A DNA stretch of 38,881 bases, taken from assembly GCA_016205975.1 (NCBI GenBank), contig JACQSK010000015.1, positions 74,624 through 113,504 on the forward strand, in the 5' to 3' direction. Under the pieces are notes generated by a model. It searched no databases, was not told where the DNA came from, and was given only the letters and a program-made list of their open reading frames with translations. Position numbers and translations under genes: made by a program. Source of the stretch: Candidatus Uhrbacteria bacterium. GTDB taxonomy: Bacteria; Patescibacteriota; Patescibacteriia; UBA9934; GWF2-40-263. Position 1 is the first letter of the stretch, and every line of letters starts with the position of its first letter. Below, one piece after another: positions 1-38,881 of the stretch.

Positions 1-2
1 TC

Positions 3-50
3 GTACAAGCGGATCCGTTCCAGGACATTGAAATTAAACGCGTTGACTAG
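3..50 (+). CDS. C-terminal end of an upstream ORF (VQADPFQDIEIKRVD*), possibly ScpA
   Basis: Open frame from the window edge to TAG at 48-50, 3 bp before the scpB ORF; scpA usually precedes scpB. Identity is by position only. Confidence 0.4.
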   Translation, partial: VQADPFQDIEIKRVD

Positions 51-53
51 CGT

Positions 54-608
54 ATGGTGATGACCATGATTGAGGCCGTCCTCTTTGCTGCCGCCAAACC
101 CATCAAGCTGGCAGAACTTGAGAAGCACCTGGGGCTCTCCAGGGAAGTGGTTCGTGAGGCGCTCGATGCCCTCGCGAGCCGTCTGAACACCAGCGGCTCT
201 GGGATTCATCTGATCGAGCACGACGGCGCCGTACAACTCGTCACCAACGCCGACCTCGGGGAGGCCGTGGCGAAGTTTTTGCGCGTGGAGGCATCAGGCC
301 CGCTCACGCGCCCGAGTCTCGAGACGCTCACCATCATTGCCTACCGCGGGCCCATCACCAAACCCGAGATTGAGATGATCCGTGGCGTGAACTGCTCGCT
401 CATCATCAGGAATCTGCTGATCCGCGGGTACATTCTCGAAGAGATGGACAAGGTAAAACTCCAACCGGTCTACACGCTCGCGCACGAATTTTTGCAGGCG
501 CTGGGTATTCACAAGCTGCGTGAGCTGCCCGAGTATGAGGCGTTCCAAGGAAACGAAAAAATTACGGAGCTCTTGAGCCGTCAGAAAGAGGAGCCACCCG
601 CCGTATGA
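54..608 (+). CDS. scpB: Segregation and condensation protein B (ScpB)
   Basis: IEAVLFAAAKPIKLAEL...LSREVV and LETLTIIAYRGPITKPEIEMIRGVNCSLIIRNLLIRGYI are ScpB winged-helix signatures. Start may be ATG 54, 60 or 66. Confidence 0.93.
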   Translation: MVMTMIEAVLFAAAKPIKLAELEKHLGLSREVVREALDALASRLNTSGSGIHLIEHDGAVQLVTNADLGEAVAKFLRVEASGPLTRPSLETLTIIAYRGPITKPEIEMIRGVNCSLIIRNLLIRGYILEEMDKVKLQPVYTLAHEFLQALGIHKLRELPEYEAFQGNEKITELLSRQKEEPPAV

Positions 609-1579
609 TCGCACGATTGTTTGTCCAACTCGTCTTAGCCAGTACGCTGTTTCAGTTTTTCCCCGCGGACGTGGGGGAGCTGGAGCGTCGTGCGGCGTCC
701 GACGCACCCGAGCGCCGCACCTTTGACGTGCTTTCAAGCGGACGAACGCTCTCGCGCCTTCCCGCGTCCGCGGATCGCGCGCTGTCTCCCACGAAAATCG
801 TGACGGCGAGCATGGGCGTGGTGACAAGCGCCGAGAGCGCCATCGTCATGGATCGCCGTTCCAGGGAAGTGCTGTATGAAAAAAATATTCAGGTGCCGCG
901 CGCGATCGGCTCGATCACCAAGCTCATGACCGCGTACGTTTTTTTGCAGGGCCGTCCGGATGTGAACGCCCCCGCGACCATCACCGCGGCAGATGTACGG
1001 CTGGGCGCCGCGCTGCATGTGTCCGTGGGTGAAACGGTTACCGTGAAGAATCTGCTGGAGGCGAGCCTCGTGGGATCGGACAACACGGCGACGATGGCGA
1101 TCGCGCGGCTCTCGGGCCTCTCGCTGGGAGATTTCGTCGCGCGCATGAACGAGGAAGCGGCGTTCATGGGGATGCAAGAGACAACGTTCGCGGACCCCAC
1201 GGGGCTCTCCTCCGACAACGTGTCGGTGGTGACGGACCTGGCCCGCATGTTCGACGTCGTGCTTGAAAACGAAACGATCAGGGACATCACTCAGCGGTCT
1301 TCGGTCACCATGACCGGTTCTTCTGGCCGGACCTACACCATCGAAAGTACGGACGAACTTTTGACGTCCTTCGTGAACCAGGCACCCTACAAAATCGTCG
1401 GTGGCAAGACGGGATTCCTTCCCGAGGCAGGGTACACGCTCGGCTCGATTTTTTCCCGCGAGGGAGAAGGGGACGTGATCGTCGTGGTGCTCGGGTCCGA
1501 ATCGAAAGAAGGACGCTTTCAGGATGTGAAGTCGCTTGCCGTCTGGGCGTATCAAACCTTTACCTGGTCGTCGCTATGA
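605..1579 (+). CDS. Serine-type D-alanyl-D-alanine carboxypeptidase (PBP5/DacA-like)
   Basis: SxxK (SITK), SDN (GSDNTATMAI) and KTG (GGKTGFLPEAG) motifs in order; N-terminal hydrophobic segment; ATGA overlap with scpB. Confidence 0.9.
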   Translation: MIARLFVQLVLASTLFQFFPADVGELERRAASDAPERRTFDVLSSGRTLSRLPASADRALSPTKIVTASMGVVTSAESAIVMDRRSREVLYEKNIQVPRAIGSITKLMTAYVFLQGRPDVNAPATITAADVRLGAALHVSVGETVTVKNLLEASLVGSDNTATMAIARLSGLSLGDFVARMNEEAAFMGMQETTFADPTGLSSDNVSVVTDLARMFDVVLENETIRDITQRSSVTMTGSSGRTYTIESTDELLTSFVNQAPYKIVGGKTGFLPEAGYTLGSIFSREGEGDVIVVVLGSESKEGRFQDVKSLAVWAYQTFTWSSL

Positions 1580-2076
1580 TCGAGACGATTTTTGCCTGGG
1601 CCTCGGGGCTTCCCGCAGAGCTTGCCGCGGCCTTGCTGGCGAGTCTCCCTATCACCGAGACGCGGCTCGCGCTGCCTTTCGCAATCTTCGCTTTGCACCT
1701 GGCTCCCTGGAGCGCCTTCTTAGCAACACTCATCGGAAACCTGTTACCGGTGCCGTTCATTTTTGCGCTCCTCACGCCGGCCTTGCGCCTTATCCACGTC
1801 CGCTTCCCTCGTCTGGACGACTGGTTTCTCCGCTGGCGTGCCACGCAAGAAAAAAAATTCGGCGAGAGCTACTCGAAGTGGGGCGCGTTCTTTTTGTTTC
1901 TGTTGGTGGTGACGCCGGGTCCGGGCACGGGCGTGTGGACCGCGAGCGCCTTGGCCGTGCTGTTCCACATTGACCTGCGGCTCTCGGCGCTCTCGATCGT
2001 GTGCGGCGCCATCGTGGGCACGCTCGCGATCCTTGCCGTGACGCAGGGTGTGTTTGTCGGCTTAAATGTCCTATGA
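1576..2076 (+). CDS. Small multidrug export-type integral membrane protein (Sm_multidrug_ex-like)
   Basis: ASLPITETRLALPFAI...LIGNLLPVPFIF and VVTPGPGTGVWTASALAVLF pattern; multiple TM segments; ATGA overlaps on both sides. Confidence 0.75.
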   Translation: MIETIFAWASGLPAELAAALLASLPITETRLALPFAIFALHLAPWSAFLATLIGNLLPVPFIFALLTPALRLIHVRFPRLDDWFLRWRATQEKKFGESYSKWGAFFLFLLVVTPGPGTGVWTASALAVLFHIDLRLSALSIVCGAIVGTLAILAVTQGVFVGLNVL

Positions 2077-3254
2077 GGATCGCCATAGACGGAACAACGC
2101 TGTGCGCGCCAGACGGTTCCCGCGGAGCGGGGATTGAGCATTACACCTGGTCCATCGTGAGAGCCCTCCTGCAGGCAGGCGGCCCGCACGAGTTTTTTCT
2201 CGCCACGCCGCCAGCGCTCTCCCGCGTCCACCGCCGCGCGCTGCAAGGGTTCAGTCCGCGCGTGACCCTCTTGCCGTCATTCGGTCCCAAGCTGTCGTTT
2301 GTTTCTCGCCACGCGCTGTTGCCTCTGCGATTTTGGCTCTCCCAGTGCGACGTGTTGTTCTCGCCCATGGGACAGATCCCGCTTCTGTGGCGCGGCAAGA
2401 GCGTGGTGACTGTGCATGATCTCGCCATCTATGAGCATCCCGAGTGGTTTCCCGAGGGGCAGGATGTTTCCGTGCGCACGTTGGTGCCCAGGAGCCTCGA
2501 GCGCGCGACCCGCGTGATCGCTGTGAGCCTCGCCACTCAGGAGAAACTTCATCAGTTGTTCCCAACAACCGCGAGCAAGACGCGCGTGGTGCCTGAGGGG
2601 GTGAGTCTGGGAGAGGCCTACGAGGCCCTCAAGCAGACCGACGAGGGGAGCCGGCGCTTCCCGTTCGATCGCGACCTGGTGCTTTTTTTGGGCACGCTTG
2701 AACCGCGCAAAAATCTCGTGAATGCGTTTCTTGCGTTCGATCAGTTTTTGCAGAGCCATCCCGAACAAGCCTCGTGCGTGCGGCTGGTGGTGGCAGGGAA
2801 GAAGGGCTGGCGCATGGGCGAGATCGAAAATGAACTCATCCGAGTGAACCGCGCCTGGCGGGAAGCAGAGCCCAACGGTGTCATTCAATTTTTGGGGCCC
2901 GTGACCGAGGAGGAGAAATGGAACCTGCTGGCGCGCGCTTCCTGCCTCTTGTATCCCTCCTATGACGAAGGCTTCGGCCTGCCGGTGTTGGAGGCCATGG
3001 CCGTTGGTACTCCTGTGATCGCATCCACTCGCGGAGCGTTGCCGGAGGTGGGCGGCGACGCGGCGATGTACGTGGATCCTGAGGACACCGAGGCGATGTC
3101 GTTCGCGCTCTCGCAGTGCTTGCTCGTCCCCGAGGGCGTGCGGGAGCTCAAGGAGATGGGCCTCAAGCGCGCGGCCCAGTTTAGCTGGGAGCGCGAGGCG
3201 AAAGAGACGTTGAAGGTGATAGAGGAAGCAGCACAAATAAAAACGAGGCCGTGA
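2073..3254 (+). CDS. Glycosyltransferase family 1/GT4
   Basis: MRIAIDGTTLCAPDG...GIEHYTWSI start and YPSYDEGFGLPVLEAMAVGTPVIASTRGALPEVGGDAAMYVDPEDTEAM. ATG at 2073 (ATGA overlap) preferred over the 2001 ORF start. Confidence 0.9.
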   Translation: MRIAIDGTTLCAPDGSRGAGIEHYTWSIVRALLQAGGPHEFFLATPPALSRVHRRALQGFSPRVTLLPSFGPKLSFVSRHALLPLRFWLSQCDVLFSPMGQIPLLWRGKSVVTVHDLAIYEHPEWFPEGQDVSVRTLVPRSLERATRVIAVSLATQEKLHQLFPTTASKTRVVPEGVSLGEAYEALKQTDEGSRRFPFDRDLVLFLGTLEPRKNLVNAFLAFDQFLQSHPEQASCVRLVVAGKKGWRMGEIENELIRVNRAWREAEPNGVIQFLGPVTEEEKWNLLARASCLLYPSYDEGFGLPVLEAMAVGTPVIASTRGALPEVGGDAAMYVDPEDTEAMSFALSQCLLVPEGVRELKEMGLKRAAQFSWEREAKETLKVIEEAAQIKTRP

Positions 3255-3268
3255 GGACCCCGTTTTTT
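3239..3268 (+). terminator. Intrinsic-terminator-like hairpin after the glycosyltransferase
   Basis: aaaacgagg ccgtgagga ccccgttttttc, overlapping the stop codon. Confidence 0.5.
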
Positions 3269-3275
3269 CTTGCCG

Positions 3276-3473
3276 CTATTTTTTATCCAGCCCCAGAGCG
3301 CGGTGGATCCAGCACCAGCCCAGGAAGCTTTCGACCAGCGAGATCCAGGCGATGACCAGGACGACAACGTTCGCCCAGTCAGCGGTGAACGTCGGGGCCC
3401 AGGGACCGAGCCACCAGAAGGCGAGCGCGAATCGCAGCACGCGATCCGTCACATCGAGATTGCGTTTGAGCAT
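3276..3473 (-). CDS. DUF2892-like small membrane protein
   Basis: MLKRNLDVTDRVLRFALAFWWLG...WANVVVLVIAWISLVESFLGWCWIHRALGL resembles the YgaP-type TM DUF2892 pattern. Confidence 0.65.
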   Translation of the reverse strand: MLKRNLDVTDRVLRFALAFWWLGPWAPTFTADWANVVVLVIAWISLVESFLGWCWIHRALGLDKK

Positions 3474-3490
3474 AGGAAAAATGAAGTGGA

Positions 3491-3955
3491 TTAGAATTTT
3501 GTTTGGAGGTAGGCAATCAACACGATCTGGGCGAGCAGGGCGTAGTAGAGCGGCACATCGCCCTTACGTTTCACAAAAAAATCATGGAAGTAAAAATGCA
3601 TGCGGTTGAACCCTCGCAGCATCGGCGACTTGGTGAGGTCATAGAGACCCACGAGCAGGTCCGGCAAGACGCCGCCGACGATGCCCCAGCTGAAGGTGCG
3701 CAGAGAATAGATGTCGCGCGTGTTGGCGATGAGCAGGACGAAGAACAGCGCAAAAACGGCGTCGACCATCACATAGGCCACGGCCTGCCGCCGCCGGCGC
3801 TTGTGGATGCGGAAATTGTCCGCCAGGCCCGTGTCGCCGTGGGGGACCATGTCGATGAGAAAGTGCGAGAGAAAGCCGAAGACGAAGGCGAGGGCCGGGT
3901 TTCCTGTGGCGTGTCCAATCACAGCCCCGAGCGTTGCATGGGTCGTTAGCGTCAT
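3491..3955 (-). CDS. Integral membrane protein, possible DUF457/YdjM-like metal-dependent hydrolase family
   Basis: Begins MTLTTHATLGAVIGHATGNPALAFVFGFLSHFLIDMVPHGD; conserved His/Asp in TM context. Confidence 0.55.
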   Translation of the reverse strand: MTLTTHATLGAVIGHATGNPALAFVFGFLSHFLIDMVPHGDTGLADNFRIHKRRRRQAVAYVMVDAVFALFFVLLIANTRDIYSLRTFSWGIVGGVLPDLLVGLYDLTKSPMLRGFNRMHFYFHDFFVKRKGDVPLYYALLAQIVLIAYLQTKF

Positions 3956-4157
3956 AATGGATTGGCCTCAGGATAGCACAAAAGCGTTAAGGAAAAAAGG
4001 ACGTTGTTGCTTCCCTGAGAGCGTGGGCGTATGTTGTCCTGGTGGCAACAACAACCCGAGACGGGAAACGGCGCTTTGCTTAGCAGAGGGAACGCCAAGC
4101 AAGAAAGACACTCGTTTTTTTCTGGACGAGATTTTTGTTCTGTTATTCAGAGCTAAC

Positions 4158-4190
4158 AAAAAAGACCCCGACACATCGGAGTCTTTTTTT
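4158..4190 (-). terminator. Intrinsic terminator after tRNA-Leu
   Basis: Minus strand AAAAAAAGACTCCGA TGTG TCGGGGTCTTTTTT directly after the tRNA CCA. Confidence 0.75.
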
Positions 4191-4276
4191 GGTGCCGCGG
4201 GAGGGAATCGAACCCTCACATGGTTGCCCATACAGGATTTTGAGTCCTGCGCGTCTACCAATTCCGCCACCGCGGC
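4190..4276 (-). tRNA. tRNA-Leu(CAA)
   Basis: GCCGCGG/CCGCGGC acceptor, long variable arm, anticodon loop CTCAAAA, T-loop GGTTCGATTCC, encoded CCA. Confidence 0.95.
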
Positions 4277-4286
4277 GTATGCGTTA

Positions 4287-4414
4287 CAAAATATCTTTAA
4301 AAAAATTGAGATGCGAAGTGCTGGAGGAGAAAAAAGGCCGAGTCGTAGGTCAATCCTACGGTGAGGTCTTTTTTCTCCGAAGCACGAGCAGATCGGTTTT
4401 TTAAAGATATTTTG
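4287..4414. repeat. Long nested inverted repeat between two tRNA genes
   Basis: Outer arms caaaatatctttaaaaaa (4287-4304) and ttttttaaagatattttg (4397-4414) are perfect 18-bp inverted repeats; inner gtgct/agcac, ggagaaaaaa/ttttttctcc and cgtagg/cctacg pairs. Confidence 0.85.
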
Positions 4415-4489
4415 GTAGCTGGGGAGGGAGTCGAACCCTCGACCTCGGGCTTATGAGTCCCACGCTCTAACCAACTGAGCTACCCAGCC
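4413..4489 (-). tRNA. tRNA-Met(CAT), elongator-type (or Ile2 if the C is modified)
   Basis: GGCTGGGTAGCTCAGTTGGTTAGAGC...CTCATAA...GGTTCGACTCCCTCCCCAGCTACCA; encoded CCA. Confidence 0.92.
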
Positions 4490-4507
4490 ATACGTTGAGG
4501 CAGGGAA

Positions 4508-4536
4508 AATATAACGAATCTTTTTAAGTCTGGCAA
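4508..4536 (-). promoter_or_regulatory. Sigma70-like promoter for tRNA-Met
   Basis: Minus strand TTGCCA-17 nt-TATATT about 18 nt upstream of the tRNA. Confidence 0.6.
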
Positions 4537-4582
4537 GAGGAGCCGCGCGAAAAAGAAAACTCGCGCGGGAGGGCGCGAGGAG

Positions 4583-4864
4583 CTAGTCGTCGTTTTGTTT
4601 CAGGAGAAGCGCGATGGCTTCTGTGGCCGGAAGGCGGGAGGCTTGCGCGAACTTGGCCTGGTGCCGTGCCCGCATCTGTTCGAGAGCTCGGTCGTTGGCG
4701 ATCTTCATGCCGAAGACGCCGTACATCTGGAGGAAGAACGCGATCCCGGCGATCACGATGATCATGAAGCTGGTCACACCTGGCTGAACGTCCAGCAGCA
4801 AGAGGATCATCCCCACGGGGATGATAGCGACGATCAATCCTGCTCCCACCAGGAACAAACGCAT
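4583..4864 (-). CDS. Small two-TM hypothetical membrane protein
   Basis: MRLFLVGAGLIVAIIPVGMILLLLDVQPGVTSFMIIVIAGIAFFLQMYGVFGMKIANDRALEQMRARH...; AAGGAG SD about 8 nt upstream of ATG 4864. Confidence 0.65.
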   Translation of the reverse strand: MRLFLVGAGLIVAIIPVGMILLLLDVQPGVTSFMIIVIAGIAFFLQMYGVFGMKIANDRALEQMRARHQAKFAQASRLPATEAIALLLKQNDD

Positions 4865-4940
4865 GACAGTCTCCTTGATCTTGGGTGGAGGTTCATAAGA
4901 GTAGTGCAGGAGGAGCGGATTGTTAATGCGTGCCGTGTCA

Positions 4941-4970
4941 AAACAAAAATCCCGTCGCAAAGCGACAGGG
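4941..4970 (-). terminator. Intrinsic terminator after tRNA-fMet
   Basis: Minus strand CCCTGTCGC TTT GCGACGGG ATTTTTGTTTT. Confidence 0.7.
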
Positions 4971-4976
4971 TGTTTG

Positions 4977-5050
4977 TTGCGGGGGCCGGATTTGAACCGG
5001 CGACCTCTTGGTTATGAGCCAAGCGAGCTGCCAGGCTGCTCTACCCCGCG
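4977..5050 (-). tRNA. Initiator tRNA-fMet(CAT)
   Basis: CGCGGGGTAGAGCAGCCTGGCAGCTCGCTTGGCTCATAACCAAGAGGTCGCCGGTTCAAATCCGGCCCCCGCAA; C1:A72 mismatch and A11:T24 are bacterial initiator hallmarks; CCA not encoded. Confidence 0.93.
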
Positions 5051-5055
5051 GCATA

Positions 5056-5084
5056 GTTATAATGGATCGTGAGGGGACTGTCAA
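5056..5084 (-). promoter_or_regulatory. Near-consensus promoter for initiator tRNA
   Basis: Minus strand TTGACA (5084-5079)-17 nt-TATAAC (5061-5056); predicted start at or next to tRNA nucleotide 1 (5050). Confidence 0.75.
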
Positions 5085-5119
5085 ACAATCGCGCGCTTCT
5101 GTCCGCTGGGGATCTCGGG

Positions 5120-5125
5120 TATAAT
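5120..5125 (+). promoter_or_regulatory. Consensus -10 (TATAAT) upstream of parA
   Basis: ctcgggTATAATgactcagcg, 13 nt before ATG 5139; no good -35 seen. Confidence 0.5.
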
Positions 5126-5138
5126 GACTCAGCGAAGT

Positions 5139-5912
5139 ATGGCGCACATCATTTCGGTCGTGAATCAAAAAGGAGGCGTGGGGAAAACGACCACGGCTTT
5201 GAATTTGGCCGCGTATTTATCGGAGCTGGGGAAGTTCGTGCTGCTCGTGGACTTGGATCCTCAGGCCAATGCGACCTCGGGGCTTGGGCTGGATCACAAA
5301 ACACTCCCGGCCGGCGTGTATGAGGGGCTCGTGGGCAGCCATGCGATCCGGGATCTGATCTACAAGACAAGCCATGAGGGACTTCGCATCCTTCCCGCCA
5401 CGCAAGCGCTGGCCGGCGCCTCGGTGGAATTGGTGAACGCACAAGAGCGCGAGCATTTTTTGCGCAAGGCGCTTTTGGAGGTCAGGAACGACTACGACTA
5501 CATCTTCATCGACAACCCGCCGTCGTTGGGCATGCTTACCATCAACGGACTCGTCGCCGCCGACTCCGTGTTGATTCCCGTGCAGGCGGAATATTTTGCG
5601 CTGGAAGGCTTGAGCCAACTCCTCAATACCGTCAACCTCGTGCGCGAGAATCTGAAACCGACGCTCGAGATGATGGGAGCGGTCATTACCATGTATGACG
5701 GACGCACGAGGCTTTCCAAAGAGGTCCTGGAGGAGCTCTATCGCTATTTCCCGGACAAGATTTTCCGTTCCGTAATCCCGCGCTCGGTGCGCTTGGCCGA
5801 GGCGCCTTCCTTCGGCAAATCTATTTTTCATTACGATCCTTCCTCCAAAGCGGCAAAAGCCTACGAGCGGTTGGCGAAGGAATTTATTCTCCGCGAGGAG
5901 GGAAGACTATGA
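5139..5912 (+). CDS. parA: Chromosome partitioning ATPase ParA/Soj
   Basis: MAHIISVVNQKGGVGKTTTALNLAAYL deviant Walker A; DYIFIDNPPSLGMLTINGL Walker B region. ATG 5139 preferred over 5124. Confidence 0.95.
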   Translation: MAHIISVVNQKGGVGKTTTALNLAAYLSELGKFVLLVDLDPQANATSGLGLDHKTLPAGVYEGLVGSHAIRDLIYKTSHEGLRILPATQALAGASVELVNAQEREHFLRKALLEVRNDYDYIFIDNPPSLGMLTINGLVAADSVLIPVQAEYFALEGLSQLLNTVNLVRENLKPTLEMMGAVITMYDGRTRLSKEVLEELYRYFPDKIFRSVIPRSVRLAEAPSFGKSIFHYDPSSKAAKAYERLAKEFILREEGRL

Positions 5913-6769
5913 GTGCACAGTCCGCATTAGGTCGAGGACTTGGTTCCTTGATTCCGCACAAGCAAACCATTACCGAACAAGTGATCCCGTCGGCGCGCAC
6001 GGAGGTGCTCGAGGTACCGGTCGGCGACATCCATGAGAATCCGCGCCAGCCGCGGCAGCATTTTTCTCCCGCGGATCTGGAAGATCTGATCGGCTCCATC
6101 AAAGAGCACGGCATCATGCAGCCTTTGGTAGTGACTCGCGATTCCGGCACGTTTGAATTGATCGCGGGCGAACGCCGACTGCGCGCTGCGCGCACGCTGG
6201 GATTGAAAACCGTCCCGGTCATCGTGCGCCGCGCCACCGATCAGCAAAAGCTGGAACTTGCGCTCATTGAAAATATCCAGCGCCAGGACTTGAACGCCGT
6301 GGAAGAGGCACTCGCATACCGCGCGCTGACCGACGAGTTTAATCTCACCCAAGAGATGGTCGCCAAGCGCGTGGGCAAGAGCCGCTCCAACGTGGCCAAC
6401 ATCTTGCGTCTTTTGGACCTCTCGCCGGACATGCTTGCCGCTTTGCGCGACGGCCGGCTCACGAAGTCTCATGGCCGCACACTCTTGGCCGAACCGGACG
6501 AAGCCAAGCGCGAGCTCTTGTTTAAACAGATGCTCCAAGGCGGCGTGAGCGTGCGTGAGGCCGAAGCCCGCGTGGCGCCGTCGCATCGGTTCAAGGCCAA
6601 GGCCGCGGCGAAGAAGGATCCAAATCTCCTCTCACACGAGAAGCATCTGAGAGAGGTGCTGGGCACCAAGGTTGAGATCAAGGAATCAGGCGGGAAGGGG
6701 GCGATCACGATCGCGTTTTACTCGCGAGAGGAACTGCTTGGGCTCTTGGATCAGTTATCTGGATTTTAA
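5909..6769 (+). CDS. parB: ParB/Spo0J partition protein
   Basis: GRGLGSLIP, NPRQPRQHF, LIAGERRLRAA, ALIENIQRQDLN and HTH QEMVAKRVGKSRSNVANILRLL; ATGA overlap with parA. Confidence 0.95.
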   Translation: MSAQSALGRGLGSLIPHKQTITEQVIPSARTEVLEVPVGDIHENPRQPRQHFSPADLEDLIGSIKEHGIMQPLVVTRDSGTFELIAGERRLRAARTLGLKTVPVIVRRATDQQKLELALIENIQRQDLNAVEEALAYRALTDEFNLTQEMVAKRVGKSRSNVANILRLLDLSPDMLAALRDGRLTKSHGRTLLAEPDEAKRELLFKQMLQGGVSVREAEARVAPSHRFKAKAAAKKDPNLLSHEKHLREVLGTKVEIKESGGKGAITIAFYSREELLGLLDQLSGF

Positions 6770-6801
6770 AAATAAACAGGGAGTAGCTCCCTGTTTATTT
6801 T
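6770..6801. terminator. Bidirectional terminator between convergent parB and rel
   Basis: Perfect 14-bp stem aaataaacagggag tag ctccctgtttattt followed by T-run; A-run upstream. Confidence 0.85.
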
Positions 6802-8282
6802 TTTCGTCCCAGTACGCCCGCGAGCCATCCAGAGACGGAGCGCGCGGTTGCGTCTTTGATTTTGTTGCGCGCATGGCGGGTCTTCACAAATTTGAGCCAG
6901 TCCGGGTTCGGTCCTCGGCGATTTTTGTCTGTAAGGATGTCCACGATGTCGCCTGAGGTGAGGGACGTATCGAGGTTGCGCATGACCTCGTTCACGCGTA
7001 CGGCCGTGCACTTGTTGCCGACCTCGGAGTGAATGGCGTAGGCGAAGTCAATGGGCGTGGCGCCCTCCGGCAGGTCGATGACGTCGCCCTGGGGCGTGAA
7101 GACAAAGATGCGGTCTTTGAACACGTCGATCTTCATGATCTCGAGCTGCTCCATGAAGTCTTTTTTGTTCTGGAGCTCTTTTTGGATTTGGGCCAGCTCG
7201 TCCATCCAGTGCGTGTGCTTCACAGGCTTGTGCGAGCCTTCCTTGTATCGCCAGTGTGCGGCGATACCGTACTCGGCCAGCTCGTGCATCTCCTCGGTGC
7301 GGATTTGGAACTCGACGATCTCGCCGTTCTCTGTGAACACGGTTGTGTGCAGCGACTGGTAACCGTTGGGTTTGGGTTGCGCGATGTAGTCTTTGATGCG
7401 CCCGGGCACAGGCCGCCACTGCTGATGCATGAGCCCCAGAACCGTGTAGCATTCCTCTACGTCGCTCACCAGAATACGGATCGCAATCAAGTCGTAGATT
7501 TTACTCAGGTCCCCTTGGTAGCGATTCAATTTTTTGTAGAGGCTATAGAGACGTTTCACGCGGCCGTGCACCTGGAAGTCCTCCACGCCCGTATGCGAGA
7601 GCAGTTTTTCCACCTGGTCGATGATGCGGCTCACATACGCACCCTTCTCGCGCACCTTGATGTCCATGATGTTTTTCATGCGCTCGTACTCCTTGGGGAA
7701 CAGGTAGGCAAACGATGCGTCTTCCAGCTCGCCCTTGATCTCGCTCATGCCCAAGCGTCCGGCGATGGGCGCGAAGATCTCCAGGGACTCGTGGGCGATG
7801 CGCTGCTGTTTGTGCTTGGGCTGTCCGTAGAGCGTTTCCAGATTGTGGAGCCGGTCGGCGAACTTCATGAAGACGACGCGCACGTCGCTGGCCATCGCCA
7901 AAAACATCCTGCGCATGTTCTCCGCATACCGCTCAGCCCCGCGGTACCGGATGCTGTGCTTGAGCTTGGTGACGCTCTCGACCAGCGAGGCAATGTCGTC
8001 GCCGAACTGCGTGCGGATGGTTTCGATTTGAACGTCTGAATCCTCCGCGACGTCATGCATGAGGGCCGCGGCGATGACGTTCAAGTGTAGTCCCATTTCC
8101 GCGAGCTTGTAGGCAACGGCCACGGGATGGGAAATAAAATCATGCCCCGTGAGGCGCTTCTCGCCTTCGTGCGCGTTCTTTGCGACCAGGTAGGCGCGGC
8201 GTAGCGTGGCGAGGTCCGGGGCCTTGTAGGTTTTTTGGACGAGCTGTTCGAGCTCTTCGTAGGTGCGGACGATTTCACTCAT
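6795..8282 (-). CDS. RelA/SpoT-family (p)ppGpp synthetase/hydrolase with HD, synthetase and TGS domains
   Basis: HDFISHPVAVAYKLAEMGLHLNVIAAALMHDVAEDSD (HD), RVKRLYSLYKKLNRYQGDLSKIYDLIAIRILV and PNGYQSLHTTVF (synthetase), DRIFVFTPQGDVIDLPEGATPIDFAYAIH (TGS). Confidence 0.93.
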   Translation of the reverse strand: MSEIVRTYEELEQLVQKTYKAPDLATLRRAYLVAKNAHEGEKRLTGHDFISHPVAVAYKLAEMGLHLNVIAAALMHDVAEDSDVQIETIRTQFGDDIASLVESVTKLKHSIRYRGAERYAENMRRMFLAMASDVRVVFMKFADRLHNLETLYGQPKHKQQRIAHESLEIFAPIAGRLGMSEIKGELEDASFAYLFPKEYERMKNIMDIKVREKGAYVSRIIDQVEKLLSHTGVEDFQVHGRVKRLYSLYKKLNRYQGDLSKIYDLIAIRILVSDVEECYTVLGLMHQQWRPVPGRIKDYIAQPKPNGYQSLHTTVFTENGEIVEFQIRTEEMHELAEYGIAAHWRYKEGSHKPVKHTHWMDELAQIQKELQNKKDFMEQLEIMKIDVFKDRIFVFTPQGDVIDLPEGATPIDFAYAIHSEVGNKCTAVRVNEVMRNLDTSLTSGDIVDILTDKNRRGPNPDWLKFVKTRHARNKIKDATARSVSGWLAGVLGRKK

Positions 8283-8289
8283 GCACCGT

Positions 8290-8319
8290 ACGATACTGCG
8301 GCTGATGCCCAAGTGTCAA
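8290..8319 (-). promoter_or_regulatory. Promoter of rel/spoT
   Basis: Minus strand TTGACA-18 nt-TATCGT; predicted start about 1 nt from ATG 8282. Confidence 0.6.
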
Positions 8320-8332
8320 AAGACGTTTGTGG

Positions 8333-8361
8333 TTGACGCGCGCGTTTTTTTCTGATAGGTT
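8333..8361 (+). promoter_or_regulatory. Putative promoter of ORF 8384
   Basis: TTGACG-17 nt-TAGGTT. Confidence 0.4.
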
Positions 8362-8383
8362 GAGGACAGTTTAGCTATCCTTT

Positions 8384-9163
8384 ATGACAGAAACAGAAGG
8401 AATAAACAGTCAGGAATCGAAGGCCGCGGAGCCTGTGTTTGTGATGCCGCCTGGCAGAGGCGAACCACGAGCGGCCACGGAGGGCGACCCAGGCGCTGTG
8501 GTTGAAGACCCATCAGTGAAGGCCGCGCAAGCGAGGGCACAGGAGCGGGCAGCCGCGTTGGCGGAACTGAATTTTGAAGATTATCTGGAAGGTGAGGAGA
8601 TGGAGGACGTCGATGATCTGCCGGAGTATGACGAGGAGGGGAATGTCATTCCCAGAGCAAAATCGCCGAAGGGTTTTTTGCCGAAGGTCCTTTGGTACGG
8701 TGGACGTCTTGACGAGGCGGCGGTCATGGCAGGAGTCATGAAGGAAGCTCGTTGGTATCATCGGCAGACTCTGTCGCTTACAGACCGCCTCGCACTCAAG
8801 TTGAGCGGCTGGGGAGACAAGCTCCTGCAAAGCTCCGGCGTGCCGTTTGCCAAGTCCCTTGGCGGCGGTCTTGATTGGCTCGTGGGTCTCTTTGTGAGTG
8901 AAAAATCGTTGGCCGAGCTGATAGACAAAGAACGTAAAGAAAAATTGAAAGCCAGGAAGAAAGTGCTGGAGGACTTGCGCAAGGAACGGGAGAAGATGGA
9001 AAAGAAACAAGACGCGGCCGCAAAAAAGAAAAAGGGGAAGGAGGAGAAGAAACGAAAGCTGAAGAAGATCTTTGGAGAGAAGGCGGCGGAGGCGATTGAG
9101 GAAGCCACGGAGAGCGACGAAGAGGAGAACGGGGAAGAAGAGAAGAAAGAGAAGGAGGAATAA
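8384..9163 (+). CDS. Hypothetical protein with acidic N-terminus and highly charged K/E C-terminal coiled coil
   Basis: 259-aa ORF between divergent rel and convergent topA; no recognised domain. Confidence 0.7.
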   Translation: MTETEGINSQESKAAEPVFVMPPGRGEPRAATEGDPGAVVEDPSVKAAQARAQERAAALAELNFEDYLEGEEMEDVDDLPEYDEEGNVIPRAKSPKGFLPKVLWYGGRLDEAAVMAGVMKEARWYHRQTLSLTDRLALKLSGWGDKLLQSSGVPFAKSLGGGLDWLVGLFVSEKSLAELIDKERKEKLKARKKVLEDLRKEREKMEKKQDAAAKKKKGKEEKKRKLKKIFGEKAAEAIEEATESDEEENGEEEKKEKEE

Positions 9164-9186
9164 AAAACGGGCTTATGCCCGTTTTT
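9163..9186. terminator. Bidirectional terminator between ORF 8384 and topA
   Basis: aaaaacgggc ttat gcccgttttt; the topA stop codon begins in the loop. Confidence 0.85.
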
Positions 9187-11464
9187 GCTTTTTCCCTCTG
9201 GTGAACTTTGATGGTCCGCGCGCGCGCTTTTTTGCCAAGAGGTCGATGGCGTCCTCGCGCGTGAGACCTTCTGGGCTGTATTTTTTTCCGAGAGAAGCAT
9301 TGGTTGTGCCGTCGGTGAGGTAAGGACCGAAGCGTCCGTGCTTCAAGAGGATCACGCCGTTGGAGGCTGGGTCCTCGCCGAACTCGGCGATCGGCGTTTT
9401 CATTTTCTGTTTCAGCTCGCGGGATTCTTTCAGGAGTGCGCGGGCTTGCTCAAGCGTGACAGTGAGCGGGGAGAGCGGCTCTTTGATCGAGGCGTACACC
9501 TCGCCGGCTTTCGCGTACGGACCGAAGCGTCCGACCGCGACGGTAATCGTTTCGCCCTCCTCGGTTGTCCCGAGGGTTTTTGGAAGGGAGAGACAACTCA
9601 GAGCTTGCTCAAGCGTGACCGATTCGATGTTCATGTCCTTCATGAGGCTCGCGCTCTTGGGTTTTTCTTTCCCCGCGTCCTTGTCGGCCTTGGTGAACGT
9701 CCCCAGCTGGACGAAGCCGCCGAAGCGTCCCGTCTTGGCAATGACGGGCAGCCCGCTTGCGGGATCCGTTCCCAGCACCTTGTCTGGCATGATGTCCTCG
9801 CGTTTCAGCTCTTTTGTTTTTTCCTCCAGCGTTTTATGGAACGGCTTGTAGAACGCCTCGAGTGTCGGTACCAGCTCGACGGTGCCTTCCGCGATCTCGT
9901 CCAAGGTCGCTTCCATCTTGGCTGTGAAGGCGTAGTCGATGATGGAAGGGAAGTGGTTGACCAGCAGATCGCTCACGATCATGGCGATGTCGGTGGGCGC
10001 GAGTTTTTTGTTTTCATCGCGCTCCACGTAGCCGCGATCGATGATCGTGGTGATGGTAGGCGCGTAGGTGGATGGTCGTCCGATCCCGAACTCCTCCAGC
10101 GCTTTCACGAGCGTCGCGTCCGAGTAGCGCGCCGGTGGCTCGGTGAAGTGCTGCGTGGGGACGATCGTTTTGGTCTCCACCTTGTCGCCTTGCGCGAGAT
10201 CCGGCAGGATTTTTTCTTTCGTTGACTGATAGACCTTCATGAACCCGTCGAAGGCGACCGAGCTGCCGTTTGCGCGCAGGCCGTAGGATTTGGCGGTAAG
10301 GTCCACGGCGGTTCGATTCAATTCAGCCGCGGGGAGCTGGGACGCGAGTGTGCGGCGCCAGATGAGGTCATAGAGTTTCCATGCGCGTGGCTCAAGCTCC
10401 CCGCGCACAGAGTCGGGCGCACCCTCCACGCTTGTGGGACGGATGGCTTCGTGCGCTTCCTGCGCGCCTTTTTTGTTGGTCTTGTAGCGCTGGGCGCCAC
10501 GGGCGTACGGCGCGCCGAAGGTCGCCTGGACGTAGTGCTGCGTTTCCTCCAGAAATTTTTCCGCGAGGTTCAGGGAGTCGGTACGCATGTAGGTGATGCG
10601 GCCGGTCTCGTAGAGCTGCTGGGCGAGCCGCATCGTCGCCTTGGCGCTCATGCCCAGCTTCGTGTTGGCGTCGATTTGCAAAGTGGATGTAGTGAAGGGC
10701 GTGGGTGGCGCTTTCTTCACGCGTTTCTTTTCAACGGCTGCGACCGTCATGGGTACACCCGCGAGGTCGTCCACCAGGACCTGCGCCTGCTCGCGCGTCG
10801 TGATCGCCATCTTGTCGAGTTTTTTTCCGTCGCGCGTTTCCAGTTTCGCCGGAAAGTCCATATCGTCCTTGGCGAGCGTAGCGTCGATCGTCCAGAACTC
10901 TTCAACCGTAAACGCGCGACGTTCTCGTTCGCGTTCGACTACGAGCCGCATTGCCACGGACTGCACGCGCCCGGCCGAGAGTCCGCGACGCACCTTCTGC
11001 CACAAAAACGGCGAGAGCTCGTAGCCCACGAGGCGGTCGAGGATGCGGCGCGCCTGCTGCGCGTCCACGAGGTGCGCATCAATCACGCGCGGATGCGCGA
11101 CCGCTTCATCAATCGCGCTTTTGGTAATTTCGTGGAACGTGATGCGCTTGGCCGTGTCCTCATCCAGCCCCAGAGCCTTGGCCAAATGCCACGCGATCGC
11201 TTCCCCCTCTCGGTCTTCGTCCGTTGCCAGGTACACCTCATCGGCCGTCTTCACCGCCGCTTTCAATTCTGTCACGTGCGGTTTGCTCTTGGGAGGGATC
11301 GTGTAGGTCGGTTCAAAGTCATGCTCCACGTCCACCCCCAGTTTGCTCTTGGGCAAATCCCGAATGTGGCCAAACGAAGAAAGCACGCGGTACTCGCCGC
11401 CGAGATATTTCGAGATCGTTTTTGCTTTCGTCGGTGACTCGACGATGAGAAGTTTGGAAGGCAT
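9173..11464 (-). CDS. topA: DNA topoisomerase I
   Basis: LLIVESPTKAKTISKYLG, DEDREGEAIAWHL, LSAGRVQSVAMRLVVERERE, GRITYMRTDS; C-terminal GRFGxF/GRFGPY repeats. Confidence 0.96.
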   Translation of the reverse strand: MPSKLLIVESPTKAKTISKYLGGEYRVLSSFGHIRDLPKSKLGVDVEHDFEPTYTIPPKSKPHVTELKAAVKTADEVYLATDEDREGEAIAWHLAKALGLDEDTAKRITFHEITKSAIDEAVAHPRVIDAHLVDAQQARRILDRLVGYELSPFLWQKVRRGLSAGRVQSVAMRLVVERERERRAFTVEEFWTIDATLAKDDMDFPAKLETRDGKKLDKMAITTREQAQVLVDDLAGVPMTVAAVEKKRVKKAPPTPFTTSTLQIDANTKLGMSAKATMRLAQQLYETGRITYMRTDSLNLAEKFLEETQHYVQATFGAPYARGAQRYKTNKKGAQEAHEAIRPTSVEGAPDSVRGELEPRAWKLYDLIWRRTLASQLPAAELNRTAVDLTAKSYGLRANGSSVAFDGFMKVYQSTKEKILPDLAQGDKVETKTIVPTQHFTEPPARYSDATLVKALEEFGIGRPSTYAPTITTIIDRGYVERDENKKLAPTDIAMIVSDLLVNHFPSIIDYAFTAKMEATLDEIAEGTVELVPTLEAFYKPFHKTLEEKTKELKREDIMPDKVLGTDPASGLPVIAKTGRFGGFVQLGTFTKADKDAGKEKPKSASLMKDMNIESVTLEQALSCLSLPKTLGTTEEGETITVAVGRFGPYAKAGEVYASIKEPLSPLTVTLEQARALLKESRELKQKMKTPIAEFGEDPASNGVILLKHGRFGPYLTDGTTNASLGKKYSPEGLTREDAIDLLAKKRARGPSKFTRGKKQKRA

Positions 11465-11499
11465 GTGGTCTACAAGCTACAAGTTTAAGGATGTTCTCG

Positions 11500-12588
11500 T
11501 CAAGCGCGCGCAAAAAAATTTCCTCCGTGGTGGCGCACCGCGCCTTTGATTTCCATGAGCGTGAGCACGCTGGTCGTCTTTTGCGCTGGCATCTGCGTGG
11601 CGCGGATGAGCTCGTCCAAATGAATGGGCATGCTGCCAAGGCGTTCCCAGACGAGTGTTTCTTCTTCGCCTCGCGGCTGGTAGGCGTTTTCCACAGGTTG
11701 TGGCACGGCTTCCAGGCCAAAAATGTCTTGGGCGCAGCTCGCGGGCGTGGCGCCCAGCTTGATGAGGTTGTGCGGACCCTCCGAGGTTTGCGAGTAGATG
11801 GAGCCAGGGACGGCATACACCTCTCGGCCGCTCTCCAGCGCGCAGCGAGCGGTGATGAGGGATCCAGACTTGAGCGCGGCTTCCACCACCAGCGTGCCAT
11901 GGCACAGCCCCGCAATGATCCGATTGCGGAATGGAAAGTGAGACTTGAGCGGCAAGGTCCCCAGTGGGAACTCCGAGATGAGTGCGCCGCCTTGCGACAA
12001 GATTCTGGAAGCGAGCGCGCGGTTAGCCGATGGATAAATACTCTGTTCGTCCACGCCCGATCCCAGCACGGCCAGAGTGGTCCCGTCGGCGGCGAGCGCG
12101 GTGTCATGAGCGATCGCGTCGATGCCATAGGCGAGTCCCGAGACCACCACCACGCCGGCTTGTGCCAAGGGTTTCACAAGGTCTTGGGTCACGCGCGTGC
12201 CGTAGTCGCTCGCTTTGCGCGAACCCACCACGGCCAGATGGCGACGCGCAGGATCCGGCAGAGCGCCACGCACAAATAAAACAGCCGGCGGGTCGTAGAT
12301 TTCTTTCAGCAGAGGCGGATAGATGTCGTCCTTGAGCGTGACCGCCTGGACGCCATGGATCTCCAGCTCGCGCATGAGCGCCTCCGGATCGATATGAATG
12401 CGTTCGCCCAGGAAGTGGCTGGCGATTTTGGGTTCGATGCCCGCTTCGACCAGCTCGCCCGCGGAGGCCTCAAACGCGCGCTTCATCGTCGGAAAATGGC
12501 GCATGAGCCGCTCCATGCGCACCGCGCCGAACGAACGAAATTGCACAAGCGCAACCCAGTACGCTCTGTCCTCAGGCGCGATGCTCAC
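11500..12588 (-). CDS. dprA: DNA processing protein DprA/Smf
   Basis: LAVVGSRKASDYGTRVTQDL, VVSGLAYGIDAIAHDTAL, GSGVDEQSIYPSANRALASRI, SEFPLGTLPLKSHFPFRNRIIAGL. Confidence 0.95.
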   Translation of the reverse strand: MSIAPEDRAYWVALVQFRSFGAVRMERLMRHFPTMKRAFEASAGELVEAGIEPKIASHFLGERIHIDPEALMRELEIHGVQAVTLKDDIYPPLLKEIYDPPAVLFVRGALPDPARRHLAVVGSRKASDYGTRVTQDLVKPLAQAGVVVVSGLAYGIDAIAHDTALAADGTTLAVLGSGVDEQSIYPSANRALASRILSQGGALISEFPLGTLPLKSHFPFRNRIIAGLCHGTLVVEAALKSGSLITARCALESGREVYAVPGSIYSQTSEGPHNLIKLGATPASCAQDIFGLEAVPQPVENAYQPRGEEETLVWERLGSMPIHLDELIRATQMPAQKTTSVLTLMEIKGAVRHHGGNFFARA

Positions 12589-13115
12589 AGAAAGGTTTCG
12601 ATTTTTTCCAGGGCGAGCGCGATCACGGACGGGAGCGCGTCCGTTTCCTGGGTCCTCCAGGGCTGCAGCACGAACGTCTCCAGCGGCACGTCTTTATGTT
12701 GCGGACGTCCAATCCCGATGCGCAGCCGCGCCACGGCCGTCTTCTTGGGAAGTTGGGTCAGGATCGATTCCATCCCGCGGTGTCCGGCAGAGGAGCCGTT
12801 CGTTTTCAGGCGCACGTCGCCGAATGGGAGGTCCGCGTCGTCGTAGATGACCAGAAGCTCCGCTGGCTTCACGGGGAACTTGTTCAAGAGAGCCGCCACG
12901 CTTTTCCCGCTCGCGTTCATAAAGGTCTGCGGCTTCACGATCAGGAGACGCTCGCCGTGCCACTGTGCCTGCGCGATTTCAGAGGCGATCGCGCGCTTGG
13001 GCGTGAACCGAGCGTCCAGTTGTTTGGCGAGCGCGTCTACAACAAGAAACCCGATGTTATGTCGCGTGTGCTCGTATTCTTTGCCTGGATTGCCGAGGCC
13101 GATGAGGGTTTTCAT
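12585..13115 (-). CDS. pth: Peptidyl-tRNA hydrolase
   Basis: MKTLIGLGNPGKEYEHTRHNIGFLVVDAL, KPQTFMNASGKSV, YDDADLPFGDVRLKTNGSSAGHRGMESI. Confidence 0.96.
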   Translation of the reverse strand: MKTLIGLGNPGKEYEHTRHNIGFLVVDALAKQLDARFTPKRAIASEIAQAQWHGERLLIVKPQTFMNASGKSVAALLNKFPVKPAELLVIYDDADLPFGDVRLKTNGSSAGHRGMESILTQLPKKTAVARLRIGIGRPQHKDVPLETFVLQPWRTQETDALPSVIALALEKIETFL

Positions 13116-13168
13116 AGATCTACCTTGACTTTTTTATCAAGGTGATTTATCTTTTACGTATCACCACG

Positions 13169-13210
13169 AAAGAGACCCTTGTACGGATACGTCCGTACCG
13201 GGGGCTCTTT
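13169..13210 (-). terminator. Hairpin/terminator after the NYN gene
   Basis: Minus strand AAAGAGCCCCCGGTACGGA CGTA TCCGTACAAGGGTCTCTTT. Confidence 0.55.
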
Positions 13211-13710
13211 TATTTTGGGCGATATGAAAGTTTATGCTTCACATCATTCAAACAGAGGATCGGGACGCCGGTCTTTTTGAGGAGGATTGAGCACTTCTTT
13301 AATGGCGCAGGAGAAACGACGATACACGAAATGGATTTTTCTAACCAGAAATTTACCAGAGGTGCGTAGTCGCCGTCGCTTGATACGAGGACGGCTTTTG
13401 TGATGCCCATCTCGAAATGGTTTCTGACAGCCTGAAGCACCAAATCAGCGTCACAGTTTCCTTTCGCCTTTCCCGTACCATCGTATACCACTTCTTTGAA
13501 GATCAGTTTATATCCAGAGTTTTGGAGAGATGTGTACAGGGCAGCGTATTTTGGCATGAGACCAATAAAGATGCAGGCTTCATCGACGGTATACTTTTGG
13601 CGGATCCAAGAACGAAATTTTCGATAGTCCAATTTCCAACCCAGACCAGCGACTCCTTTGTGGAGGTTCGCAGCATCAATGTAGGCGATCGTTGCTGGAT
13701 GGTTTTCCAT
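13210..13710 (-). CDS. NYN-domain (LabA/DUF88-like) putative nuclease
   Basis: TIAYIDAANLHKG, CDADLVLQAVRNHFEMGITKAVLVSSDGDYAPLVNFWLEK: PIN-like acidic residues. ATG 13710 avoids overlap with der. Confidence 0.8.
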   Translation of the reverse strand: MENHPATIAYIDAANLHKGVAGLGWKLDYRKFRSWIRQKYTVDEACIFIGLMPKYAALYTSLQNSGYKLIFKEVVYDGTGKAKGNCDADLVLQAVRNHFEMGITKAVLVSSDGDYAPLVNFWLEKSISCIVVSPAPLKKCSILLKKTGVPILCLNDVKHKLSYRPK

Positions 13711-13720
13711 GTGAACGATT

Positions 13721-15082
13721 TTAATCTGACACCGCACTCGCCAATCGGATATCAATCGTCAAGGGTGTACCTTCGAGTTTGAAATGTTCGCGCAAGCGGT
13801 TTTCAAGATAACGGATGTAGCTGGCGTTGAGAGTGTCCGTGCGCTTCGCTTTGATAATGAGATCAAACGACGGCGGCGCGTGGCGCGTTTGCTTCATGCC
13901 CAGGACTTTTGGCGCCCAGGGGCCGTGGCCGACCACCGGAGCGAATTGCCGGACCGCAACGTCCAGAAACTTTTTCAGCTTCTCCTGATCGATATCGATG
14001 CTTCTATTTTTATTCACGAGGTCGATGGCGTCAAACAAGCTCTGCACGCGTTGCGTGGAGAGGGCCGAGACGAAGTGCACCGGCGCCCAGGCCAGGAAGG
14101 GGAGCGACGCGGCGATGTATTCGCGGTACTGGTTCATCGTATTCGTCTCCTTGTCTGCGATGAGATCCCATTTGTTGACGACGATGAGAACCGCCGAGCC
14201 AGAGTGTTTCAAAAACCCGGCGAGAACTTTTTCCTGCGTGCCGATTTTTTGCGTGGCGTCCAACACGAGCAGTGTAACGTCGGCCAGCTTCACCACCAGC
14301 TCGTTGCGTTTCACGGCCTCGTGTTCCAGCCCGCCAGCCTTGCGAACCTTCGCGTGCTTGCGCATGCCGGCCGTGTCGATGAAGATGTATTTTTTTTCTC
14401 CGCGCTGGAAGAGCGTGTCGTTGGGCTCGCGCGTGGTGTGCTCGATGGGGCTCGTGATGAACCGCTCCTCGCCGATGAGCGCGTTCAGGAGCGTTGACTT
14501 GCCCACGTTGGGTTTGCCGATGACAGCGACTTTGATGCCTTCCATCTTGAGCGGGTCCACCGGCGGCCGGCCGATGTCCGCGAGCTTCTCGTAGATCACG
14601 TCCAGCAGATCGCCCACGCCGGTTCCACGCGTGGCCGAGATCGGGAGCGGCTCAGGGAGCCCGGGGAAGCGCCACATGGAATCCGACACGCTCAGTCGTT
14701 CACTTGTTTTCTCCGCCTTGTTGCCCACGACGATCACCGGCTTGCCCGATTTGCGAAACCGATCCGCGAGTGCGCGCTCCTCCGGAATCGTCCCGGCCTT
14801 CATGTCCAGCACGAACAAAAGGAGGTCTGCCGTTTTCATCGCGATGTCCGCCTGCTTCACAATGTTGCGTTCGATCTCGTCTTTCTGGTTCACGTCCAAG
14901 CCGCCCGTATCGATCAACCGAATCACCGTGCCGCGCCACAGGCAGTCGCCCTCGTTGCGGTCGCGGGTGGTCCCAGCGGTCGGAGAAACAAGCGCCTTCT
15001 GGGTTTCAAGAAGGCGGTTGAACAGCGTGGATTTTCCGACATTCGTGCGGCCGACGAGGGCCACGACTGGGAGATTATTCAT
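13721..15082 (-). CDS. der: Ribosome-associated GTPase Der (EngA), two G domains
   Basis: VALVGRTNVGKSTLFNRL and VAVIGKPNVGKSTLLNALIGEERFITSPIEHTTREP; NKxD motifs; C-terminal KH-like domain. Confidence 0.96.
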   Translation of the reverse strand: MNNLPVVALVGRTNVGKSTLFNRLLETQKALVSPTAGTTRDRNEGDCLWRGTVIRLIDTGGLDVNQKDEIERNIVKQADIAMKTADLLLFVLDMKAGTIPEERALADRFRKSGKPVIVVGNKAEKTSERLSVSDSMWRFPGLPEPLPISATRGTGVGDLLDVIYEKLADIGRPPVDPLKMEGIKVAVIGKPNVGKSTLLNALIGEERFITSPIEHTTREPNDTLFQRGEKKYIFIDTAGMRKHAKVRKAGGLEHEAVKRNELVVKLADVTLLVLDATQKIGTQEKVLAGFLKHSGSAVLIVVNKWDLIADKETNTMNQYREYIAASLPFLAWAPVHFVSALSTQRVQSLFDAIDLVNKNRSIDIDQEKLKKFLDVAVRQFAPVVGHGPWAPKVLGMKQTRHAPPSFDLIIKAKRTDTLNASYIRYLENRLREHFKLEGTPLTIDIRLASAVSD

Positions 15083-15163
15083 ATCGCCACCAGTCTATCA
15101 CAAAACCGCCTCTTGATGAGATTGAGGCGGTTGAATTTGAGGTCACAAATAACAACTTCAAGT

Positions 15164-16855
15164 TTAGTACCTCGCAAGCAAGCTTGCGCTCTCTCCCAAA
15201 ATCACCAAAAAGTCCACGTCTTGCTCGATTACGAGCATCTCATAGTCTTCGCTGGTGAGAGCAATCTCTTTGGGAACGATCTCGCCGCTGTAGAGCCAGC
15301 CGGTGGCTGACAGCGTGACGTCCGCCTTCAGGTAATCGCGAAGGGCTTTGAGTTCTTCTGCGCGCTGGCCGTTGGTGAGGTCGTAGATGACTGTGTGTTC
15401 GTAGTCACGAGAAGCGGCATTCCCGACGCGGGCAACATCAAACCCCTGGCCGTCCAAGAGTTGCGATGCGCGGAAGGCGAGGCCGGTGATGTTGGTGCCG
15501 TTTTGGATTTCGATGCGGACGAACTTTGGTTTTTCCTCTGGCGCGGCCGCGAAGGTGGCGTTTAGCTCATCATCGGCGACGAAAATATTGTCCGCGATGC
15601 GCTGGAGCGGCAACCAGTCGTCGTTTTTGGGCAGGAGCAGGTAGGCGCCGTTCAAGACGGTTGCGTACAGCGGAGAAGACTCGGAGGCATCGATCACATG
15701 GTTGGTGATGCTTTGCGTGTCGAGACTCTTGAGCTCTTTGGCCAAGCGGACGATTTCCCAGGCGTTCAAGTTGGTGGAGATGTTTTCCTCCAGCGCGTTC
15801 ATCATCTTGGTGATGCGGCTGGGGTTCAAGAAGGTCGAGGCGGAAAGCACCTTGTCTTTGACCGCTAAGATAATTTTTTGCTGGCGCTTGGAGCGCGCGA
15901 AGTCCGAGCCCTCGCCGTTATTGCCATGGCGCGAGCGCGCAAACTTGAGCGCGGTTTCGCCTTCCATGTGCGTCCAGCCCTCGGAGAAGGTGATGGACTC
16001 AAAGCGGCAGGAGTAGTCAGGGACGACTTCGACCGTGTTGAGCGGGAGGTCGGATGGGACGGATGGGTCGGATGGGACGTCCGGATCGATCTCGAGAATT
16101 TGTGCGAGCTCACCGGATTCTTCGACGGTACTTTCCTCCTCACCCTCTCCTTCAAACCCGCAGCCGTCGTACTCTCGTCCGAGCGTTGGGTACTCTGGAT
16201 CCGTGAAGCTGTTCTCGACATAGACGTCGACTCCACCGATGGCGTCGATAAACTCTGCGAAGCCGTCGAAGTCCACGCGCAGGTAGTAGTGGATGTCTTC
16301 GTCCAGCACGTCTCCAATCACTTGAGAGGCAAGGGCGGGCCCGGAACCAGGCTCGTCCATCTCCCCATAGGCGTTGGCGTGGTTCACCTTGCTGTAGCCG
16401 TAGCCGGGGATGGGCACGCTCATGTCGCGGGGCAAGGACATCATGCCGATCGCGCCAGTGGACGGCTGAAAGCTCGCAAACACAATCGTATCGGTGAGCT
16501 GCGGGCCGTCATGGCCTTCTCCGCCGATGCCCATGAGCAACACATTCACACGATCGTCGTCCTCGCCCGCGAGCTCACGCCCACCGGAGGTTACGAGTTG
16601 CTTGATGGTGGCCATGAGCGAGAAGTCCGTGGGCGCGTTGGATTCGGAGGTGGTGGTGACTTGGTAGGAGAAGATCATGCCGGCGGTGGCGGCGATCACG
16701 ACCGCGAGCGTGAGGTGGCGGCCAAAAAAAAGAACCCTCGGTCGTAGCCGTCCTATGGGCGAGGCGGGCGAGCCCGGCGCTCGCCTTGGCACGCGTAGGT
16801 GATATTTTTGTTTCAGCAAGTCAATCTTGGCGCGCTCCATAATTCGTGTCTTCAT
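15164..16855 (-). CDS. LytR-CpsA-Psr (LCP) family protein with LytR_C domain
   Basis: NVLLMGIGGEGHDGPQLTDTIVFASF, MSLPRDMSVPIPGYGYSKVNHANAYG, FDGFAEFIDAIGGVDVYVE, EGETALKFARSRHG; C-terminal VRIEIQNGTNITGLAFRASQLLDGQGFDV. ORF extends to 16882. Confidence 0.9.
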   Translation of the reverse strand: MKTRIMERAKIDLLKQKYHLRVPRRAPGSPASPIGRLRPRVLFFGRHLTLAVVIAATAGMIFSYQVTTTSESNAPTDFSLMATIKQLVTSGGRELAGEDDDRVNVLLMGIGGEGHDGPQLTDTIVFASFQPSTGAIGMMSLPRDMSVPIPGYGYSKVNHANAYGEMDEPGSGPALASQVIGDVLDEDIHYYLRVDFDGFAEFIDAIGGVDVYVENSFTDPEYPTLGREYDGCGFEGEGEEESTVEESGELAQILEIDPDVPSDPSVPSDLPLNTVEVVPDYSCRFESITFSEGWTHMEGETALKFARSRHGNNGEGSDFARSKRQQKIILAVKDKVLSASTFLNPSRITKMMNALEENISTNLNAWEIVRLAKELKSLDTQSITNHVIDASESSPLYATVLNGAYLLLPKNDDWLPLQRIADNIFVADDELNATFAAAPEEKPKFVRIEIQNGTNITGLAFRASQLLDGQGFDVARVGNAASRDYEHTVIYDLTNGQRAEELKALRDYLKADVTLSATGWLYSGEIVPKEIALTSEDYEMLVIEQDVDFLVILGESASLLARY

Positions 16856-16886
16856 TGTAGCGGGAACGCAGAGAACGGGCAACCTC

Positions 16887-16915
16887 TTGTCTGGAGAAAA
16901 GGTTCGTGGTATTTT
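16887..16915 (+). promoter_or_regulatory. Putative promoter of tRNA-Val
   Basis: TTGTCT-17 nt-TATTTT, 27 nt upstream of the tRNA. Confidence 0.45.
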
Positions 16916-16942
16916 CGACCGTGTTAAAGGAGCAAAAATTGC

Positions 16943-17019
16943 GGGCGTGTAGCTCAGCTGGTTAGAGCGCTGTCCTCACACGACAGATGTCAGAGGTTCG
17001 AGTCCTCTCACGCCCACCA
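16943..17019 (+). tRNA. tRNA-Val(CAC)
   Basis: GGGCGTGTAGCTCAGCTGGTTAGAGCGCTGTCCTCACACGACAG...GGTTCGAGTCCTCTCACGCCCACCA; encoded CCA. Confidence 0.95.
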
Positions 17020-17051
17020 AAAAAGATCCTATTTTCGTGAGGATCTTTTTT
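17020..17051 (+). terminator. Intrinsic terminator after tRNA-Val
   Basis: aaaagatcct attttcgtg aggatcttttttg. Confidence 0.8.
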
Positions 17052-17103
17052 GTTTGGAGAGTTGCTCTTGCCAGAAAAACCTGATACGCTGGAAACGATT
17101 TTT

Positions 17104-17712
17104 ATGCATAGCCGCTTTTCAGGCTTGGAAGACAAACTCTACACGCGTTTCGGGCCCACGGGCGGAGCGATTCTCGCTTTTCTGCTTGAGGTGGTGCAGA
17201 TCGTGGTGATCTCAAGCGCCATCATCATCCCCATTCGTTATTTTTTGATCCAGCCGTTCTATGTGAAAGGGGCGAGCATGGAGCCCAACTTCTACGATCA
17301 TGAGTATCTCATCATCGACGAACTCTCGTATCGCTTCCGCGATCCCATGCGCGGCGAGATCGTCGTATTCCGCTACCCGCGCGACCCCAGCCAGTTTTTC
17401 ATCAAGCGCGTGGTGGCGCTCCCGGGCGAGACGGTGGAGATCACCGATGGGCATGTGTTCATCTATAATGACGAACATCCAAACGGCCTGCGCTTGGAGG
17501 AGCCGTACTTGGACGGGGAGAGGACCAACGGAAAAGAACGCGTGACGCTGGGAGGCGATGAGTATTTCGTCCTGGGAGACAATCGCGACTCCAGCCTCGA
17601 CTCTCGTAGCTTCGGCACGCTGGATCGCGACAACCTGATCGGCCGCGTCTGGGTGCGCGGCTTGCCGCTCTCGCGCCTGTCGACCTTTGATCTACCGGTT
17701 TACAATCTTTAA
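17104..17712 (+). CDS. lepB: Signal peptidase I
   Basis: VKGASMEPNFYDHEYLIIDEL (catalytic Ser), RGEIVVFRYPRDPSQFFIKRVVALPGETVEI (Lys), GDNRDSSLDSRSFG. The TTG 17050 alternative start lies in the terminator. Confidence 0.9.
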   Translation: MHSRFSGLEDKLYTRFGPTGGAILAFLLEVVQIVVISSAIIIPIRYFLIQPFYVKGASMEPNFYDHEYLIIDELSYRFRDPMRGEIVVFRYPRDPSQFFIKRVVALPGETVEITDGHVFIYNDEHPNGLRLEEPYLDGERTNGKERVTLGGDEYFVLGDNRDSSLDSRSFGTLDRDNLIGRVWVRGLPLSRLSTFDLPVYNL

Positions 17713-17723
17713 CGTGTACGGCT

Positions 17724-19127
17724 ATGCCTTTTAGAAAAAAATCTGCCGCGCCGAAAAAAGTTTCCGTTCCAGAAAAGGAATCAGCGCCCGTCGCGGCCGC
17801 GCCAACAGAAGAAGAAGGAGGTAACTCCAAAAACCCCGAGCTCTTGCGCGGGTTCCGCGACATCATGCCTGAGGAGCAGGGGAGGTGGAACTTGGTGCGC
17901 GACACCGTGCGCAAGCTCGCGGAGGCGTATAGCTTTGACCGCATCGACCTGCCGATTCTCGAACGCGCGGATTTATTTTTGCGCACGCTGGGGAAAGGCA
18001 CCGACGTTGTGGAAAAAGAGATGTACATTTTTACCGACCCTTCCAACCGTTCGGTGGCTCTGCGCCCCGAGGCCACGGCTTCGGCCGCGCGCGCCTACAT
18101 CAACCACGGCATGCTCGACCGTCCTCAGCCGGTGAAGCTGTGGTACCTGGGTCCCATGTTCCGCCACGACCGTCCACAGGCGGGCCGCTACCGCCAGTTC
18201 TATCAAGCCGGTTTTGAATCCTTCGGCGCCGAGGAACCGATCGTGGACGCGCAGCTGGTCGTGATCGGCATGCAGATTTTTAAAGATCTGGGCCTCGACG
18301 TGAAGGTCGAGATCAACTCGATCGGCACCGCCGAGTGCCGCAAGGCCTACTTGGCCGAGCTGGTCGCCTACTTCCGCACGCACCGCGCGAAGCTTTCCGA
18401 GGACGACAAGCGCCGTTTGCAAAAAAATCCGCTGCGCATCCTGGACAGTAAAGAGGAAGCCACGCGCGAGCTCCTGGAAGGCGCGCCGCAGATTTTGAAC
18501 TGGCTGGATGAGAAGTCCAAGGAGCACTTCATGAAGGTCCTGGAGTTCGTCGAGGAAATGGATATTCCCTATTCGCTCAACCCCTATCTTGTGCGCGGGC
18601 TGGATTACTACACGCACACCGTGTTTGAGTTCGTGCTGGCAGAAGATCAAGGGGAAGTCGCCCAGAGCGCCTTGGGAGGCGGTGGGCGCTACGACGGGCT
18701 CGTGGAGGTTTTGGGAGGACGCCCGACGCCGGCGTGCGGGTTTGCCCTTGGGCTCGAGCGCATCGTGCGTGCGCTTGAGGCCAAGGGAATCAATCCGCCA
18801 GAGCACCCGGCACCGCTCGTGTTCTTTGCGCAGTTGGGAGACGCAGCGCGGCGCGTGGGGCTCAAGCTCTATGAGGAGTTCCGCCGGTCCGGTATTCCTG
18901 TGGCCGAGGCGTTCGGTAAGAACGCGCTCAAGGCACAGCTGGAAGCGGCCAACAGACTCAACGTGCCCCTCACGCTCATCTTGGGACAGAAAGAAGTCCT
19001 GGACGGAACGATCATTATCCGCGACATGGAGTCCGGCGCGCAAGAAATCGTGGACGTGAAAAAAGCCGTGGCGCTCGTCGCCCGGAAGCTGCAGCCGGTT
19101 GTCCTTGACAAACCAGCTGATCTTTAG
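17724..19127 (+). CDS. hisS: Histidyl-tRNA synthetase with low-complexity N-terminal extension
   Basis: RGFRDIMPEEQGRW, ALRPEATASAARAYI, WYLGPMFRHDRPQAGRYRQFYQAGFESFG, LVRGLDYYTHTVFE, GGRYDGLVEVLGG. Confidence 0.96.
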   Translation: MPFRKKSAAPKKVSVPEKESAPVAAAPTEEEGGNSKNPELLRGFRDIMPEEQGRWNLVRDTVRKLAEAYSFDRIDLPILERADLFLRTLGKGTDVVEKEMYIFTDPSNRSVALRPEATASAARAYINHGMLDRPQPVKLWYLGPMFRHDRPQAGRYRQFYQAGFESFGAEEPIVDAQLVVIGMQIFKDLGLDVKVEINSIGTAECRKAYLAELVAYFRTHRAKLSEDDKRRLQKNPLRILDSKEEATRELLEGAPQILNWLDEKSKEHFMKVLEFVEEMDIPYSLNPYLVRGLDYYTHTVFEFVLAEDQGEVAQSALGGGGRYDGLVEVLGGRPTPACGFALGLERIVRALEAKGINPPEHPAPLVFFAQLGDAARRVGLKLYEEFRRSGIPVAEAFGKNALKAQLEAANRLNVPLTLILGQKEVLDGTIIIRDMESGAQEIVDVKKAVALVARKLQPVVLDKPADL

Positions 19128-19164
19128 CACACTAGGCCTGCTAATAAAGAGTAAACGAACGAAT

Positions 19165-19404
19165 GTGATTCTTGTTAAACGAAAAAAAGGTGAAAGCTTT
19201 GAAAGTTTGTATCGACGGTTCGGCCGCCGCGTGCAGCAGAGCGGTTCGGTTCTTGAGTCCAAGAAAAACCGTTTTCACAAGCCCGAGCTTTCCAAGAGCA
19301 AACAGCGCGCCAGCGCCCTGCGCCGCCTCTCCAGCCGCGTGAAGCGGGAGTACCTCCTGCGCACGGGCCAGCTCATTGAGGAGCGCTTCCCGCAGAAGCG
19401 GTAA
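19165..19404 (+). CDS. rpsU: Small ribosomal subunit protein bS21-like
   Basis: From GTG 19165: ILVKRKKGESFESLYRRFGRRVQQSGSVLESKKNRFHKPELSKSKQRASALRR; ORF track starts at 19099. Confidence 0.75.
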   Translation: MILVKRKKGESFESLYRRFGRRVQQSGSVLESKKNRFHKPELSKSKQRASALRRLSSRVKREYLLRTGQLIEERFPQKR

Positions 19405-19418
19405 ACTGTTTTCAGCCT

Positions 19419-20174
19419 ATGTCTCTTCTTGAAGCCATGACAGAAGACATGAAGGCTTCCATGAAAGCCAAAGACAGCGCAACGCTTTCCACGTTGCGTT
19501 TGTTGCTTTCTGCTTGCAAGAATAAAAAAATCGAACTCCTGCACGAGTTGTCTGACGCAGAAGTGCAGGACGTGGTGAAGACGCAAGTGAAGCAGCTCAA
19601 GGACTCCATCGTCTCGTTTGACGCCGGCGGACGCGCGGACATGGCGCAGAGCGCGCGCGCGGAGATTGCGGTGCTTGAGAAGTACCTGCCTGTACAGATG
19701 AGCGAGGAGGATCTGAGGGCGCTCGTGCAAAAAACGATTGCGGAGACCGGAGCCGCGAGCCAGGCGGACATGGGCCGCGTGATGGGCGCTACGCTCAAGG
19801 CCGCTCAGGGTCAGGCCGACGGCGCACGCGTGAAGGGGATCGTGATGCAGCTTTTGCCTGCCGTTGTCCTCGTCCTGGTTGGAACCTCCACGGCCTATCA
19901 GCCAGCGCTCGCGGCCATTCCTCTTGTCGCAGAAGATTTCGGCCTGGACGCCTCCACCATCGAGATGGCCCTGCGCCTGTTCCGCGTGCTGATCCTCTGG
20001 CTGGGCATTCCAGCTATTACGCTCATGCTGACCGGGGGGTTTGGGTATATGACGGCTTCCTCGCGTGACGAGCTCCATACGGAGGCCTGGGGAAAGATGG
20101 CACAAGGATTTTTTGCCACGATCATCGTGGCAGGACTTTTCGCCATTTCGACGATCATCCTCCAGCAGCTCTAA
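19419..20174 (+). CDS. YqeY/GatB-like domain fused in frame to a hydrophobic pilin-like TM module
   Basis: N-terminus MSLLEAMTEDMKASMKAKDSATLSTLRLLLSACKNKKIE...GRVMGATLKAAQGQADGARVKGIVMQLLP is YqeY-like; then AVVLVLVGTSTAYQPALAAIPLV and two TM segments. Confidence 0.8.
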   Translation: MSLLEAMTEDMKASMKAKDSATLSTLRLLLSACKNKKIELLHELSDAEVQDVVKTQVKQLKDSIVSFDAGGRADMAQSARAEIAVLEKYLPVQMSEEDLRALVQKTIAETGAASQADMGRVMGATLKAAQGQADGARVKGIVMQLLPAVVLVLVGTSTAYQPALAAIPLVAEDFGLDASTIEMALRLFRVLILWLGIPAITLMLTGGFGYMTASSRDELHTEAWGKMAQGFFATIIVAGLFAISTIILQQL

Positions 20175-20189
20175 TAGAGAAAAAATAAG

Positions 20190-20212
20190 ACGAGCTCTCG
20201 CAGCTCGTTTTT
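20190..20212 (+). terminator. Intrinsic terminator
   Basis: acgagct ctcgc agctcgttttt after ORF 19419. Confidence 0.8.
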
Positions 20213-20218
20213 GCTATT

Positions 20219-20458
20219 GAGACCTCTGCAAAACTCGATGAGATTGCGATGCGCGGGGAAAGCCTCCGCCAAAGGCGGATTAGCCTTTGGCTGAAGCCGC
20301 CGAGACGTAGCGACAGCTACGTTGACCCTTCGATGTACTCAGGGTCAGTCTGAGCACAGTCGAAGACTGAGGCGGCGGCGGCGTAAAGCCGCGTGGCGGC
20401 CACGCCGCTCTACGCGGGGCCCCGCAAGTCGCAAGGTCGTGAGTTTTGCAGAGGTCTC
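20219..20458. mobile_element. MITE-like non-coding element with perfect 18-bp terminal inverted repeats
   Basis: gagacctctgcaaaactc (20219-20236) and gagttttgcagaggtctc (20441-20458); interior made of several palindromes, no convincing ORF. Confidence 0.75.
20328..20365. repeat. Imperfect palindrome of the CTTCGA...TCGAAG type
   Basis: cttcgatgtactcagggtcagtctgagcacagtcgaag, nested in the MITE-like element. Confidence 0.75.
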
Positions 20459-20531
20459 TCTATCCACAGTTTTTTCTGCGCGCTTTTTTCCAAATGCGCT
20501 ACAATAGCTGCACGCGCACAGGCGTATCCTC

Positions 20532-22346
20532 ATGACAGAGAAGAGCACACAGAGACTCGCTTCCGGTTTCGTGCACGCGGTTGTGTTTGCCGTGGTGGCG
20601 TTTTCTGTTTTGGCGCTCTGGGCGGTCGCGCTGCCGGCCTTGGCGCAAACGAGCGCGCTGGAAACCGTTGGGTCTGTTTCAGGGTTGCCCACGGACAACA
20701 TCGCCATCATCATCGCCAGAATCATCCGGCAGTTTTTGATGGTCATCGGCATTCTGTTCACTGTGCTCATCGTGTACGCGGGGTTTTTGTACCTGACGGC
20801 GCGCGGAGAACCGGACCCCGTCAAAAAAGCAAAAAAGATTTTCCAGCAGTCCATCATCGGCCTCGTGATTATTTTTTCCGCCTACGGAATCGCCACGTTC
20901 ATCCTGGACCGTCTGCTCGATGCGGCGTTCTCGGGCTCGACCTCGGCGACGGCCGATGCGTACTCTGAACCGCTCTCCGGCTCCTTGGGCGGAGGCATTT
21001 TGGACGACCATTATCCCGAGCGCAACGCCACGGACATCCCGCGCAACACGCGTATCTTCGTTTCGTTCAAGGAAGCCATGAATCCCGCGAGCCTGATCGA
21101 AGGCTACGTGGACGACACGACCTCGACGGACCTCGACATCCAATCCGTCCTCATCTATCCCACGGCGGAGGGATCCGGTTCCGCACTCGCCCAAGACGAG
21201 GTCGTCGTGACGTACGACGATGCGTTTGAGATTTTCGTTTTCGATCCGGTCGAGTATTTGGGCTCGGCTGAGGAGGACACCAACTACACCGTGGTCCTCA
21301 CGACCGATATCGAAAAAGCCGACGGCAGCGCGGCCTTCTCCGGATCGTATGCGGACGGCTATGCCTGGACGTTTGAAGTGTCCACCGAGATCGACCTCAC
21401 ACCGCCAACCGTGACCTCCGTGGTGCCGATCCAGGATGCGGATGAGCCGCGCAATGTCACGATCGAAGTCAACTTCAGCGAGGCCATGGATCCGGTCGCG
21501 GGAACAGGCGCGTACGATGCAGTGCTGGGAGAGCTGTTTACGAATCTGTCCGCCTTCGATGAAGCGGGCGCCAACATCGAGGGGACATGGGAGATCGGGA
21601 ACGCCTATCGCACGATCGACTTCACGACCACGGACGCCTGCAGCGAGGATCCCTGCGGCGACACCATCTACTGTCTGCCTGGCAATGAGACGATCTCCGT
21701 GACCGCCAAGGCCGCCACGCTTAATGAAGACGAAGTCCCCCAGGGCGAACCTACGGGCGTTACCTTCGACGGTCTTGTGGACGCGGCCAGCAATTCGTTG
21801 GACGGTGACGGCGATGGCGATGCGTGCGGGTCGAGTTCGGACACGGTTGATTGCGCGGACGGCGATGAGGACGACGATTACGACTGGAGCTTCACGACCA
21901 CTGACGAGATCGAAGATACCGTTCCGCAGGTTGAGAGCGTGAACCCTGGCCTGGGGGAGGACGAGATCAGCCAGACCAACGACCTCACGGTTACATTCAA
22001 CACCTATCTCAAATCTTCCACCGTGGACTCGAGCAGCGTCTCGTTGTGGCCTGACCCGTGGTACGAGATGTGGTTTGCCGTGCGCAAGAGCAGCACCGGG
22101 GGCGCCACGCAGGTGGCGATCGAGCACCCGACGTTTGTGAGCACAGCGGACGGCGGTTGGGACTACTGGCCGGTTCTCACCCAAGACGTGAAGAGCACCT
22201 ACCAGATCTGCATGTACCCGGCGATCGGGCCGGACTCCTGCACCGAGTCCCGCTCCTCTCTCTATCCTTATTGTTGCGAAGGAACACCTTCCGCGAGCGC
22301 GTGCACGACGGACTCGGGAGAAGCCTTGCCGGATAATTCGGACTGA
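20532..22346 (+). CDS. Surface protein: N-terminal signal and two-TM pilin-like (T4SS_pilin-like) module plus Ig-like (Big_5/SbsA-type) domains
   Basis: IIIARIIRQFLMVIGILFTVLIVYAGFLYLTARGEPDPVKKAKKIFQQSIIGLVIIFSAYGIATFIL; then PERNATDIPRNTRIFVSFKEAMNPAS, PRNVTIEVNFSEAMDP. Confidence 0.85.
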   Translation: MTEKSTQRLASGFVHAVVFAVVAFSVLALWAVALPALAQTSALETVGSVSGLPTDNIAIIIARIIRQFLMVIGILFTVLIVYAGFLYLTARGEPDPVKKAKKIFQQSIIGLVIIFSAYGIATFILDRLLDAAFSGSTSATADAYSEPLSGSLGGGILDDHYPERNATDIPRNTRIFVSFKEAMNPASLIEGYVDDTTSTDLDIQSVLIYPTAEGSGSALAQDEVVVTYDDAFEIFVFDPVEYLGSAEEDTNYTVVLTTDIEKADGSAAFSGSYADGYAWTFEVSTEIDLTPPTVTSVVPIQDADEPRNVTIEVNFSEAMDPVAGTGAYDAVLGELFTNLSAFDEAGANIEGTWEIGNAYRTIDFTTTDACSEDPCGDTIYCLPGNETISVTAKAATLNEDEVPQGEPTGVTFDGLVDAASNSLDGDGDGDACGSSSDTVDCADGDEDDDYDWSFTTTDEIEDTVPQVESVNPGLGEDEISQTNDLTVTFNTYLKSSTVDSSSVSLWPDPWYEMWFAVRKSSTGGATQVAIEHPTFVSTADGGWDYWPVLTQDVKSTYQICMYPAIGPDSCTESRSSLYPYCCEGTPSASACTTDSGEALPDNSD

Positions 22347-22351
22347 GCCCC

Positions 22352-25300
22352 ATGAACCTTCCACATCGATCACGCTTCTTGGGCTCCCTCTTGGCACTCC
22401 TCATCAGTGTCGGTCTGTTTGTCGCTGTTCCGGTTCTGGCCCAGGACGTGGACCTGGAAAGTTTTGCCGAGCAAGCCGGGTTTTCGACTACGGCCGACAT
22501 CACGGTCATCATCGCACGGCTCGTGAGGACGGCGATCTCGTTTGTGGGCGTCGTGGCCGTGGTCTTCGTCGTCTATGGCGGCTTCATGTACATGACCGCC
22601 GGTGGCAATGCCGAGCGCGCGAAGAGCGCGAAGAAGATTTTAGTGAACGCGTTCATTGGAATCGTCCTCGTGTTCTCGTCTTTTGCGATCGTACAGTTTA
22701 TTTTAAACGCGCTTACCGAGGCTACGGGCGCCAGCGTGACGAGCGAGGACGGATCCGGAAGCTCGTTTAGCGGCGAGGGTTCGTCCTCGTCGTTCTATCT
22801 GCGCTCCGTGAATACAGACTGTGCGTCCGCCCTGCAAAACCTCGAACTGCAATTTGTCTTCTCCAAAAAAATAGACGAGGACACGGTCGCCGAGGGCATC
22901 ACGATTACGAAAGCTGGCGCGAGCTCGGCTGTGGAGGGCACCTTTGAGGTGTCGGGCAAGACCGTCACCTTCACGCCCGCCCAAGCCTGCAACGCTCCTT
23001 ACGAATCCTCCGCGTGTTTTGATGCGACAACCGACTACGCGATCGAGCTCGACTCCACCGTCCTGGAATCTTCCACCGGCTCCTCGCTCACCTGCAGCAC
23101 GTCCTATCCGTGTTCGTTTGATTTCACCACGGGCACAGGCGTAGACCTCGCGGGCCCGAGCGTCTCTATGGACGCGCCCGAGGACGGCGAGAGTTTGTAC
23201 GCCGGTTCCATCGAGCTTTTGAGCGCCGCCACCACGGACGACACGGGCGTCTCGACCGTTGACTTTTACGTGATCGATGACGACGAGGCGATTTACTCCT
23301 CGGGCGTGGACCTTTCGACCTTGGGCGAGCTCACGGGCGGCAACGCGGAAAACGTCTTCACTACGGACACGAACGAGGAGTGGAACACGAGCGGCTATAC
23401 CACCAACGAGACGTACTCGGTCTGGGCCACGGGGTCTGATTGCGCGGGCAACGACGACACGGCGAGCGCGGTGGACATCATGCTGCGCGCAAGCAGTTGT
23501 AACAACGAAGTGCAAGACGAAGACCTGGGCGAGGAGGACGTGGACTGCGGCGGCGATGACACGAGCGCGTATTACTGCGGCGCGTGCACCGGGGACGCGT
23601 GTACGGAAAACGCGGACTGCGGGAGCGGCCAGTGCGTGGAGGGAGTGTGCGTGGAGACGCCCAAGATCGAGTCAGTCACCGCCGGCGACGGCGCCGTGGG
23701 CAACCTCATCACCATAGCCGGGGAAGGCTTCGGCGACTCCGCAGGAACCGTGACGTTTTTGGGAACCGAGTCGGACGACGAGGTGACGGCCTCTGCCTAC
23801 GCGTGCAACAGTGAGACGCAATGGTCAGACGGGGAGATCGTCGTGCAGGTGCCAAGCGGGGCCGTGGACGGACCCATCGCAGTTACGACCGCGGACGCGA
23901 CTCAAGACCCGGACCGAACCGACGACGACTACGGTCCGTCCATTGCGGACTTCGATGTGAACCTGATCGAGCGCCCGGGGTTGTGTTCGCTTGATCCGGA
24001 TTCCGGCGCGAGCGCAACCTCCGTGGACGTCTACGGAAATAATTTCGGCGACGCGCAGGGGACCGCCGCCTTCTATTTCACGAACACGGAAGCTTCATCG
24101 TATGTCTCCTGGGAGTCCGACGCGCTCACCGTGGGCGTGCCCAACGTGAATGCCGGCGCCTATCGCGCGCAAGTCTTCACCGGCGACTATGTCTGCGTGG
24201 ACACGCTCTTGAACGCGACCGGCTCTACCTGTTCGAGCGACGACGATTGCGATGCAGACGCGGGGGAGAGCTGCGCACAGAGCTGGTGCTCGCAGACGCT
24301 TGGGTATTGTGAATTCGACGACGACTGCGGCGAGGACGGCGGTGAGTGCGCGTCCATCCGCGTGGGCGGCAACAAGCTGGCGTTCACGGTCGATGAGACG
24401 TCCTCGGAAACCACGCCGGTCATTTCCTCCATCGATTCCGGCTGGAGCGCGTGCTCGGGAGGTAGCGATGAGGGCGAGCGATGCAGCGAGGACAGCGACT
24501 GCGACAGCGGCGCGTGCGAGGATCAGGCCACCTGGGCGCCCAGCGGCCAGTACATCACCATTTACGGAACCAACTTTGGAACGTCCACGGGCTCCGTTTT
24601 TATAGAAAACGAATCGTTGGGATACACCGCTCTGGGTGACTCCGACTTTCCCGATGCCTGCGGGGAAGATTTTTGGCATGATACGCAGATCACCATCAAA
24701 GTCCCCGAGACGTATCAGAACGACGTGGACATAGAAACGGGCACGCACGCGCTCTCCATTGAACGCGCCGACGGCGGCGAGTCTGACGCGACGGACATGG
24801 TCATCTTGGACGACACGCCTGGCCCAGCCATCTGCGACCTGGATCCAAGCGCCGGACCGGTAGGGACCGAGGTGACGGTCTACGGCGAAAACTTCGGCAG
24901 CGCCGAGGGCGAGGTGGAGTTTTATTCGGAGCTTTCGTCCTCCTACACGCTGTGGGAAAACGATCAGGTCAGCGCGGCCGTTGTGCCGGAGGGCGCCGCC
25001 ACGGGCCCCGTGTACGTCATCGAATCCGTGAACGGGTACCCGTCCAACTCGGCTAATTTTGAAGTGGGAGACTGCAACGAGGATTCGAGCCTGTGCGAGG
25101 AAGGCGAATCCTGTTGCTCGGACGGCTCCTGTTCCACTTCCTGCGAAGAGGACGAAGACGTCGAGGCCCACTACGCCTTCAAGGTCTCAACGGGCATCAC
25201 GCCCAACACGCCCGAGGTCGTCGTGGAATGCGATGATAGCATTGCCTCGCCGTCTCCTTGGGAAGGCTGGAGTGAACCGGAAACCGTCTGTGTGAATGCA

Positions 25301-28300
25301 ACCGTGCACGTTGATTTTGACATGGACATGGACGTGAGCACGCTGACGGCCGCGAACATCACGGTAGAAAAATGTACGGCCGAGGATGAAGATGGCGCGT
25401 GTGAAACTTGGGAGGCGGTGAGCGCCTCCGACATCGAGACCAGTACGACCGGGTTCACCTGGACGCCGGTTTCGGATTTTGATGCGGACACGCGCCACCG
25501 TGTGACCTTGAACGGGAGCGGTGAGGAGGGAGCGATCCAAGCGGACGAAAGCGCGGGCGGCGGGTTCCTCGACGGTGACGAGGCCTGGGAGTTTACCACC
25601 AGCAGCAGCACGGACGCCTGCGAGGTAGGCGGCGCCAACGTGAGCCCGCTCACCGAATCGGTGGCAGAGACAGGGGACGTGAGCTATCTGGCCACGCTCA
25701 CCGCCGCGGACGACCAGTGCGTGACACTCTCCTGCAGCGGCTACACGGTTGATTGGGCGTCGGATTTCGACGGCGCGGTTATTGACACGTCGCGCCCCGG
25801 CGAAGGGATTTGTACCAACACCGTGGACGCGCAGAGCGAGACGGACGCTGGCGACCCAGCGATCATCACCGCCACGGTGACCGATGCCCAGGGCGATCCA
25901 TCGGGCGAGGGCGAGCTCACCATCAACTTTACCGATCCTGAGGTCGACGACTATTTTCCCGACTGCGCCTCAGCCTGCGTGAACGCCAAGCCGTGGGCCG
26001 AGTTTAACACCGACATGAGGGAGAGCACGCTCACGACTGCCTCGGTGACGCTCTGGGCCTGTGAGGATTCTTTGTGCGCGGCCTCCGAGCTCACGGAGGT
26101 TAGCTTCGTTTCCTCCATCGACTACGATGACTCCACGCAACGTGCAGAAATTGTTTTCACATCGGGCTCCACCATGAACGAGAGCGCCTGGTACAGAGTC
26201 GTCTTGGATGGCGACGCGATCACGGCTGCCAACGGCAACGTGCTTTCCGAGTCAGGCTCTAACTATGGATCTGATGCCAACCGGTATTTTGAAGATGACT
26301 TCTCGTGGGTGTTCAAGACAAAAGATTCCGACGTGAGCTGCGGCGTGGATTCGGTCGTGGTTTCGCCGCCCACGACCACGCTCACCGCCGTGGGCGACCG
26401 CGCCGAGTTTGACGCGACCGCGTACGGCGAGCCGGACGAGTGTTCCACTCAAGGCGAGGCCTTGCAGTCAGACTCGTTCACCTGGAGCGCGTGGGGGGCA
26501 GAGGACACGCCCAACGCCTTGGGTGACTCGACCGGTTCCTCCAGCGACCAAGATGACATCGTGGCGTACATGATTTTGGACGGCGAGATTGCGATGACCA
26601 ACGACCTGCCAGCGTACTGCTCGGGGTCCTGTTTGAACGTGGGTGCGAGCGTGACCACCAGTGACGGCGTGTGCGGCAACGGCAGCGAGGAGACGTATGA
26701 GGAGTGCGACGACGGCAATACAGATGACGGCGACGGCTGTTCCAGCTCCTGTTTGAACGAAGGCACGAGCGCGTGCACGGCAACGGTTGTGAACGGCTGC
26801 TGCGGGGATGGCAGCCGCGACTGGACGTCCAGCGCGGGCGGAGAAGATTGCGATGACGGCAACGCGACCTCGGGCGACGGCTGTTCTACCTCCTGCTTAA
26901 ACGAAGGCGCGCGCGCCGTGGGTGCGACCTGCGGGGACGCCACACGCGACTGGGTCACGGAAACCGGCGGCGAGGACTGCGATGACGACAACGGGGTGAG
27001 CGGCGACGGCTGTTCCAGCAACTGTTTGAAAGAAGGCTCTCAGGCGGCTGACGACGTCTATGCCATCTGCGGCAACGGCAAGGCGTGTACGGTTGATGCG
27101 AACTGCGGCGAGGACGAAACATGCAGCGATCTTGGGTCTTGCGTGGAGCCGGGAGAAGACTGCGATGACGGCAACGCGACCTCGGGCGACGGCTGTTCCT
27201 CTGCCTGTTTGAACGAAGGCACGAGCGTCTGCGCCACATCCACCGCAAGCGACTGCTGCGGAAACGGCACGCTGGAGACCGGCGAGGACTGCGACGGAGG
27301 TCCAGCAGGCGAGGACGGCTGTTCCTCCACCTGTTTGTTTGAAGGTTCCTCGTACGCCTACGCGACGCCGTCTTTCTGCGGCGACGGCGACACAGGAGAC
27401 GGCGAGGAGTGCGAGGCTTCTTCCTCATCCACCTTGACCGTTGGTGATTATTCCGTAGGCCAGATCGCCACGGGCGCGCCGACGGAAGTGGACGCGACAA
27501 GCGGTTATGCGATTTCCCGCGTGAGTGCAAGCGTGGAAGGGGAGAGCGACACGGCCACGCTCCAGCTTGAGTGCTCCTGTACGACCGATGCCTCCTGCGG
27601 GGAGGTCGCGACGCTGGGGTGCGGAGAGAGCAACTGCTGTTTTACGCGTCCCGGGGTGAGCGAGGCCTACCCGGCCGACAACACCGCGAGTCCTGGCGAC
27701 GGCTATTGTCGCAACAGCGCGATCTACGCGGTCTTCACGGGACTCATGGACGAGGCAACGTTTGACGGCAACCTGTATCTGGATTTGGAATCTATCGATG
27801 GGGTCACCGTGGGCGACGCAGACGCCTGTCCCGAGGGCTATACGACGAGCTCGACCACCGTGCGAGCCTCTTCACCGCTTGCTCGCGCATGGCAATGGCT
27901 GAAAGGCGCGGTGCTTGGCGTGTTCGGCCTGGATGCGAGCGCCTCCACGACCTTTGATTGTTTCCTGCCCGTGAGCTATGAGACGGTGACCGATGAGAGT
28001 GGAACCAGCGACACCGTGTACCTGCGCTACAGCTCCTTGCTTGAGGAGGACGGCATCTATCGTCTGGTGGTCGTCGGGGACGACACCTCGACGGACACGA
28101 CCTTTGACGGCGTCTTGAGTCAGGACGCAGCTGCGCTGTGCCTTGGCACGGATTGTTCTTCGGACACCTACGCGCAGTCGTTCTACGTGGGCTCGGAAGT
28201 CTGCGACCTGGATTCTGTGAGCGTGGAAGATGAGGGCGACGTGAACGCGGCTGAGTTTGAGTCTGCAAGCGAGGAGTACTTCAGCGCCACGGATGAGGAA

Positions 28301-31300
28301 CATTCCTTCGCGGCCACGCCCTTGACGCAACGCAGCGCGACGGCCGAGGAGATCTCGCCCATCGCCGGCGTGTACGAATGGAGCTGGTCCTGGACGTCTT
28401 CCGTGGACGATGAGAGCGAAGACGACATCGTTGGAATCTCAAGCGGCGACGCAGCCGATGACACGCAAACGCTCTACACGGCCGCAGGCAACGACGGCGA
28501 GGAAACCGTGATCGCGACCGCGACCGTCACGGTGGACGAGTGGAGCACGACTTCCACCGTGGGAGATACAACCACCGGCACGCTCGCGGTCGCCGCCTTG
28601 GTGTGCGAGAACCCCTGGCCGGCGCTCGACTCGAGCCTGGGCTTCCCGTACGTGGAAGACGTCACGCCGAGTTACTTTTCGTTTTTCTATTGCCGCGACG
28701 CAGGCGAAGATGGCACCGATGATGATCTGCCCGCCTTGGAGGATCCCATCGACGTGACCTCGCTTGCCTCCTCGGACATCATTCAAGAATTGATTTTCCA
28801 GGTGGAAGATACCTCTGACGCGATCGGCGTGCGCGTCATTCCCAACGAAGACTACCTCTCGCCCGGCGCTTGGGTGGAGGCGGCCGAGTTCACCGGCACG
28901 TTTGGGGAGACCGAGCTGGACGGCTATGCGGCCGTGGAGAGCGGCACAACTCTGTACGCCGCTGCGGCCAACCAGAGCGGCACGACCATCTATCCCAACA
29001 TCTATGTCGTCTCCTATAACGACAATGCCGGCGAGGATGCGAAAGATATTTTTTCCGAGATTTTGGAAAATTGGAAGTTTAACGCCAACGACGACGACGT
29101 CACGGACGTAAACTTTTGCTCCGATGGGACAGACTATGTGACCACCGATGACGGCGAGTACCTCTCATGCGACTGGGACGGCGATTGCGCGGAGACATGC
29201 GAGGACAGCGTGTGCTCGCTCACCGGTGAGGCCTGTTCGACGGATGCGGACTGCGAGCTTGCCTCCGGCGCGGGCGTGTGCGACGCAGAGAAAGCAAAAC
29301 TGACGCGCGACATGCGCCGCCTCACGGATCTGACCGACCTGACCGCGACGCTTCAGAGCTACGGCGAACAGAACGCCCACTGCGCGGTTACCACCGACCA
29401 GTCCTGCGATTCAGACGCCGAGTGCCCGGGAACCGAGGACTGTCTGCTTGGCTTCCCAGACGTGCAGTCCGGCACGTTCGTCCCCGCGCTCACCAACAGC
29501 GCCTGGGGCTCCTGGAACTCGGCATTCGCCAACGCGCTCGCCACCACGCCGCCAACGGATCCCACGAACGCCTTTTATGCGTGCGACGAGGACGGCTATG
29601 ACGCAGCCTCCTGCTGGAACGGCGAGGCTGGGACATTCATCTGTCCGGACAACTCGCACGTGTACGGCTACCAGAGCTCGGGCGGCATCGCCTATACGCT
29701 CTACGCGCAAATGGAAACGTCGGCAAACGCCGCTTGGCCTTACGATATAGATGCCGACTCGACAGACGAGGTTACCTTGGTTGTCGAGTATCCGTCGGGC
29801 GCGGCACCTTCCTCCACGCTCCAAGACGGCTTTACCGCCACGGCGCAGTTCTGCGACGGAGGCACATGGGGAGATTCGGAGATCTGCGGAGACGGCACGC
29901 AAGGTGTGAGCGAGGCGTGTGAGATCGGGGACACGAAAGCGAGTCCGTGCACGGACTCCTCCGGCGAGGCCGGCTGGATTTCTTCCGCGTGCGTGAGCGA
30001 CTGCTCCGACTATCAGACACAGACGCAAGCCGAGACCGCGGGCGCCGAGTGCGTGCCCTACGAGTGCGGCAACGGCGTGGTGGACTCAGGCGAGACGTGC
30101 GACGACGGAAGCTTGAACGGCACCTATGGCTATTGCGGCGACGATTGCACCGGCTATGACTTCTATTGCGGCGATGGCTATTTGGCGGGCACGGAGCAGT
30201 GCGACTGCGGCATCACCGGACTCTACGACTACACGGATGCCACCGCCGATGACACAGGTTCCTATGCGTATCTCTCAACCTGCGATGTTTCCAATGGCCA
30301 GTACTCGAGCGCCATCGGCGTGAGTTGCGCGTATAACTGCACGCAGCCAGGACTTGCCTGCGGCGACGGGGTCGTGAACGGTGCGGAGGCCTGCGACGGC
30401 GACTACGAAGAATGGGAAGGCGCGTTGTGTTCCGACGGCGTGACCGAATGCACCAGCGACTCTGATTGCGATGCGGGCGCGTGCGGGGACGGCGGGGCCG
30501 TGAGCGGGACCGGCGACGTGTGCACGGATTGGGAGGATGCAGGGGAAACATGCACGCAGAACAGCCAGTGCGATTCAGGATCCTGCGACGGGGGCGTGTG
30601 CGGGAGCGCCTCGGACGCCGGTGATGTGTGCATGGCTGACAGCGATTGCGAATCCGAGTCCTGCCCAGACTTCAACTACAGCCTCTACCGCTACCGAACG
30701 TGCGAGAGCGACTGCACCTGGCCATCGACATGGACCGGGCCCGTGGGCGGCGAGCAGATTTGCGGCAACGGAACCGTAGAGGGAGCCGAGGCCTGCGACG
30801 ACGGAAACTCATCCAACAACGACGCGTGTCTGAACACCTGCACGGAGAATGTCTGCGGAGACGATTACGTCGAGTCGGGCGTGGAGTCCTGCGACGACGG
30901 CGACGACAACGGCGAGGTGTGCGAGGCCGGCTATGAGGATACGTGCAATTACTGCAACGCGCAGTGCCAGTACAAGACGCGCTCCGGCGGCTACTGCGGA
31001 GACGAGGTCGTGAACGGCGATGAGGTCTGCGACGGGACGTACTCGACGGCCTTCATATGGTTTGATAGCGCCACGGGGGACACGCAGGGGAGCTGTGAGA
31101 CCTACGAGGATGATGAGGAAGTCGAGTCAGGCGGGGAAACGTACAGTTATACCTGCCGCTGGCTGGGCGTCTGTAACGGCGGGGCCGAACAGGGCGACGT
31201 CTGCACGCTTGATTACTCGACCTACGCCTCTTCCGGTTCCGTGGAACAGCTCGCCGCGTCGCGCGCGGGTAACGTGAACACCTGCAGAGGCGACGTCAAT

Positions 31301-32608
31301 GACGATACGGACGACGGCGAGTGTGTGCCGCCTGTATGCGCAGCCAATTGCGGTTCATCGTGTCCGTTCTCTTATGAGACGACGGGCCTGTTGGTCCAGA
31401 GCGAGCTTTCCGGCGCGTCGCAGACAGACACGGTGGCGCTCTACAGCTATCAAAACGCCGACGGCAACTCTCCGGACAACGCGGTCGTGTACGTGCCCGC
31501 CTGTACGGCCGCCACGAAAATCACCGCGGACGTGGACAACGACGAGGTGGTTCCGCCGGACGTGGACATTGTGTTTGTGACGGACTTGACGAGCTCTATG
31601 TCCTACGCTCCCGGAGGCAGTTCAGAAGCCGACCCGGGCGAGCGCAAGATCGATTATGTGATTGACGCCGCGAAGGACGCCGTGGAGGAACTGTTTGACG
31701 CCTACGACAGCTACGAAAACTCGACGCTCCAGATCGGGCTCGTGTCCTATACATCGAAGTATCGGGATGATTACTCGTTCGGCGATGCGGCTTACAATTT
31801 CTGTAACTCGACCAGCATCGGTGTGAGCCCGGACGGTGCCTGGCAAGACCAGCAGCTCGTGAATCAAGAGGACGGTGAGTCCGCGATCTTGGATGATCTC
31901 AGCTCCTATGCGGACTGCGTTTGCGAAACATGCCTCTCAGATGGGTCGAGCTCTGGCTCCACGCCCACCTACCGCGGAGTACAAAAAGCCATCAGTGCGC
32001 TCGAGGACTCCGAGGCGGACGTGAAGATTGTGGTTCTGTTGACCGACGGCGACGTGGATTGGAATGAGTCGTTCCAGCAGACGGGAGACGCCGATGATTG
32101 CGCCTTCGAGAGCAAATCCTATCAGGGCCAAGAGTATGAGGGCTCCGAGGCCTGCATCGCCGACATCGCCGACGATCTGATCGAGGATTCGGATATCCTT
32201 TTCTATACAGCCGCTGTCACCACCAGCAGCAGGCGGCAAGGCTATACGGCGCACATGTCGAGCAACACATGCGCCTGGGATGAGGATGAGGAAGGCATCA
32301 GCTCCACAGACGACTGTTCAGGCAACTACGCCTTCGCGGCCGAGGATGAAGAAGGCATCGAAGAGATGTACGACGCGATCGTGGATGCGATCCTGGGCAC
32401 CAGCGTAACCTTCACGACCACCGACGAGAGCGGCACGACCTACACGACAACTGGAGGCGTCGAGGCTGGCACGGACGTGACTCTTCCGTTCCCTGATGGT
32501 TTTATCTGTGACTCCAGTGAGCAGACCATCCCGTTGCGCAACAGCTTCTATGGTGAAGGGACGATGCAGTTCTCTGACCTGGAGCTTACCTACTGCCCCT
32601 ACCAGTAA
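22352..32608 (+). CDS. Giant 3418-aa acidic Cys-rich surface protein: pilin-like TM module, Ig/IPT-like, DUF4215-type Cys repeats, pseudopilin-like segment, C-terminal VWA
   Basis: IIARLVRTAISFVGVVAVVFVVYGGFMYMTAGGNAERAKSAKKILVNAFIGIVLVFSSFAIVQFIL; IPT-like CSLDPDSGASATSVDVYGNNFGDAQGT; repeats EDCDDGNATSGDGCSTSC; VWA VDIVFVTDLTSSMSYAPGG...VVLLTDGDVDW. Confidence 0.92.
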   Translation: MNLPHRSRFLGSLLALLISVGLFVAVPVLAQDVDLESFAEQAGFSTTADITVIIARLVRTAISFVGVVAVVFVVYGGFMYMTAGGNAERAKSAKKILVNAFIGIVLVFSSFAIVQFILNALTEATGASVTSEDGSGSSFSGEGSSSSFYLRSVNTDCASALQNLELQFVFSKKIDEDTVAEGITITKAGASSAVEGTFEVSGKTVTFTPAQACNAPYESSACFDATTDYAIELDSTVLESSTGSSLTCSTSYPCSFDFTTGTGVDLAGPSVSMDAPEDGESLYAGSIELLSAATTDDTGVSTVDFYVIDDDEAIYSSGVDLSTLGELTGGNAENVFTTDTNEEWNTSGYTTNETYSVWATGSDCAGNDDTASAVDIMLRASSCNNEVQDEDLGEEDVDCGGDDTSAYYCGACTGDACTENADCGSGQCVEGVCVETPKIESVTAGDGAVGNLITIAGEGFGDSAGTVTFLGTESDDEVTASAYACNSETQWSDGEIVVQVPSGAVDGPIAVTTADATQDPDRTDDDYGPSIADFDVNLIERPGLCSLDPDSGASATSVDVYGNNFGDAQGTAAFYFTNTEASSYVSWESDALTVGVPNVNAGAYRAQVFTGDYVCVDTLLNATGSTCSSDDDCDADAGESCAQSWCSQTLGYCEFDDDCGEDGGECASIRVGGNKLAFTVDETSSETTPVISSIDSGWSACSGGSDEGERCSEDSDCDSGACEDQATWAPSGQYITIYGTNFGTSTGSVFIENESLGYTALGDSDFPDACGEDFWHDTQITIKVPETYQNDVDIETGTHALSIERADGGESDATDMVILDDTPGPAICDLDPSAGPVGTEVTVYGENFGSAEGEVEFYSELSSSYTLWENDQVSAAVVPEGAATGPVYVIESVNGYPSNSANFEVGDCNEDSSLCEEGESCCSDGSCSTSCEEDEDVEAHYAFKVSTGITPNTPEVVVECDDSIASPSPWEGWSEPETVCVNATVHVDFDMDMDVSTLTAANITVEKCTAEDEDGACETWEAVSASDIETSTTGFTWTPVSDFDADTRHRVTLNGSGEEGAIQADESAGGGFLDGDEAWEFTTSSSTDACEVGGANVSPLTESVAETGDVSYLATLTAADDQCVTLSCSGYTVDWASDFDGAVIDTSRPGEGICTNTVDAQSETDAGDPAIITATVTDAQGDPSGEGELTINFTDPEVDDYFPDCASACVNAKPWAEFNTDMRESTLTTASVTLWACEDSLCAASELTEVSFVSSIDYDDSTQRAEIVFTSGSTMNESAWYRVVLDGDAITAANGNVLSESGSNYGSDANRYFEDDFSWVFKTKDSDVSCGVDSVVVSPPTTTLTAVGDRAEFDATAYGEPDECSTQGEALQSDSFTWSAWGAEDTPNALGDSTGSSSDQDDIVAYMILDGEIAMTNDLPAYCSGSCLNVGASVTTSDGVCGNGSEETYEECDDGNTDDGDGCSSSCLNEGTSACTATVVNGCCGDGSRDWTSSAGGEDCDDGNATSGDGCSTSCLNEGARAVGATCGDATRDWVTETGGEDCDDDNGVSGDGCSSNCLKEGSQAADDVYAICGNGKACTVDANCGEDETCSDLGSCVEPGEDCDDGNATSGDGCSSACLNEGTSVCATSTASDCCGNGTLETGEDCDGGPAGEDGCSSTCLFEGSSYAYATPSFCGDGDTGDGEECEASSSSTLTVGDYSVGQIATGAPTEVDATSGYAISRVSASVEGESDTATLQLECSCTTDASCGEVATLGCGESNCCFTRPGVSEAYPADNTASPGDGYCRNSAIYAVFTGLMDEATFDGNLYLDLESIDGVTVGDADACPEGYTTSSTTVRASSPLARAWQWLKGAVLGVFGLDASASTTFDCFLPVSYETVTDESGTSDTVYLRYSSLLEEDGIYRLVVVGDDTSTDTTFDGVLSQDAAALCLGTDCSSDTYAQSFYVGSEVCDLDSVSVEDEGDVNAAEFESASEEYFSATDEEHSFAATPLTQRSATAEEISPIAGVYEWSWSWTSSVDDESEDDIVGISSGDAADDTQTLYTAAGNDGEETVIATATVTVDEWSTTSTVGDTTTGTLAVAALVCENPWPALDSSLGFPYVEDVTPSYFSFFYCRDAGEDGTDDDLPALEDPIDVTSLASSDIIQELIFQVEDTSDAIGVRVIPNEDYLSPGAWVEAAEFTGTFGETELDGYAAVESGTTLYAAAANQSGTTIYPNIYVVSYNDNAGEDAKDIFSEILENWKFNANDDDVTDVNFCSDGTDYVTTDDGEYLSCDWDGDCAETCEDSVCSLTGEACSTDADCELASGAGVCDAEKAKLTRDMRRLTDLTDLTATLQSYGEQNAHCAVTTDQSCDSDAECPGTEDCLLGFPDVQSGTFVPALTNSAWGSWNSAFANALATTPPTDPTNAFYACDEDGYDAASCWNGEAGTFICPDNSHVYGYQSSGGIAYTLYAQMETSANAAWPYDIDADSTDEVTLVVEYPSGAAPSSTLQDGFTATAQFCDGGTWGDSEICGDGTQGVSEACEIGDTKASPCTDSSGEAGWISSACVSDCSDYQTQTQAETAGAECVPYECGNGVVDSGETCDDGSLNGTYGYCGDDCTGYDFYCGDGYLAGTEQCDCGITGLYDYTDATADDTGSYAYLSTCDVSNGQYSSAIGVSCAYNCTQPGLACGDGVVNGAEACDGDYEEWEGALCSDGVTECTSDSDCDAGACGDGGAVSGTGDVCTDWEDAGETCTQNSQCDSGSCDGGVCGSASDAGDVCMADSDCESESCPDFNYSLYRYRTCESDCTWPSTWTGPVGGEQICGNGTVEGAEACDDGNSSNNDACLNTCTENVCGDDYVESGVESCDDGDDNGEVCEAGYEDTCNYCNAQCQYKTRSGGYCGDEVVNGDEVCDGTYSTAFIWFDSATGDTQGSCETYEDDEEVESGGETYSYTCRWLGVCNGGAEQGDVCTLDYSTYASSGSVEQLAASRAGNVNTCRGDVNDDTDDGECVPPVCAANCGSSCPFSYETTGLLVQSELSGASQTDTVALYSYQNADGNSPDNAVVYVPACTAATKITADVDNDEVVPPDVDIVFVTDLTSSMSYAPGGSSEADPGERKIDYVIDAAKDAVEELFDAYDSYENSTLQIGLVSYTSKYRDDYSFGDAAYNFCNSTSIGVSPDGAWQDQQLVNQEDGESAILDDLSSYADCVCETCLSDGSSSGSTPTYRGVQKAISALEDSEADVKIVVLLTDGDVDWNESFQQTGDADDCAFESKSYQGQEYEGSEACIADIADDLIEDSDILFYTAAVTTSSRRQGYTAHMSSNTCAWDEDEEGISSTDDCSGNYAFAAEDEEGIEEMYDAIVDAILGTSVTFTTTDESGTTYTTTGGVEAGTDVTLPFPDGFICDSSEQTIPLRNSFYGEGTMQFSDLELTYCPYQ
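26679..27420 (+). repeat. Tandem DUF4215-type Cys-rich repeats in the giant gene
   Basis: Successive CGxGxxxxxEDCDDGNxxxGDGCSSxCLNEG units; 38-bp identical stretch tgcgatgacggcaacgcgacctcgggcgacggctgttc at 26849-26886 and 27161-27198. Confidence 0.85.
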
Positions 32609-32612
32609 CCTT

Positions 32613-33377
32613 ATGGACTTCCAAGACCAACCGATAACAACAGCGCGCTCCATTCCCTGGAAGCCAGTGGCGATCGCCGCGGGCGGGTTGCTTGTGGCAG
32701 TGCTTGTGGTCATCCTGGCGGCGCGCCTCCTGCGCGGGGACGAGGCCACGCGCTCGCTCTTGCAAGAGGCTGAAGAGCTCGCAACGCCCGCGCTCGTGGC
32801 GGATTTTGCCGCGGACCATGGCTCCCTCGAGGCCTGTGAGTTGCTTGAAAGCGAGCAAGCGAGGGATAATTGTGCTTGGGGCGTTGCGCGCAGTCTTTCT
32901 GATGCGTCCCTGTGTGGCGCGCTGACGGATCCAGCCGCGGCCATGCGTTGTGCCGATGGTATTGTCGAGGCGTTGGCAATCGCAAATCTCGACGTGAGCG
33001 CGTGCGAGGCGATTCAAGACGGCGAGCGCGAGGCTCGGTGCATAGCGCTCCTCTCGGAGCCCGTGACCAGCGAAAATTGTCTTGAGCGCGCAACCGAGGC
33101 GTGCGACGACATTCGTCTTTACGAAGAAGCTGTAGCCACGCTCGACGCGCTTTTATGCCGCGAGATCGTTGAGGAGGGTCGGCGAGAATCCTGCGAGGAA
33201 GCCGTCGAGGATCGCTTGGACGTGCTGACAGAGGATGATGACGAAGACGGACTGACCAACGAAGAAGAGGCGCGCTACGGAACCGACCCGCAGAGTCCTG
33301 ATACCGACGACGACGGCTACCTGGACGGCGCGGAAATCGATGCTGGATATAATCCTAACGGCCCCGGCCGTCTTTAA
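32613..33377 (+). CDS. Single-TM protein with Cys-pair helical repeats and C-terminal TSP3/EF-hand-like Ca-binding repeat
   Basis: TM SIPWKPVAIAAGGLLVAVLVVILAARLL; DDDEDGLTNEEEARYGTDPQSPDTDDDGYLDGAEIDAGYNPNGPGRL. ATG 32613 is 4 bp after the giant gene. Confidence 0.85.
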   Translation: MDFQDQPITTARSIPWKPVAIAAGGLLVAVLVVILAARLLRGDEATRSLLQEAEELATPALVADFAADHGSLEACELLESEQARDNCAWGVARSLSDASLCGALTDPAAAMRCADGIVEALAIANLDVSACEAIQDGEREARCIALLSEPVTSENCLERATEACDDIRLYEEAVATLDALLCREIVEEGRRESCEEAVEDRLDVLTEDDDEDGLTNEEEARYGTDPQSPDTDDDGYLDGAEIDAGYNPNGPGRL

Positions 33378-33386
33378 TCTTTCTCT

Positions 33387-34007
33387 ATGTTTGAAGATGT
33401 TAAAAAAGAACCTGAAGACATTTTTTCCGAGTCCGACGCGTCGGCTCCGCAAGTGGTTCCTCCGACCGAGCCGCCCCCAGGGCCCGCTCCCGTCATGAGT
33501 CCCATGGCACAGCGTCCCGCGCCCGCGCGCCGGTCGTTCCCCTGGAAACCGGCTTTACTGGTTGTCGCCATTGTGGTCGTGGTCGGCGCCGCGTTTTATC
33601 TCTCGGTTCAGATTTTGCGTTCCAAGACGCCCGTAACTCCGGAGCCGCCAGCGCAGGACGAATCCGCGGCCGCCCCTGTCTCCAACTCGGGTGCGGAGGA
33701 AGAGGAAACATCCGTCCCATCCGACCTCTCTGACCAAGGGGCTGAAGAAGAAAAAAAACCATCCTCGGCTGACACGGATAAAGACGGCCTGACCAACGAC
33801 GAGGAAGAAGCGCTTGGTACCAGCCCGCGTGCGGCCGACACGGACGGCGACGGTTTGTTTGATCTGGAGGAAGTCAGGACATGGGAGACGAATCCGTTGA
33901 ATCCCGACACGGACGGCGACGGCTATTTGGATGGGGAGGAAGTGAGCGGCGGGTATAATCCAAACGGTGAGGGCGCGCTGCGTGAAGCGCCGACAGAATC
34001 TGATTAG
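33387..34007 (+). CDS. Single-TM protein with TSP3-like Ca-binding repeats
   Basis: SFPWKPALLVVAIVVVVGAAFYLSVQIL; DTDKDGLTNDEEEALGTSPRAADTDGDGLFDLEEVRTWETNPLNPDTDGDGYLDGEEVSGGYNPNGEG. Confidence 0.87.
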   Translation: MFEDVKKEPEDIFSESDASAPQVVPPTEPPPGPAPVMSPMAQRPAPARRSFPWKPALLVVAIVVVVGAAFYLSVQILRSKTPVTPEPPAQDESAAAPVSNSGAEEEETSVPSDLSDQGAEEEKKPSSADTDKDGLTNDEEEALGTSPRAADTDGDGLFDLEEVRTWETNPLNPDTDGDGYLDGEEVSGGYNPNGEGALREAPTESD

Positions 34008-34011
34008 CCCT

Positions 34012-35037
34012 ATGAGCGACACGACTCCACAGCTTCAACAGCCCGCTGAACAATCGCAGAAGCCTGCAGGGATCGAGGCGCGCGTGTTTACGATGCCCGA
34101 GCGGTACCGTCATGGCGCGGAAGGGAAGGTGCACGAGCCTGAGACGAAAGGGCCAAGAGCGCCCGTGGAGATTAAAACGCCGTCGGTTCCCTCCGCGCCC
34201 GCCTTGCCGCCGAGGCCACCTGCGCGTCAGAAAAAAATATCGAGCACAAAAAAGATTCTCCTCCTGGGCGCGGTCGTCTTGTTGGCGCTTGGCGTGGGTG
34301 GAACCATTTTGGTTTCAAGCGTTGAGGAACAGGGGCAGGAGGAGATCGTCACGGCCCCCGTCGTGAGACCAGAACCTCAACCGACGCCCGAGCCTGAACC
34401 CGAGCCTGAACCTGCAGGGGAACCCGAGCCGGAGCCGGAGGTGTTTCCCGTTGAGGTCCTGCCCGGTACAGACTCGGACTCCGACGGACTCTCTGACACG
34501 GAGGAGAGAACCATCTATGGCACGGACGTGCGTTTGCCTGACTCAGACACGGACGGATTCCTGGACGGCAACGAAGTGTTCCATCGGTATAATCCCGCGG
34601 CGCTGGGAACGCTCCTTGCCGCTGGAGTCGTGACGACGTGGCAAGCACAGACGCCTGAGGGCGAGGCGGGAGTCCAGAGAGTGGAATACGCGTTTGATTA
34701 TCCGACCGTTTGGGAGATGGAGTTCCTGGACGGGGAGCTCGTGTTGGACGCGCAGATCGGCGAGGGGTTCCGCATCTCGTTTGTCGAAAAGCAAGTAAGC
34801 CTTGCCGCCTGGGCCAGTGAGAACGTAGTGCTCGAGGATTCCATTTTTGGCACGACGAAGAACGGACTCCAGCTGTTGCAATCGAGTAACCAGCTTGAGG
34901 CGTATGTGGATCTCGGTTTGGCCGTGATGATCGTGAAATACGACACGGGGGTCAAGGCGCGCGTGGATTATTTGCAGACCATGCAGATGATGTTGAACAG
35001 CGTGAGGGTGGTGAACGGGTCGGACGAGCCGCTATGA
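34012..35037 (+). CDS. Single-TM protein with TSP3-like repeat and extra C-terminal domain
   Basis: KILLLGAVVLLALGVGGTILVSS; Pro/Glu linker PEPQPTPEPEPEPEPAGEPEPEPE; DSDSDGLSDTEERTIYGTDVRLPDSDTDGFLDGNEVFHRYNPAALG. Confidence 0.85.
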   Translation: MSDTTPQLQQPAEQSQKPAGIEARVFTMPERYRHGAEGKVHEPETKGPRAPVEIKTPSVPSAPALPPRPPARQKKISSTKKILLLGAVVLLALGVGGTILVSSVEEQGQEEIVTAPVVRPEPQPTPEPEPEPEPAGEPEPEPEVFPVEVLPGTDSDSDGLSDTEERTIYGTDVRLPDSDTDGFLDGNEVFHRYNPAALGTLLAAGVVTTWQAQTPEGEAGVQRVEYAFDYPTVWEMEFLDGELVLDAQIGEGFRISFVEKQVSLAAWASENVVLEDSIFGTTKNGLQLLQSSNQLEAYVDLGLAVMIVKYDTGVKARVDYLQTMQMMLNSVRVVNGSDEPL

Positions 35038-35471
35038 TCCGTGCCGAACTGAACCAGTCACAACTCAGGGGCGGCCAGCGCCTCCCGGCGCGTTTGGTGG
35101 CGCGGACGCTGCGCGAAGTGGAGCGAGAGCTCCGTCTGAAAAAAGACGTCGCCTTCTCGGTTGCCTTTGTCTCCCCGGCGCAGATGCGAAAGCTCAATCG
35201 CGCCTGGCGAGGGAAAGATCGCGTGACGGACGTCTTGTCGTTTGAGCTTGCGGGTGAACAAACGTTCGGAGAGGTCCTCATTTCTTATGACCAAGCGCGC
35301 CGACAGGCTCGAGAGCGAGGGGCTGGGGCAAGAGAGGAGGTGCTGTTCCTTCTGGTGCATGGCATCCTGCATCTGTTTGGCTATGACCATGAGCGCAGCA
35401 AGGACGCCAAGCGCATGTTCCCGCTCCAGGCGAAGATTCTCACGCGCTTAGGTATTGACCCACGACTATGA
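35034..35471 (+). CDS. ybeY: Endoribonuclease YbeY
   Basis: RAWRGKDRVTDVLSFEL, GEVLISYDQARRQA, LVHGILHLFGYDHERSKDAKRMF (HGxLHLxGYDH). Confidence 0.94.
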   Translation: MIRAELNQSQLRGGQRLPARLVARTLREVERELRLKKDVAFSVAFVSPAQMRKLNRAWRGKDRVTDVLSFELAGEQTFGEVLISYDQARRQARERGAGAREEVLFLLVHGILHLFGYDHERSKDAKRMFPLQAKILTRLGIDPRL

Positions 35472-35842
35472 TTCACGTCCGACGTCTGGCAAAAAGTTTC
35501 AAGCATGCCGTGCATGGCGTTGCGGTCGTTTTTCGTTCAGAGCAAAACTTTCGTATTCAAGTCGCGGCGGCGCTCGCGGCGTTTGCGCTGGCTCTGTGGT
35601 TCCGCGTCCGGTACGAGGAGTGGATCATCTTGCTGTTCCTCACAGGCGCGGTTTTAGTGCTTGAACTCGTGAACTCCATCCTTGAGCGGATCGTGGACAC
35701 GTTCAAGCCAAGAATCCATCCGGTTGTGAAGGACGTGAAGGACATCATGGCCGCGGCGGTCCTGATCGCCTCCCTGATTGCGCTTCTGGTGGGCGTCACG
35801 ATTTTTTACCCGCCGATTGCCTTGCTTGTTCAGTCTTGGTGA
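35468..35842 (+). CDS. dgkA: Diacylglycerol/undecaprenol kinase family protein
   Basis: SFKHAVHGVAVVFRSEQNFRIQ and VLELVNSILERIVDTFKPRIHPVVKDVKDIMAAAVLIASL. Confidence 0.92.
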   Translation: MIHVRRLAKSFKHAVHGVAVVFRSEQNFRIQVAAALAAFALALWFRVRYEEWIILLFLTGAVLVLELVNSILERIVDTFKPRIHPVVKDVKDIMAAAVLIASLIALLVGVTIFYPPIALLVQSW

Positions 35843-35862
35843 GGTTATACTGATGAGCGACT

Positions 35863-37122
35863 ATGACAGAAGAGATCTACGCAGGTCTGGACGTGGGGAC
35901 GTATGCCATCCGTGTGGCTGTTGGCAAACTTGTTCCCTCGCCGGAAGGTGGCGAACAAATTCATATCATCGGTGCGGTCGAGGTTCCCTCCGCTGGAGTG
36001 AGCAAGGGCACGATCACCAATCTGGAAGACGCCGTGTCTTCGATTTCTCGCGCGTTGGAACAGGCGGAGCGTATTACCGGCGTGCCGCTCAATAAGGCCT
36101 GGGTGGGAATCAACGGCAGCCACATCATCTCGCAAGAGTCTCGCGGCGTAGTGGGCGTGGGCCGCAGCGACGGCGAGATCCGCGAGGAGGACGTCGAGCG
36201 TTCGATCGAAGCCGCACGCACAGTAGCCACGCCGACCAACTACGAGATCATCCACGTGATCCCGAAGTGTTTTACCGTTGACGGCCAGCGCGGCATCAAG
36301 GATCCGGTGGGCATGAACGGGATTCGGCTTGAAGTGGACGCGCTCATCATCCAAGGGCTAGGCTCGCAGATCAAGAATCTGACCAAAGCCGTGTACCGGA
36401 CCGGCATGGATATTGAAGACTTGGTGTTTTCCATTCTGGCAACCGCCGAGGCGGTCGTGAGCGAGCGGCAGAAGGATCTGGGCGTGTGCGTGGTAAATAT
36501 CGGCGCGGCTACGACGAGTCTGGTGGTGTACGAGGAAGGGGACGTCCTGCATACGGCCGTACTGCCCATGGGGTCGGACCATATCACCTCGGATATCGCG
36601 ATCGGCTTGCGCACCTCCATAGAGGTCGCCGAGCAAGTGAAGCTTCGCCATGCGACGTGCCAGCCTGAGGACGTGACCAAAAAAGAAGAAATCAACCTGG
36701 CAGAGCTCGGCGCCCCTGAAGACGAAGTCGTCGGCAGGCGGTTTGTGGCCGACATTACCGAGGCGCGCGTGCAGGAAATTTTTGAACACATCGATCGTGA
36801 GCTCAAGAAAATCGACCGCTCCGGCATGCTGCCCTCCGGCGTCGTACTCACGGGAGGCGGAGCCAAACTCGTTGGCATGCTGGATGCGGCCAAGGCATCG
36901 CTCAGGCTTCCGGTCTCCTTAGGGACGCCCATCGGCGTGTCCTCCGTGATCGATCGCATCAACGATCCAAGCATGAGCACCGCGATGGGACTCGTCTTGT
37001 GGGGGCGTCATATTCGCGGCATGGGAGGGCGTCATGGTCTAGGCGGGCTCCTCTCATCGTTTGGCGACATGGAAAAAATTGGGAGCGGGCTGAAAAAGTT
37101 GTTTAAGGCACTCAAGCCGTAG
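35863..37122 (+). CDS. ftsA: Cell division protein FtsA
   Basis: [80 protein letters not shown]; amphipathic C-terminal tail. Confidence 0.95.
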
Positions 37123-37145
37123 AGGCTACACAGAAAATACATGTC

Positions 37146-37174
37146 AAAAGAAGATATACACATCTTCTTTTTTC
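37146..37174 (+). terminator. Terminator between ftsA and ftsZ
   Basis: aaaagaagat atacac atcttctttttt. Confidence 0.7.
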
Positions 37175-37179
37175 TTTTC

Positions 37180-37207
37180 TTGACACTCAAGGAGGCAGTG
37201 TTACAGT
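37180..37207 (+). promoter_or_regulatory. ftsZ: Putative ftsZ promoter
   Basis: TTGACA-16 nt-TACAGT. Confidence 0.55.
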
Positions 37208-37283
37208 GTCTTTGATTTTTGTGCTCAACAGAGCTACTAATGAACACCGTATGTGTTCAAGACGAATTCACTTGAATAAATCT

Positions 37284-38504
37284 ATGGCACAAGTAAAACC
37301 AGAGATCGAGACGTTTGCGAAGATTAAGGTCGTCGGAATCGGAGGAGGCGGCAGCGCGGCTGTGCATCGCATGATTAGCGATAACATAAAGGGGGTGGAG
37401 TTCATGGTGATCAATACGGACGTGCAGGCGCTCAATCAAAGTCTCGCGCCGCGAAAAATCGTTATCGGAAAGACGATCACGCGTGGACTGGGAGCCGGGA
37501 TGAACCCGGACATCGGCGCGCGCGCCGCAGAGGAAAATCAAAATGAAATCCGCGAAGCGCTCTCCGGTTCCGACATGGTGTTCCTCACCTGCGGCTTAGG
37601 AGGCGGCACGGGAACTGGCGCCATCCCAGAGGTCGCCAGGCTCGCCAAAGATATCGGCGCGCTCACCGTCGCCGTGGTGACCAAGCCGTTCACCTTTGAG
37701 GGCGCACAGCGCCGCCGGATTGCCGACGACGGGTTTGAGAGACTCTTGCAGCACGTGGACGCCATCATCACGATTCCCAACGACCGCGTCTTGCAAATCA
37801 TCGACAAGAAGACCTCGCTCATGGACGCCTTCATCGTCGTGGACGATGTGCTGCGCCAAGGCGTGCAGGGGATCGCTGAGCTTATTACTATCCCGGGTCT
37901 CATCAACGTGGACTATGCGGACGTGAAGGCCATTATGGAAAACTCGGGTTCCGCGCTCATGGGTATTGGCCGCGCCAGCGGTGAAAACCGTGCGGTGGAG
38001 GCGGCCAAGCAGGCGATCGCGAGTCCCTTGCTCGAGCTCTCTATCGATGGCGCCAAGGGTATCCTTTTCACGATCTCAGGCGGCAGCGATCTGGGTATGC
38101 ATGAAGTTGCCGAGGCCGCAAAGGTTATTACGAGCTCGGCCGATGAGGATGCGAAGGTAATTTTCGGCGCGAACGTCGATGACGGTATGACCGATGAGGT
38201 GCGCATTACCGTAGTGGCAACCGGATTTGATTCCCGCGAGCGCCGCACCAAAGCACCAGGCACCGTCGAAGTACAGGCGCAGGGCACCTGGGCGCCAAGC
38301 CCGCTCCTGCGCGTGCGCGAAGAAGAAGCGCCACGCCAGCGCCCAAAGGTGAACTATCAACCGGCCGCTCCGATCGAGCGCCAGGGAAGCCCGTCTCCGG
38401 TTGTGCGCCGAGAGTCGCCTGTCAAAGTGGCGCCAGCGCCAGCCATGCAAAAGGATGAAGAAGAGATTGAGATTCCGGCGTTCATCCGCAAGAAGATGAT
38501 GTAG
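37284..38504 (+). CDS. ftsZ: Cell division GTPase FtsZ
   Basis: [81 protein letters not shown] 37284 preferred over 37206. Confidence 0.96.
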
Positions 38505-38514
38505 AGAGATAAAC

Positions 38515-38542
38515 AAACGACTGGGGCGTTCCGGTCGTTTTT
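38515..38542 (+). terminator. ftsZ terminator
   Basis: aaacgactgg ggcgtt ccggtcgttttt. Confidence 0.8.
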
Positions 38543-38571
38543 GATACAATGAATCGGTTGGAAAACGAGAA

Positions 38572-38710
38572 AGACCTCTGCAAAACTCGCTCTCTCATTA
38601 AGAACGGGCCTGCCAGCCGTCGCTGAAGCTATGGCTGGTCTTTGAAAGGCCCTTTGAATCGAACTGAATTCAAAGCCCCTTTAGGGGCCTGAGATCTTTT
38701 GCAGAGCTCT
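38572..38710. mobile_element. Second MITE-like element with related, partly degenerate TIRs
   Basis: agacctctgcaaaactc (38572-38588) versus ttttgcagagctct (right end, one mismatch over 14 nt); interior differs from the 20219-20458 copy. Confidence 0.6.
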
Positions 38711-38734
38711 CAAGAAACCATGTTGTAAGTCTCT

Positions 38735-38881
38735 ATGCACCCCTCCCTCGAAAACCCATTCACCCCAGAACCCAAGACTCCCCGCAGTCGTGACGACGCC
38801 GAGATGGTCGGGAAGATTTGTGGTCCTGAAGCGGAAGCAGCCATGAGATCGCTGGGAGACAAGCCTCCCAGGTCCACTCCA
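38735..38881 (+). CDS. 5' part of a hypothetical CDS running off the window
   Basis: ATG 38735: MHPSLENPFTPEPKTPRSRDDAEMVGKICGPEAEAAMRSLGDKPPRSTP, open to the edge. Confidence 0.45.
   Translation, partial: MHPSLENPFTPEPKTPRSRDDAEMVGKICGPEAEAAMRSLGDKPPRSTP

What the first reader, a model, noticed from the sequence alone, without database searches (positions are those of the whole stretch)
22352..32608. Giant 10.3-kb ORF with mosaic extracellular architecture and no visible C-terminal anchor
The uninterrupted 3418-codon frame orders: two TM helices, Ig-like/IPT-like segments, Cys-rich CxxxxDC modules, a DUF4215-type array, a CENPWP...YFSFFYCRDAG domain, a pseudopilin-like segment, more Cys repeats, and VWA ending at CPYQ. 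The only membrane segments seen are N-terminal, so the VWA would be the distal tip of a very long tether.
Basis: partly seen in the sequence, partly recalled or inferred. Interest (0 to 1): 0.7.

Follow-up and report, generated by a model that had tools for sequence, protein, structure and literature searches.

The report
Giant pilin-headed surface adhesin in Uhrbacteria
A tiny uncultured bacterium (Candidatus Uhrbacteria) encodes a 3,418-residue surface protein whose membrane end is a secretion-system pilin domain and whose far end resembles the sticky tip of known pili; relatives occur in most genomes of its class, so it is a candidate adhesin by which such bacteria could attach to other cells.

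Summary
The ORF (22352-32608, +, 3,418 aa) is real and was read largely correctly, but its key feature was missed. The two "TM helices" follow a signal peptide and form a T4SS_pilin domain (PF18895, VirB2-like; aa 49-117, above the curated cut-off). Its basic loop and acidic C-flank predict the 3,300-residue remainder outside. The C-terminus is a VWA domain predicted to sit inside a beta-sandwich, structurally closest to pilus-tip adhesins (PitA, Mfa5, RrgA, PilB) and integrin beta heads. In 19 of 20 relatives fetched from the family the gene follows a ~620-aa pilin+Ig companion (in the other the contig ends). The core (aa 2085-2500) occurs in 239 of 286 genomes of the class, but in only 1 of 347 other Patescibacteria sampled (marginal). 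The VWA is the fastest-evolving domain, missing in two relatives and on a separate gene with its own signal peptide in two others. A Trp-rich helix ending in [AV]xA (aa 1847-1864), kept in all 19 family members with that region, looks like a signal-peptidase site, so cleavage between anchor and VWA is possible. Best reading: a modular T4SS pilin-adhesin, analogous to modular type IV pilins but in another pilin superfamily. Pilus incorporation is inferred, not shown.

The parts
22352..32608 (+). giant pilin-headed protein, 3,418 aa
22352..22441 (+). signal peptide (aa 1-30, predicted cleavage VLA|Q)
   Evidence: hydrophobic segment aa 12-30; Ala30 conserved in 94% of relatives; inferred
22496..22702 (+). 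T4SS_pilin (PF18895, VirB2-like) domain aa 49-117: two TM helices with a basic loop
   Evidence: E 1.5e-7, 31.8 bits vs cut-off 26.6; 40 bits in the genome search; most conserved of the segments listed (0.636)
22799..23491 (+). Big_5 / Big_7 Ig-like domains (aa 150-380)
23660..25063 (+). IPT/TIG array with Cys-rich inserts (aa 437-904)
26669..27421 (+). Cys-rich acidic (myxo_disulf/DUF4215-type) repeats (aa 1440-1690)
27875..27943 (+). Trp-rich amphipathic helix + AxA (aa 1842-1864, ..RAWQWLKGAVLGVFGLDASA), candidate internal processing or membrane-contact element
   Evidence: 19/19 family members with -3 A/V and -1 A, -2 variable; partly present across the class
28604..29101 (+). conserved core domain (aa 2085-2250), class-wide marker
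29276..29725 (+). pseudopilin-like segment (aa 2309-2458)
   Evidence: weak:
29849..31366 (+). second Cys-rich repeat region (aa 2500-3005)
31364..31549 (+). N-terminal part of the terminal beta-sandwich host domain (aa 3005-3066)
31562..32386 (+). VWA domain with MIDAS residues DLTSS (aa 3078-3082), T3206, D3232
32399..32605 (+). C-terminal part of the beta-sandwich host domain ending YCPYQ (aa 3350-3418)
20532..22346 (+). companion: signal peptide + T4SS_pilin + Big_5-like domains, 604 aa, 5 bp upstream of the giant
   Evidence: gene pair recurs across the class
19419..20174 (+). YqeY-like domain fused in frame to an internal signal-peptide-like segment and a two-TM pilin-like domain
32613..33377 (+). 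downstream gene (start 4 bp after the giant): single TM + DxDxDG calcium-type repeat; related genes follow

Best explanation
This is a surface adhesin built as a 'modular pilin' of the T4SS (VirB2) type. The signal peptide is removed; the two-helix pilin domain sits in the cytoplasmic membrane with its basic loop inside and both termini outside (predicted from sequence). About 3,300 residues of Ig/TIG and disulfide-rich repeats form an outward stalk, and the beta-sandwich + VWA head at the far end binds, probably through its metal site, a ligand on another cell or surface (inferred from structure). Because the pilin domain keeps pilin-like sequence, and this genome encodes free T4SS pilins and its relatives also VirB4, the pilin domain most likely docks with or is built into the T4SS-related pilus or its base, making the giant an adhesin of that machine (inferred).
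For: PF18895 above cut-off. Charge asymmetry around the TM pair in 39 giants. The pilin domain is the most conserved segment (0.636), and in a low-resolution domain tree the family's giants group with one lineage of array pilins. T4SS pilin array on contig C6. VirB4-type ATPase in 37 of 43 family genomes, all three congeners included. C-terminal model pLDDT 78, Foldseek hits PitA 3e-12, Mfa5 8e-10, integrin beta 1e-8, RrgA 1.5e-8, PilB 4e-8. MIDAS residues kept in most VWA-bearing relatives. Disulfide-rich exterior and three VKOR genes. Class-wide conservation of the pilin-headed giant with its companion. In F pilin both termini face outward and the loop faces the lumen (PMC5018250), so a C-terminal extension is sterically possible.
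Against: No direct evidence of pilus incorporation; the gene is not next to virB4, and VirB4 was not found in this 94%-complete MAG. The VWA is absent in L033/L036 and on a separate secreted gene in L029/L102, so it is not a fixed tip. Outside its order the terminal module is rare (13 of 267 class genomes). The conserved [AV]xA motif could mark cleavage. Foldseek TM-scores are modest (TMq 0.3-0.4), so the resemblance is one of topology, dominated by the VWA fold. The lifestyle of this organism is not known here.
Confidence: 0.5

Rival explanations
1. The pilin-like pair is only a membrane anchor: the giant is a monomeric surface stalk with a VWA head, never assembled into a pilus.
For: The gene lies away from the pilin array and virB4; there is no pilus assembly evidence; I found no report of such an extension on a VirB2-type subunit.
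Against: The pilin domain keeps pilin-type sequence, loop included, at the highest conservation in the protein, more than a generic anchor would need; a second pilin-headed protein and a pilin-like YqeY fusion sit in the same gene cluster.
Confidence: 0.3
2. The protein is processed: cut at the Trp-helix/AxA site (after about aa 1864) by signal peptidase I, giving a membrane-bound pilin+TIG half and a released, or non-covalently or disulfide-held, C-terminal half with the VWA. (This can be true together with the best explanation.)
For: -3 A/V and -1 A in 19/19 family members with variable -2, Gly at -6 in most, basic residues before the helix; similar elements in many class members; natural gene fission with a new signal peptide in L029/L102 shows the halves can be separate; a signal-peptide-like segment also lies inside the upstream YqeY-pilin fusion.
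Against: The helix is amphipathic, not TM-hydrophobic (mean hydropathy 1.24); it is a loop inside a Big_5-like domain flanked by conserved Cys; several distant members lack it; the six distant examples were found with a pattern that required [AV]x[AS].
Confidence: 0.25
3. Not an adhesin: a structural cell-surface or secretion-system scaffold (for example of a DNA-uptake or pilus machine), with the VWA as an assembly module.
For: The core is class-wide while the VWA head is order-specific and dispensable; ABY1 T4SS loci often carry competence genes (PMC12102498).
Against: The head matches pilus-tip adhesins and integrin heads best; fast evolution of the VWA fits a ligand-facing module.
Confidence: 0.15

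Closest known systems
VirB2-like T4SS pilins of Patescibacteria (PF18895; PMC12102498; essential pilin series in Ca. S. epibionticum, PMC10633639)
   Same: Signal peptide + two TM helices with a basic loop; scores above the PF18895 cut-off; the same genome carries an array of free pilins
   Different: Known ones are small; here fused to about 3,300 extracellular residues and encoded away from virB4. The T4SS survey reported no adhesins and, in the passages I searched, no such fusion
Modular type IV pilins, e.g. S. sanguinis PilB (PMC8179133)
   Same: A pilin module carries a C-terminal VWA adhesin with MIDAS; structural hit to PilB
   Different: Different pilin superfamily (class III prepilin helix vs VirB2-like two-TM pilin); the most extreme modular T4 pilin noted there has 860 residues
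Sortase-pilus and type V pilus tip adhesins RrgA, PitA, Mfa5
   Same: VWA in a beta-sandwich context; best Foldseek matches
   Different: No LPxTG motif, different anchor, no sequence homology detected
Integrin beta headpiece
   Same: VWA-type domain inserted in a beta-sandwich domain; structural match
   Different: No homology by sequence; resemblance of topology only
Cys-rich acidic repeat (TIGR02232, myxo_disulf_rpt)
   Same: Repeat family present, 7 stretches
   Different: Here part of a pilin-headed giant

Membership tests
T4SS_pilin / VirB2-like (PF18895) | Profile score above the curated cut-off | tested here: met
   31.8 vs 26.6 bits; 40.0 bits
T4SS_pilin / VirB2-like (PF18895) | Signal peptide, two TM helices, basic loop, termini outside | tested here: met
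   (sequence-based prediction)
T4SS_pilin / VirB2-like (PF18895) | Encoded beside virB4/T4SS genes (typical, not universal) | tested here: not met
   none recognised in the 38.9-kb window (by reading the translations); VirB4 exists elsewhere in 37/43 family genomes
T4SS_pilin / VirB2-like (PF18895) | Small free pilin | tested here: not met
   3,418 aa; the domain is a member, the whole protein is a fusion
T4SS_pilin / VirB2-like (PF18895) | Polymerises into a pilus | not testable with these tools
   needs biochemistry or cryo-EM
VWA pilus-tip adhesin (RrgA/PitA/Mfa5/PilB type) | VWA fold with MIDAS | tested here: met
   AlphaFold + Foldseek; DxTxS, T, D present; degenerate in L021 and L038
VWA pilus-tip adhesin (RrgA/PitA/Mfa5/PilB type) | VWA inserted into a beta-sandwich | tested here: met
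   model and natural absence of the VWA with the host domain kept in L033/L036
VWA pilus-tip adhesin (RrgA/PitA/Mfa5/PilB type) | LPxTG sortase signal (Gram-positive sortase pili) | tested here: not met
   no LPxTG
Modular type IV pilin | Class III prepilin N-terminus (GFTLIE-type) | tested here: not met
   N-terminus is a signal peptide + VirB2-like domain
Type IV pseudopilin (internal segment) | Homology of aa 2309-2458 to pseudopilin heads | tested here: inconclusive
   weak collinear match, hhalign probability 25%; none in the profile search
PilY1/PilC tip adhesin | PilC beta-propeller domain | tested here: not met
   no such Pfam match at E<=1

The most novel reading that the evidence does not exclude
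A class-wide adhesin family in which a VirB2-type T4SS pilin is the assembly module of a giant, disulfide-rich, possibly internally processed adhesin with an integrin-like head: the first 'modular T4SS pilin', supplying the adhesin that surveys of the patescibacterial T4SS did not find.
Probability: 0.35. Interest if true: 0.82.

Novelty: new variant of a known kind. Interest (0 to 1): 0.66.

Why it matters
How Patescibacteria attach to hosts or surfaces is largely open: T4P, a T4SS with pilins and several adhesins are essential in the one genetically tractable lineage (PMC10633639), but the T4SS survey of 3,035 genomes found no PrgB-type T4SS adhesins (PMC12102498). A pilin-headed giant whose core is present in 84% of sampled genomes of one class, with a metal-site head in its order, gives a concrete, testable candidate. 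It would also extend the 'modular pilin' idea from type IV pili to T4SS pilins and offers a marker gene pair for the class.

Tried and rejected
(1) A 14,266-aa pilin-headed frame in G104 is an artefact of 40,000 masked N. (2) The apparent fusion of the giant with the downstream gene in L035 is also masked N (277 X). (3) PrgI (PF12666) found nothing, but no control genome rang either, so it is uninformative. (5) Pseudopilin homology: no ordinary pseudopilins with the segment profile; weak at best. (6) Fold of the core domain: no Foldseek hit below 1e-3. (7) A regular-expression screen for amphipathic helices with strict thresholds failed on nearly all members and was replaced by direct inspection and an HMM. 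(8) The pilin-domain tree (about 70 columns) is too weak to date the fusion. (9) Promoter and terminator scans gave nothing useful near the start; gene spacing of 5 and 4 bp suggests an operon. (10) The topology regular expression mis-anchored L032 and L105, so those two values are not meaningful.

Full report
WHAT IS THERE. The frame 22352-32608 (+) is intact: 3,418 codons, no N in the window. The window lies at C5:74624-113504 of a 938,558-base, 94%-complete genome. Contigs encoding the closest relatives are titled Candidatus Uhrbacteria, placed in class ABY1 of the Patescibacteria in PMC12577380; I infer that the window is an uhrbacterium. Pfam gives T4SS_pilin (aa 49-117, E 1.5e-7, above cut-off), TIG x4, Big_5 x3, Big_7 x2 and VWA; NCBIfam adds seven myxo_disulf repeat stretches.

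THE MEMBRANE END IS A PILIN. Hydropathy shows three N-terminal segments only (aa 12-30, 61-79, 96-114): a signal peptide and the two helices of the PF18895 domain. The genome holds nine PF18895 matches; five lie in an array on contig C6. Across 39 giants scored, the loop between the helices averages +2.0 net charge and the 30 residues after the second helix -1.8 (two values are mis-anchored), which by the positive-inside rule puts the C-terminal 3,300 residues outside. In F pilin both termini face out and the loop faces the lumen (PMC5018250). The pilin domain has a mean identity to the window of 0.636 among family members, against 0.29-0.59 for all other segments listed.

A CONSERVED GENE PAIR, CLASS-WIDE. 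Twenty relatives of the same family were fetched; in 19 the giant (some cut by contig ends) is next to a ~600-690-aa companion with its own signal peptide and pilin domain, and in L021 the contig ends there. The alignment is collinear over the whole length. The core, aa 2085-2500 (alignment A1), is found in 239 of 286 class genomes and in 215 of 242 of those at least 90% complete. In a phylum-wide sample it is found in 30 of the 33 genomes labelled as this class or closer, and in one of the other 347, at E 5.8e-5. Twenty distant class members were fetched: most show the same pair, an N-terminal signal peptide plus two TM helices, and giants of about 2,000-4,700 aa. Outside the class the pilin domain is common, but in the best matches listed only in ORFs of up to 551 aa (the list is truncated).

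THE FAR END. AlphaFold of aa 2985-3418 (14 sequences, pLDDT 78, pTM 0.76) gives a beta-sandwich with an inserted alpha/beta VWA domain. Best solved-structure matches are the pilus adhesin PitA (3e-12), Mfa5 (8e-10), integrin beta heads (1e-8), RrgA (1.5e-8) and PilB of S. sanguinis (4e-8). TM-scores are modest (0.3-0.4 by query), so this is a shared topology, not close kinship. MIDAS residues are DLTSS (3078-3082), T3206 and D3232; most VWA-bearing relatives keep the motif, L021 and L038 have degenerate ones. Nature has done the deletion test: L033 and L036 lack the VWA but keep both halves of the host beta-sandwich. The VWA is the least conserved folded domain (0.32). The terminal module (A2) is found in all 19 sampled genomes of the order but in only 13 of the other 267 class genomes, so it is a lineage-specific head on a class-wide stalk.

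SPLIT GENES AND A POSSIBLE CUT. In L029 and L102 (different genera) the gene is split after the pseudopilin-like segment, and the VWA half starts with its own signal peptide (..PALA|VAPRV..AYA|VAPT). This shows that the VWA half is exported and that covalent tethering to the pilin is not indispensable. Separately, a Trp-rich amphipathic helix ending in [AV]xA lies at aa 1847-1864; all 19 family members that contain the region keep Ala or Val at -3 and Ala at -1, with -2 free, which is the signal-peptidase I rule. It is too polar for a TM helix, lies inside a Big_5-like domain between conserved Cys, and is present in some but not all distant members. I cannot say whether it is cut; if it is, the anchor and the VWA are separate chains.

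DISULFIDES. The 176 Cys all lie after the second TM (first at aa 157) and are the most conserved residue type (0.89); the genome has three VKOR genes. This fits an oxidised exterior.

LINK TO A T4SS. A VirB4-type ATPase (P-loop_TraG) is present in 37 of 43 family genomes including the three congeners, but was not found in this incomplete genome. PMC12102498 reports VirB2-like pilin arrays in Patescibacteria and no PrgB-type adhesins. In Ca. S. epibionticum the T4SS and a series of pilins are essential (PMC10633639). Physical incorporation of the giant into that machine is inference.

WHAT IT WORKS LIKE, AND MEMBERSHIP. It works most like a modular pilin: PilB of S. sanguinis grafts a VWA on a type IV pilin (PMC8179133). 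It is not a member of that family, because it lacks the class III prepilin N-terminus. The pilin domain itself is a member of PF18895; the whole protein is a fusion. It shares the head topology of sortase and type V pilus tip adhesins but has no LPxTG motif and no detectable sequence homology to solved ones.

VERDICT. Real, class-wide and, as far as the papers I could search show, undescribed. A new variant of the modular-pilin idea, in the T4SS pilin superfamily. Supported by sequence: pilin head, predicted outside location, gene pair, class-wide spread, VWA head and its loss. Inferred: adhesion, pilus incorporation, processing.

Noticed in passing
window 19419-20174: A YqeY-like domain is fused in frame to an internal signal-peptide-like segment (..YQPALA|AIPL) and a two-TM pilin-like domain; the fusion recurs in most relatives with a readable region, while in L028 and L032 the two are separate genes.
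   Followed up: partly
window 27875-27943 (aa 1842-1864): Trp-rich amphipathic helix with an invariant [AV]xA in 19 family members, resembling a signal-peptidase site inside a folded Ig-like domain.
   Followed up: partly
window 32613-35037: Three consecutive genes with one TM and DxDxDG (calcium-type) repeats follow the giant at close spacing; similar genes follow it in some relatives.
   Followed up: no
L029:5939-18360 and L102:5506-17169: Natural fission of the giant into a pilin-headed half and a separately secreted VWA half.
   Followed up: yes
L033:7131-17243 and L036:7177-17187: The VWA is cleanly missing while its host beta-sandwich is kept.
   Followed up: yes
L124 (G104:C1:501292): Apparent 14,266-aa frame is caused by 40,000 masked bases, not a real protein.
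   Followed up: yes
L041:6731-8284 (contig C23): A further ~517-aa Cys-rich protein with a pilin-like two-TM domain elsewhere in the genome.
   Followed up: no
L097:418-16436: Two pilin-headed giants (3,069 and 1,996 aa) in tandem in one class member.
   Followed up: no
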